64,000 bases of DNA, taken from Thermosynechococcus sp. HN-54. GTDB taxonomy: Bacteria > Cyanobacteriota > Cyanobacteriia > Thermosynechococcales > Thermosynechococcaceae. The notes beneath the pieces were generated by a model. It was not told the origin of the DNA, made no database searches, and saw only the letters and a program-made list of their open reading frames with translations. The translations under genes were made by a program, and so were the position numbers. The stretch is from positions 2,046,001 through 2,110,000 of the forward strand of contig NZ_CP098039.1 of NCBI RefSeq assembly GCF_023650955.1, given 5' to 3'. Below, in pieces: positions 1 through 64,000 of this stretch. Every line of letters starts with the position of its first letter. Within the stretch, counting starts at the first letter, position 1.

Positions 1-397
1 CGCGCCGCTGAATTTCACTGCTATAACGATTATTCAAAACAGAAGCCAAGACCCGTGCGTCCCCCCGGCGATCGCGCAGATAGTTGTCAAATTGAAGCGC
101 TGCACTATTGGCTTCCTGTTGCTGAAGTTGCAATACCTGCTGCATTAACTGTTGACGCGCCACTTCATTGGCCGCTAAGCCCACCCCAATCATCGGCACC
201 GTTGCAAGGGCAACAGCACTGGTAATCAGTTTCGGACGTAGCCCCCAAAATTTGCGGCGGGGGGGCGGTGGGGATGCAGGTTGTTCAGGGGATTTGCCGT
301 TGGCGGGTGCTGTTTTCTCCTCAAGAGAAGGCAGTTGGTAGTTCAAGACCGAGGGTGGCAAGGGGGGAATATCGAGGGGGGGTTTAGCAGTGGTCAT
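1..397 (-). CDS. pixJ: Methyl-accepting chemotaxis protein, N-terminal part (PixJ/PilJ type), cut by window edge
   Basis: Membrane chemoreceptor that would pass light or surface signals to a CheA-like kinase through the CheW protein encoded just upstream. Read by hand from ATG at 397. About 60 residues of proline-rich cytoplasmic leader are followed by an RRKFWGLRPK basic stretch and a hydrophobic segment (LITSAVALATVPMIGVGLAA). A Gln-rich, presumably periplasmic helix then begins (QQLMQQVLQLQQQE), with FDNYLRDRRGDARVLAS after it. The frame stays open to base 1, so the sensor, HAMP and methyl-accepting domains lie outside. The order pixG-pixH-pixI-pixJ is that of cyanobacterial phototaxis (pix/pil) operons, and Thermosynechococcus PixJ is a known blue/green cyanobacteriochrome. 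Whether this copy carries the chromophore GAF domain cannot be seen here. The pixJ name rests on context; the MCP identity is inferred from the transmembrane layout and neighbours. Confidence 0.7.
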   Translation of the reverse strand, partial: MTTAKPPLDIPPLPPSVLNYQLPSLEEKTAPANGKSPEQPASPPPPRRKFWGLRPKLITSAVALATVPMIGVGLAANEVARQQLMQQVLQLQQQEANSAALQFDNYLRDRRGDARVLASVLNNRYSSEIQRR

Positions 398-430
398 TGT
401 TGGCACATCCTAACAGCATCAATAGCAGCC

Positions 431-946
431 CTATCCGACATCAACAGCAAGCACACTTGCACAAAACCGTTCGGCGATCGCAGCGCCATCGAGGATGAAA
501 ACGACCTCCTCGGCTAGACGACAGCAGCCTTTCAGGTAGGGAACCAGCGCCGCACTCACTGTACCCACAGGCGATTGAATGGCTCGCTCGGGAAGACGGA
601 CAATGCCGCGTACTTCCTTTAGCGCCAATCCGAGGTATCCCTTGGGGGTGTGCAATAGCACGATCGTCACTAGAGACATATCTGCATCCAGTGGCTCTAG
701 GCTCAGCAAGTGGGCTAAATCCAGCACCCAAACAATGCGGTTACGAAAGTTCAGCAGCCCCATCACCACTGGGGGCATATTGGGAATCACTGTGAGCTGT
801 TGCGGCGGGATCACCAACACCTGCTGAATCTCAGTCATCGGCAGCAGTGCCGTCAATTGCTCGTGCACTACTAAGCGCAAGTAGGGTGCCCCTTGGGGGC
901 GATCGCGCCCTTCACCACTGTTCAACCAAGGTGCCACCCCCAACAT
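431..946 (-). CDS. pixI: CheW-like adaptor protein (PixI/PilI)
   Basis: Single-domain CheW adaptor of 171 residues that couples a chemoreceptor to a CheA-type histidine kinase in the cytoplasm. Family signs are the start of the domain at about residue 22 (YLRLVVHEQLTALLPMTEIQQVL), the conserved MGLLNFRNRIVWVLDLAHLL segment that matches CheW's G-x-hN-x-RG-x-hhPVhDL region, and the late GCCRLAEEVVFILD strand. The ATG at 946 starts 2 nt after the pixH stop, so the two are very likely translationally coupled. The pixJ start follows 33 nt downstream of this stop. There is no kinase gene inside the window; it would be expected beyond pixJ, off the left edge. The assignment to CheW is firm, and the pix name depends on operon context. 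Confidence 0.85.
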   Translation of the reverse strand: MLGVAPWLNSGEGRDRPQGAPYLRLVVHEQLTALLPMTEIQQVLVIPPQQLTVIPNMPPVVMGLLNFRNRIVWVLDLAHLLSLEPLDADMSLVTIVLLHTPKGYLGLALKEVRGIVRLPERAIQSPVGTVSAALVPYLKGCCRLAEEVVFILDGAAIAERFCASVLAVDVG

Positions 947-948
947 CG

Positions 949-1311
949 CTACACCACCACCGACTTCAGCGCCCGCACTAGATCGTCACGGTTAAAGGGC
1001 TTCGTCACATAGGCATCAGCCCCCTGTTTCATAGCCCAAAGACGGTCTAGCTCTTGGTTTTTCGAGGTGCAGACAACAATGGGGAGCTTTTCTGTTTCTG
1101 GATTTTTCTTGAGACTGCGGCAGAGTTCAAAGCCGCTCATCCCCGGCATCACCACATCCGTCACCACCACATCGGGCTTGTACTGCGTGACTTTTTCTAG
1201 AGCCTCCTTGGCGTCAGTGGCCGCAATGACGGTATAGCCAGAGTCCTTAAGAAACGAGGTAATCAGTGCCATTTCCGAGGGGGTATCTTCTACCACTAAG
1301 ACCGTCGTCAT
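949..1311 (-). CDS. pixH: CheY-like single-domain response regulator (PixH/PilH)
   Basis: Stand-alone receiver domain of about 120 residues. The acidic pocket (VVEDT), the phospho-acceptor Asp in VVVTDVVMPGMSGFELC, the switch Thr (VVCTSK) and the conserved Lys (YVTKPF) are all present, so it should be phosphorylatable. I chose the ATG at 1311 (MTTVLVVED) because GGGAG lies just upstream; a TTG four codons earlier is possible. It sits between the PatA-type regulator and the CheW gene, the standard position in pil/pix operons, where the two regulators are thought to give opposing outputs to the type IV pilus motors. It is separated from pixG by about 65 nt and is tight against pixI. Confidence 0.88.
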   Translation of the reverse strand: MTTVLVVEDTPSEMALITSFLKDSGYTVIAATDAKEALEKVTQYKPDVVVTDVVMPGMSGFELCRSLKKNPETEKLPIVVCTSKNQELDRLWAMKQGADAYVTKPFNRDDLVRALKSVVV

Positions 1312-1377
1312 GTCATCTCCCAAATGTCAATTCAAATAATCAATTACTGTCAATATACTGCCCACAGGTTGTCTGTA

Positions 1378-2628
1378 CTACGTCAAGTACTGAAACACCA
1401 TTTTGAGAAGTTCCGCTTGAGTAAAGGGCTTGGTCATGTAATCCGTTGCCCCCACAAGACGGGCTTTGGCGCGGTCAATGAGACCCGTGTTACCCGTCAC
1501 CATAATGATGGGGACTGACTTAAAGCGTTCATGGTTGCGAATGACTTTACAAAACTTATAACCATCAATGTTGGGCATCCCCACGTCCAGCAGGATTAGA
1601 TCTGGATTGAGGCGCATCACCTCCATCAGGGCTTTCACAGAATCATTGAGGGCAATGACTTCAAAGGCATCATCGGCCAAAAACCGCTTAATTTCATTGA
1701 GCATCGTCGGACTATCGTCAATACAGACAATCCGATAGGTACGGTTTGGCACTTGGGAAGTGAAAAAGCCACTGCCTACATCACCACTCTCCTCCGCAAC
1801 AGCGGGTGTGGTTTCTTGCCACAAACTGGTATCAAAACTCGGCAGTAAATCAAAGGGGTGCTGCGGTTCCCGAACGACGACGGCCCCTTTCTCAATCAAA
1901 GGCACAAGGCTGCGCACCAAGGTAATTTCATTTTGGTTCATGAGCACCGCCAAGTGGCGAAAGCTAAAGCCCCGCAACATCGACCCCAAGCGTTGCTGCT
2001 GCTCAGGGGTTAGATTCACTTGGGCACCACTAAAAAAGTAGGGGCGCTGAAAAGGCGAGACAATTTTGTGACCCAAGCTCAGCCACTGCTGAATGCGGGA
2101 TTTGCACTGCTGAATCAGTCGGCTGACGTCAAAGCGGCTGACAATCAGCACTTCAACATAGGGCACCAGTTGATGGTGACCACTCTTGAGATAGAGAAAC
2201 GACTCGAGGACTTCCAAGATCAGCCCCTCCACCAATTGATAAAACTGCTCTGGGGTGATGATGTTTTGAGTGAGCAGCCAGCGCAGACTCTCATACTCAT
2301 AGATCGGGGTAGGGGTATTGGCCTGTTCCCATTGCTGTCGGACTTGGGCACGTAACTCGCGATCGAGGGCAGGAACGATTTGGCTGAGTTGTCGCAGATG
2401 TCGCTCAAAGCGATCGCCCGGTTCAATCGTGTGGGTAGCATAGATGATGTCTCCCTGATCAAAGTAGAGAAACCACTGCTGCCCTTGAACGCTAACCCGA
2501 AAGCAACCTGTACCCGCTGAAGTACTCAGCTGCTGGAGTAATCGTTGCGGCTGAAGTGTTTCTGTCAATTGTGGTGTTCCCCCGCCACCAAAACTGCGAT
2601 CTGATGTCATCATATTAACCTGATCCAT
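1378..2628 (-). CDS. pixG: PatA/PixG-type response regulator (PATAN/DUF4388-like domain plus receiver)
   Basis: Cytoplasmic regulator of 416 residues. The N-terminal region (about 15-270) has the PatA-type effector layout, beginning TPQLTETLQPQRLLQQL and containing WFLYFDQGDIIYATH. The C-terminal receiver (about 295-416) has CIDDSPTML, the phospho-acceptor in LILLDVGMPNIDGY, and YMTKPF. Such proteins head cyanobacterial phototaxis operons and are thought to convert phosphorylation into pilus control. The first ATG (2628) follows the TAA of the IS607 tnpB at once, so the first codons (MDQVN) may derive from the element. The native start is more likely the ATG at 2613 or 2610 (MMTSDRSF), which has a weak AGG upstream. 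The insertion has probably removed or displaced the original promoter; see the finding on the IS607 junction. Confidence 0.82.
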   Translation of the reverse strand: MDQVNMMTSDRSFGGGGTPQLTETLQPQRLLQQLSTSAGTGCFRVSVQGQQWFLYFDQGDIIYATHTIEPGDRFERHLRQLSQIVPALDRELRAQVRQQWEQANTPTPIYEYESLRWLLTQNIITPEQFYQLVEGLILEVLESFLYLKSGHHQLVPYVEVLIVSRFDVSRLIQQCKSRIQQWLSLGHKIVSPFQRPYFFSGAQVNLTPEQQQRLGSMLRGFSFRHLAVLMNQNEITLVRSLVPLIEKGAVVVREPQHPFDLLPSFDTSLWQETTPAVAEESGDVGSGFFTSQVPNRTYRIVCIDDSPTMLNEIKRFLADDAFEVIALNDSVKALMEVMRLNPDLILLDVGMPNIDGYKFCKVIRNHERFKSVPIIMVTGNTGLIDRAKARLVGATDYMTKPFTQAELLKMVFQYLT

Positions 2629-3495
2629 TTACGCTGAACACTGCTGAGCATTACGACTCAGCACTGAAACGATAGCATCCCACTCATTCCTGAGCAGGAA
2701 GGCGGTATCCCGCAAAGCCCTGAGAAGGATTCCCAGAGCACCTTGATAGTCACGTGGCATCCTGTGGTGGCAGTTGGGGCATCGAAATACCTTTTGTCCG
2801 CCTAAACCGTTGTGAATATGACCGCAACGAGTGCAGGTCTTGCTGGTATAGGCTTCAGACACTTCAACGACCACCACACCACGCTTTTGCGCTGGGAACT
2901 TGAGAAACTGCTTGAACCGATAGTGCGCCCATGTCAGCATGGCTCGCGCGGTCTTGCTACCGAATTTTCGACCTACTTTGGCCACCATATCGGCAGTCTC
3001 AAACGTCGGCAGAAAAATCAAACGGTAGCTTGTCGTCAACCAGTGAGCCACCTGCTTGTGACACTCGTCAATCAAGTGCCGAATCCGTTCTCGCAGTCTG
3101 AATGCCGCCATCCGCATCCGTCGCCGCCGCTTGGCATGCACCTTAGTCATTCGAGACACTAGGTTATCCAAGTGGGCACAGAGGCGAGCAATGCGTCCAA
3201 AGTCGCCTTTGCCAATGTCCACAAACGCATCACCGTCAAATCCCCTTAGGAAAGTCCTCACGCCAGGGTCAAGAGCAATTACTCCCGTTGCTTGGGTGGT
3301 CTCGACAACAACAGGCTCAGGGAAAATCCCATACCCGCGGTCTTTAACTCGCATGAGTTCGGTGCCATAGTTGCACTCACGTTGCCGCATATAGGCAATC
3401 GCTTGGTTGTAGCAGTATCGGGATGCCGCTTGCCACTGCTTCCATTGTTTTGTCAATTCAGGCTGCGGATAAATCCTGATCTTTTTGGATTGCAG
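2629..3495 (-). pseudogene. tnpB: TnpB RNA-guided nuclease homologue with a large internal deletion
   Basis: C-terminal RuvC part of TnpB, the IS607/IS605-associated ancestor of Cas12. Visible features are the N-terminal KIRIYPQPELTKQWKQW and YCYNQAIAYMR, RuvC-I Asp in VIALDPGVRTF, RuvC-II Glu in VVVEVSEAYTSKT, the zinc ribbon CTRCG and CPNCH, and RuvC-III Asp in MPRDYQGALG. The distance from YCYNQA to the RuvC-I Asp is only about 45 residues, whereas full-length TnpB has roughly 100 more. The recognition and wedge region is therefore missing, yet the frame stays open. The start is uncertain: there is no ATG near the overlap with tnpA, and position 3495 (CTG) is only a working limit. All catalytic residues survive, but guide binding is probably lost. 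It overlaps the end of tnpA. Confidence 0.65.
2639..2666 (-). other. Hairpin at the 3' end of tnpB (possible end of guide RNA or element end)
   Basis: On the - strand CAGTGCTGAG, an 8-nt loop and CTCAGCAGTG pair at 9 of 10 positions, within the last codons of tnpB. TnpB guide (omega/re) RNAs overlap the end of tnpB and the element end, so this hairpin could be part of that RNA scaffold or a recombinase-related terminal structure. Only the inverted repeat itself is seen. Confidence 0.4.
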
Positions 3496-4036
3496 TTTTG
3501 TACTTGCGCAGTCCGTAGAGTCTGCTGCTGAAGCACTGGAGGATGGCGAGACTATCCTCAACCAATTCCTGTTGGGGAAACAGCTCCTGATCATCGAGAA
3601 CCACGATTTGACACCCATGTCGTTGGCAATACCACTGCACAAGGTCAAATCCAAATCGGCAGAGTCGGTCTTGATGAGCGACCACAATTGTTGCGACATC
3701 ACCTCGACCCACTCGTTCCAATAAGGAAAGAAACTGTTGACGCTTGAAGTTGAGACCGCCGCCAATCTCTGCCACCCCTTCGGCTCTAGGATAGAGTTCA
3801 AGCAGCTTGGCAACTTGGTGATTGAGGTCAGATTTTTGAGTGGGGCTACTAACTCTGGCATAGACCACAACGGTATTGGCCTTTGCGCCTGCCCAAGAGT
3901 CGAGATCATAGCGCCGCTCTGCGCTAGAGGGGGTGCGGATGGCTTTGATGAGTCCTCGCTTTTCCCAGCGCCGCAAGGTGTGCAGGCTGATTTTGAAGTA
4001 TTCGCTTGCTTCTTTCTGGGTGACATAGTTAGGCAC
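3458..4036 (-). CDS. tnpA: IS607-family serine recombinase TnpA
   Basis: Site-specific recombinase of 192 residues that moves IS607 elements through a circular intermediate. An N-terminal MerR-like helix-turn-helix (about 3-48: VTQKEASEYFKISLHTLRRW) is followed by the serine-resolvase catalytic fold. The nucleophile serine lies in VVYARVSSPTQKSDL (about 58-72), with the conserved Arg in AHQDRLCRFGFD. Length and order match intact family members. The start used is GTG at 4036 (V-P-N-Y-V). Its 3' end overlaps tnpB in another frame, as is usual in this family. Nothing looks broken, so the recombinase may still be able to move the element. Confidence 0.88.
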   Translation of the reverse strand: MPNYVTQKEASEYFKISLHTLRRWEKRGLIKAIRTPSSAERRYDLDSWAGAKANTVVVYARVSSPTQKSDLNHQVAKLLELYPRAEGVAEIGGGLNFKRQQFLSLLERVGRGDVATIVVAHQDRLCRFGFDLVQWYCQRHGCQIVVLDDQELFPQQELVEDSLAILQCFSSRLYGLRKYKTAIQKDQDLSAA

Positions 4037-4129
4037 TGGAGATTATTGATGATCAATTACCCGCACCGAAGTCTCGTGCAACTGCGGCAGCAGCCAGCGA
4101 TTGTTTAACAATAAAACTAGTTGAGATGT

Positions 4130-4252
4130 TTTACTATCCTTAAGTGAGAGATGTGCTTAAGAATACCGATGTGTTGATTATATTAAGCAGTATCGGCGAA
4201 AAGATGAAAGAAAACTTCAGAAAAGTTAATGACTTTTACAAAGGATAGTAAA
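4130..4252. repeat. 12-bp perfect inverted repeat flanking 99 bp
   Basis: TTTACTATCCTT at 4130-4141 is matched by its exact complement AAGGATAGTAAA at 4241-4252. The AT-rich interior has no convincing gene. A second short pairing (CTTAAG at about 4139-4144 and 4156-4161) sits inside the left arm. The structure lies just upstream of tnpA and just before a decayed gene, so it could be a MITE-like relic, an operator pair or an element end. No target duplication was recognised. Confidence 0.45.
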
Positions 4253-4293
4253 CTGCCTCCCTTCTCTAAAACATTAAAGAGGCTTCTCTAAGC

Positions 4294-4532
4294 ATGACCT
4301 CCGTTCTTGCAGAAAAACTACGGACGGCGAGGCGCGCCTATGGGCGGAAGTGATCCGAGAGGCCTATGACGACTTAGTGAAGGCCAAAGACTTTAACGAA
4401 TTGAAGGCAATTGGCAATTGTTGCGGATTTGGCTCAAGCGAAGAAACTCGCCCCCTCTTTTTTGCAGCCAAAGCCCTGATTCAGAACCGGGGCGCAGTAA
4501 TGGTTACCACACGCGGTAAATACTTCCCATAA
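4294..4532 (+). pseudogene. Decayed paralogue of the DUF3782/PD-(D/E)XK-like gene at 6689-7372
   Basis: Starts MTSVLAEKLRTA and ends [13 protein letters not shown], closely matching the start and end of the intact gene 2.4 kb away. After codon 12 a short deletion shifts the frame to a stop. The next block (AEVIREAYDDLVKAKDFNEL) is read in another frame. The whole middle, including the coiled-coil repeats and the nuclease-like EVK region, is missing before EETRPLFFAAKALIQNRG. The result is a remnant of about 80 codons out of 227. It is read from the DNA; the paralogy with the intact gene is clear at both ends. Confidence 0.85.
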
Positions 4533-4560
4533 AAAAATCCCCCTCCACAAGGGAGAGGGA
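4530..4560 (-). terminator. Rho-independent terminator of the porin gene
   Basis: On the - strand, TCCCTCTCC, a CTTGT loop and GGAGGGGGA form a 9-bp stem (one G-T pair) followed directly by a run of seven T. It lies about 27 nt past the porin stop. It also abuts the stop of the pseudogene on the + strand. Confidence 0.85.
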
Positions 4561-4587
4561 CGAGGCATAAAGGCAAATCTAGCAACC

Positions 4588-6375
4588 TTAGAACGTGAAG
4601 GTGGTGCGAATCACGCCTTGCAGAATCGGCTGACCAGAGAAAACTCCACCACCGTTGGTATTATTGGGGTTAATGATCGCCGTGAAGATGGGTGTGATGC
4701 TGATGTTGTCGCTAATGGGAAACTTGTAGAAGGCTTCCACATTGACTTGAGTGGCGTTGTTGCCTATACCGCCGCCAAAAGTGGGAGCACTGTTGATAAA
4801 GGGCGCACCTGCAGCAGCAGCTAGCACTGATCCTGGCACCAGCAAGTCTTTATAGCCAATGCCCGCCATGAAGGTGTAGGCCATCATTCCGGGAGCCCCC
4901 AATCCAAAATTAGCAGCAGAGAAGGGCAGCGGAGATACCCCTGGGAAATAAGTACTTGGAATGCCCGCTACACCAGCACGACCAAAGATACCCAAGCGGC
5001 CGAGGTTCAGCTCGAAGTTAATGCCCCCTGCTTGAGCTTCAATACCATAGGTTTTGGAATAGGTACCTTGAAGCTTCACTGCATAGCTGTTGCGGCCATT
5101 GCCGAAGGTGTTAGCGTACTCTAGCTCAAGGGAAGCTTGGAAGGGATCACCCCCAAAGCCACCTCCAGGACTAGGTGGCACAATTCCAGACGCTGCTCGA
5201 CCAGCTTCGGCAGCAAGATACAGTGCACGCACGGTAAACGGTCCTTCATTGGGATTCCACTGGATAGCCGCACCTGCACCCCCTAAGAAGTTCATTGCGT
5301 AGGGCACAATGAAGGGGTTGTTGATAAAGAAGTAAGTGCCAAAGTCACTGGCGGGAGAGTTCGCCCAGCTATTGGTGTCAATGATGTCACTGGGATAGAA
5401 CTGAGGCCCCGCCGTAATGGTGATGTCTTGAGTGGGCTTGAAGCTGTAGGCAAGGCGGTACAGGCTAACACCGGGTCCAAAGCCAGACCAGTAATACTGG
5501 CTGGGGTTAAAGTAGGGGAGGGGACGGCTGAAAATGTCAGTTGTACCCACAGGGGGCTGGGCTAGAGTTGAAGTAGTTTGCAAGCCTAAACCATAGGTGC
5601 TAATGGCATCGCGGCCACCATTCCCAGTGGACAAGCTAGTTTGCAGTAGGTCAGTACCGGTAAAGCTGGTATTGAGGTTCAGGATGACGCCAGCAATAAC
5701 TGTCGGATTGGTGCGACCAGATGCAGGAGTAAGAATACCAGCGGGACTGACGGAAAGATTAGGGCTACTTGGCCGGCCACCGTATTGAACCGACATCACC
5801 GCCGTTCCCGTGAGCTTGGTCGTGGTGGAGAATTGGGTGGCTTCGAGGGCGGCGGTACGGGCTTCGAGATTGTCCACGCGGCCGCGCAGGGTGGCGAGTT
5901 CGGCAGCGAACTCATCCATGAGTTTTTGCAGGGTGGCAAGGTCTTCCTTGGTGGCAAAGCGATCGCTGATCACATCCAAGCAGGCATTCAGAGCCGCTGC
6001 CATTTCATAACGGGTGGCCGCCCGGTTGCCCCGGAAGGTGCCATCGGGATAACCAGCAATACAGCCGTATTTTTCCACAAGGGAGGCAAGGGCTTGGTAG
6101 GCCCAGTCGGTGGGACGCACGTCGGAAAGCTGGGAGACAGAGGTCACCTGCCCCATGGATTCTTCGTTGGCAAGAAGCTGATTGACAGAGGTGATAGTGC
6201 TCGAAGCGTCTGCAATGGTGTTGGGGGCAGGCAGTGCTTCAGAAACTTGCAGATTTTGGGGTTCAGCCGCAATCAGGTTTTCAAATTTGGGGGGTTCATT
6301 GGCAGTAGCAATATTCGCCCCTGCAACCATACCTAGGAGGCTCAAGCTACCTGCAAACAGGTACGTCTTTTTCAC
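4588..6375 (-). CDS. SLH-domain outer-membrane porin (SomA/OprB, iron-uptake porin type)
   Basis: Cyanobacterial outer-membrane porin of about 595 residues, the main route for small solutes and ions across the outer membrane. A signal peptide (KKTYLFAGSLSLLGMVAGA...ATA) is followed by an S-layer homology domain (about 87-145, DVRPTDWAYQALASLVEKYG and YPDGTFRGNRAATRYEMAAAL). This domain anchors the protein to peptidoglycan-linked polymer. A coiled coil comes next (TLRGRVDNLEARTAALEATQ). The rest is a beta-barrel of the OprB type ending in FTF, the usual C-terminal aromatic. I chose GTG at 6375 because AGGAG lies 7 nt upstream; a GTG five codons earlier is possible. A strong terminator follows. 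A 313-bp gap upstream holds its promoter region and that of the divergent gene at 6689. The exact substrate is not predictable. Confidence 0.92.
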   Translation of the reverse strand: MKKTYLFAGSLSLLGMVAGANIATANEPPKFENLIAAEPQNLQVSEALPAPNTIADASSTITSVNQLLANEESMGQVTSVSQLSDVRPTDWAYQALASLVEKYGCIAGYPDGTFRGNRAATRYEMAAALNACLDVISDRFATKEDLATLQKLMDEFAAELATLRGRVDNLEARTAALEATQFSTTTKLTGTAVMSVQYGGRPSSPNLSVSPAGILTPASGRTNPTVIAGVILNLNTSFTGTDLLQTSLSTGNGGRDAISTYGLGLQTTSTLAQPPVGTTDIFSRPLPYFNPSQYYWSGFGPGVSLYRLAYSFKPTQDITITAGPQFYPSDIIDTNSWANSPASDFGTYFFINNPFIVPYAMNFLGGAGAAIQWNPNEGPFTVRALYLAAEAGRAASGIVPPSPGGGFGGDPFQASLELEYANTFGNGRNSYAVKLQGTYSKTYGIEAQAGGINFELNLGRLGIFGRAGVAGIPSTYFPGVSPLPFSAANFGLGAPGMMAYTFMAGIGYKDLLVPGSVLAAAAGAPFINSAPTFGGGIGNNATQVNVEAFYKFPISDNISITPIFTAIINPNNTNGGGVFSGQPILQGVIRTTFTF

Positions 6376-6688
6376 GATGTTACTCCTCACTCACGAGCGT
6401 CTGGGTTCGGCAGAGCGATCAACTCATTCTGCTGTTCCCTAGTACCTAGCTTACACAATATGGCTTAACTGTGTTGCAAGCCGATTATGCAAGTTTTGCT
6501 AAATTATAAGTGCTTCCCCTTTAATTTGTCCAATACTTTGTTTTAATTTGTTGACACTGAAATTTCATCCGTCGCGCTGGTGTGGTAGGAGTCCGCACAA
6601 AGAGCTTTCCTGATAGAGGGCGTGGAAACCAGAGCAGCCCTGTTCGTTCGATAGAATACACTGTACAGCCAAGACTTCTATAGATGCA

Positions 6689-7372
6689 ATGACCTCTGCC
6701 CTCGAAGAAAAGCTGCGGGCGGCGTTTCCTCCCGAACAGGCGCATCTACTTGCAGAAGTGATCCATGAAGCCTACAACGATGTGGTGAAAGCAAGAGACT
6801 TCAATGAGCTGAAGTCCATCGTCGGTGAACTGGCTCAAGCCCAAAAACGCACTGAGGAGCGGGTGGATCAGCTAGCTGTTGCTGTTGCAGAACTGGCTCA
6901 AGCTCAAAAACGCACCGAAGAACGGGTGGATCAACTAGCTGCTGCTCAGGAGCGCACAGAACGAGCCGTGAGGCAACTGGCTCGCCAAGTGGGAGGACTC
7001 AGTGAAGCTCTCGGCGGATCCCTAGAAGACCTTGCTCTGGAAGTGGTGCCCGAAATCCTCGAATATCGCTGGGGCATGGAAATCGAATTTTGTGAGCGGG
7101 ATACCCTGCCGTTGCGCAATGGGGAGTATGAGTTTGCTTTGGTCATCCGTGGTCAAGTCCATGGAGAGCCGATTCTGGTGCTGGGGGAAGTCAAAAGCAA
7201 TCTCACTGAATCTGAGGTGGAGCGGTTTTTGAATCTGGTGGCTCAAGTGGAAGCGACTGAGGAAATTCGTCCTCTCTTTTTTGGCTATCGTGTTGAGCGG
7301 GCGGCCAAGGCGTTGATTCGTGAGCGGGGAGCTGTGATGGTCACCACAAGGGGCAAATACTTTCCTGAGTGA
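6689..7372 (+). CDS. Coiled-coil protein with PD-(D/E)XK nuclease-like C-terminal domain (DUF3782-like)
   Basis: Protein of 227 residues, function unknown. The N-terminal third is helical ([20 protein letters not shown]). A heptad-rich coiled coil (about 48-95) follows, with the unit [18 protein letters not shown] present twice. The C-terminal part has [23 protein letters not shown], then [20 protein letters not shown]. That E-x-K pair, with acidic residues upstream, is typical of the restriction-endonuclease-like fold found in DUF3782-type proteins of cyanobacteria. These families are often multicopy and mobile, which fits the decayed copy at 4294-4532. A nuclease role is an inference and no catalytic activity is established. 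It converges on lipA with a gap of 12 bp. Confidence 0.75.
6827..6952 (+). repeat. Tandem 63-bp duplication inside the coiled-coil gene
   Basis: The unit beginning GAACTGGCTCAAGC at 6827 recurs at 6890, 63 bp later, in frame. It encodes 21 residues ([21 protein letters not shown] and a near copy, about 85-90 percent alike by eye). A third, more diverged part-copy ([15 protein letters not shown]) follows. The length is an exact multiple of three heptads, so the duplication extends the coiled coil without breaking register. Confidence 0.8.
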
Positions 7373-7384
7373 ATGAAGTACCCA

Positions 7385-8272
7385 TCACGCTTCTGGGGTT
7401 GGCGCGGTGTCTGCTGCATGATAGGAGCTACGCACCAGCGGCCCGGATTGCACGTGGGAAAAGCCGAGTTCGCGGGCAATGTGACCCAAGTTCTCAAATT
7501 CTTGGGGCGTCCAATACTTGACCACCGGCAAGTGATGCAAAGAGGGGGGCAGATATTGTCCCAAAGTCAGGCGATCGCACCCCACGGCTCGTAAATCTTT
7601 TAGGGTTTGAATCACCTCTGCCTCGGTTTCTCCCAAACCTAACATCAAGCCCGACTTGGTGGGAAGGTGGGGATTCAGTTCCTTCACAGTGGCCAATACG
7701 CGCAGTGAACTCTCATAGGTGGCGCCACGGCGCACCGGACCTTGTAGGCGGCGTACGGTTTCGAGGTTGTGGTTGTAGCAGGCAGGCTGTGCTGCCACAA
7801 TTTGGGCAATGCAGTCCCGTTGGCTCAAGCGTCCCCGATCCATGCGAAAGTCGGGGGTGAGGACTTCGATTTCCGTGTGGGGGCAGCGTTGGCGAATGGC
7901 GTGCATCGTAGCCACAAATTGACCTGCCCCCTGATCCGCCAAGTCATCGCGAGCCACAGAGGTTAAAACCACATAGCGCAATCCCAAGGTAGCCACAGCA
8001 GCCGCGATTTTTGCGGGTTCCTCTGGATCAACCGCAGCAGGAGCATGGCCTTTCTCCACTTGGCAAAAGGCACAGGCACGGGTACAGGTGGCGCCCAAGA
8101 GCAAAAAGGTGGCGGTTTTTTGGGCATAGCATTCACCGCGATTGGGACAGCGTCCCTCTTCGCAAATGGTGTGAATCCCATACTGGCGCACCAGTCGTTG
8201 CACGGTGGAGATCTCACTGGCTTTGCCAAGGGGTTTGCGCAGCCACGGCGGCAGGGGTTGGGAGACGGTCAT
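7385..8272 (-). CDS. lipA: Lipoyl synthase
   Basis: Radical-SAM enzyme that inserts two sulfur atoms into protein-bound octanoyl groups to make lipoyl cofactor for pyruvate dehydrogenase and glycine cleavage. The auxiliary 4Fe-4S cluster ligands are in [12 protein letters not shown] (about 35-46) and the SAM cluster motif CTRACAFC is at about 62-69. Further family marks are [27 protein letters not shown] and the C-terminal RSSYHA serine. The length of 295 is normal. The ATG is at 8272. It is monocistronic by appearance: a convergent neighbour ends 12 bp away and por starts divergently 172 bp upstream. No sign of damage. Confidence 0.96.
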
Positions 8273-8414
8273 AGAGTGGGGTTAATCCTGAAAATAGGGG
8301 AGAAGCGAACTAGATACAAAACTTGATTAACTATCGAGTCTATTTATTAAGTAACTGTAAATGATTGCCACGGGTACGCTTAGGGGGCGATCGCTTCTAT
8401 GGCACCATTAATAG

Positions 8415-9413
<999 letters not shown>

Positions 9414-9492
9414 AAGTTAACACCTTCTTCCATTCCTCTGGCTGAGCTTGCCGCTATCGTGGAAGTGATCCTTGCCATTGCAGGATGGATGT

Positions 9493-10935
9493 ATGTCACA
9501 GCAAGATTTTGGCGTCATTGGCCTTGCCGTCATGGGGGAAAACCTTGCCCTCAATGTGGAGCGCAATGGCTTCTCAGTGGCGGTCTATAACCGCACCCCC
9601 GCCCGCACCGAGGCTTTTATGGCGGAACGAGCCGCAGGCCGTCGCTTCAAGGCCACCTATAGTCTTGAGGAATTTGTGGCGTCACTGTCGCGTCCGCGGC
9701 GGATTTTGGCGATGGTCAAAGCCGGCCAGCCGGTGGATGACCTGATCCAGCAACTCAAACCGCTCCTTGAGCCGGGGGACATTCTCATTGATGGTGGCAA
9801 CTCCCTCTACACTGATACAGAGCGGCGGGTGGCAGAGATGGAGGCGGCAGGGCTGTGCTTCTTTGGTATGGGGGTCAGCGGTGGTGAAGAAGGTGCCCTC
9901 AATGGCCCAAGTCTGATGCCCGGTGGCAGTCGTGAGGCCTATCAAGCTTTAGAACCCATCCTCACAAAAATTGCAGCGCAAGTGGACGATGGCCCCTGTG
10001 TCACCTACATTGGGCCGGGGGGATCGGGGCACTTTGTGAAGATGGTGCACAATGGCATTGAGTATGGTGATATGCAGCTCATTGCTGAAGCCTATGACCT
10101 ACTGAAAAACCTCCTTGGCCTCAATCACCAGCAGCTCCATGAGGTCTTCCAAAGCTGGAATGCAACCCCTGAACTCAACTCATTTTTGATTGAAATTACC
10201 AGTCAGATTTTCACCTATATTGACCCCGAAACCCACTTGCCCCTAGTGGATGTGATTGTGGATGCGGCAGGTCAAAAGGGAACCGGGCGCTGGACGGTGG
10301 AAAGTGCCCTTGAAATGGGGGTGGCGATTCCAACAATTACTGCTGCTGTGAATGCTCGCATTATGTCCTCCCTCAAAGCGGAACGGATGGCGGCAGCCCA
10401 GGTCCTCCCCGGACCGGTGGCTCACTTTAGCGGCAATCGGGAAGACTTTATCAACAAAATTCGCGATGCCCTCTACTGCTCCAAGATCTGCTCCTATGCC
10501 CAAGGCATGGCTCTGATTGCCAAAGGCTCCCAAGAACTGTTTGATAACCAACTCAACCTGAGTGAGATTGCCCGCATTTGGAAGGGGGGCTGCATTATTC
10601 GCGCTGGCTTCCTGAATAAAATTAAGCAGGCCTATAGCGAAAATCCCCAACTGGCCAATTTACTGCTGGCGCCGGAGTTTCGCCAAACCATTCTCGATAA
10701 ACAGGCGGCGTGGCGGGAGGTTCTCGTAGAAGCAACCCGTGCGGGAATTGCGGTACCGGCCTTTGGAGCATCGTTGGAGTACTTCGATAGTTATCGGCGC
10801 GATCGCCTGCCGCAAAATCTGACGCAAGCGCAACGGGACTTCTTTGGTGCCCACACCTACGAGCGCATTGATAAGCCGGGAACTTTTCATACCGAGTGGG
10901 TGCCGATTCGGGAGGCGGGGAAGGCCTCTGTTTGA
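9493..10935 (+). CDS. gnd: 6-phosphogluconate dehydrogenase (decarboxylating)
   Basis: Oxidative pentose-phosphate pathway enzyme of 480 residues, converting 6-phosphogluconate and NADP+ to ribulose 5-phosphate, CO2 and NADPH. The NADP fold starts GLAVMGENLALNVERNG (about 8-24), with NRTPART behind it. The substrate-site signature is in GPGGSGHFVKMVHNGIEY (Lys and Asn near residue 185), and QKGTGRWT begins the all-helical domain. The C-terminal tail has the typical RRDRLPQNL and AHTYER. The start chosen is ATG at 9493 with AGGA 8 nt upstream; a TTG at 9472 is in frame but unlikely. It is transcribed in the same direction as por with an 80-bp gap. Confidence 0.95.
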   Translation: MSQQDFGVIGLAVMGENLALNVERNGFSVAVYNRTPARTEAFMAERAAGRRFKATYSLEEFVASLSRPRRILAMVKAGQPVDDLIQQLKPLLEPGDILIDGGNSLYTDTERRVAEMEAAGLCFFGMGVSGGEEGALNGPSLMPGGSREAYQALEPILTKIAAQVDDGPCVTYIGPGGSGHFVKMVHNGIEYGDMQLIAEAYDLLKNLLGLNHQQLHEVFQSWNATPELNSFLIEITSQIFTYIDPETHLPLVDVIVDAAGQKGTGRWTVESALEMGVAIPTITAAVNARIMSSLKAERMAAAQVLPGPVAHFSGNREDFINKIRDALYCSKICSYAQGMALIAKGSQELFDNQLNLSEIARIWKGGCIIRAGFLNKIKQAYSENPQLANLLLAPEFRQTILDKQAAWREVLVEATRAGIAVPAFGASLEYFDSYRRDRLPQNLTQAQRDFFGAHTYERIDKPGTFHTEWVPIREAGKASV

Positions 10936-11071
10936 GAGGCATGGCTGAAGTGAAATCAGCTCTGTGCTAAGGGGGCGGTGCTTTAGATTATTTTAAGAAT
11001 GAGGCGAGTCATGCCCTTCTGCGGGGGCGATCGCCCGCTAGCAGTCTGCACCTTGGGGAGGCCAAGAACCC

Positions 11072-12841
11072 TTGCATCCGTTTATCCGACTCCTGCGCCA
11101 CAGCCAACGCTACCAACGCCAAGTTTGGCAAGCCTCCCTCTGCTCTGTGCTCAACAAAATTTTTGACCTCGCTCCTCCCGTCTTGATTGGGATTGCCGTG
11201 GATTTGGTGGTGAAGCGGCAGGATTCTCTCTTCGCCCGCTGGGGGCTGGCGACCTTTGAGCAGCAATTGTTGGCCTTGGCGGGGCTGTCGTTTGTGATTT
11301 GGAGCTTGGAATCGCTCTTTGAGTATGCCTATGCCCGCAGTTGGCGCAACCTAGCCCAGCAGATTCAACACGACTTGCGCCTTGAGACCTATGCCCATGT
11401 CCAAGAGATGGATTTGGCCTTTTTTGAGGAGCGCAGCAGTGGCGTGTTGCTCTCGATTCTCAACGATGACATTAACCAACTAGAGCGATTTCTAGATGGC
11501 GGTGCCAACGAAATTTTGCAAGTGACGACCACCGTTCTCGTCATTGGTGGTATTTTCTTCTACCTAGCGCCCAATGTGGCGATCTGGGGCATGCTGCCGA
11601 TGCCCTTTATTCTTTGGGGATCCGTGCTTTTTCAGCGGCGACTGGCGCCTCGCTATGCGGATGTGCGGGAAAAGGCGGGACTCCTCAATGAACGCTTGGC
11701 CAACAACATCACGGGCATTCAAACGATCAAAAGCTTTACTGCGGAAGCCTACGAATTGGAGCGTCTGCGCTGGGATAGTGACGCCTACCAACAGAGCAAT
11801 CGTCGTGCGATTCGCCTCAGTGCTGCCTACATTCCCCTGATTCGCTTTGTGATTTTATTTGGCTTTACGGGCACCTTGGTGCTGGGAGGCTTTGCGGCTT
11901 TTCAGGGACGCTTGGATGTGGGTGCCTATAGCACAATGGTCTATCTCATTCAACGCTTGCTCTGGCCCTTGACCCGTTTGGGGGAAACCCTCGATCAGTA
12001 TCAGCGCGCCATGGCCTCAACGCAGCGGGTGCTAAATTTGCTGGAAACGCCAGTCACGATCTGTACGGGCGATCGCCCCCTTGATCCGCGCCATGTCAAA
12101 GGGGAGGTGCGCTTTGAATCCGTCAGCTTTGCCTATGCTGGCCGTGCCCCCGTGCTGAAAAATGTCAGTTTGCATGTGCCTGCGGGTCAGACAATCGCCA
12201 TTGTCGGCTCTACGGGATCCGGCAAAAGTACCCTTGTGAAATTGTTACTGCGGTTCTATGAGGTACAGCAGGGGCGCATCCTCATTGATGGGGTAGATAT
12301 TCGCGAGTATCGGCTGCGGGATTTGCGCGGCGTCATTGGTTGGGTGAGTCAAGATGTCTTTCTGTTCCATGGCACCGTCTTTGAAAACATTGCCTATGGC
12401 AGTCCGGAAGCAACCCTTGCCGACGTTATCCACGCGGCAAAACTGGCTGAAGCCCATGACTTCATTGAGCAACTCCCCCAAGGTTATGACACGGTGGTGG
12501 GTGAACGCGGACAAAAACTCTCCGGCGGTCAGCGGCAGCGGCTGGCGATCGCCCGCACGATTCTCAAAGACCCACCCATTCTGGTGCTCGATGAGGCCAC
12601 CTCGGCGGTAGATAATGAAACCGAAGCCGCCATCCAGCGATCGCTAGCGCACATTACCGCCCATCGCACCACCATTGCCATTGCCCACCGCCTCTCGACC
12701 ATTCGCCACGCCGACTGCATTTACGTTCTAGAGCACGGCGAAATCGTTGAACAGGGAACGCACGAGGCACTCTTGGCGCAGCAGGGCGTCTATTATGGCC
12801 TCTGGCAAGTACAAGCTGGCCAGCTCCTCCCTGAAGATTAG
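11072..12841 (+). CDS. ABC exporter half-transporter (permease fused to ATPase)
   Basis: Inner-membrane export protein of 589 residues with six predicted membrane helices (about 20-300) and a nucleotide-binding domain (about 335-585). The ATPase motifs are Walker [11 protein letters not shown]-loop WVSQDVFL, signature [13 protein letters not shown], Walker [13 protein letters not shown] and H-loop [12 protein letters not shown]. It resembles MsbA/lipid or multidrug exporters that act as homodimers or paired half-transporters; the substrate cannot be told. The start is TTG at 11072 with GGGGAGG about 11 nt upstream, and no better ATG precedes the conserved [18 protein letters not shown]. Its stop overlaps the stop of glgB by 4 bp on the opposite strand. 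Confidence 0.88.
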
Positions 12842-15138
12842 GGCGTGAGGTGATAGCGTGCCCGCTCCGCCGCTGTCTTTTCGCGATCTAGTTTCAAGAT
12901 CAGCACTGCCAAGGGGGGCAAACACAGATCAAGGGAGTAGCGACGGTTGTGGTAAGGCCATTCATCAGCCCATTTACCGCCCAAGTTGCCCATATTGCTA
13001 CCGCCATACTCGCGGGCATCACTGTTAAACAATTCCCTATAGAAACCATGCTCCGGCACACCAATGCGGTAGTGGCTATGGGGCTGTGGCGTAAAGTTAC
13101 AGACGACAACGACAAAATCTTGGTAGTCCTTGTCCCAACGGATGAAGGACACGACACTGTGGCGGTTGTCACTACAATCAATCCACTCAAAGCCCTCCGA
13201 TTTGAAATCTTGGGTATAGAGGGCAGGTTGTGAACGATAGAGGCGGTTCAGATCCTCAAAGAAGCGTTTGGTTTGCTGGTGGGGTTCGTATTGCAGCAGG
13301 TGCCACTCTAAATCACTCCAGACATTCCACTCGCTCCATTGGGCAAACTCCATCCCCATGAACATTGTTTTCTTGCCGGGATGGGTGAACATGTAGGCAA
13401 ATAAACAGCGCAGATTGGCGAATTTCTGCCAGCGATCGCCCGGCATTTTGCCAATGATGTTACTCTTGCCATGTACCACCTCATCGTGGGAGAGCGCCAG
13501 CATGAAGTTTTCACTGTGGTGGTACCACATACTAAACGTGACATTGTTTTGGTGGAACTGGCGGAACCACGGATCCATGCTGAAGTAGTCAAGAATATCG
13601 TGCATCCAACCCATATTCCACTTCAGGTTGAAGCCTAATCCCCCCATGTAGGTGGGCCAAGAGACCATCGGCCAAGCCGTTGACTCCTCAGCGATCGAGA
13701 GAATTCCCGGAAAGTAGCTAAAGATCACGTGGTTGACTTGGCGCAGGAAGTTGGCCGCCTCCAAATTCTCGCGTCCCCCATATTCATTAGGAATCCACTC
13801 GCCCTCCTTGCGGGCATAGTCAAGATAGAGCATCGAGGCCACGGCATCTACGCGAATGCCATCAATGTGGTACTTGTCAAACCAAAAGAGGGCATTGGCC
13901 ACGAGAAAATTGCGCACCTCATGGCGACCGTAGTTAAAGACAAGGGTGCCCCATTCCTTGTGTTCGCCCTTACGCGGATCCGCATGCTCATAGAGGTGGG
14001 TACCATCAAAGAACGCCAGCCCATGGCCATCCTTGGGAAAGTGCCCCGGCACCCAATCAACAATGACGCCAATACCGTTTTGGTGGCACTGATCTACGAA
14101 ATACATGAAGTCTTGGGGACTGCCATAGCGAGAGGTGGGGGCGTAGTAGCCAGTGACTTGATAGCCCCAAGAGCCATCAAAGGGATGCTCAGCAATGGGC
14201 AAGAGTTCGATGTGGGTGTAGCCCAGTTCTTTAACGTAGGGAATCAGTTTGGCCGCGAGTTCGCGATAGGTGAGAAAGCGTGCCCAAGGCTTGAGTTCTG
14301 CCACCTGCACGGGTTCTTGGGGTTTACCATCGGCACCAATGGGCGGATCGTCCATCGAGGCATGGAGCCACGATCCTAAATGCACTTCAAAGACGGAAAT
14401 TGGTTGCGTCAGCGGGTCAGTGTGCCGCCGTTTTTCCAGCCAGTCATTATCACCCCATTCGTAGCTATTGAGATCGGTAACAATGGAAGCAGTCTTGGGT
14501 CGCGGTTCTTGGTAGAAGCCGTAGGGATCTGATTTTTCGTAGATGTGGCCGTCTTGGTTCTTAATTTCGTACTTGTAGTGCTCGCCCACACCTAAGCCGG
14601 GGATAAAGAGTTCCCAGATGCCATTGCCGCGCCGTGCCATTTGGTGCTTGCGGCCATCCCAGTGGTTAAAGTTGCCAATGACAGAGACATTGCGGGCATT
14701 GGGTGCCCAGACGGCAAAATACACTCCTGCAACGCCATCGACTGTGAGCAGGTGTGCCCCAAGTTTTTCATAAATGCGGTGGTGATTGCCCTCGGCAAAG
14801 AGGTGGATGTCAAAATCGGTGAGTTTGGAAGAGCGAAACGCGTAGGGATCGTAGATCACCCGCTCGTGGCCATTTTCATAAATTTTCAGTTGATAATTAT
14901 TCAGTTGGGGCAAGGGAATACGGCATTCAAAAAAGTGGGGGTGATGAACCGGCGTCATCGGATACTCTTGTCGCTGCTCTGGACAGAGGACACTCACCCG
15001 TTCGGCATTTGGTAAATAGGCGCGTACCGCCCACACGGATTGGCCATTTTCATGAATCTGGTGACATCCCAAAATTTCAAAGGGGTCATGGTGCCGGTTG
15101 GAAACAATGCGGTCAATCTGTTCGGGCGAAACGGTCAT
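12838..15138 (-). CDS. glgB: 1,4-alpha-glucan branching enzyme
   Basis: GH13 branching enzyme of 766 residues that makes alpha-1,6 branches in glycogen. Two N-terminal carbohydrate-binding segments are followed by the catalytic barrel from about 235. Landmarks are [14 protein letters not shown], the nucleophile region [15 protein letters not shown], the acid/base Glu in [10 protein letters not shown] and the transition-state stabiliser in SHDEVVHGK. The C-terminal all-beta domain ends near VLILKLDRE. The length is right for the cyanobacterial enzyme and the ATG is at 15138. It is monocistronic in appearance, ending tail-to-tail with the ABC exporter. It lies near the sucrose-phosphate synthase but on the other strand, so common control is not implied. 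Confidence 0.96.
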
Positions 15139-15221
15139 ATTTTTATACTTTCGTAAAATATGGGGACAATACTATAGAAAAGTTAACAATCAGAATGCTC
15201 CCCTTGACAAGGGCATAGAAG

Positions 15222-16331
15222 CTATTTCTCTGGTTTCTCTTGATCGGCGGCGTGGGCTAGGAGTCCTTTGAGTAGCTCTGGCAATAGGCTCGGTCCTTGG
15301 TAAATCCAACCAGTGTAGAGTTGCACCAGTGTCGCACCGGCCGCTAGTTTTTCGATGACATCCTCTGGCGTGAAAATCCCCCCCACCCCAATAATCGGCA
15401 GAGTGCCGTGGGTCTGTTCGTGGATAAAGCGAATGACAGCAGTCGCGCGATCGCGCAAGGGTGCCCCACTGAGACCGCCGGCCTCATCTGCGGGCGATCG
15501 CCCCGTTTGGGGAATGATCCGGGTCTTTAATCCTTCCCGTGCCACGGTGGTGTTGGTGGCGACAATTCCCGACAATTCATAGGTTTGAATCAGATCAAGA
15601 ATGGCGGCAATCTGCTCCCAACTCAAGTCCGGCGCAATTTTCAGGAGCAGGGGTTTGCGGGGGGTATTCGCCGCTTGTAGTGCCTCCAGAATCGGTGCCA
15701 GTTGTGCCTTGGCTTGGAGATCCCGCAATCCCGGTGTGTTGGGAGAACTCACGTTGATTACAAAATAATCCCCTAAGGGATGGAGTCGGCGAAAGCTGGC
15801 CAGATAGTCCTCTTTGGCAGATTCCAAGGGGGTAATTTTTGACTTGCCTAAGTTAATCCCAATGGGAATCCTAGGGCGGGGCGATCGCTCCAAAAGGGCA
15901 GCCATGGCTTCTGCCCCAGCATTATTAAACCCCATGCGATTGATGGCAGCGCGATCGGCCGGTAGGCGAAAAAGGCGCGGACGCGGATTTCCCGCTTGTG
16001 GCTGCCAAGTGACGGTGCCCAACTCCGCAAAGCCAAAACCAAAGGCCGACCAGACACTACGGGCGACCCCATTCTTATCAAATCCTGCCGCCAAACCAAT
16101 GGGATTGGGAAAGCGGAGTCCCCACACCTGCCGTTCTAAACGCGGATCTGAAAGGGCATACCGTTGCTGAAGTTGCTGCCGCAGCCAAGTGCTCAGGGCA
16201 CGATCCTGATTGAGCCACCCACAGAGGGAGATAAACTGCTGGTGCAAAAATTCTGGATCCGCCTGCAACCCAGAAAAAAGAAGTGGCCGCAGCAGGTGCC
16301 GATAGGGATCAATGGCCATCCAGACTGCCAT
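15222..16331 (-). CDS. pyrD: Dihydroorotate dehydrogenase (quinone), class 2
   Basis: FMN flavoprotein of pyrimidine synthesis that oxidises dihydroorotate with quinone at the membrane. The 369 residues include the N-terminal helical extension of class 2 enzymes. Motifs are GLAAGFDKNGVA, ELGTVTWQPQAGNPRPRLFR, the phosphate loops ININLGKSK and NVSSPNTPGLR (with the catalytic serine of class 2 in the SSPNTPG segment), and the C-terminal FMN loops NTTVARE and IIGVGGIFTPED. A second Met four codons in (MAIDPYRHLL) is an alternative start. Its 3' neighbour glgB begins 83 nt away on the same strand. Confidence 0.95.
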   Translation of the reverse strand: MAVWMAIDPYRHLLRPLLFSGLQADPEFLHQQFISLCGWLNQDRALSTWLRQQLQQRYALSDPRLERQVWGLRFPNPIGLAAGFDKNGVARSVWSAFGFGFAELGTVTWQPQAGNPRPRLFRLPADRAAINRMGFNNAGAEAMAALLERSPRPRIPIGINLGKSKITPLESAKEDYLASFRRLHPLGDYFVINVSSPNTPGLRDLQAKAQLAPILEALQAANTPRKPLLLKIAPDLSWEQIAAILDLIQTYELSGIVATNTTVAREGLKTRIIPQTGRSPADEAGGLSGAPLRDRATAVIRFIHEQTHGTLPIIGVGGIFTPEDVIEKLAAGATLVQLYTGWIYQGPSLLPELLKGLLAHAADQEKPEK

Positions 16332-16369
16332 TCCCCCACCTAAAGGGGTTAATGGTCAACACTGTGACC

Positions 16370-16912
16370 CTAGTCCAGATAGCCCATAAGGACGGGTGAA
16401 TCATCAATGATATTGGAAGCCACAGGACGTTCCCCAGCGGAATAATAGGTTTCAGCAATGTGCAGACCGCTGGTGGTAATCGGACGAATACCCATCCAAT
16501 TCACTGTTTCGACAATTTCAAAGTCATCGGCAGCCACGGGGCGCACCCCCATGATGTTCAGGGTTTCAACCACACGGAAATTGGTCGCCACAATGGGGCG
16601 AATACCCGCAGAGTTGATGCTGTCGTAGATTTGTAGGCCACTGCTGAGCACAGGACGCTCGCCGGCATCTTTGATCATGTGCACCACTTGCACGGGACTG
16701 GCTTCAATGGGACGCAAGCCGGCACTATTAAAGGTTTGCCACACCACGATGTCACTAGCTGTAGTCGTGCCTGCGGGGGCAAGAGCGGTTTTTTCAGCCA
16801 AGGAGACCATTTGACCGCTATTTTCTTTGGCGGGCGGGTTGCTGCGACGGGCGGGACGGGCAGCTTTAGCTGTGGGTTCTTCAGGGGGTGGGGTTTGAGG
16901 CGTTTCAGTCAT
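16370..16912 (-). CDS. Cyanobacterial conserved hypothetical protein with about six 19-residue GxRP repeats
   Basis: Protein of 180 residues, not assigned to a known function. Residues 1-55 are low-complexity (Pro, Ala, Lys). Residues about 58-170 are built from roughly six repeats of 19 residues. Each has an [AM]-G-x-R-P-[IV] turn followed by a short strand and a helix-like [IV]-x-[ED]-[TS] segment (AGLRPIEAS, AGERPVLSS, AGIRPIVAT, MGVRPVAAD, MGIRPITTS, AGERPVASN). There is no signal peptide or membrane helix. The ATG is at 16912. It sits alone between pyrD and the CbiO-like ATPase, with the same orientation as both. The repeat regularity suggests a small solenoid or beta-propeller-like fold; this is inference. 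Confidence 0.75.
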   Translation of the reverse strand: MTETPQTPPPEEPTAKAARPARRSNPPAKENSGQMVSLAEKTALAPAGTTTASDIVVWQTFNSAGLRPIEASPVQVVHMIKDAGERPVLSSGLQIYDSINSAGIRPIVATNFRVVETLNIMGVRPVAADDFEIVETVNWMGIRPITTSGLHIAETYYSAGERPVASNIIDDSPVLMGYLD

Positions 16913-17056
16913 GGCGATCGCTCCTAATGCAATAATTCAATCCTACAGGTGAATTTGTATGCAAGCATTCTATATCCCTAGTCCTTAGATCATAGCAGCC
17001 CAAGAGGGGTGCCAGTGGTTTGAGAGATCCCTTTCGGCGCAGGAACAGTTGGCTTT

Positions 17057-17743
17057 TCAAGCGTGCAGCAGGGGCATCATGTCGCTGGGTGCCCCTTGGC
17101 CAATCACTTTGCCGCGCTCAAGAACAATGGCACCATCCGCTTGCGCCAGTTCATCGAGACGATGGGTGACCCACAGCGCGGTGATCCCTTGGGTGTTGAC
17201 CAGTTGCCGCACGTAGCCCAAGAGTTCCCGCTGACTATCGGGGTCAAGGAGTGCCGTGGGTTCATCGAGCAATAGCACCCGACAGTGGCGAGCGATCGCC
17301 CCGGCAATGGCCACCCGTTGTTTTTGACCACCACTGAGGGCATAGATGGGACGGCGTTCTAGACCCTGTAAATTCACCGCTTGCAGGGCTGCACTCACGC
17401 GCTCGCGCACCTGCCAATAGTTAAGAGCCTCACCATTGAGACTAAAGGCAATATCGGCACCGACACTGGGCATCACCAGTTGGTGATCGGGATTTTGAAA
17501 GACAAAACCAAGGGGTTGCTCCACATAGACCTCGCCACTTTGAGGTTGCAAAAGCCCCCCCAAAATACGGACCAACGTTGATTTGCCACTGCCATTGCGG
17601 CCAAGGAGCATCCACAGTTGCCCTTTGGGAATGTCCAGTGAGACCCGATCTAGAACCAACGCCTCTGGCGACCAGCCAAAAGAAACATCTTTGAGATGAA
17701 TGGCCGCAGGGATTGCCGCCATGGGTTTTTGGACAATGCTCAT
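17057..17743 (-). CDS. CbiO/EcfA-like ABC transporter ATP-binding protein
   Basis: Stand-alone ATPase subunit of 228 residues. It has Walker A GRNGSGKST (about 48-56), Q-loop VFQNPDHQL, signature ALSGGQKQRVAIAGAIA, Walker B VLLLDEPTALLD and H-loop WVTHRLDEL. The FQNPDHQ stretch is characteristic of energy-coupling-factor (cobalt or vitamin) transporter ATPases. No membrane subunit lies nearby, so its partner is elsewhere and the substrate is unknown. I used the ATG at 17743 (MSIVQKP). The frame stays open upstream, but that would run across the start region of the divergent sucrose-phosphate synthase gene. The two genes share a 63-bp divergent promoter region. Confidence 0.85.
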   Translation of the reverse strand: MSIVQKPMAAIPAAIHLKDVSFGWSPEALVLDRVSLDIPKGQLWMLLGRNGSGKSTLVRILGGLLQPQSGEVYVEQPLGFVFQNPDHQLVMPSVGADIAFSLNGEALNYWQVRERVSAALQAVNLQGLERRPIYALSGGQKQRVAIAGAIARHCRVLLLDEPTALLDPDSQRELLGYVRQLVNTQGITALWVTHRLDELAQADGAIVLERGKVIGQGAPSDMMPLLHA

Positions 17744-17806
17744 GTTTTTCGGTAGGGTGAGGATGACCCCCAATTGGGTTGTCGTGCACCAAGTAAGGGA
17801 GCGGCT

Positions 17807-19957
17807 ATGCAAGAGGGATTATACATTGTCCTCATTAGTATTCATGGTTTGATTCGGGGCGATCGCCTTGAACTGGGGCGAGATGCCGATACGGGAGGAC
17901 AAACCCGCTATGTGGTCGAACTGGCCAAAACCCTTGCAGCCCATCCCCGTGTTGCCCAGGTGGATTTGGTCACTCGTCTGATTGCCGATGCCAAGGTCAG
18001 TCCCGACTACGCCCAGCCCATTGAGCGAATTGGCGATCGCGCCCGCATTGTCCGTCTGGCCTGTGGCCCTCGCCGCTATTTGCGCAAGGAGGTTCTTTGG
18101 CCCTATTTAGACGTATTTGCCGATGAACTGTTGCGCCACCTCCGCCAAAGTGGCCGCATGCCCGATGTCATTCATAGTCACTATGCCGATGCCGGTTATG
18201 TGGGCTGCCGCGTTGCCGGTTGGTTGGGGGTTCCCCTTGTGCACACAGGGCATTCCCTCGGACGGGTCAAACGCCAGCGACTTCTTGCCCAGGGCAGTAA
18301 GCCCGATGCCATTGAGGAGCAGTTTCACTTTACGACTCGCATTGAAGCCGAGGAGCAAACCCTTGCCAGTGCGGCACTGATTATTGCCAGTACCCATCAG
18401 GAGGTCGAAGAGCAGTATCGCCTCTACGATCAGTACGACCCGGCGCGGATGGCGGTGATTCTACCGGGGGTAGATACCAGCCGTTTCTATCCAGCCCCTG
18501 TGCCAGCGGATTTGCCTTTTCGCAAGGAATTGCGTCGCTTTTTAGTGGAACCGGAAAAACCCTTTATCTTTTGCCTCTCCCGACCGGTACCGCGCAAGAA
18601 TGTGGCTGCCCTGCTCAATGTCTATGGCACGGATCCCCTGTTGCAGGAGCGAGCCAATCTGGTCTTGGTGCTCGGCAATCGCACTGATATTAGCAAGATG
18701 GAGGCCAGCCCTCGCCAAGTATTGACGGAACTCTTTTTGCTGGTCGATCGCTATGACCTCTACGGCAAAGTGGCCTACCCCAAAACCCACACCAGCGATG
18801 AAGTCCCGGATTTTTACCGTTTAGCCGCCCAGCAACGGGGGGTCTTTATCAATCCGGCCCTGACCGAACCCTTTGGCCTCACCCTCATCGAAGCTGCCGC
18901 CTGTGGCTTGCCGATTTTGGCCACCGCAGATGGAGGGCCGCAGGAGATTATCCGCCACTGTTGTAATGGGTTGCTCTTTGATGCCCTTGATCTAGAAGCC
19001 ATTCGCAGCGCCCTGCATCAAGCCTTTCAAAGTGATAGCCAATGGCAGACTTGGGCAGACAATGGCCTTAAGGGGGTACACGCCCACTACTCTTGGCGCA
19101 GTCATGTGGAGATGTATCTACAGGCTCTCGATCAACTAGCGGAAAAATCCGTGTTGCCAGTGTTGAGTCTGCAACGCCAACCCAGCCAGTACCAAGGCAA
19201 TAGGCTGCCAACCACCTTGACACGGAATCGCCTGCTGACGCTTGAGTGCCTGTTAATTAGTGATATTGACAATACCTTGATTGGCGATCGCGCGGCCCTT
19301 GAGCAACTCTTAGATCTGCTGCAACGCCGGCCAGAAATGGGCTTTGGGGTGGCGACGGGGCGTCACTTGGCACTCACCCTTGAAGTCCTAAATGAATGGG
19401 GAGTGCCCATCCCTGATGTCTTAATTACCTCTGTGGGAAGTGAAATTTACTATGGCCCCCATCTTGTTCCCGACACCAGTTGGCAGCAGCATATTAGCTA
19501 TCGCTGGGAACCTCAACGGGTCAGAGAGACTCTTGCTGATGTCGCCGGCCTGACGCTGCAACCTCCTGAAAATCAACGCTCCCACAAAATTAGCTATAAC
19601 GTTGACACCACAGTTCTCCCTAGCATTACACCGGTCTTGCGGTTACTGCGGCAGCAAAAGCTCCATTGTCGTCCCATTTTTTCCCATAATCAGTTTTTGG
19701 ATATTTTGCCCCTGCGTGCCTCCAAAGGCGATGCCCTGCGCTATCTCGCCCTCAAGTGGGGCTATCCCCTGCAAAAACTCTTGGTGGCTGGGGATTCCGG
19801 CAATGACGAGCAAATGCTGACGGGCAATACCCTTGCTGTTGTTGTAGGCAATCACAGTCCTGAATTGGACAAGTTGCGCGATCGCCCCCACATTTACTTT
19901 GCCCAAGGTCACTATGCCCAAGGGATTTTAGAAGCAATTGAATACTATGGCTTCTAG
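17807..19957 (+). CDS. sps: Sucrose-phosphate synthase with C-terminal sucrose-phosphatase-like HAD domain
   Basis: Makes sucrose 6-phosphate from UDP- or ADP-glucose and fructose 6-phosphate, in compatible-solute and carbon export metabolism. The GT-B part (about 1-460) has DTGGQTRYVVELAKTLA, the HSHYADAGYVG segment and the E-x7-E element in LTEPFGLTLIEAAACGLP. The HAD part (about 475-716) has the catalytic D-x-D in LLISDIDNTLIGD, the Lys motif ASKGDALRYLALKWG and the acidic motif VAGDSGNDEQML. In some cyanobacterial synthases this domain has lost its key residues; here the D-x-D, Lys and GDxxND are all present, so the protein may be bifunctional. The ATG at 17807 has AAGGGAG 7 nt upstream. 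The stop overlaps the next gene's stop by 4 bp. Confidence 0.93.
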   Translation: MQEGLYIVLISIHGLIRGDRLELGRDADTGGQTRYVVELAKTLAAHPRVAQVDLVTRLIADAKVSPDYAQPIERIGDRARIVRLACGPRRYLRKEVLWPYLDVFADELLRHLRQSGRMPDVIHSHYADAGYVGCRVAGWLGVPLVHTGHSLGRVKRQRLLAQGSKPDAIEEQFHFTTRIEAEEQTLASAALIIASTHQEVEEQYRLYDQYDPARMAVILPGVDTSRFYPAPVPADLPFRKELRRFLVEPEKPFIFCLSRPVPRKNVAALLNVYGTDPLLQERANLVLVLGNRTDISKMEASPRQVLTELFLLVDRYDLYGKVAYPKTHTSDEVPDFYRLAAQQRGVFINPALTEPFGLTLIEAAACGLPILATADGGPQEIIRHCCNGLLFDALDLEAIRSALHQAFQSDSQWQTWADNGLKGVHAHYSWRSHVEMYLQALDQLAEKSVLPVLSLQRQPSQYQGNRLPTTLTRNRLLTLECLLISDIDNTLIGDRAALEQLLDLLQRRPEMGFGVATGRHLALTLEVLNEWGVPIPDVLITSVGSEIYYGPHLVPDTSWQQHISYRWEPQRVRETLADVAGLTLQPPENQRSHKISYNVDTTVLPSITPVLRLLRQQKLHCRPIFSHNQFLDILPLRASKGDALRYLALKWGYPLQKLLVAGDSGNDEQMLTGNTLAVVVGNHSPELDKLRDRPHIYFAQGHYAQGILEAIEYYGF

Positions 19958-20955
19958 GGAAAAGCCTGCGACAGGGTCAAACTGGAAATTCCCTTGGCAC
20001 GGTAATCGGCAAGAATCTGATCCAGTGCCTCCACCGTCGGTTGTCGAGTGGGATTGAGTTGGGGATTGCTCTGCATTGCTGGGTTGAACTCCGTGCCATC
20101 GTGCATCAGCACCAGTTGGCGATCGCCCCCCTGAATCACGCTGTTGGCAATCATCGCCGCCGTTGTTTCAAGATTCCAATCGTGAGTATCCAATGACCAA
20201 AGAGCGGAATTCATCCCCAGAGCCTTCACGTGACCTAAGACTTGGGCATTTTGATCACCATAGGGCGCACGAAACCAACGCGGATAGTAGTTGACACCGA
20301 TTTGTTGCAAACATTGATGGATTTGCTGCTGATTTTTTGCTAACTGTGCCCACTGTACCTGTGAGGATTCTTGGGTTAAGAGGAGATGATCGTAAGTATG
20401 GTTGCCAATTTCATGTCCCTCGCGATAGATCTGCTGCAAAATGTCACAATTTTGAGCCACACGCCCACCAATCACGAAAAAGGTTGCCTTCATGCCATAC
20501 TGGCGCAACTTATCAAGAATGGGCAGTGTGTACTCCCGCGTAGGGCCATCATCAAACGTGAGCGCCACATGGTTAGCCGGAATTTGTGCGGCATAGGTTG
20601 CGGCATTTTCATAATTGATGTTAATAAACTTGCTGGTGGCTGGCAGTGGTTGATGGTTTCCTGATGGCGATGGCGGTACTAGAGAAGATGGCCCAGCATC
20701 CATCGGTGTTTGTGTTTGTCTTGGCACTGCTTTTGTCTGACTGGTCTGACTTATTATCGTGCTTGAATTAGATCGTGCGGCTGGTTGGTTTGCAGACTGC
20801 GACCCATAAAAGTGCAAGAGCGTAGTGCTGATGAGAATGACTAAAATCGTTGCTACTGCAAAAGAGACAAATTTGATGACCTTTTGAGAGCGAGGATTTC
20901 CAGCCTTTTGCAATAGCGGTTTAGCTTGAGGTCTGATGTTATTTAATCGACCCAT
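19954..20955 (-). CDS. Membrane-anchored polysaccharide deacetylase (NodB/PgdA type)
   Basis: Protein of 333 residues. One N-terminal membrane helix (about 27-49) and a Ser/Thr/Pro-rich linker are followed by a carbohydrate esterase family 4 domain (about 128-333). Metal and catalytic motifs are ALTFDDGPTREY (motif 1), HEIGNHTYDH (motif 2, metal His), RAPYGDQN (motif 3), LWSLDTHDW (motif 4) and VLMHDGTE (motif 5). It should act in the periplasm on N-acetylated glycans such as peptidoglycan or exopolysaccharide. Its first 13 bases overlap the end of the upstream Ser/Thr kinase gene, so the two are probably co-transcribed and translationally coupled. The ATG is at 20955. Confidence 0.9.
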   Translation of the reverse strand: MGRLNNIRPQAKPLLQKAGNPRSQKVIKFVSFAVATILVILISTTLLHFYGSQSANQPAARSNSSTIISQTSQTKAVPRQTQTPMDAGPSSLVPPSPSGNHQPLPATSKFININYENAATYAAQIPANHVALTFDDGPTREYTLPILDKLRQYGMKATFFVIGGRVAQNCDILQQIYREGHEIGNHTYDHLLLTQESSQVQWAQLAKNQQQIHQCLQQIGVNYYPRWFRAPYGDQNAQVLGHVKALGMNSALWSLDTHDWNLETTAAMIANSVIQGGDRQLVLMHDGTEFNPAMQSNPQLNPTRQPTVEALDQILADYRAKGISSLTLSQAFP

Positions 20956-22967
20956 GTTGGTTCACCTACATAGAAAGGATAGCCACTCTCCTGACTTAGT
21001 GAATTGGCAAAAGCTTCAGCTTCCTCTTGGGAGCGAAAACTGGCTACTTGAGTTTGACCGTTGATGATAATGGCATCACCACAGTAGCGTTCTTTGACCA
21101 GATCAAGGGCAGAACTGGGGCCTCGAACCGGCCACCAATAGGCATTAGGCGCATAGCTGGAACCGCAAGCAGGTTGCCACGACAGTTGTGAGGGATTGGC
21201 TGGGGGTGCGTCTAGTTCATCTGGGGGCGACACTGTTTGCACGGGTTCGACTGGCGGCGGTGTGGGTTCTGGGGATTCGGCTGGTGGAGACGTTGGTTCT
21301 GGAGTTGGCGACGGAGATGCAAGAGGTGGCGATGGGTTAGGAGTTTCTGCTACTTCAGTAGCGGCATTGGGTGGCAAGGAAGGGCGGGGTTCTAGGCGGT
21401 TCCATAGCAAGATGATAGCGATCGCTGCAAACATACTTCCAAAGGCGATCAACAGTGAGACGAGAACTAGCCACGGTGGTAATGATGACTGGGCTGTGGG
21501 TACGGGCTGCGTCACAGAGAAGGGTTGGTTTGTCGGGGTGTTAGGAAAGGGTGGGGGTGGAGCAACGGGTTCGTGGACAACACTTCCCGTCTCAACCATC
21601 CTCCAGTATTGATCCTGCCGTTCGACTCGTGCTGGCTTCAGGAGTTGACCTGACCTTTCACTGGGGTGCTGGGGTAAGGTTCGCCGAAATAGATAAGGAT
21701 CGAATTCCCCCTTGTGCAAGGGAATGAGCCAAGATTGCCGATTAACATCTGTGATCACGAAATAATTAGGATTAGAACTACCCTCGGTAAAAACGACTTC
21801 TTGACTCTGAGGATTCAAGGGATGGACGGGTGCAACCCGTGTGGCATAGTTCTGGATGTCTAGCCAATCGCTATGGAGGCCACTGTTGTATTTCTCAAGC
21901 AGCCAATTGACCGATGGCACAAACTGTGGCGAGGAAGACTGCTCATCAATAACGGTTGTTTCTAGCTCTTCGGTCTCTGGCGCTTTTTTGAGTTCTGTTT
22001 GTATTTCTTCTAGGGCAGCTTCGACTTCCTGAGCAGATTGATAGCGATCACTAGGCGCAACAGCCAGCATCTTCGCCAAAACATCTCGAAGCTTTGGTGT
22101 AATTTGAACGTGCTTTTGCCAGTTCCAAGTGTGATGATAGTTATCAAATAATTCTCTAGGGTCTTTGCCAGTAAGTAAGACAAGACAGGTCACTGCTAGG
22201 GCATATAGATCGGAACTTGGAAAAACCTGCTCGCCTCTCTGTTGCTCTGGTGCTGCGTAGTGCGCTGTATAGATCCGCGTATGACCTTTAGCAACTTCAG
22301 CCACGCGAGAAACGTCTTTGACTGCGCCAAAGTCAATCAAATAAAGGCGACGTTGTCCGGGAAACTTACTGTTCTTTGCCGATTGGCGGATAATGTTCGC
22401 TGGCTTAATGTCTCGATGAATTGCTCCTTGATCGTGGATGTACTGCAAAACGGGTAGGAGATCCTTCAAGACACCCTGAACTTCCTCTTCCTTCAAATAC
22501 CTGTGATGGGCTAGTTCAGACTCAAGTGTATCGCCATCAATAAATTCCTGAACTAGATAAAAATAGTTTTGCTCCGCCTCTCCTGTGGTGCTGCTCACCC
22601 GCTCTTGAAAAAAGGCAAAGAGAGTAGGAATTTGGGGATGCTCCCCTAGTTTTTCTAGGAGTCGTGCTTCTCGCTTGAATAAATCTTCCGCTTTTTTCAA
22701 GAGGGCTAGGTTAGAAGTTTCCACTTGCAGTTGCTTGATCACACACTGGCGTTTGGCAGGGGTATCTAAATCCCGTGCGAGGTAAGTAATCCCAAAGCCG
22801 CCTTGTCCCAAAACTTGTTGGGCAACATAGCGCCCCCGCAAAATTAAGGGCATGCCGCAGTTAGCACAGTACTTTTGGCCAATGCTGTCAGCAGAAACAT
22901 CCCCATCTAGTTCAGGCAGGTCAGTTTGGGGGAGGGAACACTGGGGGCGGGTGCAGTGAATAAGCAT
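20943..22967 (-). CDS. Membrane Ser/Thr protein kinase with N-terminal zinc-ribbon-like motif
   Basis: Hanks-type kinase of 674 residues. Cysteines at about 5, 10, 34 and 37 (CTRPQC and CANCG) form a short zinc-ribbon-like motif seen in several cyanobacterial kinases. The kinase domain (about 46-330) has the glycine loop GQGGFG, catalytic AIHRDIKPANII and YLIDFGAVKD. A regulatory segment follows, then a Pro-rich linker, one membrane helix (about 509-531), a Pro/Glu/Ser-rich stretch, and a C-terminal 70-residue domain that looks SPOR-like (VASFRSQEEAEAFANSL). Substrates are unknown. Overlap with the downstream deacetylase gene hints at joint control of the cell envelope, which is inference. 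The ATG is at 22967. Confidence 0.9.
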   Translation of the reverse strand: MLIHCTRPQCSLPQTDLPELDGDVSADSIGQKYCANCGMPLILRGRYVAQQVLGQGGFGITYLARDLDTPAKRQCVIKQLQVETSNLALLKKAEDLFKREARLLEKLGEHPQIPTLFAFFQERVSSTTGEAEQNYFYLVQEFIDGDTLESELAHHRYLKEEEVQGVLKDLLPVLQYIHDQGAIHRDIKPANIIRQSAKNSKFPGQRRLYLIDFGAVKDVSRVAEVAKGHTRIYTAHYAAPEQQRGEQVFPSSDLYALAVTCLVLLTGKDPRELFDNYHHTWNWQKHVQITPKLRDVLAKMLAVAPSDRYQSAQEVEAALEEIQTELKKAPETEELETTVIDEQSSSPQFVPSVNWLLEKYNSGLHSDWLDIQNYATRVAPVHPLNPQSQEVVFTEGSSNPNYFVITDVNRQSWLIPLHKGEFDPYLFRRTLPQHPSERSGQLLKPARVERQDQYWRMVETGSVVHEPVAPPPPFPNTPTNQPFSVTQPVPTAQSSLPPWLVLVSLLIAFGSMFAAIAIILLWNRLEPRPSLPPNAATEVAETPNPSPPLASPSPTPEPTSPPAESPEPTPPPVEPVQTVSPPDELDAPPANPSQLSWQPACGSSYAPNAYWWPVRGPSSALDLVKERYCGDAIIINGQTQVASFRSQEEAEAFANSLSQESGYPFYVGEPTWVD

Positions 22968-23001
22968 CGTCCTATGTGAAGTAGCACCAAGTTATCCACA
23001 A

Positions 23002-25041
23002 TTAAAGCTGATTGAACACCTGAGCGACAACTTCGGGGCTAACGGAGATACTGTCAAGACCTAAGTCAATTAACCACGGTAACCAATGGGGATAGCGGGT
23101 GGGGGCTTCGCCACAAAGACTACAGCCCAAATGGTGGGCTTTGGCCTCTTGAATCAGTTGAGCGATCGCCCTGCGAACGGCAGGATGGTCTTCATTTAAT
23201 TCTGCTAGGGTTGTTTCGCGGTCAATGCCCAAAAGCAGTTGCGTCAGATCATTGGTGCCAATTGTAATGCCAGCAACGCCAAGATTGGCTAGATCAGACA
23301 GTAAAAATAAAATGGCCGGCACCTCCGCCATGACCCACAGTTCTACGCCCGCATTTGGTGTGAGGCTGTGCTCCGCAAGTGCTTTTTGACAATAGGCCAC
23401 TTCACTGACACTGCGCACAAAGGGCAGAACAATCCGTAGGGGGCAGGTTTCTAAACGGTGGGCGATCGCCAGCGCCGACAGTTCCAAGTGAAATAGTTCT
23501 GGACACTGGGGATAGCGACTCACGCCCCGCAGCCCCCAATCTGTTTCCGGTTCAAAGCGAGATCCCCCCAAAAGTTGTCGATAATCCGCTGGCCGCAAAT
23601 CCAACGTGCGATAAAAGAGGGGACGGGGGGCGATCGCCCGCATAAATTCACACAGGTGCTGCACCCAGCGATCGCGCAATTCGTCTGCTTCTCCCTGTTC
23701 TAGCCAATGGCAGGGATGGCGATGATCCAAAAAGGCCAACAACATCAACTCTGAGCGCAACAGGCCAATGCCATCACAGGGGAGCGATCGCAATAACCGC
23801 AGGGCACTGACTTGACTCACATTTACCATGACCTGCAAGGGCAACCGCTTGACCATCGGGGGTGAGGGCGTTTGCGGAGACGGGGTAGCCACCACTGGCA
23901 ATGGCTCTGGGGGCAGTTGATAGATAGACCCCCGATGAGCATCTAGAAATAGCGTCATTCCCGAACTAATCTGCTGAGTCGCATTTGCCACACCGACAAC
24001 GGCGGGTCGTCCCAATTCCCGCGCTAGAATCGCCCCATGACTCGTTAGCCCCCCCTGCTCACAAATCACGCCAACGGCAGCATTCACAAGGGGCAACCAA
24101 TGGGCGGGAATGCTTTTGCTAACTAAAATCCGCCCGGCCACAGCAGCGGGAGCACAGGGGTCGGTTACAACAATGGCGGGGGCGATCGCCTGCCCAGGAG
24201 CAGCGGGCAGCCCTTCAGCCAATAATGTGCGCTCTACCGGCTGCGGCGCAGGAACGACCGGCAGAGGTTCTGCTAAACACTGTCCCCACCAAACCTGTGT
24301 CTGACTGCGATGCCAAACCCAGAGATGGGACGCCGCCCCGCGACAGGCCTGCTGCAAGTATTGTTCCTCGGCGGGCGTCAGCTCAATTCCCCTTGGGGGC
24401 AAGGGAATGCCGTGATGGGGGAGCGTCACACCGCTGGCGATCGCCTTAAGCTTTCGATCTGTGCCTGCCCACCAGCCGGAGGTCACCGTGGTACTCAAGG
24501 GGTACAGCAAAATTGCCACTTTGAGTTGACAAAAATCCCATCCCTGCTGCCAATAGGTATAGAGATTCTTGGTGTTTACAAGAGCCGCAAAGGCCGCTTC
24601 GATTGCCTGATGACACAGGGGCAAACTGGGATGGTGCAAAACTGTCCCGCGACCCAGTCCCCAAGGTAAGTCCACCGCTTCTTGCCAAAGATAGGTGGTG
24701 AGAACAAGATGATTCTCTCCCCCCCGTTGTTGCCAAAAGTGATGACAAGCAGCAAAAACTGTTTCTAACTCCCCCACATCCAAAGGGGGCAATTCATGGG
24801 TCATCTCCAGTGCCAGTGCCTTGAAATCCGCTGCATTGGGGGCCATCTCCTGCCAGCGATCCCAGGCCGCTTGCCACAGTGGAATGACGCCAGAGCGCAA
24901 CTGTTGCCAGACACTGGTGGCAATCAACCATACAGGATGAGGCGGCGGCAAGACTTTTTGCGTCTCTTGCAGGGCAACCAATGTCGGGGAAAGGGCTTCC
25001 GCTGGGTACTGTTGTAGGGGTTCCAGAAGGAGTGATGTCAC
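23002..25041 (-). CDS. PEP-utilising enzyme, PEP-synthase/enzyme I-like, with degenerate ATP-grasp part
   Basis: Protein of 679 residues. Residues about 1-270 resemble a worn ATP-grasp domain of PEP synthase (DLPWGLGRGTV, then QLKVAILLYPLST). The swivelling phosphohistidine domain has GGLTSHGAILARELGRPAVVG (about 345-365). The C-terminal PEP/pyruvate barrel has GIGLLRSELMLL, YRTLDLRPADY and LWVMAEVPA. It also has GITIGTNDLTQLLLGIDR and the catalytic-Cys region LGCSLCGEAPT. The phosphoryl-transfer residues of the central and C-terminal domains look intact, but the nucleotide site looks poor. The real reaction is therefore unclear. Similar proteins are annotated in cyanobacteria simply as PEP-binding. 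It is on the same strand as the kinase gene 34 nt downstream. Confidence 0.8.
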   Translation of the reverse strand: MTSLLLEPLQQYPAEALSPTLVALQETQKVLPPPHPVWLIATSVWQQLRSGVIPLWQAAWDRWQEMAPNAADFKALALEMTHELPPLDVGELETVFAACHHFWQQRGGENHLVLTTYLWQEAVDLPWGLGRGTVLHHPSLPLCHQAIEAAFAALVNTKNLYTYWQQGWDFCQLKVAILLYPLSTTVTSGWWAGTDRKLKAIASGVTLPHHGIPLPPRGIELTPAEEQYLQQACRGAASHLWVWHRSQTQVWWGQCLAEPLPVVPAPQPVERTLLAEGLPAAPGQAIAPAIVVTDPCAPAAVAGRILVSKSIPAHWLPLVNAAVGVICEQGGLTSHGAILARELGRPAVVGVANATQQISSGMTLFLDAHRGSIYQLPPEPLPVVATPSPQTPSPPMVKRLPLQVMVNVSQVSALRLLRSLPCDGIGLLRSELMLLAFLDHRHPCHWLEQGEADELRDRWVQHLCEFMRAIAPRPLFYRTLDLRPADYRQLLGGSRFEPETDWGLRGVSRYPQCPELFHLELSALAIAHRLETCPLRIVLPFVRSVSEVAYCQKALAEHSLTPNAGVELWVMAEVPAILFLLSDLANLGVAGITIGTNDLTQLLLGIDRETTLAELNEDHPAVRRAIAQLIQEAKAHHLGCSLCGEAPTRYPHWLPWLIDLGLDSISVSPEVVAQVFNQL

Positions 25042-25092
25042 AAATCCGTTTCCTTAAATCGTCCTTGGGGGTCTGGGAGCGGACGATCCGAC

Positions 25093-27324
25093 CTAGGGAG
25101 AACTCACTTCCGTTTGCTGACGGCGACGAATGTTGAGGACATCAGTGATTTTTCTAATTTGCGCCAAGATATGATCCAACTGCTTTGCATTCACAATATC
25201 AATACACAAATCAATAATCGCCGTGCGTCCTGGATCTGTGTGGACATTGGCTCGCCGCACATTAATTTGATTATCGGTTAAACGAGTCAAAATATCCTTA
25301 AGAATACCAACGCGATCAATCACCTCAATTTGTACATCCACAGGGTAGGTTTGAGGACGCCGTTGATTGACTTTTGTGTTCCAACTCACGGGAATCAGGC
25401 GATCGCTCGACACCGACTCTAGGTTGCTACAGCCCTGACGATGAATCGAAATACCCCGACTCCCCAGCGTCACCACGCCAATAATTGGTTCATCGGGCAC
25501 GGGACAACAGCAGCCAGCAATGTGATAAACCAAGCCCTCCACCCCCAGAATCGGAGAATCACTAGGTTTGGTGGTGGCAGGTACACGGTTGACAGGAGCA
25601 GATTCCGACGGCAATTCCGGTGTGGTTGTCTCTGGACGCGCTAGAGTAATTGCCCGCAGCCGATTCACCACGAGATTCAACGTGATTTCGCCATAGCCCA
25701 AGGCGGCTACGAGATCATCGACACTCTGGTAGTTGCTGCGCTCGGCCACCTGCTGCATTTGCGGTGACTTGAGGAGCGTTTCCAAACCGGCTTTGCCCAG
25801 TTCTTTCTCTAGTAATTCCCGTCCCCGTTGCAGGTTTTCATCGCGGCGCGATCGCTTGTACCACTGCCGAATGCGGTTGCGTGCCGCTGTGGTTTTAACA
25901 AAGTTCAACCAGTCCAAACTGGGATGGGCAGTCTTTTGGGTAATAATCTCAACAATGTCGCCATTGCGCAGTGGCGTATCCAAGGGCACCATCCGCCCAT
26001 TCACCCGTGCCCCCGCACAGTGATTCCCGACATCGGTGTGAATATGGTAGGCAAAGTCCAAGGGCGTCGCCCCCTGTTGCAGGGCAAGGACATCCCCTTG
26101 GGGCGTAAAGACATAAACTTCCTTATCAAAGAGATCATCGCGAATGCTGTCGAGATATTCTTGGGCATCCTTGAGGTCATTTTGCCAATCCAGCAGTTGC
26201 CGTAGCCAAGTGAATTTTTGATCGCGGGCACTCCACTGTTGCGGCAAGGAATGACCCGTTTCTTTGTACTTCCAGTGGGCGGCAATCCCATACTCAGAGA
26301 CATGGTGCATGGCCAACGTGCGGATTTGCACCTCCAAGGGGCGCCCCCCAAGACCAATAACTACCGTGTGCAGCGATTGATACTGGTTGGGTTTGGGCAG
26401 GCTAATGTAGTCCTTGAACCGCCCCGGCACCGAAAGAAAACAGTCATGGACGACGGCCAGGGCACGATAGCACTCATCCTTTGTGGCCACCAGAATGCGA
26501 ATGCCCGCCACATCATAGATTTCATGGAATTCTTTTTGCTGCCGCATCATTTTTTGGTAGATGCTGTAGAGGTGCTTGGGACGGCCACTAATTTCTAAGT
26601 AGCCAAAGCCCATTCCCGATAACCGCTCCTGAAGAATTTGAATTGCCTGCTGGAGTTGCGCCTCGCGATTGGCGCGTTTTTCGGCCACGAGTTCCTGAAT
26701 GCGACGGTAGGCTTCTGGCTCTAAATACTTAAAGGCCAAATCCTCCAGCTCCCACTTGATCCGCCAAATCCCTAAGCGGTTGGCGAGGGGGGCAAAGACA
26801 TCACGGGTTTCTTGGGCAATAGCACGGCGGCGATCTTCCGGCAGATACTCAAGGGTGCGCATATTGTGCAGGCGATCGGCTAGCTTGACAACGATGACCC
26901 GAATATCCTGCGCCATCGCCAAAAACATTCGCCGGAAACTTTCCGCTTGCCGCTCCGTCTTACTGGAGAAGCTAAACTTCGAGAGCTTGGTCACCCCCTC
27001 CACCAGTCGCCGCACCTCAGCACCAAAATTGGCTTCTAGCTCCTCTGCTGTAACAGCGGTATCCTCAATGACATCGTGGAGAAACCCCGCCGCCAAAAGA
27101 GCAGGCCCACCGCCTAAATCCCGCAGAATACTTGCCACTGCCACAGGATGGGCAATGTAGGGTTCCCCAGACGCACGCCGCTGTCCTTGGTGTAGGTCGT
27201 AGGCAAATTGAAACGCTCGACAGACCAAATCATCCCCATTCTCAGGATCTGGATTTCCCAGGCACGTCGCTAACCAATCGGGTAATTCAATATCAGTCGG
27301 CAAGCTAGGTGCAAAAGCGTTCAT
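25093..27324 (-). CDS. Bifunctional (p)ppGpp synthetase/hydrolase (RelA/SpoT homologue)
   Basis: Stringent-response enzyme of 743 residues. The hydrolase HD domain is near the N-terminus (HPVAVASILRDLGG and FLHDVIEDTAVTAEELE). The synthetase domain carries IYDVAGIRILV and KPNQYQSLHTVVIGLGG. A TGS domain (VYVFTPQGDVLALQQGATP) and a C-terminal ACT domain (VDVQIEVIDRVGILKDILT) complete the long RSH layout, so it is probably the only long RSH of this cell. The ATG chosen (27324, MNAFAPSLP) precedes the conserved region; an in-frame Met nine codons earlier is possible. It controls growth in response to starvation or darkness in cyanobacteria. The neighbouring gene at 23002 is on the same strand 51 nt downstream. 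Confidence 0.94.
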   Translation of the reverse strand: MNAFAPSLPTDIELPDWLATCLGNPDPENGDDLVCRAFQFAYDLHQGQRRASGEPYIAHPVAVASILRDLGGGPALLAAGFLHDVIEDTAVTAEELEANFGAEVRRLVEGVTKLSKFSFSSKTERQAESFRRMFLAMAQDIRVIVVKLADRLHNMRTLEYLPEDRRRAIAQETRDVFAPLANRLGIWRIKWELEDLAFKYLEPEAYRRIQELVAEKRANREAQLQQAIQILQERLSGMGFGYLEISGRPKHLYSIYQKMMRQQKEFHEIYDVAGIRILVATKDECYRALAVVHDCFLSVPGRFKDYISLPKPNQYQSLHTVVIGLGGRPLEVQIRTLAMHHVSEYGIAAHWKYKETGHSLPQQWSARDQKFTWLRQLLDWQNDLKDAQEYLDSIRDDLFDKEVYVFTPQGDVLALQQGATPLDFAYHIHTDVGNHCAGARVNGRMVPLDTPLRNGDIVEIITQKTAHPSLDWLNFVKTTAARNRIRQWYKRSRRDENLQRGRELLEKELGKAGLETLLKSPQMQQVAERSNYQSVDDLVAALGYGEITLNLVVNRLRAITLARPETTTPELPSESAPVNRVPATTKPSDSPILGVEGLVYHIAGCCCPVPDEPIIGVVTLGSRGISIHRQGCSNLESVSSDRLIPVSWNTKVNQRRPQTYPVDVQIEVIDRVGILKDILTRLTDNQINVRRANVHTDPGRTAIIDLCIDIVNAKQLDHILAQIRKITDVLNIRRRQQTEVSSP

Positions 27325-27520
27325 GGCAGCAGGCGATCGGGAGGGCAGCACAGTGGATTCGAGTACGTATATTCTAGTTCAATTTCATGCCTATCGCGTG
27401 AATCCCTATCGTCAAGACGCTCCTAAACTCTCTCAAGTGTTGCAGCTCGGGATTGTTCAATTTTGATCTCCTTTAACATAAAAATTAAGGATTTTAATCA
27501 GCAAGGGGGCGAAGCGTATC

Positions 27521-28225
27521 GTGGGGGTCTCACTCACACCAATGACACGTCACTACATTCTGCGTTTACTCAATCAGGGCAGGAATATTTTTGCCCTCGC
27601 AGGTCAAAGTTTAGAAAAAGCAGCGAAAGATCACGAGAATGACCTTCTTTTTCGCCTAGAATCCCTTGCTCCCTCGGAATTGGCAGCCGTGGACATAATT
27701 GTGCGCCTACACCGCTCCCTTAGCAACGAAGGAAAAGAGGAGCCTCACCAACAGGTGCAATTAAAAAGCCTTGAAGAAAAACTATGGCGAATTTTGGGTA
27801 TGGACTTCCCCTCTGAGAGTCCTCAAGATGTGCCTAGGGCGCAAGTCATTCCTGTCAAAGAGCAGCCATCTTTAACGGTCGCTCAAGCCCTCGATCACTT
27901 GAACCGAGTCAGTGAATTAGCCCAAAAATACCTTGGCAAAGTCATCGTCGCGAATTATTGGCGCGCTACACGCCCCTCTAGTAGCTGGTTGGCTGACTTC
28001 GTGGTCACGGACAATGGTTACATTACCTACCATGGTTCTCTAGTGCCTCGGCAAGTGGTTGTCACTGCAAACCAACAGCAACAGTTGGAAACATGGTTAG
28101 TGAGTTTTGTTGATCAATGTCGCCGCATTCTCCCCCTCTTTCGGCATGATCTGCAAAAAGCACAGCTGTCGGGTTCTTCCCTAGGACCTGAATCAGGGAT
28201 TACTGCTGTTGCAGATAAGCACTAG
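27521..28225 (+). CDS. Hypothetical protein, cyanobacterial
   Basis: Protein of 234 residues (227 if it starts at ATG 27542, [10 protein letters not shown]) that I do not recognise. It looks soluble and mostly helical in the first 90 residues ([26 protein letters not shown]). A short polar linker follows, then a C-terminal half with [19 protein letters not shown], which looks like a small beta sheet. There is no signal peptide. GGGGG upstream could serve either start. Its 3' end overlaps the 3' end of purE on the other strand by 26 bp, which argues that both reading frames are under constraint there. The promoter would be in the 196-bp divergent gap shared with the RelA/SpoT gene, which is AT-rich just before the start. 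Confidence 0.65.
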
Positions 28226-28712
28226 CGCCCAAGGTTTGCAGCTTTTCATTCTTAGCAGTCACCGTTGCCGACAATTCTTGACGGTAGGCAATCACCTCCT
28301 TCAACAGGTCAGGATCATGACTGGCCAGCAGTTGCACTGCCAGTAATCCAGCATTTTGGGCATTGCCAATGGCAACCGTGGCCACGGGAATCCCAGCGGG
28401 CATCTGCACAATTGAGTAGAGGGAGTCCAGCCCCTGTAAATAGCGGCTGGGGACGGGTACGCCAATCACGGGTAGGGGCGTTAAGGCGGCAATCATACCG
28501 GGCAAGTGAGCGGCTCCGCCAGCACCAGCAATAATGACTTTGAGACCCCGCTGATGGGCATTCTGGGCAAACGCCACCATGGCAAGGGGGGTGCGGTGGG
28601 CTGAGAGAATAGCCACTTCATGGGGAATGCCAAAGCGTTCACAGATGGCGATCGCCCCCTGCATGGTTGGCAAATCGGAATCACTGCCCATGACAATGGC
28701 AACCAGCGACAT
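28200..28712 (-). CDS. purE: N5-carboxyaminoimidazole ribonucleotide mutase
   Basis: Purine synthesis enzyme that moves the carboxyl group of N5-CAIR to C4. Class I PurE marks are [12 protein letters not shown] at the start, AILSAHRTP, the glycine-rich loop [14 protein letters not shown] and the PVIGVPVPS loop, with [22 protein letters not shown] later. I used ATG 28712 because GAGGG lies about 9 nt upstream; ATG 28721 and a longer frame to 28763 are alternatives. The resulting 170 residues fit the family. It diverges from queG across a 73-bp gap and ends tail-to-tail with the hypothetical gene at 27521. Confidence 0.94.
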
Positions 28713-28785
28713 CTCTGACATCCCTCTTTCCTGAGTTCGCAACAAACTGTTTATCAGTTCCACTATCGCAAAATATCATTTCTCT

Positions 28786-29724
28786 ATGATCACTGCTGCT
28801 GCAATTAAGGCATTTGCCCATCAGTTGGGGTTCCATCGGGTGGGGATTGTGGATTTGCGCACCTATAATGATGACCATCCTTCTGGCGTGGCTGCCCTAC
28901 AACGCTGGTTAGCTCAAGGCTTCCAAGGGGAGATGGCGTGGATGGCCAACCCTCGGCGACAGGAGATTCAATCCGTCCTGCCGGGAGCGCGATCGGTGAT
29001 TTCCGTTGCCCTCAATTACTATCAGCCTGATCCAGAGCCACCCCCCAAGGTGAAAATTGCCCGCTATGCCTGGGGGCGGGATTACCATCGGGTCCTGGGA
29101 AAACGCTTGCAAGCCCTAGAGCAATGGCTTCAGGCTCAGGTACCTGAGATGGACTACCGTTGGTATGTCGATACTGGCCCGGTACAGGACAAAATGTGGG
29201 CAGAGCAAGCGGGAATTGGTTGGATTGGCAAGCACAGTAATGTGATTTCACGGCAGTATGGCTCGTGGATTCTTTTGGGAGAGTTAATCACCACATTGGA
29301 GTTGACGGGCGATCGCCCCCACACCAATCACTGCGGCACCTGTACCCGTTGCTTGGCCGCCTGTCCCACCGGCGCCATTGTTGAACCCTACGTGGTGGAT
29401 GCCAACCGCTGCATTGCCTACCACACGATCGAAAGCCGTGCCCCCGAACTCCCCCCCGCCATTGCTGCTCATTTAGAAGGTTGGGTTGCCGGCTGTGACA
29501 TTTGCCAAGAGGTGTGTCCATGGAATCAGCGTTTTGCTCAACCCACGGATGTGGCTGACTTTGCCCCGCGATCGCCCCTCTTGAATACTTCCCCAGAGGA
29601 ATTGGCCACCCTTAGCGATGCAGCATGGGATGAACTCACCCGTGGTTCTGCCCTACGGCGAATTAAACCAGCCCAATGGCGCCGCAACGCCCAAGCAGTG
29701 CTGTCAAGCAATCGGTATGATTAG
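28786..29724 (+). CDS. queG: Epoxyqueuosine reductase
   Basis: Cobalamin-dependent Fe-S enzyme that performs the last step of queuosine synthesis on tRNA wobble G34. The 312 residues carry two ferredoxin-like 4Fe-4S clusters, [16 protein letters not shown] (about 184-199) and [12 protein letters not shown] (about 230-241). The N-terminal region has [23 protein letters not shown] and the catalytic-Asp region [20 protein letters not shown]. The product acts on tRNAs for His, Asp, Asn and Tyr. The ATG is at 28786. The next gene begins 26 nt after the stop, so it may be co-transcribed, although the functions are unrelated. Confidence 0.93.
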
Positions 29725-29750
29725 AAGTGATTCAATGCGGAGGCTCACCT

Positions 29751-30650
29751 ATGGTTCGACGACGCTCCACCCCTTGGATTCATCGTTGGTCACGGTGGTT
29801 GATTGGCGGGGTTGCCCTCGCTGGCATGGTGGTGACGGCTTACCTAACGATCGCCAAGCTGACCAACCAAGAGGTTACTTGTCCCACCGATGGCTGTGAC
29901 ATTGTCCTTAATAGTCCTTGGGCAACCGTGTTTGGCATTCCCCTCTCCCTCATTGGGTTTGTCGCCTACACGGGGATGCTGTCGTTGGCGGCGCTGCCCC
30001 TGTTGTTGAACCAGCCGCAGCAAAAAGAACTCCGCCGCAATGCTGAAAACACCACTTGGCTTTTGCTCTTTCTGGGGGCAACGGCCATGGCCAGCTTCAG
30101 CAGTTATCTAATGTATATCTTGGTTACAGAGATTAAGGCCACTTGTCCCTATTGCATTGCCTCAGCCGTCTTTAGCTTTACATTTTTGATCTTGACGATT
30201 ATTGGTCGTGAATGGAGCGATCGCGGCCAGCTCTTTTTTAATGGTGTCATTGTTGCTGTGATTACGCTAGTGGGGGTATTTGGCATCTACAACACCCGCA
30301 TGGCCACGACTGACGGCCCCGGCATCGCCATCGTCAATACCTCAGGTCCGGCGGAAATTGCCCTCGCTCGCCATCTCACCCAAGTGGGAGCAGTCATGTA
30401 TGGTGCCTATTGGTGTAGCCACTGCCACCATCAAAAGGAACTCTTTGGTAAGCAGGCGGTACGGGAACTCAACTATGTTGAATGTGACCCCAATGGTGCC
30501 AATCCCCAAGTGGAACGCTGCCGTGCCAAGGGAATTCAGGGCTATCCCACATGGGAAATTAATGATCAGCTTTACTCCGGCACGCGATCGCTAAGCGAAC
30601 TCAGTCAACTCAGCCAATACACAGGCCCGATGAACTTCAAGAACCAATAG
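29751..30650 (+). CDS. VKOR-domain membrane protein fused to a thioredoxin-like domain
   Basis: Disulfide-forming enzyme of 299 residues, the bacterial counterpart of vitamin K epoxide reductase. The membrane part has about four to five helices and carries the loop cysteines (VTCPTDGCDIVLNSPWATVFGIP), with the active C-x-x-C in ATCPYCIAS. The C-terminal periplasmic thioredoxin-like domain has YWCSHCHHQKELF and the cis-Pro region IQGYPTWEI. It oxidises exported proteins, passing electrons to quinone. A cyanobacterial homologue has a known crystal structure. Start at ATG 29751, with GGAGG 7 nt upstream. It follows queG by 26 nt. Confidence 0.93.
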   Translation: MVRRRSTPWIHRWSRWLIGGVALAGMVVTAYLTIAKLTNQEVTCPTDGCDIVLNSPWATVFGIPLSLIGFVAYTGMLSLAALPLLLNQPQQKELRRNAENTTWLLLFLGATAMASFSSYLMYILVTEIKATCPYCIASAVFSFTFLILTIIGREWSDRGQLFFNGVIVAVITLVGVFGIYNTRMATTDGPGIAIVNTSGPAEIALARHLTQVGAVMYGAYWCSHCHHQKELFGKQAVRELNYVECDPNGANPQVERCRAKGIQGYPTWEINDQLYSGTRSLSELSQLSQYTGPMNFKNQ

Positions 30651-30660
30651 GCGCAAGGAA

Positions 30661-30995
30661 CGGCAGTGATAGAATGAATCACGCCCGTGGTGCGGTGAGC
30701 CTCATCGCAGATGATTAAATCAAAGGGGGGTAGGCCAGCCTCTTGGGTGGCGGTAAAACTTGCACTGAATCGCCCAAAATTCGCCACTGATCCGTTCTTT
30801 GGTCACCAAGTCAGTGTCAATGTCACCACTATTGTCCCGCTGCGGATACTCCCACCACAGCCACAGATTGCTAAATAAATCCTGATAGTAGGGGTCGGTG
30901 CGAAAGTAAGCCTGCATTAACTGCTCAAAGCGATCGCCCCAGTCCTGTTTTGACTCTGCTGCTGCTCGAAATTCCGCCAAAATATCATTAATCTT
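30661..30995 (-). pseudogene. Relic of a type ISP restriction-modification enzyme/helicase
   Basis: Two adjoining frames on the - strand give pieces of one protein. The first is RFEQLMQAYFRTDPYYQDLF, then LWLWWEYPQR and ERISGEFWAIQCKFY, typical of the N-terminal nuclease region of type ISP enzymes. The second, in another frame, is FTATQEAGLPPFDLIICDEAHRTTG, a helicase motif II region. The two parts are normally separated by well over 100 residues, so there is an internal deletion as well as a frameshift. The rest of the gene is missing; the frame soon runs into the antisense of the VKOR gene end. No start codon is evident. This is a degraded defence gene of about 110 codons. Confidence 0.75.
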
Positions 30996-31159
30996 AGCTA
31001 TGAGACTTGTCGCACTGCTAATTTTTTCTAAAATACAGCCCTTTTCTCAAACAGGCGATCATCTCCCCCTAGGAGCTTTCAACGATTGCACGGCGTCACC
31101 AACCCCCTCTATCAGCAGGTATAATCTAATGATGTCCTGCCCCTGCGGTTTCACTGACT

Positions 31160-32104
31160 ATGCCCTGCGAGATCAATCACGGTCTGGGTCGCTTTAACTC
31201 TAAACGAGATCTCCATGCCGCCCTCGGAATTCCCCTATCGGCAGCACCGGCGGAAATTCGTAAGCGGTATCTCAAAATTGCTAAGACACTGCACCCCGAC
31301 AGCCGTGATGATGAATCGAGTAAAAAACTGGCCAGTGAGTTGCTCTCAAAATTTGTCAATCCTGCCTATGAGGTGCTGTCCCAAGAAAAAGAGCGGGAAG
31401 AATATCAAGTCATTTTGCGCTTACTCGAAAAGCAACTGCTAACGGCCAATATTGTGCCAACGCCCACTTTTGACTTGGCGAAGGAAGTCTTTAATGCTGC
31501 CAATGTCGAAGAAGCTTACCAGAAGGCGCTCAATACGCTTGCCCAAGATCAATACAAAGACTTAAACAACGTGCTTAAAATCAGTGAACAAATTAGTGAA
31601 CTAAATCTCATCTATTTGTGGCGATCGGCAGGGGGCAAAGCAACGGCGACGGCACCAACAGTTTCTACCCCCACTCCTCAGTCAAAACCCACGGACACTC
31701 AAGTGATGGCCACCCCTACACCCACAGGGGCCATGCCTGCCGCAGAGGTGCCCAAGACTGACCAATTTACCGAACAATACTTCCGGCGAGCAGAAGAACT
31801 CTTTAATAAGGGCATTTATCTAGAAGCCATTAAGGAACTGAAGGACGCCCTCAAGATTGACCCCCGCAGTGCCCGCTGCAATGCCCTATTGGGCAAGGTG
31901 TATCTGGAACAAGGCTCCCTGAGCATGGCCAAAATCCACTTTAATCAAGCCTTAAAACTGAATCCCCAAGAGGTCATGGCGCTACAGGGACTAGAAACCA
32001 TTCAGAAAAAAGAGCGCAAGGCACAGCAGCAGCAAAAAAGTACGGAGCCGCCAAAACCAGAGAAAAAGAAATCCTCCTTCTTTGGTCTTTTTGGGAAAAA
32101 GTAA
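31160..32104 (+). CDS. J-domain protein with C-terminal TPR repeats
   Basis: Protein of 314 residues. A DnaJ-like domain (about 14-80) includes HAALGIPLSAAPAEIRKRYLK and the HPD tripeptide in KTLHPDSRD. It can therefore stimulate an Hsp70 ATPase. A helical middle and a Thr/Pro-rich linker (about 165-205) follow. At least two tetratricopeptide repeats (about 208-285, RRAEELFNKGIYLEAIKELK and ARCNALLGKVYLEQGSLSMA) precede a Lys-rich tail (EKKKSSFFGLFGKK). There is no Gly/Phe or zinc domain, so it is a class III co-chaperone, probably an adaptor. The ATG is at 31160. hisZ begins 6 nt after the stop, which suggests a shared transcript. Confidence 0.87.
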   Translation: MPCEINHGLGRFNSKRDLHAALGIPLSAAPAEIRKRYLKIAKTLHPDSRDDESSKKLASELLSKFVNPAYEVLSQEKEREEYQVILRLLEKQLLTANIVPTPTFDLAKEVFNAANVEEAYQKALNTLAQDQYKDLNNVLKISEQISELNLIYLWRSAGGKATATAPTVSTPTPQSKPTDTQVMATPTPTGAMPAAEVPKTDQFTEQYFRRAEELFNKGIYLEAIKELKDALKIDPRSARCNALLGKVYLEQGSLSMAKIHFNQALKLNPQEVMALQGLETIQKKERKAQQQQKSTEPPKPEKKKSSFFGLFGKK

Positions 32105-32110
32105 CTCACT

Positions 32111-33337
32111 ATGGTGTATCAACCTGCCTGTGGTGCCCGCGATATTCTGCCCCTCGATGTGGCACGACAACGGTGGCTAGAGCAGCGCTTGGAGCGGGTC
32201 TTCCAAAGCTGGGGCTATCAAGAAATCATTACCCCGACGATCGAGACGTTGGCCACATTGACGGCAGGGGGGACGGTTCATCCAGAGACGGTCATTCAAG
32301 TCCAAGGGAGTGGTGATGAACCCTTGGGATTACGTCCAGAATTAACGGCTTCCATTGCCCGCGCCGCCGTCACCCGTATGGCAGGAATGCAACTGCCCCA
32401 AAGGCTCTATTACAAAACCAATGTCTTTCGGCGAACAACAGTGGCGCAGTTGGGGAATCAGCAGGAGTTTTTCCAAGCGGGGGTGGAGCTACTGGGGGCA
32501 ACGGGTTTAGCAGCAGATGCAGAAATTCTCTGGCTAGTGCAGGAGTGTCTTGGGGCGTTAGCGGTTGAGGAAGTCTATCTCTTGGTGGGGGATGCCCATT
32601 TGACACAACAGTTGCTCAGTACCTTCCCAACGGAACTGCAAAAAACCGTACGCCAATGCTTGGCCAATTTAGACCGCGTGAGCTTGCAGGCTCTGCCGGC
32701 CCCTTGGCGCGATCGCGCCCTTGCCCTCTTTGATCTACGGGGTAGTCCGAAGGAGGTGGGGGAACGTTTGCAGCAATGGTCAGATGTGGCTGGGGTGGGC
32801 GATCGCTTTGAGGAACTTCAGCGATTGTTGGACTTGGTGGCCAAGTCGTTGTCTATTACCCTTGATCTGAGCCTTGTGCAGTCCTTTGACTATTACACAG
32901 GGATTATTTTTGAGGTCTTGATTCCCACAGATACTGAACTGCGGTTGGTGGCTCAAGGGGGACGCTATGACCAGTTGCTGAGCATTTACCATCCCGATGG
33001 TGCGGCTGTGCCGGGGATTGGTTTTGTCTTTAATGTGGAGGCATTGCTTCAGGCGATCGCGATCCCACCGGCAGCCCTATTAGCTCCCCGCAGCCAATGG
33101 TTGGTGGTTCCCCGCACAGCCAACGCCCTAGCAGCCGCTCTGCAACACGCCCAAACGCTGCGCTTGGATGGCTCAACCCGTGTGGAGTTGGCATTGCTGG
33201 ATCTCCCACCAGAACAAATCCGCGCCTATGCCCGCGATCGCCAGATTCCCTATATTGCTTGGATTGAGAGTGATGCGCCACCGCAGATCGAAGCCCTCAG
33301 TGATGGGGCAACCTATTTGCAGATTCAGAGTGTTTAG
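32111..33337 (+). CDS. hisZ: ATP phosphoribosyltransferase regulatory subunit
   Basis: HisZ is a catalytically inactive histidyl-tRNA-synthetase paralogue that binds short HisG and confers histidine feedback. The 408 residues begin YQPACGARDILPLD, then YQEIITPTIETLA. They carry class II synthetase motifs (LGLRPELTASIARAAV, RLYYKTNVFR, QQEFFQAGVELLG) and FDYYTGIIFEVL with RLVAQGGRYDQLL. Its position 3 nt before a short-form hisG settles HisZ rather than HisRS. The ATG is at 32111, right after the J-domain gene. Confidence 0.93.
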   Translation: MVYQPACGARDILPLDVARQRWLEQRLERVFQSWGYQEIITPTIETLATLTAGGTVHPETVIQVQGSGDEPLGLRPELTASIARAAVTRMAGMQLPQRLYYKTNVFRRTTVAQLGNQQEFFQAGVELLGATGLAADAEILWLVQECLGALAVEEVYLLVGDAHLTQQLLSTFPTELQKTVRQCLANLDRVSLQALPAPWRDRALALFDLRGSPKEVGERLQQWSDVAGVGDRFEELQRLLDLVAKSLSITLDLSLVQSFDYYTGIIFEVLIPTDTELRLVAQGGRYDQLLSIYHPDGAAVPGIGFVFNVEALLQAIAIPPAALLAPRSQWLVVPRTANALAAALQHAQTLRLDGSTRVELALLDLPPEQIRAYARDRQIPYIAWIESDAPPQIEALSDGATYLQIQSV

Positions 33338-33340
33338 ACC

Positions 33341-33976
33341 ATGCTAACAATCGCTCTGCCCAAAGGCGCCCTGCTGAAAGACAGTATTGCCTACTTCCAA
33401 CGGGTGGGCTTAAATTTTGAAGCGCTCCTTGAGCCGGGAAATCGCCAGCTCCAAGTGTTGTCTCAAGATGGGCGTGCCCGTGCTCTTTTGGTACGTGCCC
33501 AAGACGTTCCTGTTTATGTGCAGTATGGCCAAGCGCAGTTAGGCATTGTTGGCTATGATGTGCTGCGGGAGAAAAATCCCCACGTGGCTAAGCTAGCGGA
33601 TCTGGGTTTTGGTCAGTGCCGGCTCTCAGTCGCCGTCAAAGCCTCTAGCCCCTACCGCAGTGCCCGCGATTTGCCCCCCCATTGCCGCGTCGCCTCAAAG
33701 TTTGTCCGCTGTGCCGATGCCTTTTTCCAACAGTTGGATTTACCCGTGGATATTGTGCCTCTCTATGGTTCGGTGGAACTGGGGCCGATTACAGGGATGG
33801 CGGAGGCGATTGTGGATTTGGTGTCAACGGGGCGCACCCTCAAGGAAAATGGCCTTGTGGAGTTAGAGCAAATTTTCACCAGTACTGCCTATTTGATTGC
33901 CCATCCCCGCAGTTATCGCCTGAACCTCAGTGGCTTGGGACACTACGTTCCGCAATTAACAGCGGCGATCGCCTGA
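33341..33976 (+). CDS. hisG: ATP phosphoribosyltransferase catalytic subunit, short form
   Basis: First enzyme of histidine synthesis, joining ATP and PRPP. The 211 residues match the short HisG that lacks the C-terminal regulatory domain and needs HisZ. Motifs are [15 protein letters not shown] at the start, [25 protein letters not shown] and the PRPP loop [16 protein letters not shown]. The start codon is 3 nt past the hisZ stop, so the two are coupled and should be made in balanced amounts for the hetero-octamer. It ends 2 bp from the convergent btpA. Confidence 0.95.
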
Positions 33977-33978
33977 TC

Positions 33979-34869
33979 TCATTTTTGGCCGTGCACAAAC
34001 ATGGATGGCAAGGGTTCATTGATCGACCCGCGGCAGTTGCCATTGGCGCGATTGAGTTCCTGAATCTTGTGGTGGGCCCGCTGCCATGCTTCAACAAAAC
34101 GGCTAACGCGAATGGGGTCAATGGGTTGTTCAATCTGACCATTGCGCTTCAGGGAACTGGCAACAATGACGCCGTTGACGTAGGGCACCAACTGCTCCAC
34201 ATTGTCCCACGAGGCTCCACTGCCAATAAAGAGGGGTTGTCCCTTAGCGGCGCTGGCAGCGACGGATAGATCTTCCTCAGTGGGCGGGTGCCCCGTTGCC
34301 CAACCGGAGAGGATCACCCCATCGGCGAGTCCCCGCTCAAAGGTATCGCGCACCGCAGTGGCAAGGTTGGGACTGTGGAGGGGCTGAGCATGCTTCACCA
34401 TGACATCGGCGAAAATTTTGATGTCTTGCCCCAGTTCGCGGCGGTAGCGCAGAAGTTGATGGGCTTGGCCTTCAATAATCCCTTGATCCGTGGCCATTAC
34501 CCCTGTCAGCACATTGACGCGGATAAATTGTGCCCCGGTACAGGCCGCGATCGCCAAACCACTGAAAGCATCATTGCGCAGCACATTTAAGCCGATGGGG
34601 AGGGCCACCAAGTTCTTTAGCCGCTGCACCACAAGGGTCATGGCACTGACAACGGCGGCATCCACCCGATCTTTAGTGAAGGGGGCATCAAAGAAATTCT
34701 CGACAATAATCGCATTGGCTCCCCCTGAGGCGAGGGCTGTGGCTTCCTGTTCTGCCCGATCAATAACGGCCTTGAGACTGCCCCCCCAACGGACGGAGGT
34801 GGGTAAGGGCAGCAGGTGGACAACACCGATGACTGGCGTTGCAGTGTGAAAGAGAGTCCGGAGATCCAC
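33979..34869 (-). CDS. btpA: BtpA-family protein (photosystem I biogenesis)
   Basis: BtpA is a thylakoid-associated extrinsic protein needed to stabilise photosystem I reaction-centre proteins in cyanobacteria. The barrel-like sequence of about 296 residues has PVIGVVHLLPLPTS at the start and EATALASGGANAIIVENFFD. It continues with ALPIGLNVLRNDAFSGLAIA, FIRVNVLTGVMATDQGIIEG and FIGSGASWDNVEQLVPYVNG. The reading frame is open upstream to 35133, but that part is antisense to folK. I therefore chose the GTG at 34869 in front of DLRTLFHTA, at which homology begins; no strong ribosome site is visible. folK starts divergently 70 bp away. Confidence 0.88.
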   Translation of the reverse strand: MDLRTLFHTATPVIGVVHLLPLPTSVRWGGSLKAVIDRAEQEATALASGGANAIIVENFFDAPFTKDRVDAAVVSAMTLVVQRLKNLVALPIGLNVLRNDAFSGLAIAACTGAQFIRVNVLTGVMATDQGIIEGQAHQLLRYRRELGQDIKIFADVMVKHAQPLHSPNLATAVRDTFERGLADGVILSGWATGHPPTEEDLSVAASAAKGQPLFIGSGASWDNVEQLVPYVNGVIVASSLKRNGQIEQPIDPIRVSRFVEAWQRAHHKIQELNRANGNCRGSINEPLPSMFVHGQK

Positions 34870-34939
34870 AACGATTTCGGCGATAGGTGAACAGTGCAGG
34901 TATAACAGGAGGAGTGACAAGCACTCTACACGTATCAGA

Positions 34940-35521
34940 ATGGCAGAATGCACTGACTTAAGTATATCCCCGTCTGACCCCCCCCTCGTGGCGATCGCCC
35001 TCGGAAGTAACCTCGGTGAGCCATTACAGCAACTGCGGGCTGCGGTAAAAGTGTTGGGCCAAAGGCCGGGGATCAATGTTTTAGCCTGCTCGCCGTGGTA
35101 TTGCACCACGCCCGTAGGACCTCCCCAACCCAATTACTGGAATGGCTGTTTGGTTGCGCGAGTGCAGCTGTCTCCTTGGGCACTGCTGAAAACCCTTCAG
35201 GCGATCGAAGTTCAATTTGGCCGCCAACGGCAACAGCACTGGGGCGCCCGCACCCTTGATTTAGATCTGCTGCTGTATGGCGATCGCGTCATTGCCACTC
35301 CCGAATTGACCCTGCCCCATCCCCGCTTGGCAGAGCGTCCCTTTGTCCTTGTCCCCCTTGCAGCGATCGCCCCCCACTGGCGACATCCCCTCCTAGGTGA
35401 AACCATCCAAACCCTACGGGAGCAAGTTGGCGATCAGGGCATTATTGCCGTTCTCTCTGACGATGCTGGCGAAACCACGTTTGCAACTGCTGCCGACAGG
35501 CCGCCGCCTGAACCCCGCTAA
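34940..35521 (+). CDS. folK: 2-amino-4-hydroxy-6-hydroxymethyldihydropteridine pyrophosphokinase
   Basis: Folate pathway kinase (HPPK) of 193 residues that pyrophosphorylates the pterin alcohol. Typical marks are VAIALGSNLGEPLQQL, SPWYCTTPVGPPQPNYWNGC, EVQFGRQRQQHWGARTLDLD (metal-binding Asp residues in LDLDLL) and LPHPRLAERPFVLVPL. The last 27 codons, beyond the usual HPPK end, overlap the 3' end of tadA on the other strand by 80 bp. The tail (ATAADRPPPEPR) is not conserved in the family and may simply be read-through until the first stop. The ATG is at 34940, preceded at some distance by GGAGGAG near 34912. Confidence 0.93.
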   Translation: MAECTDLSISPSDPPLVAIALGSNLGEPLQQLRAAVKVLGQRPGINVLACSPWYCTTPVGPPQPNYWNGCLVARVQLSPWALLKTLQAIEVQFGRQRQQHWGARTLDLDLLLYGDRVIATPELTLPHPRLAERPFVLVPLAAIAPHWRHPLLGETIQTLREQVGDQGIIAVLSDDAGETTFATAADRPPPEPR

Positions 35522-35936
35522 TCACCTGAATCCGGTGGAACACCGCTGCGCTTTGGGGAAGTTGCAGCACCGAATCAATGGCCCCTGCTTTGGGATCAGT
35601 GGTTCCGTAGATGAGGGTATGAATGCGGGCTTGGACAATGGCGCCGGCACACATTGGGCAGGGTTCTAGGGTCACGTAGAGGCGACAGCCCGTTAGGTAC
35701 CACGTGCCTAGGCGTTGACCCGCGCGGCGTAGGGCAATAATTTCCGCATGGGCAGTGGGGTCATGATCGCGCTGGCGGCGATTTTCGCCCGTGGCAATGA
35801 GTTCATTCTCCGCACTGACAATCACCGCGCCCACGGGCACTTCATCGGCGTCTCCTGCCTGTTCTGCGAGGGCGATCGCCTGCTGCATCCAAAAGTCATG
35901 GATTGCTGTTTCTGATGAAGGGAGAATCTCTAGCAT
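35442..35936 (-). CDS. tadA: tRNA-specific adenosine deaminase
   Basis: Zinc deaminase of 164 residues that converts A34 to inosine in tRNA-Arg(ACG). The zinc site is complete: HAEIIALRRAG (His and the proton-shuttle Glu) and PCPMCAGAIVQAR (two Cys). Other conserved parts are MQQAIALAEQAGDADEVPVGAVIV and YGTTDPKAGAIDS. The ATG is at 35936, and a HIP1 octamer is nearby. The C-terminal 26 codons overlap the end of folK on the opposite strand. The same-strand neighbour is distant and psbK diverges upstream. Confidence 0.94.
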   Translation of the reverse strand: MLEILPSSETAIHDFWMQQAIALAEQAGDADEVPVGAVIVSAENELIATGENRRQRDHDPTAHAEIIALRRAGQRLGTWYLTGCRLYVTLEPCPMCAGAIVQARIHTLIYGTTDPKAGAIDSVLQLPQSAAVFHRIQVISGVQAAACRQQLQTWFRQHRQRERQ

Positions 35937-36015
35937 GGCGATCCCGTTGCCGCAGCGGCTATGGTACTATTTTTTCAGTTCTCTTGCGATCGCTGAATTC
36001 TTTTAGGAAAACACC

Positions 36016-36156
36016 ATGATTAATGCTTTGGTTTTGGTTGCTAAACTCCCAGAAGCTTACGCCATTTTTGATCCCCTCGTGGATGTGCTGCCGGTGATCC
36101 CAGTGCTCTTTTTGGCCTTGGCCTTTGTTTGGCAAGCTGCGGTTGGTTTTCGTTAA
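36016..36156 (+). CDS. psbK: Photosystem II reaction centre protein K
   Basis: Small membrane subunit of photosystem II at the edge of the core near CP43. It is too short for routine ORF lists but was read directly: ATG at 36016 to TAA at 36154-36156, 46 codons. The precursor starts MINALVLVA and the mature chain begins [20 protein letters not shown], followed by the single membrane helix [17 protein letters not shown]. This is the classical PsbK sequence, with a 9-residue leader that is removed. TTTTAGGAAAACACC precedes the start and supplies the ribosome site. A terminator hairpin follows at 36207. Confidence 0.97.
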
Positions 36157-36206
36157 AGACTGTATTCAAGAAAGACAACTGCAATCCAAATGATCCTGTT
36201 GCCTTG

Positions 36207-36236
36207 CCCCGTTGGTTCCAGCGGGGTTCTTCTTGA
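36207..36236 (+). terminator. Probable Rho-independent terminator of psbK
   Basis: CCCCGTTGG and CCAGCGGGG (36207-36226) form a GC-rich hairpin with G-T pairing, and TTCTTCTT follows. It lies about 50 nt past the psbK stop and just before yebC, so psbK is probably transcribed alone. Confidence 0.7.
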
Positions 36237-36257
36237 TTAATGGAATTCGCTTCCCCT

Positions 36258-37010
36258 ATGGCAGGTCACAGTAAGTGGGCAAACATTAAACGGCAAAAAG
36301 CACGGGTTGATGCCCAAAAGGGCAAGATCTTTGCACGGCTATCGCGGGCAATCATTATTGCGGCACGGCATGGGGGTGGCGATCCTGCCGGCAACTTTCA
36401 ACTGCGCAGCGCCATTGAGAAGGCTAAAGCCGCAGGGATTCCTAGTGAGAATATCGAGCGAGCGATCGCCAAAGGCACCGGTACCCTTGAAAGTGATGCC
36501 CCCTTAGAGGAAATTCGCTATGAAGGCTATGGACCGGGGGGTGTGGCGTTCTTGATCGAAGCCCTCACCGACAATCGCAATCGCACGGCTGCGGATCTAC
36601 GGGCAGCTTTCAATAAGCAAGGGGGAAACCTTGGCGAAACGGGCTGTGTGAGCTGGATGTTTGAGCAGTGGGGCATTGTTACCGTTGCTGCTCCCAAGGA
36701 CGAGGGGGCTTTTCTAGAGGCACTCCTAGCAGCTGAGGTAGAAAACTACGAGATGATAGACGGTGTCGCTGAAGTTCGCTGTCCCGTGCCTGCCCTTGAA
36801 GCCGTTAGTGAAACCTTAAAAGCGCAGGGCTATACTGTCCTAGACACCGAAAGTCGCTGGGTCTCAATGAATACCGTAGAAATCACCGATGAAGAAACGG
36901 CGCGGCGCGTCCTCAAGCTGATGGATGCCCTTGAAAATCTCGACGATATTCAAAGTGTGGCCACAAACGTGACTATGAGGGATGCTCTCATGGAGGCCAT
37001 GTACGTATAG
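36258..37010 (+). CDS. yebC: YebC/PmpR family DNA-binding regulatory protein
   Basis: Protein of 250 residues in the conserved YebC/TACO1 family, linked to transcriptional regulation and, more recently, to translation of difficult proline-rich stretches. Start at MAGHSKWANIKRQKARVDAQKGK (36258), the universal N-terminus; an ATG six codons upstream is in frame but not conserved. Other marks are SRAIIIAARHGGGDPAGN, NIERAIAKGTG, EGYGPGGVAFLIEALTDNRN and GCVSWMFEQWG. No partner gene is adjacent; psbK lies upstream behind a terminator and recJ is convergent. Confidence 0.94.
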   Translation: MAGHSKWANIKRQKARVDAQKGKIFARLSRAIIIAARHGGGDPAGNFQLRSAIEKAKAAGIPSENIERAIAKGTGTLESDAPLEEIRYEGYGPGGVAFLIEALTDNRNRTAADLRAAFNKQGGNLGETGCVSWMFEQWGIVTVAAPKDEGAFLEALLAAEVENYEMIDGVAEVRCPVPALEAVSETLKAQGYTVLDTESRWVSMNTVEITDEETARRVLKLMDALENLDDIQSVATNVTMRDALMEAMYV

Positions 37011-37287
37011 GCATCCGTAGTTTTACGGGATTTGGGTAAGGATTTCTGCTCTGTTAAGACTCAGAAAATTGAGTGGAAACACGGTAGGCAGCCACAGGCA
37101 GCCGTGGGAACATAAAAAGTACGGTTGCAGGAGTGGCACCGAGGCACGTTGTGTGTAACGAGATTGAGGCTCTCCTTAGAGCTTCTCTCGATCAACGTTG
37201 ATTGCCCGTGTGTTCCCGCCTTGTGTGTTTCCCCTGTCGGCTCGTGTGTGTTCCTTGTGTTCCCTGGGAAGTAATTCTGGGTGGAGT
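37011..37287. other. 277-bp convergent intergenic region with structured, repeat-rich sequence
   Basis: No gene found. It holds four GTGTGTT/TTGTGTT-type repeats each followed by CC (about 37208-37265). There is also a 7-bp hairpin AGGCTCT-CCTT-AGAGCTT near 37168-37185 and the perfect palindrome ATCAACGTTGAT near 37190. A terminator pair for yebC and recJ is expected here, but no T-run hairpin was found. A small RNA gene is possible. Confidence 0.35.
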
Positions 37288-39534
37288 TTAGTCTGTTTCC
37301 TGAAGCGCCTGTAGGGGGGCGGCTGCAAAGTAACGACGGCGAAAGTTTTCCTCGGCGATCGCTGACTTAAAAACCTCTAATGCGGCAACGGTGTTGGCAG
37401 AGGGCTTCAGTTGGGGTGGCCATTTGCACCTAAACTCTTCTCCCCTCTGAATAACCTTGACTCCCAGTGTCTCCAGCACATTGAGGGCATAGTTCAAGGT
37501 GGCCGTTTCAATGCCAAGGTGTTCCCGCAGCCCCTCTCGTTGTAAACATGTTCCCTTTTGACTAGCTTGTTGGCACAGCATCAGGAATTCCTGCCACACT
37601 TTTAGAGCGTCCTGCTCTGGGGGGGGAGAGTAGGCCAAAATCAAGGGTTGCTGTTCCCTTTTTGCGCGCTGAATCCATTGGCGCCAGCTTTTCCTTGATG
37701 TCGGGCAGGTTTCGATGCGCAGGCCCTTGATGCTTGCCTCATGGGGGCGATCGCGATAATCTACGAGGGACTGAAAAGATGCCGCTTGGATCACATTGGT
37801 TGCACTGGGTCGCAGCTCTTGAATGACGGCTGATAGGCACGTTTGCCACTGCTCCAGCTCAATCACCAGATCACAGCGCCCTTTTGGGCAATCCCCTATC
37901 TGATGATCCCACCACTTCGCAGGAAAGGTGTGCTGGCGATCGTGGAGTAGCATTGAGACGTATTTCCTTGTGTTCTGATTCTCCCGGTTATTGTTCTCTC
38001 TGAGGTCAGTGAGTTCCACATTGCGCACCAACAATCGCGGGTTGGGATGGTAGGTTGAATCGAAGGGGGCAAGCACTTCCAGTTCCCTGAGCAACCGCTC
38101 ATTGAGTTGATCCAAGGTCACTTCCAAGTCAATCCGCAAGGGTTTCGGTGTCACGATCGCTGTGCCCTCTTTTTGTGCCAAGAATTGGTTGAGGGCGGCT
38201 TCCAAAAGGGGAATGTACTCCATCTTTAGCCTGAAGCCTGCTGCATAGGGATGCCCGCCAAATCCCTGAAATAAATGCTGTTGGCTATGGAGTGCCTCAT
38301 AGAGATCTACAAAGCCATCGGAACGCGCTGAACCTGCTGCCATTCCTGTGGCCGGATCAGTCTGAAGTAAAATTGCCGGACGGCCATAGGTTTTTACGAT
38401 CTCATTTGCCACTAGCCCCAGAAGACTCAATGGCCAACTGTCATCGGTGAGGAGAATTACCCGCGTTGCCGAGAGATCTAATTGCGCTACTTTGGCATGG
38501 GCCATCTTAGCAATCTCTTTTTGGCGTCGCTGCCGTTCTGCATTCACTTTTTCAATGTGCCGTGCCAACTGCCGCGCTTGGCGCCAATCTTGGGTGGTCA
38601 AGAGCGTAATCAGCGATCGCACATCCCCTTGGATACGACTTACAGCATTGAGGCGGGGTGCGACAGTAAAACTAATCTCCCGTTGCCGAGCCGTGCCTTT
38701 GGACGCCCCCTTCAAAAGGACAGCAATACCGGGTCGCAGAGTTTGACTCTTGCCGAGTTGTTCCAAGCCGCGCTGGGCAAGGTAGCGGCACTCATCCCTC
38801 AGTTCGACTAAATCAGCAATCAGGCCAATAGCCACCAGATCAAGGAGATTTTCGAGGGCATACCCTTGCGTTTTCTCTGGCCATTGGGCATAAACCGCTT
38901 CCAAAAACTTGTAAGCAACGCCAACCCCGGATAAATGACATAGGGGATGATTCCAAGGCAACTGCCGCGGATTGATCAGCGCCACAGCCCCCAAGGGAGC
39001 GGGTTCAAGGGTGTGGTGATCAGTAACAATCACATCCATCCCCAACTGACGGGCAAAGGCAATTTCAGCAGCGTTGGTGCAACCCGTATCACAGGTAATG
39101 ATCAAGGAGACCCCTCTTTGGTGCAGGTGTTCAAGGCCATGGCGTGAAAGACCATGGGAGTCTTGCTGGCGATTGGGAATATAAAAGTCCAGCAATTGGC
39201 ATCCCAGCAGGGGCTTTAGCCCTTCCCAGAGAACGGCGGTTGCCGTCACGCCATCGGTATCAAAATCTCCCCAAATGGCAACCTTTTCCTGAGTGTCTAA
39301 GGCCTGCTGCAAACGGGCTAGGGCAGATGGCATTTCTGGAAACTCCAAGGGAGACGCAGGCTGGTAGCGTCGCCAATCTAAAAAAGCCGGCACTTGCTGA
39401 TTAAGATCACGATAGCCTCGCTGCCAAAGTAACTGGGCAGTGATTGCGCCCGCATCGGGGTGCAGCATTTTGACTTGCTCAATAAAGTCTGGGGGAGCAG
39501 GGTGAGTAGAACAGGATTGCCAAGGGCGCTGCAT
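37288..39534 (-). CDS. recJ: Single-stranded-DNA-specific 5'-3' exonuclease RecJ
   Basis: Repair nuclease of 748 residues in the DHH family, used in recombination and mismatch repair. The metal motifs are complete: VAIWGDFDTDGVTATAVL (motif I), TCDTGCTNAAEI (motif II), VIVTDHHTLEP (motif III, DHH) and NHPLCHLSGVGVAYK (motif IV). The DHHA1 domain contains the glycine-rich GGHPYAAGFRL, and an OB-like region follows. A C-terminal extension of about 180 residues (RPSATNVIQAASFQS to the end), with a winged-helix-like stretch, is typical of cyanobacterial RecJ. The ATG is at 39534. It is convergent with yebC and divergent from the gene at 39702. Confidence 0.94.
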   Translation of the reverse strand: MQRPWQSCSTHPAPPDFIEQVKMLHPDAGAITAQLLWQRGYRDLNQQVPAFLDWRRYQPASPLEFPEMPSALARLQQALDTQEKVAIWGDFDTDGVTATAVLWEGLKPLLGCQLLDFYIPNRQQDSHGLSRHGLEHLHQRGVSLIITCDTGCTNAAEIAFARQLGMDVIVTDHHTLEPAPLGAVALINPRQLPWNHPLCHLSGVGVAYKFLEAVYAQWPEKTQGYALENLLDLVAIGLIADLVELRDECRYLAQRGLEQLGKSQTLRPGIAVLLKGASKGTARQREISFTVAPRLNAVSRIQGDVRSLITLLTTQDWRQARQLARHIEKVNAERQRRQKEIAKMAHAKVAQLDLSATRVILLTDDSWPLSLLGLVANEIVKTYGRPAILLQTDPATGMAAGSARSDGFVDLYEALHSQQHLFQGFGGHPYAAGFRLKMEYIPLLEAALNQFLAQKEGTAIVTPKPLRIDLEVTLDQLNERLLRELEVLAPFDSTYHPNPRLLVRNVELTDLRENNNRENQNTRKYVSMLLHDRQHTFPAKWWDHQIGDCPKGRCDLVIELEQWQTCLSAVIQELRPSATNVIQAASFQSLVDYRDRPHEASIKGLRIETCPTSRKSWRQWIQRAKREQQPLILAYSPPPEQDALKVWQEFLMLCQQASQKGTCLQREGLREHLGIETATLNYALNVLETLGVKVIQRGEEFRCKWPPQLKPSANTVAALEVFKSAIAEENFRRRYFAAAPLQALQETD

Positions 39535-39701
39535 TGACGGTCAGTTCCTAGGGAAGGGTAGCAAAGATATTCTTTAGACTATCCCTTGATCATAGCGATC
39601 GCCCCTTGGGGTCAGAGAGGCTTCCAAAAATTCCTGCCGATCTCTAGCACTGAAAATTGGGGAAGGCTACAATCAGGACAGCCATTGGGGATATCGAGAA
39701 C

Positions 39702-40142
39702 GTGAATCATACGTTTTTAGTTGATGGGGGGCGGTGGCTGCTCAAGGGAACGTGGTTAGAGGCCAATCAGGAACCCATTGCCGTGACGGGAAGGATTTTA
39801 GTCTCCTACGGCCAAGATGACTGGTTTTCCATGGCCGCCAAGATCACGTTTCCTGATCAAGTGAAGCCAGAATTAATTTTGCAGTCGCGGGGAAAGTTGG
39901 AACTAGATGAGCAGGTGTTTACCTATGTGCTCCAACACAGCCTCTTTGGTCGGCTGGAGGGGGAGGGGTGGATCACACCCCATGCAATTGTGCAACACTT
40001 TATTCTGTTGGGCGATGCCAGCCGCTGTACGGGTTTCGAGCACTACTGGCAACTGGACGCCAATCACTACACACTCCTCAGCGGGATTCACAACAGCCAT
40101 AAGCTCAAACATTTGCTAGAGGCAACCCTCGAGCGGGTTTAG
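39702..40142 (+). CDS. Hypothetical protein upstream of menC
   Basis: Protein of about 146 residues of unknown function. It looks like an all-beta lipocalin-like or calycin fold: HTFLVDGGRWLLKGTWLE, then VTGRILVSYGQDDWFSMAAK and RLEGEGWITPHAIVQHFI. FEHYWQLDANHYTLLSGIHN follows. The GTG at 39702 is preferred over a TTG at 39657 because TACAAT, a good -10 element, lies around 39668 with a weak -35 (TAGCAC) 17 bp before it, placing the transcript start downstream of the TTG. menC starts 12 nt after the stop, so the two form an operon. That association suggests, but does not show, a link to menaquinone/phylloquinone metabolism. Confidence 0.65.
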   Translation: MNHTFLVDGGRWLLKGTWLEANQEPIAVTGRILVSYGQDDWFSMAAKITFPDQVKPELILQSRGKLELDEQVFTYVLQHSLFGRLEGEGWITPHAIVQHFILLGDASRCTGFEHYWQLDANHYTLLSGIHNSHKLKHLLEATLERV

Positions 40143-40154
40143 TGGGGGCTAGGG

Positions 40155-41144
40155 GTGCGCTGGCAGTGGCGAGTGTATGAGGAACCCCTTCGGGAACCCT
40201 TGGCAACGGCGCAGGGGGTCTGGCGATCGCGCTCAGGAATTTATCTACGCCTCGAAGATGAACAAGGCCACGTGGGCTACGGTGAAATTGCCCCCCTTCC
40301 CGGCTGGGGCAGCGAAACCCTCAGCGCTGATATTGCTCTGTGCCAGCAACTGCCCACCCACCTTAGCCCAGAGGTTATTGCTGCAATTCCTGAGGACTTA
40401 CCTGCCGCCCAGTTTGGTTTTGCCACCGCTTGGCAGAGTGTGGGGCAATTGCCCTATGCGATTCGCCCTTGGCCGATCTGCGCACTTTTAGGGAGTGGTC
40501 GAGCCGCCCTTGAGCAGTGGCAGCAGCCTTGGCAGCGGGGACAAACCACATTCAAGTGGAAAGTGGGTGTGACTTCCCCAGAAAGGGAACAAGGCATCCT
40601 CAGGGAGTTACTGGCAGCACTGCCTCAGGGAGCAAAATTACGCCTTGATGCCAATGGTGGTTGGGATGTGGTAACCGCAGCGCGCTGGTTGACGTGGCTC
40701 GATCGCCATGGGAACGGCAAAATCGAGTATGTGGAGCAACCCCTGCCCCCCAACCAATGGCAAGCCCTACTCGCCCTTTCTCAGACGGTGACAACGGCGA
40801 TCGCCCTTGATGAAAGTGTGGTCAGTGCAACGGAATTGCAGCGTTGGTTAGATCGCGGCTGGCCGGGACTCTTTGTGATTAAGCCGGCCCTCTTTGGTTC
40901 TCCAGAACGCCTGAGCCTCTTATTTCGTCAAGGTTTAGAACCGCAGCGGCTGGTTTTTTCCTCTGCCCTTGAAGGGGCGATCGCCCGTATGGCAATTTTT
41001 CATCTCTTTGAAACATGGCAGCCCTGTCATGCCCTCGGTTTTGGCGTCGAACGCTGGCGATCGGCTCCCCTACTGACTGCCCTTGCAGATTACGCAGCGA
41101 CATGGGATTACCTTGACAATTATGGTAAAAATCACTATAAGTAA
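40155..41144 (+). CDS. menC: o-Succinylbenzoate synthase
   Basis: Enolase-superfamily enzyme of 329 residues that dehydrates SHCHC to o-succinylbenzoate, on the route to phylloquinone, the secondary electron acceptor of photosystem I. The catalytic Lys is in TTFKWKVGV. The metal ligands are in LRLDANGGW, KIEYVEQPLPP and AIALDESVV, and the second Lys is in LFVIKPALFG. The start is GTG at 40155 with GGGGGCTAGGG just before it. It is co-directional with the small gene at 39702 and with pncB 23 nt downstream. Confidence 0.9.
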   Translation: MRWQWRVYEEPLREPLATAQGVWRSRSGIYLRLEDEQGHVGYGEIAPLPGWGSETLSADIALCQQLPTHLSPEVIAAIPEDLPAAQFGFATAWQSVGQLPYAIRPWPICALLGSGRAALEQWQQPWQRGQTTFKWKVGVTSPEREQGILRELLAALPQGAKLRLDANGGWDVVTAARWLTWLDRHGNGKIEYVEQPLPPNQWQALLALSQTVTTAIALDESVVSATELQRWLDRGWPGLFVIKPALFGSPERLSLLFRQGLEPQRLVFSSALEGAIARMAIFHLFETWQPCHALGFGVERWRSAPLLTALADYAATWDYLDNYGKNHYK

Positions 41145-41167
41145 AACATCCTTTACATGACAGAGCC

Positions 41168-42481
41168 ATGACCGGTTTGAGCTTGGCCGCCAGTGATTAC
41201 AGTTTGCTGACGGATCTCTATCAACTGACGATGGCGGCCACCTATGCGGGCGAAGATTTGGCTTGGACACCCGCCAGTTTTGAACTCAGTGTACGGCGAC
41301 TACCCCGCGGATATACGTATTTGGTGGCCATGGGGTTGGCTCAGGTGCTGGAGTACTTGCAGCAGGTGCGGTTTACTCCCCAGCAAATTGATTACTTGAA
41401 AAGTCTAGCGGTTTTTGAGCGAGCACCCGCCGCGTTCTGGGACTTGTTGAGCCACAGTGAGTTCCGGGGGGATGTTTGGGCAGTTCCCGAAGGGACGGTG
41501 GTGTTTGCCCAGGAACCCCTGCTGCGGATTGAGGCCCCCCTCTGGCAAGCCCAGTGGTTAGAAACCTGTCTGCTCAACATTGTGAATTACCAGACCTTGG
41601 TGGCTACCCGCGCTTCACGGCTGCGACAGTTGGTGGGAGAAGAGGTAGATCTGCTGGAATTTGGCACGCGCCGTGCCTTTAGTCCTCAGGCTTCCCTCTG
41701 GGCAGCACGCTCAGCCCTCGCAGCCGGATTTACGGCCACGTCCAATGTGCTGGCGGCACAGCAGTTGGGGGTTTCCCCCACAGGCACGATGGCACACTCC
41801 CTTGTGATGGCGATCGCCACCCTCGCGGGTACAGAACAGGATGCCTTTACGGTTTTCTTGCGCTACTACCCTGAAGGAACGCTGTTGGTCGATACCTATG
41901 ACACCCTCGCCGCCGTTGCCACCCTCGCCGATCGCCAAGCGGCCGGGGAAATTATCGTCAAGGCCGTGCGCATTGATTCAGGGGATCTCCTAAGCCTCTC
42001 CCAGAAAATTCGCCAGCTCTTGCCCCAAACAAAAATCATTGCCAGTGGGGATCTCGATGAAGGGGAAATTCGCCGCCTGCGAGCAGCCGGTGCCTGTATT
42101 GATGCCTATGGCATTGGCACTAAGCTGGTAACGGGGGATCCTGTCAACGGCGTCTATAAACTCGTGGAAATTAGTGGTCAAGGAGTCATGAAGACCTCCA
42201 GTGGCAAAATGACGTTACCGGGACGCAAGCAAATTTATCGCCGTCCCAGTGGGGATTGCCTTGCCTTGGCCAGCGAGGAAAATGTCTGGGGCAAACCGCT
42301 CCTCGAACTGGTCATGCAGGAGGGGCGCCCCCTTTTTCCCCCCGAGTCCTTGACGACAATTCGCGATCGCCACCGTGCCAGTTTGGCAGAATTGCCAGAT
42401 ACGCTCCTAGAGGTGACTCAGCCAGTGGTCTATTCCCCTGCCCTTGAAGCCCTGATTCAACAGTTGCGACAGCATCCATGA
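41168..42481 (+). CDS. pncB: Nicotinate phosphoribosyltransferase
   Basis: NAD salvage enzyme of 437 residues, joining nicotinate and PRPP with ATP. Family features are LTDLYQLTMAATY at the start and LEFGTRRAFSPQASLWAARS (phospho-His region). TGTMAHSLVMA, VDTYDTLAAV, RIDSGDLLSLS and IIASGDLDEGEIRRL follow, with AYGIGTKLVTGDP after them. The C-terminal domain ends near VTQPVVYSPAL. The ATG at 41168 is 23 nt after menC. Its stop overlaps the nadD start by 4 bp (ATGA), beginning a compact NAD operon of four genes. Confidence 0.94.
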   Translation: MTGLSLAASDYSLLTDLYQLTMAATYAGEDLAWTPASFELSVRRLPRGYTYLVAMGLAQVLEYLQQVRFTPQQIDYLKSLAVFERAPAAFWDLLSHSEFRGDVWAVPEGTVVFAQEPLLRIEAPLWQAQWLETCLLNIVNYQTLVATRASRLRQLVGEEVDLLEFGTRRAFSPQASLWAARSALAAGFTATSNVLAAQQLGVSPTGTMAHSLVMAIATLAGTEQDAFTVFLRYYPEGTLLVDTYDTLAAVATLADRQAAGEIIVKAVRIDSGDLLSLSQKIRQLLPQTKIIASGDLDEGEIRRLRAAGACIDAYGIGTKLVTGDPVNGVYKLVEISGQGVMKTSSGKMTLPGRKQIYRRPSGDCLALASEENVWGKPLLELVMQEGRPLFPPESLTTIRDRHRASLAELPDTLLEVTQPVVYSPALEALIQQLRQHP

Positions 42482-43038
42482 CCATTGCCCTCTTTGGTAC
42501 CAGTGCCGATCCGCCCACTGCCGCCCATGGGGACATTCTCCAGTGGTTGAGCGATCGCTATGACCGCGTTTTGGTGTGGGCAGCCGATAATCCCTTCAAA
42601 GGGCAGCAAACCCCCCTGCCCTATCGCCAAGCCATGCTCAATCTCCTAGTGCGCAGCCTCAACCGCCCCAATGTCGAACATCGCCCCGAACTCAGCCACC
42701 CCTACACCATCCATTCCGTGGAGCAGGTGAAGCAGCAGTGGCCGAATGACCCCCTCACCCTTGTGGTGGGCAGTGATGTTCTCGCTAAACTGCCCCAATG
42801 GTATCAGGCGGAGAAACTTCTGGCTCAAGTGAAGCTCTTGGTCTTGCAGCGTCCGGGTGTTGTCATTGACCCCAAGGACTGGCAAGCCGTGCGGCAACTG
42901 TGTCCCCAAGTAGAATTGGCTAACTATCGCGGGCCAGCGGTCTCCTCCACCACCTATCGGCAACAGCGGGATGAACAACAACTCCTGCCGGCGATCGCCC
43001 AGTATATTCAGCAGCAAGGACTCTACTCGCAGTCATGA
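42478..43038 (+). CDS. nadD: Nicotinate-nucleotide adenylyltransferase
   Basis: Converts nicotinate mononucleotide and ATP to deamido-NAD. The 186 residues have the nucleotidyltransferase N-terminus IALFGTSADPPTAAHGDIL, a slightly altered G-x-F-x-P-x-H-x-GH motif with its first His replaced. ADNPFKG, HPYTIHSVEQV, LVVGSDVLAKLPQWYQ and the C-terminal AVSSTTYRQQ (the S-S-T-x-h-R motif) follow. Overlaps of 4 bp with both pncB and nrtR show tight translational coupling. The replaced His is worth noting but occurs in cyanobacterial members, to my recollection. Confidence 0.88.
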   Translation: MTIALFGTSADPPTAAHGDILQWLSDRYDRVLVWAADNPFKGQQTPLPYRQAMLNLLVRSLNRPNVEHRPELSHPYTIHSVEQVKQQWPNDPLTLVVGSDVLAKLPQWYQAEKLLAQVKLLVLQRPGVVIDPKDWQAVRQLCPQVELANYRGPAVSSTTYRQQRDEQQLLPAIAQYIQQQGLYSQS

Positions 43039-43745
43039 CGGTCTCTTCTGTGCCCCTTGCGGAATTTGTTGTCGGCGTGGACAACGTCATTTTCTCCGTA
43101 GATACGGATCAAAATCGCCTCCTTGTACTGCTGGTTCAGCGACAACAATCGCCGTTTGCGGGCTATTGGAGCCTTCCCGGCACCCTCGTGCGGCAGGGGG
43201 AATCCCTTGAAGCCGCTGCCTATCGCACCCTTGCCGAAAAAATTCGCGTCAGTAACCTCTACTTAGAGCAGCTGTACACCTTTGGCGAACCGGGGCGGGA
43301 TCCGCGCGAGAGCACCTATGGTAAGCGCTATCTCTCAGTGAGTTACTTTGCTTTGGTGCGCTTTGCCGATGCGGAACTGATTGCCGCCGGCGACTGTCCC
43401 GTGCAGTGGTTTGCCCTGAATGCCTGTCCTGAACTGGCCTTTGATCACAGTAAAATCTTGGCCTATGGTCACCGCCGCCTCTGCAATAAGCTGGAGTACA
43501 GCCCCGTCGCTTTTGATGTGCTGCCGGAGTATTTCACCCTCAATGATCTCTATCAGTTCTACAGCACAGTCTTGGGGGCCAACTTTTCTGACTACTCCAA
43601 TTTCCGCTCACGGCTCCTCAAACTCGGCATTTTGCAGGATACGCACCAAAAAGTGATCCGCGGGGCGGGTCGACCGGCAACGCTCTACCGCTTTGATCGC
43701 GAGGCCTTCGCGCCCCTTAAGGATAAGCCCCTAGTTTTTGTCTAA
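43035..43745 (+). CDS. nrtR: NrtR-type Nudix-related transcriptional regulator of NAD metabolism
   Basis: Regulator of 236 residues. The N-terminal Nudix-like domain (about 10-150) has a worn Nudix box: GTLVRQGESLEAAAYRTLAEK lacks the full R-E-x-x-E-E, so it should sense ADP-ribose or related metabolites rather than hydrolyse them. The C-terminal winged helix (about 155-236) has YFTLNDLYQFYSTVLG and RSRLLKLGILQDT, ending with RGAGRPATLYRFD. NrtR proteins repress NAD genes and are often encoded within the operon they control, as here between nadD and nadE. No operator was identified with confidence upstream of pncB. Confidence 0.85.
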   Translation: MTVSSVPLAEFVVGVDNVIFSVDTDQNRLLVLLVQRQQSPFAGYWSLPGTLVRQGESLEAAAYRTLAEKIRVSNLYLEQLYTFGEPGRDPRESTYGKRYLSVSYFALVRFADAELIAAGDCPVQWFALNACPELAFDHSKILAYGHRRLCNKLEYSPVAFDVLPEYFTLNDLYQFYSTVLGANFSDYSNFRSRLLKLGILQDTHQKVIRGAGRPATLYRFDREAFAPLKDKPLVFV

Positions 43746-43762
43746 CCCTTTGAGGAACTCCT

Positions 43763-45478
43763 ATGGCTGTGCATCTGTGGATTGCTCAACTGAACCCCAC
43801 CGTCGGTAGTCTCAAGGCCAATGCCCAAGCGATCCTCACCGCAGTCCAGCAGCTCCGCAGCCAGCACCCTGTGGATCTGGTCATCACCTCTGAGCTGGCC
43901 CTGTGTGGCTACCCCCCCAAGGATCTACTGCTGAACCGCTATTTTGTTGAGGCGATCCAAGCGGAACTCCAGCATCTGGCCGCCACTTTACCTGCTGAGG
44001 TTGCGGTACTCGTGGGCACCGTCTTGCCGAATCCTGCCGCTGGCATCAAGGGCGAAAAGCCCCTCTACAATGGTGCAGCCCTCCTCAAGGGGGGACAGGT
44101 ACAACAGGTCTTTGCCAAGCAGTTATTGCCCACCTATGATGTCTTTGATGAATGCCGTTATTTTGCTCCCGGCAGCACTGAGAATCTCTTTACCTTGACG
44201 ACAGCCACTGACCAGATCAAAATTGGCGTCACCATTTGCGAAGACCTTTGGAACAATGAGCAGTTTTGGGGACAGCGATACTACGAGCGCAATCCCGTTG
44301 CTGAATTGGTGGCTCAAGGGGCTGATCTGATTGTGAATCTCTCGGCATCACCCTACTGTGTGGGGAAACCGAAATTACGCCAAGCGCTGATTGAACATAC
44401 GGCTCGGCAGTATGGCTGCCCCTTGATCTATGCCAATCAGGTGGGGGGCAATGATGACTTGATTTTTGATGGCAGCAGTTTAGCGGTGAATCGTCAGGGT
44501 CAGATCGTTAGCCAAGCCAAGGGGTTTCGTGAGGACTACCTAGCCGTGCACTGGGAAGGGGGAGACTTACAACCGCAGACGATCGCCCCTGCAGCCACGA
44601 GTGAGCCAGAGGAAATTTGGCAAGCCTTGGTGCTAGGGGTGCGGGATTACGCCCGTAAATGTGGCTTTCAACAAGTGGTCATTGGCCTCAGTGGGGGGAT
44701 TGATTCCGCCTTGGTGGCGACGATCGCGACGGCAGCCTTGGGCAGCCAACAGGTGCTGGGGGTCTTGATGCCCTCTCCCTACAGTTCCGATCACTCGATC
44801 ACCGATGCCAAGGCGTTGGCGACGAATCTAGGGATTGCCACGCAGGTTTTACCCATTGCGCCGCTGATGCAAACCTACAGCGAGGTACTGGCGCCCCTAT
44901 TTGCTGGAACCCCCAGTGGGGTGGCGGAGGAAAATATCCAAGCCCGCATTCGGGGCACGCTGCTGATGGCGATCGCCAACAAGTTTGGTCACCTGCTTAT
45001 TTCCACGGGTAATAAATCTGAACTGGCAGTGGGCTACTGCACCCTCTACGGCGATATGAGTGGTGGCCTTGCGGCGATTGCCGATGTCCCCAAAACCCGT
45101 GTCTATGAACTCTGCCATTGGCTGAATCAGCAGGCGGCTCAGGGACAGCCGATTCCCGATTTGGCGATCGCCAGCTCCGTTGTCATTCCCCCCCACATTC
45201 TCACCAAAGCCCCTAGTGCTGAACTCAAACCCGGCCAAACGGATCAGGATAGCCTACCGCCCTATGACATTCTCGATGGCATTTTGGCGCGGATGATCGA
45301 TCGCCACCAGTCAGATCAGGAAATTGCCGCTGCGGGATACGACCTAGACCTCGTGCAACGGGTGCGCCGCATGGTTCAACGGGCGGAATTTAAACGCCAG
45401 CAGGCGGCACCGGGCTTAAAGATTACTGACCGCGCCTTTGGTTCCGGTTGGCGGATGCCGATCGCAGCCCAGTGGTAG
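43763..45478 (+). CDS. nadE: Glutamine-dependent NAD+ synthetase
   Basis: Last step of NAD synthesis, amidating deamido-NAD with ammonia from glutamine. The N-terminal nitrilase-type glutaminase (about 1-260) has the catalytic triad region: Glu in VITSELALCGYPPKDL, Lys in VFAKQLLPTYDVFDE and Cys in IGVTICEDLWNN. The C-terminal synthetase (about 285-571) has the P-loop VVIGLSGGIDSALVATIA, STGNKSELAVGY and TLYGDMSGGLA. The length of 571 fits the fused type. The ATG is at 43763, 17 nt after nrtR, with GAGGAAC upstream. It ends the NAD operon. Confidence 0.95.
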   Translation: MAVHLWIAQLNPTVGSLKANAQAILTAVQQLRSQHPVDLVITSELALCGYPPKDLLLNRYFVEAIQAELQHLAATLPAEVAVLVGTVLPNPAAGIKGEKPLYNGAALLKGGQVQQVFAKQLLPTYDVFDECRYFAPGSTENLFTLTTATDQIKIGVTICEDLWNNEQFWGQRYYERNPVAELVAQGADLIVNLSASPYCVGKPKLRQALIEHTARQYGCPLIYANQVGGNDDLIFDGSSLAVNRQGQIVSQAKGFREDYLAVHWEGGDLQPQTIAPAATSEPEEIWQALVLGVRDYARKCGFQQVVIGLSGGIDSALVATIATAALGSQQVLGVLMPSPYSSDHSITDAKALATNLGIATQVLPIAPLMQTYSEVLAPLFAGTPSGVAEENIQARIRGTLLMAIANKFGHLLISTGNKSELAVGYCTLYGDMSGGLAAIADVPKTRVYELCHWLNQQAAQGQPIPDLAIASSVVIPPHILTKAPSAELKPGQTDQDSLPPYDILDGILARMIDRHQSDQEIAAAGYDLDLVQRVRRMVQRAEFKRQQAAPGLKITDRAFGSGWRMPIAAQW

Positions 45479-45512
45479 GCTGAGGGTAGCACTCAAAGCG
45501 GGGCGCAAGAGG

Positions 45513-46166
45513 ATGGTAGTGGGTTTGATTGGCATCGCTATCGCGATAGTTATTTTTTGTCTTGTTCTTTTGTTTGTCAATCCGCAGCCCAATCCGGCGA
45601 TCGCGAACCCCCTCAAGGAGGTGTTACTTCCCTTGGGTTTTCAGTTTCTTGATACCGTCGATCCACTCCTGCCAGACATTAAAGCCACGCTCCGCGCCAC
45701 TGCCTATGAAGGTGTCCTTGAGCAAGCCTATCGCCGAGGCGTTGATGATCTTGTTCTCTGCGGGGTAGCTGATAGTGACAACAATCATCTAGTGGCAATG
45801 ATTGCCCAGCCCTTTCCCAGTGAGCCGTGGATTTTGCTACATCTGCCCAGTGCCAAAGGCATGATTGGCTCCATGGTGCGCAAGATGTTTGATGTGGCGC
45901 TGTCGCGATGTCACTTTGTTAGAGTTGAGCCTGAAGTCCTCGGAGTCCCTAGTACCCAATTTGAACTCTACACCCAAACCCGCGCCGCCCTGCCCACCTT
46001 TGAGGCCAAATTGATCAATGTGCTGCCCCACTGCGGCAATCTGATCCTGCGCTCCAGTGGTCAGAAACTCCTGATTGAGCGACTGTCGTTGACCCGTCAG
46101 GAACCTTGGGAGGAGGAAATTTGGCAACTGGTACGGACAACCACCCTGATCCAAAACGCTCTATAA
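45513..46166 (+). CDS. Hypothetical protein with one N-terminal membrane helix
   Basis: Protein of 217 residues not recognised. A single hydrophobic segment (VVGLIGIAIAIVIFCLVLLFV) anchors it in the membrane. The rest is a soluble mixed domain (LRATAYEGVLEQAYRRGVDD, SRCHFVRVEPEVLGVPSTQF, LINVLPHCGNLILRS). ATG 45513 is used, with AAGAGG very close; GTG at 45519 has better spacing from the same site. An in-frame extension back into nadE is not credible. It follows nadE by 34 nt on the same strand and ends 6 bp from a convergent glycosyltransferase gene. Confidence 0.65.
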   Translation: MVVGLIGIAIAIVIFCLVLLFVNPQPNPAIANPLKEVLLPLGFQFLDTVDPLLPDIKATLRATAYEGVLEQAYRRGVDDLVLCGVADSDNNHLVAMIAQPFPSEPWILLHLPSAKGMIGSMVRKMFDVALSRCHFVRVEPEVLGVPSTQFELYTQTRAALPTFEAKLINVLPHCGNLILRSSGQKLLIERLSLTRQEPWEEEIWQLVRTTTLIQNAL

Positions 46167-46172
46167 ACCCGC

Positions 46173-47258
46173 CTAGCTGAGTGAGAGAAGTCCCATTGCT
46201 TGCAGTTCTTGGGTGAGGCGCTGGGCTTCCGCAGGATTTTGATCTTGCCATAGGTTAATGGCCTGACGCAGTTTGTCAAGGGCAGGTCTGACTTGTCCTA
46301 AACGCAGCAGCAGTGCCCCCTGATTTTGATAGGCCAAGGCACAGGTGGGATCCAAGGCTTGCAGGCGATCGTAGGTGGCAAGGGCATCCCCCCAGCGTTT
46401 CAATTGCTTTTGAGCCTCCGCCAGCCGCAGATAGGTTGCAATGTGCATTACTTCAGGGGTAGGGGTTCTGAGGGCAGTTTCATAGGCTTGGATTGCCGCT
46501 TGCCACTGGCCGCGTTCAGCGTAAAGATTGCCCTGTTGATAGTAGAGTTCATAGGCAACGGCGGGGGGAAGTGTTGTAACCTTTAATCCCTGCTCCAGAC
46601 AGTGCTGAGCCTGATCTAGGGCGCCAGCAGCCAAATACACACCGGCCAATTTACTCCACAGGTAGGCATCCTGCGGGTGCTGCTCAAGGTGGCGGCGCAT
46701 GATCCGCTCGGCTCGTGCCTGTTTCTGTTGCCGCTGGGCACCAAGATAGCCACTATGGACAATGGCGACACCGTTAACATGACCAATTTGCCAATGGGGT
46801 TGCCGCTGTTGCAGGGCGAGAACGCTGTCATCAATTGTTTCGTGGTAGGGACGCTGAAAACACAGGTCGGGATGGCAACGAAAGAGACGCGAGACATAGG
46901 TGTAGGGGGGCACAACGCCCAATTCCTGCCGCAGCAATGTCACCACTAGCCAATTGGGCTGCTGGCAAACCTCAGGCAGTACAGCGGCAAATGATGGTGT
47001 GAGCGTTTCATCCGCATCGAGAACCAGTACCCACTCGGTGGTGACATACTTCAGGGCAATGTTGCGAGCGGCAGCAAAATCCTCTTCCCAAGGAACTTCA
47101 TAAACCTGTGCTCCCCAATCGCGGGCGATCGCCACCGTTTCATCCTGTGACCCTGTATCCACAATCACCGCCTCATCCACAACGCCGGCAACACTGGCCA
47201 GACATTGGGGTAAGCGTGCCGCCTCATCCCGCACAATCATGCAGAGGGTGATGGCCAT
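46173..47258 (-). CDS. Family 2 glycosyltransferase with TPR repeats
   Basis: Protein of 361 residues. The N-terminal GT-A fold (about 1-215) has the nucleotide-sugar start LCMIVRDEAARLPQCLASV, VIVDTGSQDETVAIAR, AARNIALKYVTTEWVLVLDA and the metal D-x-D within LVLDADET. The C-terminal half carries three to four tetratricopeptide repeats (DAYLWSKLAGVYLAAGALDQ, LYYQQGNLYAERGQWQAAIQ, CALAYQNQGALLLRLGQVRP). Such fusions glycosylate proteins or envelope glycans in the cytoplasm; the acceptor is unknown. The ATG is at 47258. It follows murB by 5 nt, so it could be the last gene of a murC-murB transcript. Confidence 0.87.
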   Translation of the reverse strand: MAITLCMIVRDEAARLPQCLASVAGVVDEAVIVDTGSQDETVAIARDWGAQVYEVPWEEDFAAARNIALKYVTTEWVLVLDADETLTPSFAAVLPEVCQQPNWLVVTLLRQELGVVPPYTYVSRLFRCHPDLCFQRPYHETIDDSVLALQQRQPHWQIGHVNGVAIVHSGYLGAQRQQKQARAERIMRRHLEQHPQDAYLWSKLAGVYLAAGALDQAQHCLEQGLKVTTLPPAVAYELYYQQGNLYAERGQWQAAIQAYETALRTPTPEVMHIATYLRLAEAQKQLKRWGDALATYDRLQALDPTCALAYQNQGALLLRLGQVRPALDKLRQAINLWQDQNPAEAQRLTQELQAMGLLSLS

Positions 47259-47263
47259 AGGAA

Positions 47264-48169
47264 CTAGGCAAAGTCACCAATCAGCTTCACTTCGGGGTGC
47301 AGCCACACCGACCAGCGATCCGCTACGGCGGTTTGCACATGGCGAATCAAGCGATAGACCTCCATGGCTGTTGCGCCGCCACAGTTGAGAATAAAGTTGG
47401 CATGTTTTTGGGAAACTTGGGCGCGGCCCATCTGGTAGCCCTTCAAGCCCGTTTGCTCAATTAACCAACCCGCTGTTCGCTCTTGGGGATTGCGAAAGAC
47501 ACTGCCACAGTTGGGGAAATCGTAGGGCTGTGTCCGCAGGCGATCGCTCAAGTGTTTTTGGGTGTCGGCTTTTACTTGGGCCGGATCATGGCCGGGTTCC
47601 AACTGCCATGTGGCTTGCAGAACCAATCGCTGGGTGTCCTGAAGATTCGATGTACGGTAGCCATAGCCCAACTCCCGTGCCGACACCACTGCCAGCGTGC
47701 CATCGGGTTCCAAGATCACAGCTGACACAAGCCGATCCGCTGTACAGCCCCCATGGGCACCCGCATTCATCACCACTGCTCCCCCCACGGTACCGGGAAT
47801 GCCGACAATCCACTCCAAACCGCGCCAGCCCAGTTTTGCCGCATAATGAGCCAGCTTCGGCAAGGGATACCCCGCACCCACCGTGAGTTGTCCCGTCTCA
47901 AGATCACTCGTGAGGTAACGCAGGTGCTTTGTGGAGATCACGAGTCCCGAAACGCCCTGATCACTCACCAGCAGATTCGATCCTGCCCCCAACACCGTAA
48001 TCGGCAGTTCCTCCTCCTGTGCCCAAGTGTAGGCGGCTTGCAATTCAGCAACCGTATGTGGTTCCACAAACCATTCACCACAGCCACCCACATTGAGGGT
48101 GGTAAACTGCGCAAGAGAGACTTGATGTTGTAGGGGGCACTGGGTTTGGGGCAAGCAGGTCAAGGTCAT
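47264..48169 (-). CDS. murB: UDP-N-acetylenolpyruvoylglucosamine reductase
   Basis: FAD enzyme of peptidoglycan precursor synthesis, reducing the enolpyruvyl group to make UDP-MurNAc. The 301 residues have the FAD domain ([21 protein letters not shown] and [20 protein letters not shown]). The catalytic serine is in [10 protein letters not shown], and the C-terminal domain has [15 protein letters not shown] with the usual Lys-His. It lacks the large insertion of type I enzymes and so is type II. Its ATG overlaps the murC stop by 4 bp, giving a coupled pair. Confidence 0.95.
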
Positions 48170-49608
48170 AGGGCGATCGCCTCAGTGAGGGAAGCAACGC
48201 TCAACTGTTTTTGATCCGCCATTACTGACGGAATGAGTTGGTTCAGGTTTCCAGCCCCAAGGAAAATCACTAAATCACCGGGTTGCAGGACATGGGCCAA
48301 ATGCTTTTGCACCGCCTCAAGGGTAGGACAGTAATCCACCACAGGATGATACTGGCGGGCACAGGTGGCGACATCGGCACCGCTAATCGTGCCGGGATTA
48401 GGCTCCCCTGCACTATAGATATCCGTCAAGATCACATGATCCGCCGCGGCAAAGCACTGGCCAAAGGCCTCTAAAAATGCTTGGGTGCGACTATAGCGAT
48501 GGGGTTGAAAGACAGCCACCACCCGTTGCCAAGGGGCTTGCATTCCCACTTGTAGGCGGGCTGCCTCTAAAGTAACCATAATTTCACTGGGATGGTGGGC
48601 ATAGTCATCAATAAAGCGAATGCCATTCACCTGTCCGCGTTCTTCAAAGCGGCGGCGGGCACCCCGAAACTCCAACAGGGCAGCGGCAATGGTGGCAAAA
48701 TCAATGCCAAGGTGACGTCCGACAGCAATCACTGCCAGAGCATTTTGCAGATTGTGGGCACCCAAGACACTGAGTTGCAGAATGCCAAGGGATGTGCCCC
48801 GCTCCCAAACCCGTGCCGTGGTGCCCTCAGAGGTGTATTGAATATGATCCACGCAGTAGTCCACATCGGCTTGGCGTTGCAGGCTATAGGTCAACAGGCG
48901 CCGGTGATGCAGGCGATCGCGGATATTCGGGCAATCGGCACAAGCAATAACAATGTCTGCCTGATCGGCAAACTGCTGAAACGTGGCTACCACCTCTTCA
49001 AGAGAATTGTAGTGATCGGGGTGGTCGAGTTCGATATTGGTAATGATGCCAATGTACGGATGGAATTTGCGCAGGGAGCCATCGGACTCATCAGCTTCGG
49101 CCACTAGGTAGCCACTCTTACCCACACGGGCGTTGCCCTGCCACGCTGCCACCTCACCTCCCACAATAATGGTTGGATCTAGCCCTGCCTGCAACAGGAG
49201 ATAGGCAATCATGCTGCTGGTGGTGGTTTTACCGTGGGTACCGGCAACGGCAATGCTTTGGCTACGGTGCATCAGTGCCGCCAGCACATCGGAACGGTGA
49301 AAAATGGGACAGCCTAACCGTTGAGCCGCTTGATATTCGGGGTTATCGCTGCGAATGGCGGTGGAGCAGATGACTTGAGGCAGAGAGGTAAAGGGATACG
49401 TTTCAAGGTTGGCGGCACTCTGGCCAATAAAGATCTGCACGCCTAACTCAGCCAGTTGCTCCGTCAAACGGTTGGGGTGCAAATCTGACCCAGACACCCT
49501 AAAGCCCTGCTTGGCCAGAATATAGGCAAGGGCTGACATACCAATACCACCAATGCCAATGAAGTGGAATGGACGCTCATTAAACTCCATCACTGGCTGA
49601 TTTGCCAC
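48166..49608 (-). CDS. murC: UDP-N-acetylmuramate-L-alanine ligase
   Basis: Mur ligase of 480 residues that adds L-alanine to UDP-MurNAc. It begins [19 protein letters not shown], with the ATP loop [18 protein letters not shown] (about 120-137), [23 protein letters not shown] and [10 protein letters not shown]. The start chosen is GTG at 49608 because AAGGAG lies 6 nt upstream. ATG 49590 is an alternative, and a TTG at 49650 would add 14 unconserved codons. It heads a murC-murB-glycosyltransferase unit. The 335-bp upstream gap carries three TATCAAT repeats. Confidence 0.94.
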
Positions 49609-49943
49609 AAACAACTCCTTCACGCCACCAGAAAGAAATACTTGAATCAATAATTAATATCAATGAGTATCAATAGACTAATATCAATAGGCATAAATCC
49701 TTAGGCTCATCATAGCAGGTCACCTTCAATCTCCATGGGCTAATACTGGCAGATCCAAGGCAAATATGTCACGCTGATCCAAAAATTTTTTGCAAACAGT
49801 TTATTTAGGGCGACAGCACCTTCCTTGGTTGGGAGCAGGACTTCGACAAAGAATAAACTCTGGCAGAGACAAATCCAGTGCGGTGTAAGGTATAAGGTTG
49901 ATACCGTCTTGTCGGTGTGCCGTTATCTTGCTGAGGACTGGGA
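49609..49943. other. 335-bp divergent intergenic region between murC and ycf66
   Basis: No gene seen. Near murC there are three TATCAAT motifs (49658, 49668 and 49682) in an AT-rich stretch, possibly a regulatory site or part of the murC promoter. Nearer ycf66, GGTAT-AAGGTTG-ATACC (about 49889-49905) is a short inverted repeat. Confidence 0.4.
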
Positions 49944-50993
49944 ATGCTGACGAACTTGCTGGCTTGGAGTATGGCGATCGCCAGTTTAGGCTTGTATCTA
50001 TTGGGGTTCTTCCTGCCGGAACTGTACCGTAGGTTTGATCTGATAGCCAGTGGCGCGGGATTATTCTTTGCCCTAACTCTGTGGATCTATGGCGATCGCA
50101 TTGGCGGTGGATTGCTCCTAGGAACAGCCGCCGCCGTTGTTTTAATTCTCTGGTTTGGCTGGCAGAGCCTCAGCTATCGCTGGCAACTCACCTATCCGGG
50201 CGATCGCACCGATACCCAAAAAGCCCAAGCCCTCTGGCAAAAAGTCCAGTCTCTGCTCCCCGAAGGCACCTTTGCGAAGATGGGTGAGCAACTCCAAGGC
50301 CTCATCAGTCGCCTGCGCGATCGCCTTCAGAAACAGCCGGATCGCCCCCCGCTTCCCGTGGATACCCCACCACCGCCGATGGATACTGGCGATATCAAAG
50401 AGGATCTGTGGACAGGGGAAACAAGCACCCCCAGTACCGTTGCCGAACAACCCACCCCAGCCACTGAGGCAGCCGCCGCAGTTCCAGAAGAATCGGCTGC
50501 ACCTGAACCAACGCCAGTCGCAGAAACAACGGCCAGCCCAACCGCGGAGACTCCTACAGACACACCGGCTGATCACGAAGGGGTTGCCGAAATTCCTGCC
50601 CCAGAAGCGCCTAGTGTTGAAATGCCGCAGTCGCCAACTGCTAGCACCCCAGAGGAGCCAGAACCAGCAACGGTTACTGCTTCAGAAGAACCTGTGGCCA
50701 GCTCGGTAGAACCAGCCCTCCCTGAGACCGCAGTTGAGGCTCCAGAACCCACAGTCCCCCCCGAAGCAGTAGAAGCACCGCCTCCCGTCTCTGAATCTAC
50801 TTCCGATGCTGAACCCACAGAAACGATGCCACCAGCTCCAGAATCGCCTACCTCTGCCGCCGATCTCCTAGGGGATATTCCCGAAAGTAGTGATGTTGAG
50901 GATGAGGCAACGTCAGAGGGGATAACCATCGAAAACCCAGAACATACTCCCCCTGAGGATGATGACTGGCCACCCCGTGAAGCTCGTCTGTAA
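49944..50993 (+). CDS. ycf66: Ycf66-family protein with long acidic, proline-rich tail
   Basis: Protein of 349 residues. The first 85 or so match the Ycf66 domain of cyanobacteria and plastids: three hydrophobic segments (LAWSMAIASLGLYLLGFFLP, LIASGAGLFFALTLWIYGD, IGGGLLLGTAAAVVLILWFG) and the YRWQL end. Residues about 95-135 are amphipathic. The remainder (about 140-349) is a low-complexity tail of Pro, Glu, Ala, Thr and Ser with a strongly negative charge. The function of Ycf66 is unknown, although it is plastid-encoded in some lineages. The tail is much longer than the domain and is presumably disordered in the cytosol or stroma side. The ATG is at 49944, with GAGGACTGGGA before it. Confidence 0.8.
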   Translation: MLTNLLAWSMAIASLGLYLLGFFLPELYRRFDLIASGAGLFFALTLWIYGDRIGGGLLLGTAAAVVLILWFGWQSLSYRWQLTYPGDRTDTQKAQALWQKVQSLLPEGTFAKMGEQLQGLISRLRDRLQKQPDRPPLPVDTPPPPMDTGDIKEDLWTGETSTPSTVAEQPTPATEAAAAVPEESAAPEPTPVAETTASPTAETPTDTPADHEGVAEIPAPEAPSVEMPQSPTASTPEEPEPATVTASEEPVASSVEPALPETAVEAPEPTVPPEAVEAPPPVSESTSDAEPTETMPPAPESPTSAADLLGDIPESSDVEDEATSEGITIENPEHTPPEDDDWPPREARL

Positions 50994-50999
50994 TAAAGT

Positions 51000-51488
51000 C
51001 ATGGATTCCTGACTTTTTGCGTTTTTATTTTCTCTGAGCAGAATCTTAATAGAACCTTAATTTTCCCCTAACTTTCCCCAAAAATTCCCCAATTTCACCA
51101 AAGTTTTCCACAGATCAAGGGGAAGTTTTCCACAGGCCTTGACGTTGTTATCGGCCTTCGGAACTTTTCTGGGGATAACTCCCTGTTGAGGGGTTGGGGA
51201 AAACCTAAGGGGCACTGAAAGTCTGGAAATGCTCATTCTGTCGTGGATTGCGATCGCCAAGATGGGCAAAAACAAGGATTGACAGACCCTAGGACAACCC
51301 AGACAATGGAGTTCCACGGATAGAGATTCACTTGCTCTGAAACCTTGTGAATGTAGGGCTAAATCCCGCTCCAAGTCAGGGGTTTGGGGATTTGGTCAGA
51401 ACTTTTATGGGAGTTTTCCACAGGTTTACCCAGGGCGAGTTGATTGCGCCTGCAATTTTGTCTTGGTTTTATTGAGGTAACTCACGGT
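51000..51488. other. Candidate replication origin: cluster of DnaA-box-like motifs
   Basis: A 489-bp non-coding stretch. TTTTCCACA, a DnaA box seen in cyanobacteria, occurs at 51104, 51126 and 51414 on the + strand. One-mismatch relatives are TTATCCCCA (- strand, 51170-51178) and TTTTCCCCA (- strand, 51195-51203). Its left part (51000-51100) is rich in A and T with TTTT tracts, like a DNA unwinding element. No dnaA or dnaN gene is in the window, and in cyanobacteria the origin is not always beside them. This is a candidate only. Confidence 0.5.
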
Positions 51489-51692
51489 ATGAACGCTCAA
51501 GCCACGATTAGTATTCTTGCCGAGATTCCAGAGGAGCTACACGAAACCCTGAAATACTACCTCGAGCGGCATCCCGATTGGGATCAGGATCGCGTTTTTG
51601 TGGCCGCACTCTCGCTCTTTTTGCTGCAAAATGGAGAATGCGATCGCCGCACGGCACGGGTCTATCTCGACTCGTTGTTTAAGCGATCCTAA
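51489..51692 (+). CDS. Small cyanobacterial protein, DUF2811-like
   Basis: Protein of 67 residues of unknown role. The sequence ISILAEIPEELHETLKYYLE and HPDWDQDRVFVAALSLFLLQ matches what I recall of the DUF2811 family of short cyanobacterial proteins, which may be ribbon-helix-helix-like. The ATG at 51489 (MNAQATISI) was preferred to a frame extension to 51444 that would enter the DnaA-box region. A GAGG near 51475 could be its ribosome site. The gene lies directly after the candidate origin and 24 nt before hemY, in the same direction. Confidence 0.75.
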   Translation: MNAQATISILAEIPEELHETLKYYLERHPDWDQDRVFVAALSLFLLQNGECDRRTARVYLDSLFKRS

Positions 51693-51716
51693 GCGTTTTG
51701 GAGGGGAGCAGCACGG

Positions 51717-53120
51717 GTGAGTGAGGTAGATGTCGCAATTGTGGGCGGTGGCCTGAGTGGCCTGAGTGTTGCTTGGCGGTTGCAGCAGACTGCCCCCCAG
51801 TACAGTGTGGTTCTCCTAGAGGCCAGCGATCGCCTTGGGGGTAATATCACCACAGAAGCAGCCGAAGGCTTCGTCTGGGAACTGGGACCCAATAGCTTTG
51901 CACCGACCCCTGCTCTGTTACAACTCATTGCTGAAGTGGGCTTGCAGTCGGAGCTGATTCGGGGCGATCGCCACCTACCGCGCTACATCTACTGGCGGGG
52001 GCAACTCTACCCCCTAGAACCCACCCGTCCCCTCGCCCTGGCCACCTCAAATCTCCTCAGTCCTTGGGGAAAAGTGCGAGCAGCCCTTGGCGCCTTGGGG
52101 TTTGTGCCCCCCTATCTGGGCAGTGGCGATGAGTCAGTCAGTTCATTTTTCGGCCGCCATTTGGGTCAAGAGGTGGCTGAGCGCCTAGTGGCGCCCTTTG
52201 TCTCTGGAGTCTATGCAGGTGATCCCCAACAACTGAGTGCTGCCGCCGCTTTTCGCCGCATTGCCCAACTAGAAAAACTTGGAGGAAGTCTCATTGCTGG
52301 TGCCCTGCGCCTTCGGCGTCAACAACCCCCTAAACCGAAGCCGCCTACCAGTGTGCAGATGCAATCGGGGGAACTCGGCTCCTTTAAGGAAGGGTTGGCA
52401 GCCCTACCGCGGGCGATCGCCCAACACCTGAAGGCACCCCTGCACCTACAAACCCCTGTTCAAGCAATCACTCCAGAACCCAATGGTGGCTACTTGCTGC
52501 GCAGTGGTGAGCAAACGTGGCACGCCCGCAGTGTGGTCTTGGCAACACCCGCCTATCAAACCGCAGAGTTGGTGGCGCCTTTTCAGCCGGCGATCGCCCG
52601 TGTTTTAGCTACCATCCCCTATCCCACCGTAGCCTGTGTCGTTTTGGCCTATCCCGCCGGACTTGGGCGCAGTGTCCGCCCCGGCTTTGGGGTACTCATC
52701 CCTCGCGGTCAGGGTATCCGCACCCTTGGTACGATTTGGTCTTCTTGCCTATTCCCCCAACGCACCCCCGCTGGTTGGCAGGTCTTTACGAGTTTTATCG
52801 GCGGTGCCACAGATCCTGATTTGGCAAGCCTCAGCGAAGAAGCCATTGTCCAGCAGGTGCAGCAGGACTTGACCCGCCTCCTTGATTTACCTCCAGCCAA
52901 GGCACGTTTACTCGGCATGAAGGTTTGGCGACGGGCGATTCCCCAATACATGGTGGGCTACCCTGAGCAGTGGCAGCAGGTGACCCATGCCCTCAGTCAA
53001 ACCCCCGGCCTTTTCCTCTGTAGTAACTATGCTGAGGGTGTCGCCTTGGGCGATCGCGTCGATCATGGCAATAGAACGGCTGCTGCTGTTGCTGCCTACC
53101 TTTCAGGAGGCCAGCCCTAG
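51717..53120 (+). CDS. hemY: Protoporphyrinogen oxidase (FAD-dependent, HemY type)
   Basis: Oxidises protoporphyrinogen IX to protoporphyrin IX, a shared step of heme and chlorophyll synthesis. The 467 residues begin with the FAD dinucleotide fold VAIVGGGLSGLSVAWRL, followed by VVLLEASDRLGGNITT and the GFVWELGPNSF region. FVSGVYAGDPQQLSA and the C-terminal FLCSNYAEGVALGDRVDHGN (FAD-binding end) complete the family pattern. The GTG at 51717 is preceded by GGAGGGGAG. Many cyanobacteria use HemJ instead, so this species carries the plant-like enzyme. The product can feed chlorophyll synthesis, in which POR (encoded at 8445) acts. Confidence 0.93.
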   Translation: MSEVDVAIVGGGLSGLSVAWRLQQTAPQYSVVLLEASDRLGGNITTEAAEGFVWELGPNSFAPTPALLQLIAEVGLQSELIRGDRHLPRYIYWRGQLYPLEPTRPLALATSNLLSPWGKVRAALGALGFVPPYLGSGDESVSSFFGRHLGQEVAERLVAPFVSGVYAGDPQQLSAAAAFRRIAQLEKLGGSLIAGALRLRRQQPPKPKPPTSVQMQSGELGSFKEGLAALPRAIAQHLKAPLHLQTPVQAITPEPNGGYLLRSGEQTWHARSVVLATPAYQTAELVAPFQPAIARVLATIPYPTVACVVLAYPAGLGRSVRPGFGVLIPRGQGIRTLGTIWSSCLFPQRTPAGWQVFTSFIGGATDPDLASLSEEAIVQQVQQDLTRLLDLPPAKARLLGMKVWRRAIPQYMVGYPEQWQQVTHALSQTPGLFLCSNYAEGVALGDRVDHGNRTAAAVAAYLSGGQP

Positions 53121-53122
53121 GG

Positions 53123-53368
53123 ATGTTGCTGTCGGACTATATGAATGCGGCTCTTGAGCGGGCTACCTATCACTTCAATGCAGAGGATGGCCTGATCTAT
53201 GGTGAAATTACAGACCTTGAGGGGGTCAAGGCCCATGGCAAGACAGTGCTTGAATGCCGCGAGCATCTCTCCGAACTCTTGGAAGATTGGATCTATTTCC
53301 ATGTCTCGCGGGGCATCCCTGTACCAGTGATTAACGGCATTGAAGTTCCCGTACGCGAGATTTTTTGA
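53123..53368 (+). CDS. Orphan HicB-like protein
   Basis: Protein of 81 residues with the HicB partial RNase H-like fold: ATYHFNAEDGLIYGEITDLE, GVKAHGKTVLECREHLSELL and IPVPVINGIEVP. HicB proteins are antitoxins of HicA RNases, but no HicA-sized gene is next to it on either side, and it lacks the DNA-binding tail. It starts 2 nt after hemY and is probably co-transcribed. It may be a solitary regulator rather than a toxin-antitoxin component. Confidence 0.75.
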   Translation: MLLSDYMNAALERATYHFNAEDGLIYGEITDLEGVKAHGKTVLECREHLSELLEDWIYFHVSRGIPVPVINGIEVPVREIF

Positions 53369-53527
53369 GTCTTATCCTCTTTGGATACCCCTTATCTATA
53401 GAAAAGGGCTGTATTCTCAATAGGCCAGCGATCGCTCTCCTGTAACATAAACGAGCAAACATAGCCTAAGATTATCGGTAAGGTTAACGAAGCGATACAT
53501 CCGCTCTACTAAGGAGGACATAACCCT

Positions 53528-54607
53528 ATGGCACTCGTACCCATGCGCTTGCTGCTGGATCACGCAGCCGAAAATGGTTACGGCATTCCCGCCTTCAACG
53601 TCAACAACATGGAGCAAATCCAAGCCATCATGCAGGCGGCCCATGAAACCGACAGTCCCGTGATTTTGCAAGCATCGCGGGGTGCCCGTAAATATGCTGG
53701 GGAAAACTTCCTGCGTCACCTGATTTTGGCTGCGGTGGAAACCTACCCCCACATCCCCATTGTTATGCACCAAGACCATGGTAACGAGCCTGCCACCTGC
53801 TACTCCGCCATTCGCAACGGTTTTACCAGTGTGATGATGGATGGCTCCCTCGAAGCCGACGCCAAAACCCCCGCTAGCTATGAGTACAATGTGGCCGTCA
53901 CCAGCGAAGTGGTAAAAGTCGCGCACTCCATTGGTGTTTCTGTGGAAGGCGAGCTGGGCTGCCTTGGCTCCTTGGAAACTGGTAAAGGGGAAGCCGAAGA
54001 TGGCCACGGGTTTGAGGGTGCCCTCGATCACTCGATGCTGCTCACCGACCCCGATCAAGCCGTGGATTTTGTGGAGCGCACCCAAGTGGATGCCCTTGCA
54101 GTGGCCATTGGCACCAGCCACGGTGCCTACAAATTTAGCCGCAAACCCACCGGTGAAATCCTCGCCATCAGCCGCGTGGAAGAAATCCACCGCCGTTTGC
54201 CCAACACCCACTTGGTGATGCACGGTTCTAGCTCCGTGCCCCAAGACTTGATTGACATCATTAACCAGTACGGTGGCACCATTCCTGAAACCTACGGCGT
54301 GCCTGTGGAAGAAATCCAAAAAGGCATCAAGAGTGGTGTGCGCAAAGTCAACATTGACACCGACAACCGCCTAGCCATTACCGCTGCGGTGCGTGAAGCC
54401 CTCGCCTTGGCACCCAAGGAATTTGACCCCCGTCACTTCCTCAAGCCGTCCATTAAATACATGCAAAAAGTCTGTGCCGATCGCTATCAGCAATTTGGTA
54501 CCGCCGGCAACGCCAGCAAAATCAAGCAACTCAGCCTCGATGACTATGCCGCCAAATATGCCAAAGGTGAACTGAAACAAGTAACTCAGAAAACCGTGGT
54601 GGTCTAG
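53528..54607 (+). CDS. fbaA: Fructose-1,6-bisphosphate aldolase, class II
   Basis: Zinc-dependent aldolase of 359 residues serving glycolysis, gluconeogenesis and the Calvin cycle (also sedoheptulose bisphosphate). Motifs are the N-terminal [20 protein letters not shown], the zinc His and catalytic Asp in [57 protein letters not shown] and [10 protein letters not shown]. The ATG at 53528 follows an excellent AAGGAGG. The 159-bp upstream gap holds its promoter region, and a strong hairpin terminator follows. It is probably transcribed alone and highly expressed. Confidence 0.96.
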
Positions 54608-54647
54608 GCACTCTGCGATCGCTGAGCAACGATAAGTAACGTGATAG

Positions 54648-54674
54648 AGGGTGGCTACGGTCACCCTTTATTTA
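54648..54674 (+). terminator. Rho-independent terminator of fbaA
   Basis: GGGTGGC, a TACG tetraloop and GTCACCC pair over seven bases (one G-T) and TTTATTTAT follows. The loop closed by C-G is of the very stable UNCG-like class. It lies about 40 nt after the fbaA stop. Confidence 0.85.
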
Positions 54675-54713
54675 TCTCCTTGCTTGTATTCCTCCTTAAC
54701 TATCGAGGAACCT

Positions 54714-54923
54714 ATGTCTACCAGCAGACCTGCTCGACCCACCCTTCAGTTTGTAGATGAGTATTGCGAACTGTACAGAGACTTGTTTTCAGACGTGCGC
54801 AGCTTTGAAGCCTTCACGTACCTGCATTTGGGCATGATTAGTGACATTAAACGCAAGTCCTTACCTGCCATTGCAAAAGCGGTGGGTTTAGAGAATCAAC
54901 CACCTAGCCAACACTCGTCTTAG
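54714..54923 (+). pseudogene. N-terminal fragment of an IS701/IS4-type transposase
   Basis: The 69 codons read TLQFVDEYCELYRDLFSDVR, then SFEAFTYLHLGMISDIKRKS and LPAIAKAVGLENQPPSQ, the usual N-terminus of IS701-family DDE transposases. A full protein would need about 350-400 more residues, but it stops after QHSS, at the end of cas5 on the opposite strand (20-bp overlap). The ribosome site (GAGGAACCT ATG) survives, so a short peptide might still be made. It marks the left edge of the CRISPR-Cas island and suggests that transposition brought in or cut the locus. Confidence 0.82.
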
Positions 54924-55533
54924 GAATGGTGACCCAACAATCTGATTGAAAGTCTGGACTGAGCCGAAAGCGCTGGAACATCCCTTTGGTTGTGTGGCGA
55001 TCGATCCAGATGGGCAGGCTAATCAGACCGCGATTGTCTTTAATGAGCCAGCGAATGGTGCCGTCAGTTTCACGATAGGGGCATACCCCATTAACCAGTG
55101 CCCACGACTCCCCTAGGCTGAGGCCACCAAAGCGGGCAATTTGCTGAGGTGTATTGAAGGCGATCGCCAGCCGATCAACTAGCTTCAGGGGGGCATTTTC
55201 CTCACTCGAATCAACCTTGACCACCAGTTGCACATCGGTGAGCAGTTCATGGTGATTCGGCTTGGAGAATTTACTCGTGGGATAGGTGCCGAGGCGATTC
55301 TTGCTGAACTTGTGATGCCGCTGTTTACGCAAAATGCGAGAAATGGGTGGGTCAGCACCGATGATGCCAATAGCTAGTTTGACCCCCCGATGTTGATCTA
55401 AATTCTCTTCACCGATCAGGGAAAGGAGCATGCCATAGATCGTGGAGGGGGGGGGATAGCGGTAGGTCTCCTTAAAGTCGCGGGCAAAGCTGCGGGGAAA
55501 ACTGGTACAGGGACAATCAATGTAAAGTTGCAT
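54904..55533 (-). CDS. cas5: Cas5 subunit of type I-B (MYXAN/DevS) Cascade
   Basis: Cascade subunit of 209 residues that caps the 5' handle of the crRNA. Family features are the N-terminal CTSFPRSFARDFKETYRYPP, the Cas5 helix STIYGMLLSLIGEENLDQHR, KLAIGIIGADPPISRILRKQ and the late GESWALVNGVCPYRETDG. Its ATG shares an A with the cas7 stop (TAATG), so the two are strictly coupled. It is the last gene of the cas8-cas7-cas5 unit. The subtype name is from overall layout and memory of Dev proteins, not from a search. Confidence 0.88.
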   Translation of the reverse strand: MQLYIDCPCTSFPRSFARDFKETYRYPPPSTIYGMLLSLIGEENLDQHRGVKLAIGIIGADPPISRILRKQRHHKFSKNRLGTYPTSKFSKPNHHELLTDVQLVVKVDSSEENAPLKLVDRLAIAFNTPQQIARFGGLSLGESWALVNGVCPYRETDGTIRWLIKDNRGLISLPIWIDRHTTKGMFQRFRLSPDFQSDCWVTIPKTSVG

Positions 55534-56405
55534 TAGGCGGGCACCTCAAGCTTGAGTTGTTGCGTTAATTGTGCTTTGGCGTGGGCGATCGCGTCCTTGA
55601 CCCCGCGATGAACCTGAACCCCTAACGCCTCTAACTGGTGACCATAGGGGGTATCGGCAATCTCACCGCCAACAATCAGCTCCTCGGCTTTCACATCTCC
55701 CACTTCAACCAGTCGCATTAGCCGCGGGCAGCCCACCGATTCCCCAATACGCTTAAACACGTCCATAATCCAAGGGCTGGGATCATCGGTTATCCGAATC
55801 ACAATGGACTCTGGACGAAAGTCGTACAAAAAGCGGGCATGATTGCCACCGACATGACGCACCGCACCAATGGCATCGAGGGCAAGGAGGGCACGCTCTG
55901 GTTTCTTCAAACTCTCTGGTGTGAGGGCGATCGTATATTGGTAGGCAGTGCAGTGCACCTCTGTACTGTGGATCGAGGTTTTCCCCTTTTCCCCCCCTTT
56001 CGAGCCAAAGGTAATATCCCCCCAATAGGGATCGAGACTCATGGCACGACTCACTTCTAGGGCACCTCGCCGTTTTGTAGTGGCATCCTCGTTATCTTTT
56101 CCTTTTTTGGCATCCATATAGCCAAATAGGTCATCATCAATGTATTTTTCAGCGCTGAATTGCTCATCCTTGAAGCTATACCTGTCAGTCTCAGGGTTAA
56201 ATGTGCGATTCACCTCTTTTTCGTAATGATTTTGAAAATACTCCCGCAATCCCCAACGGATCGCTTCTGCACTGACAGTTGTGTATTGATCGTTGCCACG
56301 GGTGATTTTTTGCAATGTTGAGAGAGTACTGCCATCCCCTTCCCCGCGGTTGTTGGCTGCGATAGCAGTGGTCGTTACAATCGTTGCAAAAAGATGCTTT
56401 GTCAT
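55533..56405 (-). CDS. cas7: Cas7 backbone subunit of type I-B (Cst2/DevR family)
   Basis: Forms the helical backbone that holds the crRNA spacer in Cascade. The 290 residues begin MTKHLFATIVTTTAIAANNR, then GNDQYTTVSAEAIRWGLREY; the RRGALEVSRAMSLDPYWGDI segment and AIGAVRHVGGNHARFLYDFR are typical of the DevR/Cst2 branch. Start is ATG 56405, with AGGAG 7 nt upstream; an open extension to 56513 overlaps the end of cas8 and is not used. Several copies per complex are expected. It begins 28 nt after the cas8 stop. Confidence 0.92.
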   Translation of the reverse strand: MTKHLFATIVTTTAIAANNRGEGDGSTLSTLQKITRGNDQYTTVSAEAIRWGLREYFQNHYEKEVNRTFNPETDRYSFKDEQFSAEKYIDDDLFGYMDAKKGKDNEDATTKRRGALEVSRAMSLDPYWGDITFGSKGGEKGKTSIHSTEVHCTAYQYTIALTPESLKKPERALLALDAIGAVRHVGGNHARFLYDFRPESIVIRITDDPSPWIMDVFKRIGESVGCPRLMRLVEVGDVKAEELIVGGEIADTPYGHQLEALGVQVHRGVKDAIAHAKAQLTQQLKLEVPA

Positions 56406-56433
56406 TTCATTACTCCTGAATGAGAGACAGAAA

Positions 56434-57951
56434 CTATTCATCGGCAAAGGAAAACATTTCCTCTTCGGTGGCATCCCCTTCATCCCTTGATTCCAAGGGG
56501 ACATCAACACCATTCAGAGCGTCTCCTTTCTTACTGCTGTAGGTGGCGATCGCCAGCAAGACCAAATCCCTTGCCCGTCGCCAGTTTTCCTCACGATGAA
56601 TCCAGTGAACAATTTGCGGGCCTTTATCGCGAGCGGCTTTGCTACGAAACTGGCTGAGGAAATCCACCAAGGCAGTGGCAAATTCCTGTTGCGTACTCGG
56701 ACGTTGGAATCGATAGATAACCTTATCGGTCACTTGTCTATAGTCTGGATCGCGACCTTGCTTCTTAGCTTGCTGAATCTGCCCGTACAGGTATTTACTA
56801 AAAGCACCTTGTACCACCTCAAAGAGCACCTGTTCATCGGTATTCAAGTATTCGGTCATTTTTACCAACCCTTGACGTTCATAGAGCTTATTACGTTTGT
56901 AAAACTCAAAGAAACCTGCATACCAAGGTTGACCTCCAATTAAATTGTCACAAATCCAAGGCAGTGCTTTAGAAACAGCTAACCAAGTTTCACCATTCTC
57001 CTTTTGTCGCACATGAGCAGGAAAAACTTGGCGTGCGACTTCATACAACTTGAGGACTTCATCGGTAACCTCTACACGGTACACTGCCTGTTTCAAATAA
57101 GCCTGCTGCGCATCCCAGACTTGCTTGCCTAACTGATAAACCTCACAGTAGTGCACACCAAACTGCTGCGCTTCTTCGACCACCTTTTCCTGCAACAGAA
57201 AATGCAACGCAGATTCACCGGCGCCACTGCTACGAAAGTCTCGATACGTGCACCCGGACATCGCGCGACGGCGCTTGACCCAGTGCTTTAGATTTTGAAC
57301 TTCAGGAATCACCAGTGCTGAGCGGGCAGAGAGTTTGCCACCAACGGTTTGGGGAGGAAGTTGGTAGTAGCCACAGGCAAGGGGTAAAAAGAGCAATGCC
57401 AGAAACCCTTGGGGCGACTCTTGATAAGGACCATTGACAAAGCATTCCACCAGTCCGGGCAGATGATTTCCCTTTAGGGGAATTTCTTTCTTGAAGGCTC
57501 CCTTACTGTTAAAGGCCTCCTTGATGTCGCTGGTGTAATAACAGCTCTCTAGGGGCTTCACCTCAATCTGGATCTCTGGTTGATCCGGCTCAATTAAGAA
57601 CGTGCGAGTGATAGAAGTGTTGCTGAGTTTGCGCTGTGTATTGTGCTGAAGGAATGTGGTGAGTACCCCCTGCGTAAAGGTATATTGCCCCTGTTCATCA
57701 AGCTTGAGGGCAGGAACCTCTAGATAGCCTTGGTGATTAATCTGATAGGTCTGCTTTAGCAGCCATGTTACGACCTTTTGATCGGTTTCCTCCCACTCCA
57801 ATTCAACCGCCTCATCGGTGACCTTCCAAGTTAAGGGAGCCTGCTCACGTTGGCTGTCCAACTCGGATAGGGCTAGGGCTAGCCCCGCAATCCCTGCTCG
57901 ATGGGGCAACAAAAAGTTTGGATCAAAGATTGACAGGGTAAATTGGCGCAT
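56434..57951 (-). CDS. cas8: Cas8 large subunit, MYXAN type (Cas8b3/Cmx1, DevT-like)
   Basis: Large subunit of Cascade, 505 residues from ATG 57951 (MRQFTLSIFDPNFLLPHRAG). It recognises the PAM and recruits Cas3. Cas8 proteins are very diverse; the assignment rests on size, position before cas7-cas5 and the N-terminal FDPNFLLPHRAGIAGLALAL with WEETDQKVVTWLLKQTY, which recall the MYXAN/Cmx1 branch. SGAGESALHFLLQEKVVEEA and the C-terminal helices (QQEFATALVDFLSQF) may include a small-subunit-like bundle. An in-frame extension to 58116 exists but has no conserved sequence. The gene is driven by the promoter at 58205-58234 through a 50-nt gap after the small ORF. Confidence 0.85.
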   Translation of the reverse strand: MRQFTLSIFDPNFLLPHRAGIAGLALALSELDSQREQAPLTWKVTDEAVELEWEETDQKVVTWLLKQTYQINHQGYLEVPALKLDEQGQYTFTQGVLTTFLQHNTQRKLSNTSITRTFLIEPDQPEIQIEVKPLESCYYTSDIKEAFNSKGAFKKEIPLKGNHLPGLVECFVNGPYQESPQGFLALLFLPLACGYYQLPPQTVGGKLSARSALVIPEVQNLKHWVKRRRAMSGCTYRDFRSSGAGESALHFLLQEKVVEEAQQFGVHYCEVYQLGKQVWDAQQAYLKQAVYRVEVTDEVLKLYEVARQVFPAHVRQKENGETWLAVSKALPWICDNLIGGQPWYAGFFEFYKRNKLYERQGLVKMTEYLNTDEQVLFEVVQGAFSKYLYGQIQQAKKQGRDPDYRQVTDKVIYRFQRPSTQQEFATALVDFLSQFRSKAARDKGPQIVHWIHREENWRRARDLVLLAIATYSSKKGDALNGVDVPLESRDEGDATEEEMFSFADE

Positions 57952-58000
57952 AATTTTGCTGAATGATCTTGACAACTGTCCAGTAATCCGTGCCTCTCTT

Positions 58001-58177
58001 TTAGCAATCAAAATCAACGATGACTTCACTGCCTTCGAACTGGCAGATGTATGGCAGTTTCCCGGTATTCTTAGCACGGTTGAGTACGCTACCAGAAATC
58101 CCCAGCCTTTTAGCAACTACTGGAGTGGGGAAGGAAGCTGGCTCTAATGTGTAGCGGGGTAGTGGTGAATGATTCAT
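58001..58177 (-). CDS. Small helix-turn-helix-like protein between cas3 and cas8 (unannotated 58 codons)
   Basis: Read by hand: ATG at 58177, TAA at 58003-58001, 58 residues. The core TPVVAKRLGISGSVLNRAKN followed by TGKLPYICQFEGSEVIVDFD resembles the MerR/excisionase class of small DNA-binding domains (helix-turn-helix then a strand wing). A well-spaced promoter ends about 28 nt before the ATG, and cas8 starts 50 nt after the stop, so it would be the first gene of the cas8-cas7-cas5 transcript. No clear ribosome site precedes it. It could be a cas regulator or a toxin-like partner of the crRNA-like RNA just upstream. It might also be fortuitous; coding is supported by frame length in a tight region and by domain likeness only. 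Confidence 0.5.
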   Translation of the reverse strand: MNHSPLPRYTLEPASFPTPVVAKRLGISGSVLNRAKNTGKLPYICQFEGSEVIVDFDC

Positions 58178-58204
58178 GTGGTTGCATTTAGATACTACAA
58201 TTCC

Positions 58205-58237
58205 AGTATAGCTTTCCTAGAGGTTAGCTGCAACCAT
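58205..58237 (-). promoter_or_regulatory. Promoter of the cas8-cas7-cas5 unit, overlapping a pseudo-protospacer
   Basis: On the - strand TTGCAG (58233-58228), 17 bp, then TATACT (58210-58205) form a good sigma-70 promoter. Bases 58234-58219, which include the -35 box, match the first 16 nt of the pseudo-spacer of the crRNA-like RNA at 14 positions. ATG (58237-58235) sits directly 5' of the matched stretch, where a type I PAM would be. Confidence 0.7.
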
Positions 58238-58260
58238 TTGAAGAGCTGCTCTTAAAATTA

Positions 58261-58398
58261 CCAGCCTATCCAGAATCTAGTCCTAGAAGGCTGGCAGAAA
58301 ACGCCTCAAGGCAATCGGTGGTTGTAGAAGACCGCCTAACCAGCAGTTCAGAGCTTAGCGGCAACGTGCCCAACGCATGAAGCATCTGTGGTAAGCAC
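58261..58398 (-). ncRNA. CreA/CreR-like crRNA-resembling RNA (degenerate repeat, pseudo-spacer, degenerate repeat)
   Basis: Degenerate repeat 1 (58398-58366) keeps the blocks GTGC, CAACGC, GCATC, GTGGTA and GCAC of the array repeat (read on the + strand) and the 8-nt handle as TTGGGCAC. A 32-nt pseudo-spacer (58365-58334) follows. Degenerate repeat 2 (58333-58294) keeps AACGCCT, GGCA, GTGGT and TAGA and can form the GCC/GGC stem. TATGAT at 58410-58405 would start the transcript at the first base of repeat 1. A 7-bp hairpin (58294-58288 with 58267-58261) followed by TAATTTT could end it. Cas6 would release a guide that points at the promoter 100 bp downstream. The design matches CreA/CreR RNAs known from other type I-B systems; transcription is not shown. 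Confidence 0.75.
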
Positions 58399-58424
58399 GT
58401 ATCCATCATACCGCTTTCTTTTCC

Positions 58425-60707
58425 TTAGATTCCATAAGCACCTAACTCTTGGCAATAGCCCCATTGATTGCTAGGGGCAATGAGATAACCGCTCTTATGG
58501 CGCTGCCAACCTTTGATGTTTTTGGTAGGGAGGGGAAGGGTGTATCGGGGCAACTCACTCGACTTAAGTGGGGCAATTTTTTCTAGGTCCTGTTCGAGGA
58601 GAGCAGTTACGGTATAGCCTGCTTTGCGTAGAGGAGCAGAGTACGTTTTCCATTGGCCATCTAGCCAGACACAGTGATCTTTGGGGGTGGGTTGGGTATT
58701 ACACTGTTCTAGCCAAGTGGCTAGTTGCGCTTGGGTAACCTCTTGACCGACAAAGTTTCGCACCAATGCCCATCCCGCCTCTAGCTCATCTGCACTGTAG
58801 GGAAAACCTGTCTTTTCGTCAGGGTAAAAGAGGGCATCAAGGGCGTGGCCGCAGTACTGACGATTGAGGCGCCCCAAGCGCTGGATTAGCCCTGCGGGGT
58901 CAGCAATCTGAGTTACTAGGAGTGTTGCCGACAAGTCCAGCGACATTTCTGCCACTTGCGTGGTGATGGCTAGGAGGGGTTGATCCTGTTTGAAGGCCTC
59001 TACCACTTCGCGGTGATGGTGCACGCGATCGCCATAACGAAAGCGACTGTGATACAACAAAGGTTGAAGTCCGCAGGTTTTGGCTTGCTGATAGGTCGCG
59101 ATCGCTGTATCCACCTGATTGCAAACCCACAGAACTCTACCGCCTTGGTCTAGTTCCTGCTTAACGCGATTCCAATCCGGCTGTGCAAGTTCATGGAAAC
59201 GATAGCGGCGCAAGGTTTCTAGCTCCTGAGGACCTTGGATAATAGCAATTTCCTCTCCCACTGCCTGCTGAATCGCCTGCACCTGCGCCGGTAAAAATGA
59301 GGCGGACATCAGCAAAATTGGCGCTTTAACAACCTTCAGAAACCGCAGCAGCGCCCCAAACAACGCTTCGTCATAGCAGTGAACTTCATCAAAGACGAAA
59401 GCAGCATTGGCAAGAGCTGGAAAGCAATATAGGGGACGTCGATGACATTGCAGGAGTCCCAAAACGGTATCCACAGTGCAAACATTGACCTTGGCCCCCC
59501 ACGCCTTGAAGGCTTCTAATTTCTGAGCGGTCTCATTAACGGCTCCATCACCATTGTCTTCCTCCTCCCCTGTGCAAGCTAACTCTAAATCAATATCCGA
59601 GCGAGAGTGCAACAGCTCTGACTCTACTTGGTTGTGAACATAGCCCAGAAAGCCCTCAGTGCTAGTGCCTGTTGTTGGATAACAAAAGAACAACTTCCGT
59701 CCAATGCCATGGCATTGTGCCCAGCAGTAGGCACCAAGGGTTTTACCCGTACCGCAACCGGCACGTGCTAGGGTTACTCGCTTGGACTTATCCTTCAGTT
59801 CAATTTGAAATGGATGCAGTGGCTGCTGACCCCGCCGTGCATCAATCACTTTTTGCAGATCAGCCTTAACCAAGGTCTGTTCTTTTAGTGCTTTTTGGAT
59901 CCACTGCTGGAGGTTGGTTGCAACCTGTGCTGACGCCGAGCCAATGGCATCTGCTGCCACAAGCAGTGCTTTCACAACAGCAACAAACACAGTGTCTGGC
60001 TTCCACTCAATAAAAGCGTTTAAGACCGCTTCACGTTTCTCCTTAATCGTTTTAATCTCCCATTCTGGCGAGAATGGGAAGGCAGGAATTGTCCGAGGTA
60101 GTCCTAGGGTTCTCACCCCATAGCGAATTAGCTTGTGGAAGTAACGATGATGGACATACCAGTACAGGTAAGGATCTCCACTGCCCTCGCGGATGTCCCC
60201 CAGTTCACTGGTGTCACGCCCCTGCTTACCGCCTAATTTGAGGTGATGTCCTCCTGCTGCGGCGATCGCAGTCATCAAGTCAGCATTGGGGCATTGGCCA
60301 AGCCAGTCTCGGAACTCCCACGCCAGCAAGACAGACCCCACTTCATGACGAATCAGTTGTGGATATTGCAAGGGGTTACGTTGAGGCTGCACAGATCGCT
60401 TTGAACCCCTGAGGGGGTACCTTACCACACCTTGAAATTGGTGATTGGCCTTACCCCAATCATGCAAATAAGCAGCCAGTTGGGCAGTCGCCCGCAGAGT
60501 TTTTTGTTTTTGGATGTCATCCCCCAATCCGAACTGACGGAGGAGAGTTGTTCCCAGTGTCTCTACTAAAGTTGTAATTGATTGTACAACCGCAGCTGTA
60601 TGACCAACCAAATGATCAGTTCCTCTCCAGTTAGCGCTGCTTGGGAGGGAAGATTTTGCCAAAAGAATATCGGGTTCTAGTTTTGGTCGAGAACAACTAG
60701 GCGGCAT
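58425..60707 (-). CDS. cas3: Cas3 nuclease-helicase
   Basis: Effector that unwinds and degrades DNA bound by Cascade. The 760 residues start at ATG 60707 (MPPSCSRPKLEP), overlapping the end of cas6 by 11 bp. The HD nuclease part (about 30-260) has HTAAVVQSITTL, the metal His-Asp in LAAYLHDWGKANHQF, RHEVGSVLLAWEF and AAGGHHLKLGG. The helicase part has Walker A ARAGCGTGKTLGAY, AFVFDEVHCYDEAL (DEVH box), LLMSASFLP, ITTQVAEMSLDLSAT and LIQRLGRLNRQY. Nuclease and helicase motifs all look intact. The frame is also open to 60770, but that part lies over cas6. The crRNA-like RNA starts 26 nt after its stop. Confidence 0.94.
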   Translation of the reverse strand: MPPSCSRPKLEPDILLAKSSLPSSANWRGTDHLVGHTAAVVQSITTLVETLGTTLLRQFGLGDDIQKQKTLRATAQLAAYLHDWGKANHQFQGVVRYPLRGSKRSVQPQRNPLQYPQLIRHEVGSVLLAWEFRDWLGQCPNADLMTAIAAAGGHHLKLGGKQGRDTSELGDIREGSGDPYLYWYVHHRYFHKLIRYGVRTLGLPRTIPAFPFSPEWEIKTIKEKREAVLNAFIEWKPDTVFVAVVKALLVAADAIGSASAQVATNLQQWIQKALKEQTLVKADLQKVIDARRGQQPLHPFQIELKDKSKRVTLARAGCGTGKTLGAYCWAQCHGIGRKLFFCYPTTGTSTEGFLGYVHNQVESELLHSRSDIDLELACTGEEEDNGDGAVNETAQKLEAFKAWGAKVNVCTVDTVLGLLQCHRRPLYCFPALANAAFVFDEVHCYDEALFGALLRFLKVVKAPILLMSASFLPAQVQAIQQAVGEEIAIIQGPQELETLRRYRFHELAQPDWNRVKQELDQGGRVLWVCNQVDTAIATYQQAKTCGLQPLLYHSRFRYGDRVHHHREVVEAFKQDQPLLAITTQVAEMSLDLSATLLVTQIADPAGLIQRLGRLNRQYCGHALDALFYPDEKTGFPYSADELEAGWALVRNFVGQEVTQAQLATWLEQCNTQPTPKDHCVWLDGQWKTYSAPLRKAGYTVTALLEQDLEKIAPLKSSELPRYTLPLPTKNIKGWQRHKSGYLIAPSNQWGYCQELGAYGI

Positions 60708-61365
60708 CCAGTTCCTCCTTGACTGGGTAAAACCAGCCGCAGCCAAAATGTTGTCGTCCTCCCAATCCATGCCATTGTAGCTTCAGCGAGTCCTCGGCAT
60801 TGAGGTTCTCAACAACCACGCTGTAGCCTACGACTTTTTTGCCCTTCACTTGAATCGTGCGCCGTGCTAAATTACCATCGGGATCAGACGGAATAAAGGC
60901 TCTTCCCTGAATCCCCAGATAGGTGAGGCTTTTTTGGCAAGACTCTAGGAAATAGCGAGGAACGTCTTGGTGATCAATTGCCTCTAGTTTGAAGGTGACC
61001 AACCGAGCAGCGAGGGTTCGTGACGGTTCTGGCAATGTAATGCGCGGCTGCACAAGGCGAATAAGATGCCCCTGAATATCCAACACTTGGTTCTGAAAAA
61101 AGCGGTACCACGTCCGCACTTGATTGATAGGACAGCGAAGGCGAAAGCGCGAAGCACGATTTAGATAAATCATTCCCTCGCCGTTGGGAACTCCAGCAAT
61201 ACTGCTAAGGTGAAGGTCACTCGGTATATCCGAAGGTAGATCTGACCCTCCTGATTGTTGCAACTGTTTTTTAATGGCAGAGTACAATGCATAGCCATGA
61301 TCTGCTGGCAGCGTTCTTCCACGCAAGCTGTAATGAATTTCAAGAAAGTGACACTGATCGGCCAT
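60697..61365 (-). CDS. cas6: Cas6 pre-crRNA endonuclease (Cmx6 type)
   Basis: Cuts the repeat RNA at the base of its hairpin to release crRNAs. The 222 residues have the N-terminal HFLEIHYSLRGRTLPADHGY with a candidate general-base His in PADHGYALYSAI. The ferredoxin-like folds are in RFRLRCPINQVRTWYRFFQN, and the diagnostic glycine-rich C-terminal loop is GLGGRQHFGCGWFYPV. This short form with PADHGY is what I recall for the Cmx6 (MYXAN) branch. The ATG is at 61365. It is downstream of the array on the same strand, with a 283-bp AT-rich gap that must hold its promoter. Its end overlaps cas3. Confidence 0.92.
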   Translation of the reverse strand: MADQCHFLEIHYSLRGRTLPADHGYALYSAIKKQLQQSGGSDLPSDIPSDLHLSSIAGVPNGEGMIYLNRASRFRLRCPINQVRTWYRFFQNQVLDIQGHLIRLVQPRITLPEPSRTLAARLVTFKLEAIDHQDVPRYFLESCQKSLTYLGIQGRAFIPSDPDGNLARRTIQVKGKKVVGYSVVVENLNAEDSLKLQWHGLGGRQHFGCGWFYPVKEELDAA

Positions 61366-61648
61366 TGTCGAATTCCGAAGAACTTTACTTTATTGACTAA
61401 ACTTGAGCTTCCTCATTACTTACAGTTGCTCGCCAAGGGCAATTCTTATGTAGCAGGTCGTTCATTTTTTAAGATTCATCTGGTTTCAATAGTTATCATA
61501 CCCAACCCATTACAGTCATAATTTAAAAATAATATTAGTCTATTTCTAGAGCCTATGTTAAGCAACCAAGGTAGCAAAAAAACTTTCTTGGTTAAAATTC
61601 TTATTAATTCTTAAAAAAAGACAATTTTAAGGATTTTAAGGATTCAAT
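61366..61648 (-). promoter_or_regulatory. AT-rich gap between the array and cas6 (array trailer and cas6 promoter region)
   Basis: No gene seen. AACCAAG and CTTGGTT (61564-61570 and 61587-61593) form a 7-bp stem with an A/T-rich loop, perhaps an array terminator on either strand. TATGAT (- strand, near 61494) is a candidate -10 box for cas6, but its -35 is weak. No degenerate repeat or pseudo-protospacer like those before cas8 was found here. Confidence 0.35.
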
Positions 61649-62042
61649 GTGCTCAACGCCTTACGGCATCAGTGGTAGAGGCACAAACTGGCAAGGCGAA
61701 GGTAGTTTTTCCGCAGGAGACGTGCTCAACGCCTTACGGCATCAGTGGTAGAGGCACTTCTCCACAAAACTTGGCAGCGAACCTGGTAGTTTGTGCTCAA
61801 CGCCTTACGGCATCAGTGGTAGAGGCACGAAACTTACTAAAATCGAGACTACCGCGACAAATGTGCTCAACGCCTTACGGCATCAGTGGTAGAGGCACGG
61901 GGTGACTTCGATTCTGGCCGTCCCAAAATTCTGCTTGTGCTCAACGCCTTACGGCATCAGTGGTAGAGGCACGTTAAGGAGTGGCGACAGGAACTGCGTG
62001 CTCACCGTGCTCAACGCCTTACGGCATCAGTGGTAGAGGCAC
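61649..62042 (-). CRISPR. CRISPR array, six identical 36-nt repeats and five spacers
   Basis: Repeats start at 61649, 61722, 61793, 61863, 61937 and 62007. On the + strand each begins GTGCTCAACGCC, continues TTACGGCATCAGTGG and ends TAGAGGCAC; the ends GTGC and GCAC are inverted. Spacers are 37, 35, 34, 38 and 34 nt. On the - strand the repeat folds as TGCC-GTAA-GGCG, a GNRA tetraloop, with exactly eight bases (TTGAGCAC) left 3' of the stem, the standard Cas6 product handle. The + strand has only a weaker stem with a C-A mismatch. The array is therefore read leftward like the cas genes, with its leader on the right. All six repeats are identical, with no worn terminal repeat. Confidence 0.97.
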
Positions 62043-62294
62043 AGCGGCACCCTAGAAATGCCTCTATAACTAGGTTAGCACAGTCACTTTTCAAGCACCT
62101 CAGGCACTTCGTTTTTTTGTGACTGTAAAATTTTTAGCCTCGGCCAGTATTCAGTTGTCAATCCCGCTCTGGGAAATAGGTTCAGAGATTTTCAAGCACC
62201 TCTAAATCTAACAAAAACTCTCAAATTGAGTCAAGAGGCTGTATTTGAATATCAGCCGTGTCGGAGAATATTTGAATCCAGAGGTGCTTGCACG
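62043..62294 (-). promoter_or_regulatory. Probable CRISPR leader between cas2 and the array
   Basis: A 252-bp non-coding stretch upstream of the array when read on the - strand. TTTTCAAGCACCTC occurs twice as an exact 14-nt direct repeat (62088-62101 and 62189-62202). Its core recurs inverted as GAGGTGCTTG at 62281-62290. CAGTCAC and GTGACTG (62081-62087, 62119-62125) form an inverted pair. These may be leader-anchoring or promoter sites. Confidence 0.65.
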
Positions 62295-62588
62295 CTAAAA
62301 GATTTTGAAATTCTGCTCTGACATTGGCCATGTTCCGGCTCGGTTGCAAGCGCATACCCGCTCCACACATTGGCTACACAATCCGACGATTAGGAGGCTA
62401 TCTTCCTGCATGAGGATTTTTTCGAGCTGCCAGCGCAGCTTTTCCCGCTCCCGTGGCGTGAGACGACAGCGAAAAATTGAGAACTGCAATCGTTCACCGT
62501 AACCCTCTAACTGCTTATAAACCTGTCGCCATCGCTTGGGGTCGCGGATGTCGTAGCAGATGAGGTACCAATTTTTCGATTCACCCAT
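62295..62588 (-). CDS. cas2: Cas2 adaptation protein
   Basis: Small protein of 97 residues that forms the structural core of the Cas1-Cas2 spacer integration complex. It has the Cas2 ferredoxin-like start WYLICYDIRDPKRWRQVYKQ (the Asp of YDIRD is the family mark), LQFSIFRCRLTPREREKLRW and LLIVGLCSQC. The ATG is at 62588, 3 nt after the cas4-cas1 stop, so the two are one transcriptional unit. The leader of the array follows at once. Confidence 0.94.
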   Translation of the reverse strand: MGESKNWYLICYDIRDPKRWRQVYKQLEGYGERLQFSIFRCRLTPREREKLRWQLEKILMQEDSLLIVGLCSQCVERVCACNRAGTWPMSEQNFKIF

Positions 62589-62591
62589 AGG

Positions 62592-64000
62592 TCAACGCAA
62601 AATGAGTTTACCAAACAGCCCTGCCTCCCCACACCATTCCTTTTCAAGCAAACGCACTTCCAGCTCCAAGAGTCGCCGATAGGTGAGCGAGTAGTTGGTC
62701 ACTGGGTGCTTCCACGTTTCACCTTTGCGGGCTTCATAGAGTTCAATGAACTTACGCCGACCATAGTCACTGAGCCATACGTGATCTCGGCGTACCTCAA
62801 AGCACTCGTCAAGGTTCCACTGCATGCGGTTAATCGAACCAATCACCACCATATCCACAAGGGGGACGCGGAAAATTTCCATCAAGTCCAACGCAAGGGG
62901 CGGTGCTTGGGTACGGGGCTGATGATAGAAGCCAAAGGCTGGTTCAAGACCAACCGTGAGAATGGCATTCATTACGTCCTTGAGGAGCATGCCATAGCCA
63001 AAACTCAGCAGCGCATTAAAGGGATCCTTTGGCGGACGGCGATTGCGACCGTTGAAGCGCAACTCCTTCGGGACTTGATCCCCCAGAAGATAGGGCAATC
63101 CCGAAAAATAAAGGGCAGCGAGGTTGCCTTCAATGCCGCGTAGAGCCTCTAGAGAACTGGCGTAGGAGATGGTACTGAGGAGCCGCTCCATTTGCGTGGT
63201 GATGTCTTGCAACGCAGGTAGATCGTCTTGGCGATTCCGCTGTCCTCGTAGCAGCAGGCGGCGCTGACTCTGTCCGCGACAATTCACCAGTAACTGGGCA
63301 AGACGTAAACACTGGTCTGGGTTCGTCAACGCTTGATACTGACGAATGCGCCGCTGAATACTGCCTTTGCGGTTGTCAATGCTGCCAATATAGCGTCCAC
63401 CGCTACTGATGAAGTGAATGCCGACCTCCCGATGGGCACATAAATGAATCGCAGGTGTGGTAATTTGGGCAAATTTGTGGATCACCACTTGCCCCACCTG
63501 CTGGATAGGTAACTTTTGCTCTGGTTCATCTTGAATTGCAATCCTGAGCTGCTCGCCGGCTCGCTTGATTACCGCTTCGCCAACAGTGACGTGAATAATC
63601 TCCCGTTCATCATCCCGCGGAAATAACCGCAGGGGCGAATGCTGAGGATCGTGAGCTAATCGCCCTTCCTCTGGGAGGCATACGGGTGCTAAGGAACAGT
63701 TGAGACAGAGCTTTTCATTGCTGCATATAGGGGGGCGCTCCAAAGAGGCTCGCAGTTGACGCGCTTGCTCAATCGTGTCCCGCACTAGTTGGCGGCCTGC
63801 GTCATCAACAGGCACACGCACAGTAACGTTGTCACGGTGATAGTGAATGCGACCTTCGGGGATAGTGACGCCGAGAACAGTTTCCAGTAAACAGGCATAG
63901 GCAAGAATTTGCACCTTGTCGCTATACCATGCTTGGGGTTGCTGCTGGCGATCGCGATAAGAACGGCCGATTTTGTGCTCATAGGGAATCAAATGCCCCT
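62592..64000 (-). CDS. cas4-cas1: Cas4-Cas1 fusion protein (5' end outside the window)
   Basis: Spacer acquisition enzyme. The frame is open to the right edge (reads GHLIPYEHKIGRS), so the true start lies beyond and a TTG at 63992 is only an apparent start. The Cas4 part visible (about 115 residues) has the nuclease Glu and Lys in IPYEHKIG and the Fe-S cysteines CSNEKLCLNCSLAPVC. The Cas1 part follows with the integrase Glu in GIEGNLAALYFSGL, the His in GFYHQPR and the Asp in LALDLMEIFRVP. Cas4-Cas1 fusions are typical of MYXAN I-B and of I-G/I-U systems; Cas4 trims prespacers and sets PAM choice. All catalytic residues in view are present. Confidence 0.93.
   Translation of the reverse strand, partial: GHLIPYEHKIGRSYRDRQQQPQAWYSDKVQILAYACLLETVLGVTIPEGRIHYHRDNVTVRVPVDDAGRQLVRDTIEQARQLRASLERPPICSNEKLCLNCSLAPVCLPEEGRLAHDPQHSPLRLFPRDDEREIIHVTVGEAVIKRAGEQLRIAIQDEPEQKLPIQQVGQVVIHKFAQITTPAIHLCAHREVGIHFISSGGRYIGSIDNRKGSIQRRIRQYQALTNPDQCLRLAQLLVNCRGQSQRRLLLRGQRNRQDDLPALQDITTQMERLLSTISYASSLEALRGIEGNLAALYFSGLPYLLGDQVPKELRFNGRNRRPPKDPFNALLSFGYGMLLKDVMNAILTVGLEPAFGFYHQPRTQAPPLALDLMEIFRVPLVDMVVIGSINRMQWNLDECFEVRRDHVWLSDYGRRKFIELYEARKGETWKHPVTNYSLTYRRLLELEVRLLEKEWCGEAGLFGKLILR

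Follow-up and report, generated by a model that had tools for sequence, protein, structure and literature searches.

A CreR-type candidate autorepressor between cas3 and cas8 of a cyanobacterial type I-B (MYXAN) locus

The window analyzed here, a stretch of 64,000 nucleotides from Thermosynechococcus sp. HN-54, contains a mini-CRISPR unit with a guide, formed by two degenerate repeats (psiR1 and psiR2) around a pseudo-spacer (psiS), inside a cas locus. A preliminary description had proposed that Cascade uses this unit to repress its own effector operon. The genes are ordered cas4/cas1, cas2, array, cas6, cas3, insert, cas8, cas7 and cas5, all on the minus strand (Table 1). The presence of a Cmx1-type Cas8, Cas7/DevR, Cas5/Cmx5, Cas6/Cmx6 and a MYXAN Cas1 assigns the locus to type I-B (MYXAN); these five scored over their curated cut-offs except for Cas5 (106.9 bits, slightly below its cut-off of 111.5). 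All Cas proteins of the locus matched MYXAN-type or general Cas families.

Table 1. Features of the cas locus and inserted unit in the HN-54 window, with positions of second-family small ORFs in other loci.
Feature	Coordinates	Strand	Remarks
cas5 (Cmx5/DevS)	54904..55533	-	TIGR02586, E 9.1e-31
cas7 (Cst2/DevR)	55533..56513	-	TIGR02585, E 5.2e-34
cas8 (Cas8a1/Cmx1, type I-MYXAN)	56434..57951	-	TIGR03485, E 1.7e-46
Small ORF, 58 aa	58001..58177	-	First gene of the proposed repressed unit; an in-frame TAA makes it shorter than its family members (75-91 aa)
Protospacer	58203..58234	-	Matching part 58234-58219, GTTGCAGCTAACCTCT; over the -35, running to the -10
Predicted promoter, -10 TATACT	58210-58205	-	5/6 consensus; spacing 17
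Predicted promoter, -35 TTGCAG	58233-58228	-	3/6 consensus
PAM ATG	58235..58237	-	Directly precedes the protospacer
Hairpin CCAGCCTTCTAGG...GGATAGGCTGG then TAATTTT	58254..58294	-	Probable terminator of the guide transcript
psiR2, degenerate repeat	58294..58329	-	Cas6-type hairpin GCC-TTGA-GGC retained; assigned by position and homologues
psiS, pseudo-spacer, 36 nt	58330..58365	-	GTTGCCGCTAAGCTCTGAACTGCTGGTTAGGCGGTC; begins GTTGCCGCTAAGCTCT; first 16 nt differ from the target at 6 and 12 only
psiR1, degenerate repeat	58366..58398	-	GTGCTTACCACAGATGCTTCATGCGTTGGGCAC; gives crRNA-like 5' handle TTGGGCAC (array handle TTGAGCAC)
Putative -10 TATGAT of guide gene	58405..58410	-	Transcription start would be near 58398, where psiR1 begins
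cas3	58425..60770	-	TIGR01587, E 6.6e-44; directly upstream of the module
cas6 (Cmx6)	60697..61365	-	TIGR02807, E 2.9e-52; presumed processing nuclease
CRISPR array	61648..62042	-	6 repeats GTGCCTCTACCACTGATGCCGTAAGGCGTTGAGCAC; 36-nt repeat, spacers 34-38 nt
Second-family small ORF, L017	5880-6113
Second-family small ORF, L083	9388-9618	-
Second-family small ORF, L086	9377-9580
Second-family small ORF, L075	G037:C2:16513-16743

Checking of coordinates and sequence showed psiR1 and the start of the pseudo-spacer to be as originally described. psiR1 scored 17.9, a level that 1000 gap shuffles did not approach more closely than 14.6, and its 33 nt are identical to those of psiR1 in locus L011 from another genus. 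Taken alone psiR2 is weak (score of 8.9, reached by 3.8% of shuffles); hairpins resembling psiR2 follow psiS in nearly all homologues. The second repeat copy is present as claimed, but the repeat register moves its bounds from 58294-58333 to 58329-58294, and register with the 36-nt array repeat likewise gives a pseudo-spacer of 36 nt rather than the 32 nt first proposed. The unit has the composition of a crRNA-like gene with degenerate repeats adjoining cas genes. A TATGAT motif stands at an equal distance before psiR1 in the window and in L011, L017, L069, L083, L086 and L096; no -35 was seen with it and, since it overlaps an ATG that may alternatively be read as a start codon, it can be assigned only putatively as the -10 of the guide gene. 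Terminator-like hairpins occupy the corresponding place in L025, L069 and L096, and a terminator consensus scan of the window did not list the hairpin at 58254..58294. By inspection, psiR1 folds only into a short and imperfect version of the repeat hairpin, so that efficient cutting by Cas6 is assumed here.

The target of psiS lies 131 nt downstream, in a predicted promoter region preceding the small ORF and cas8-cas7-cas5. Over the first 16 nt all non-flipped positions match (14/14), and the preliminary claim of 14 agreements in 16 on the minus strand at 58234-58219, with differences at 6 and 12 and an ATG directly 5', was accurate in each respect. When the 476-nt gap was shuffled 5000 times, psiS gave no ATG-PAM match better than 11/14, and the PAM plus core (ATGGTTGCNGCTAA) has a single occurrence in the 2.7-Mb genome, which is the proposed target. 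ATG is likewise the PAM reported for an I-B2 CAST (PMC12719977); a comparison of one array with phage records gave no match, and so yielded no PAM from array protospacers. To call the promoter well-formed, as was done previously, is an overstatement: its -10 is good and its spacing 17 nt, its -35 is weak, and a promoter consensus scan of the window did not list it. Predicted from sequence, it is made credible by a nearly equal geometry in L069, L096 and L060; a consensus -35 was found beside or in the site in L057 and L048. Target surroundings were also more promoter-like than random places in the same loci (mean 7.6 vs 6.1 of 12, p 4e-6).

The analysis was extended to a draw of 390 cyanobacterial genomes, 81 of which gave a Cmx6-type cas6 match. 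The surroundings of cas6 were fetched and scanned for a pseudo-repeat and then for a 16-17-nt match to a nearby site, with one scan allowing every possible PAM. Including the window (W), a psiS/target pair was found in 25 loci (W, L017, L020, L025, L033, L037, L041-L046, L048, L051, L055, L056, L057, L060, L069, L075, L083, L086, L090, L095 and L096), giving 24 further elements in cyanobacterial type I-B (MYXAN). The pseudo-spacers are mostly unlike one another, apart from a few close pairs, and each fits its own downstream site, located 93-186 nt after the psiS start and preceded by ATG (24/25) or TTG (1/25). The co-variation of psiS and promoter proposed earlier as a check was therefore borne out in homologues. 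Own psiS/target pairs mostly agreed at 13-14 of 14 positions, against at most 11 of 14 when swapped between loci, that value being reached among related loci. As a control, about 1000 ordinary repeat-spacer units were put through the identical scan and gave only chance matches, array repeats or duplicated spacers. Since some elements are related to one another, the 25 loci do not represent 25 independent events.

When the matches were pooled, agreement was near-complete at positions 1-5 and 7-11 (20-25 of 25 each) and amounted to 22, 22, 21, 18 and 17 of 25 at positions 13-17 (100/125, ~80%), with values at random level for positions 6, 12 and 18 (20/75) and 21% for positions 19-30. Positions 13-17 were little used in picking most elements; five (L020, L045, L056, L060 and L075) were ranked over 17 positions, which makes the p-value calculated for the 25 elements optimistic, and the 20-element set without them gave a like profile. 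Matches that skip 6, 12 and 18 and end at about 17 across loci indicate selection on pairing. The pooled profile can be read as an evolutionary footprint of Cascade pairing, with 6, 12 and 18 free and conservation to 17, and as a natural estimate of the pairing kept for repression. In CreA, positions 1-5 and 7-11 pair and are needed and positions 6 and 12 are dispensable (PMC8501985). An extra mismatch at position 9 was seen in L044, L051, L055, L090 and L095, which in L051 and L090 would be a G-T wobble, and L083 (oriented 7732-7767) shows two tandem ATG-PAM targets, 16 nt apart, for one pseudo-spacer.

The modules have two placements, upstream of cas6 or, as in the window, between cas3 and cas8. 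In the former the target lies directly before cas6 (L042, L045, L051, L055, L056, L057 and L090) or before a small ORF followed by cas6 (e.g. L033, L043, L046 and L048), and in intact cas3-cas8 modules it precedes orf-cas8. The cas3-cas8 gap is bimodal, measuring either 4-66 nt without a pseudo-repeat or >350 nt with psiR1, the end of which lies 59-68 nt past the cas3 match in W, L011, L017, L069, L075, L083, L086, L095 and L096. The module of L025 is located farther downstream of cas3, and longer gaps without a pseudo-repeat occur in L051 (171 nt) and L048 (517 nt, with an incomplete cas3 match). In relatives the operon runs without a break through the place where the module sits here, which is a new observation, as is the finding that in the cas3-cas8 class the target promoter is followed first by a small protein gene, truncated in this genome. 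In a quick Cas3 tree (SH-aLRT support only) the cas3-cas8 modules were scattered over about 8 branches among module-free sisters. Four congeners (G020, G021, G022 and G026) carry a related system with a cas3-cas8 gap of 16-30 nt and no module, showing that the module is dispensable, and the L011 copy is decayed, with psiR2 and the target lost.

The preliminary description had taken cas8 as the first gene after the promoter and overlooked the 58-aa ORF at 58177-58001, which is read before it. Homologous sequence continues past the in-frame TAA of this ORF, and full relatives (75-91 aa) are present at the corresponding module position in L025, L069, L095 and L096, with a decayed one in L011; a distance of 1-2 nt separates the ORF end from cas8 in L069 and L096. 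A profile of this first family gave strong matches (E <1e-17) exclusively within such modules; weaker matches fell next to cas6 in G033, within the G200 cas region and in G241. A second, unrelated family of small helical proteins occupies the corresponding position in L017, L083, L086 and L075. Pfam searches with the small ORFs gave sub-threshold matches only, among them HTH_17 (E 3e-4) for the L025 protein, and no toxin family. AlphaFold modelled the first family as a helix plus a beta-helix-helix-beta-beta-beta arrangement (pLDDT 76) and the second as two helices. First-family proteins may perhaps bind DNA; since the model had no significant match in the PDB, the "HTH" label is tentative.

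On this evidence the element is likely to be a CreR-type, Cascade-dependent autorepressor of its own effector genes, and the occurrence of some 25 loci, each with its own rewritten psiS/target version, makes it very probably a built-in brake on the CRISPR system. A short RNA would be transcribed from about 58398 to 58254 and cut by Cas6 in both degenerate repeats, and the product, with a processed 5' end reading TTGGGCAC-GTTGCCGCTAAG, would be loaded into Cascade like a crRNA. psiS would then pair with the first 16-17 bases of the PAM-flanked site over the -35/-10 region, skipping 6 and 12 and stopping at about 17, which is presumably too short for attack by Cas3, so that bound Cascade would only block RNA polymerase. 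Cascade would in this way limit the promoter of the small ORF and cas8-cas7-cas5, and repression would ease if Cascade became scarce, was titrated by array crRNAs or was inhibited. Transcripts reading through from cas3 may supply cas8 as well. The self-repression first suggested is thus supported by the co-variation, with the amendments that the small ORF is the first gene affected and that the mechanism is already known as CreR.

CreR RNAs (Liu et al. 2023, doi 10.1016/j.chom.2023.08.005) are described in citing reports as cas-regulating RNAs of I-B, I-E and V-A systems, where such guides repress cas genes (PMC12737573, PMC13131331). As portrayed there, they share with the window element a crRNA-like RNA encoded by the cas genes, partial complementarity to a cas promoter and a predicted role in guiding the effector to repress its own genes. 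The present elements differ from that portrayal in being cyanobacterial and MYXAN, with an ATG PAM and three matching segments that extend to about 17 nt, and the window module in lying inside the operon, between cas3 and cas8, with a promoter that reads a small ORF first. In haloarchaeal I-B CreTA (PMC8501985, PMC9458426), psiS is likewise enclosed by two degenerate repeats, the promoter target has a flanking PAM, bases 6 and 12 are flipped, and the guide gene is located in or before the cas operon; CreA, however, has TTC as its PAM, pairs at 1-5 and 7-11, and keeps an RNA toxin repressed, whereas the present elements also match at 13-17, use ATG and are followed by cas genes. The kept partial pairing, together with the CreA and CreR precedents, leads us to file the window element as a probable member of CreR. 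No description of CreR in cyanobacteria was found in the open literature, where the primary CreR paper was met only as a citation; the kind of element is known. What is new, as far as the open literature shows, is that it occurs in cyanobacterial MYXAN systems, that its pairing footprint extends to base 17 and that families of small proteins are attached to it.

Because the small ORF comes first behind the promoter, a toxin or addiction role for it is possible, in which, as in CreTA or CrePA, the promoter would serve a small toxin gene that Cascade silences, so that a cell would pay for losing Cascade or having it inhibited, and repression of cas genes might be a side effect. The two unrelated small-protein families are almost confined to these modules, CreTA modules are located within cas operons or ahead of them, and the toxin that CrePA combines with CreA is a protein (PMC8501985, PMC12737573); CrePA has a small protein gene directly behind the Cascade-repressed promoter, as predicted here. 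Such a role is nevertheless unlikely. In the window a protein-like ORF and then cas8 follow the promoter, but the ORF is truncated by a stop; in L069 and L096 it abuts cas8, unlike a separate toxin gene; and, in contrast to CrePA, the small proteins match no toxin family and, judged by sequence, give no sign of toxicity. In at least seven elements no clear ORF lies between the target and cas6, which leaves repression of cas genes as the common denominator.

That the unit is a relic of an old array or of a self-spacer, now without function in HN-54, would fit the degenerate repeats, the decay of the related L011 copy and the congeners that manage without a module. The window copy, however, retains its PAM, a putative terminator and agreement at each of the 14 non-flipped positions, and a self-acquired spacer would match over its full length instead of ending near 17 and skipping 6, 12 and 18, making this very improbable. 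A chance resemblance might be argued from the short match (16 nt) and the weak psiR2 and -35, but given the shuffles, the uniqueness in the genome and the like pattern in 24 further loci its probability is negligible. Both the relic and the chance readings were rejected on the co-variation of psiS and target across loci.

Autorepression by a CreR-type element, for which 25 loci provide comparative evidence, would add cyanobacterial MYXAN I-B systems to those whose cas genes are under RNA-guided control; it makes the feedback loop testable in tractable phototrophs and brings to light two small-protein families tied to it. It also offers a concrete hypothesis for the Myxococcus xanthus dev operon, which has a small gene, devI, with DevTRS corresponding to Cas8-Cas7-Cas5 (PMC8616872, PMC8730458). 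That operon is repressed by its own Cas8-7-5, in a manner reported as unknown (PMC8616872). Cas7 and Cas5 of the window match the DevR and DevS families, and a small gene with a cas8-7-5 operon is common to both; the reported dispensability of Cas6 in M. xanthus is a difference that counts against a simple transfer of the guide mechanism. A more speculative and rather doubtful proposal sees these elements as a cyanobacterial lineage of CreR. Pairing in three segments (~17 nt) would there repress a promoter inside the cas operon that drives a dedicated small protein as well, from either of two families, one of which may bind DNA, and the same logic might lie behind dev autoregulation. If true, the Cascade level would govern not only the cas genes but also how much of a second regulator or anti-phage effector is made.

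Some further features were observed in the two module classes. Of nine intact cas3-cas8 modules, the seven other than L025 and L069 have a psiR1 handle that reads TTGGGCA(C/A) rather than TTGAGCAC; in the cas6-upstream class the handle stays TTGAGCA(C/T). In seven cas6-upstream loci (L033, L037, L042, L044, L055, L057 and L090) psiS is seemingly about 60-75 nt long, against 36 nt, with psiR2 displaced, so that the guides would exceed normal crRNA length; an apparent internal hairpin was present in the long psiS of at least L042. A lone pseudo-repeat outside any array, GATTGCCGCAAGGCGTTGAACAT, was found after cas5 in L010 (9848-9888).
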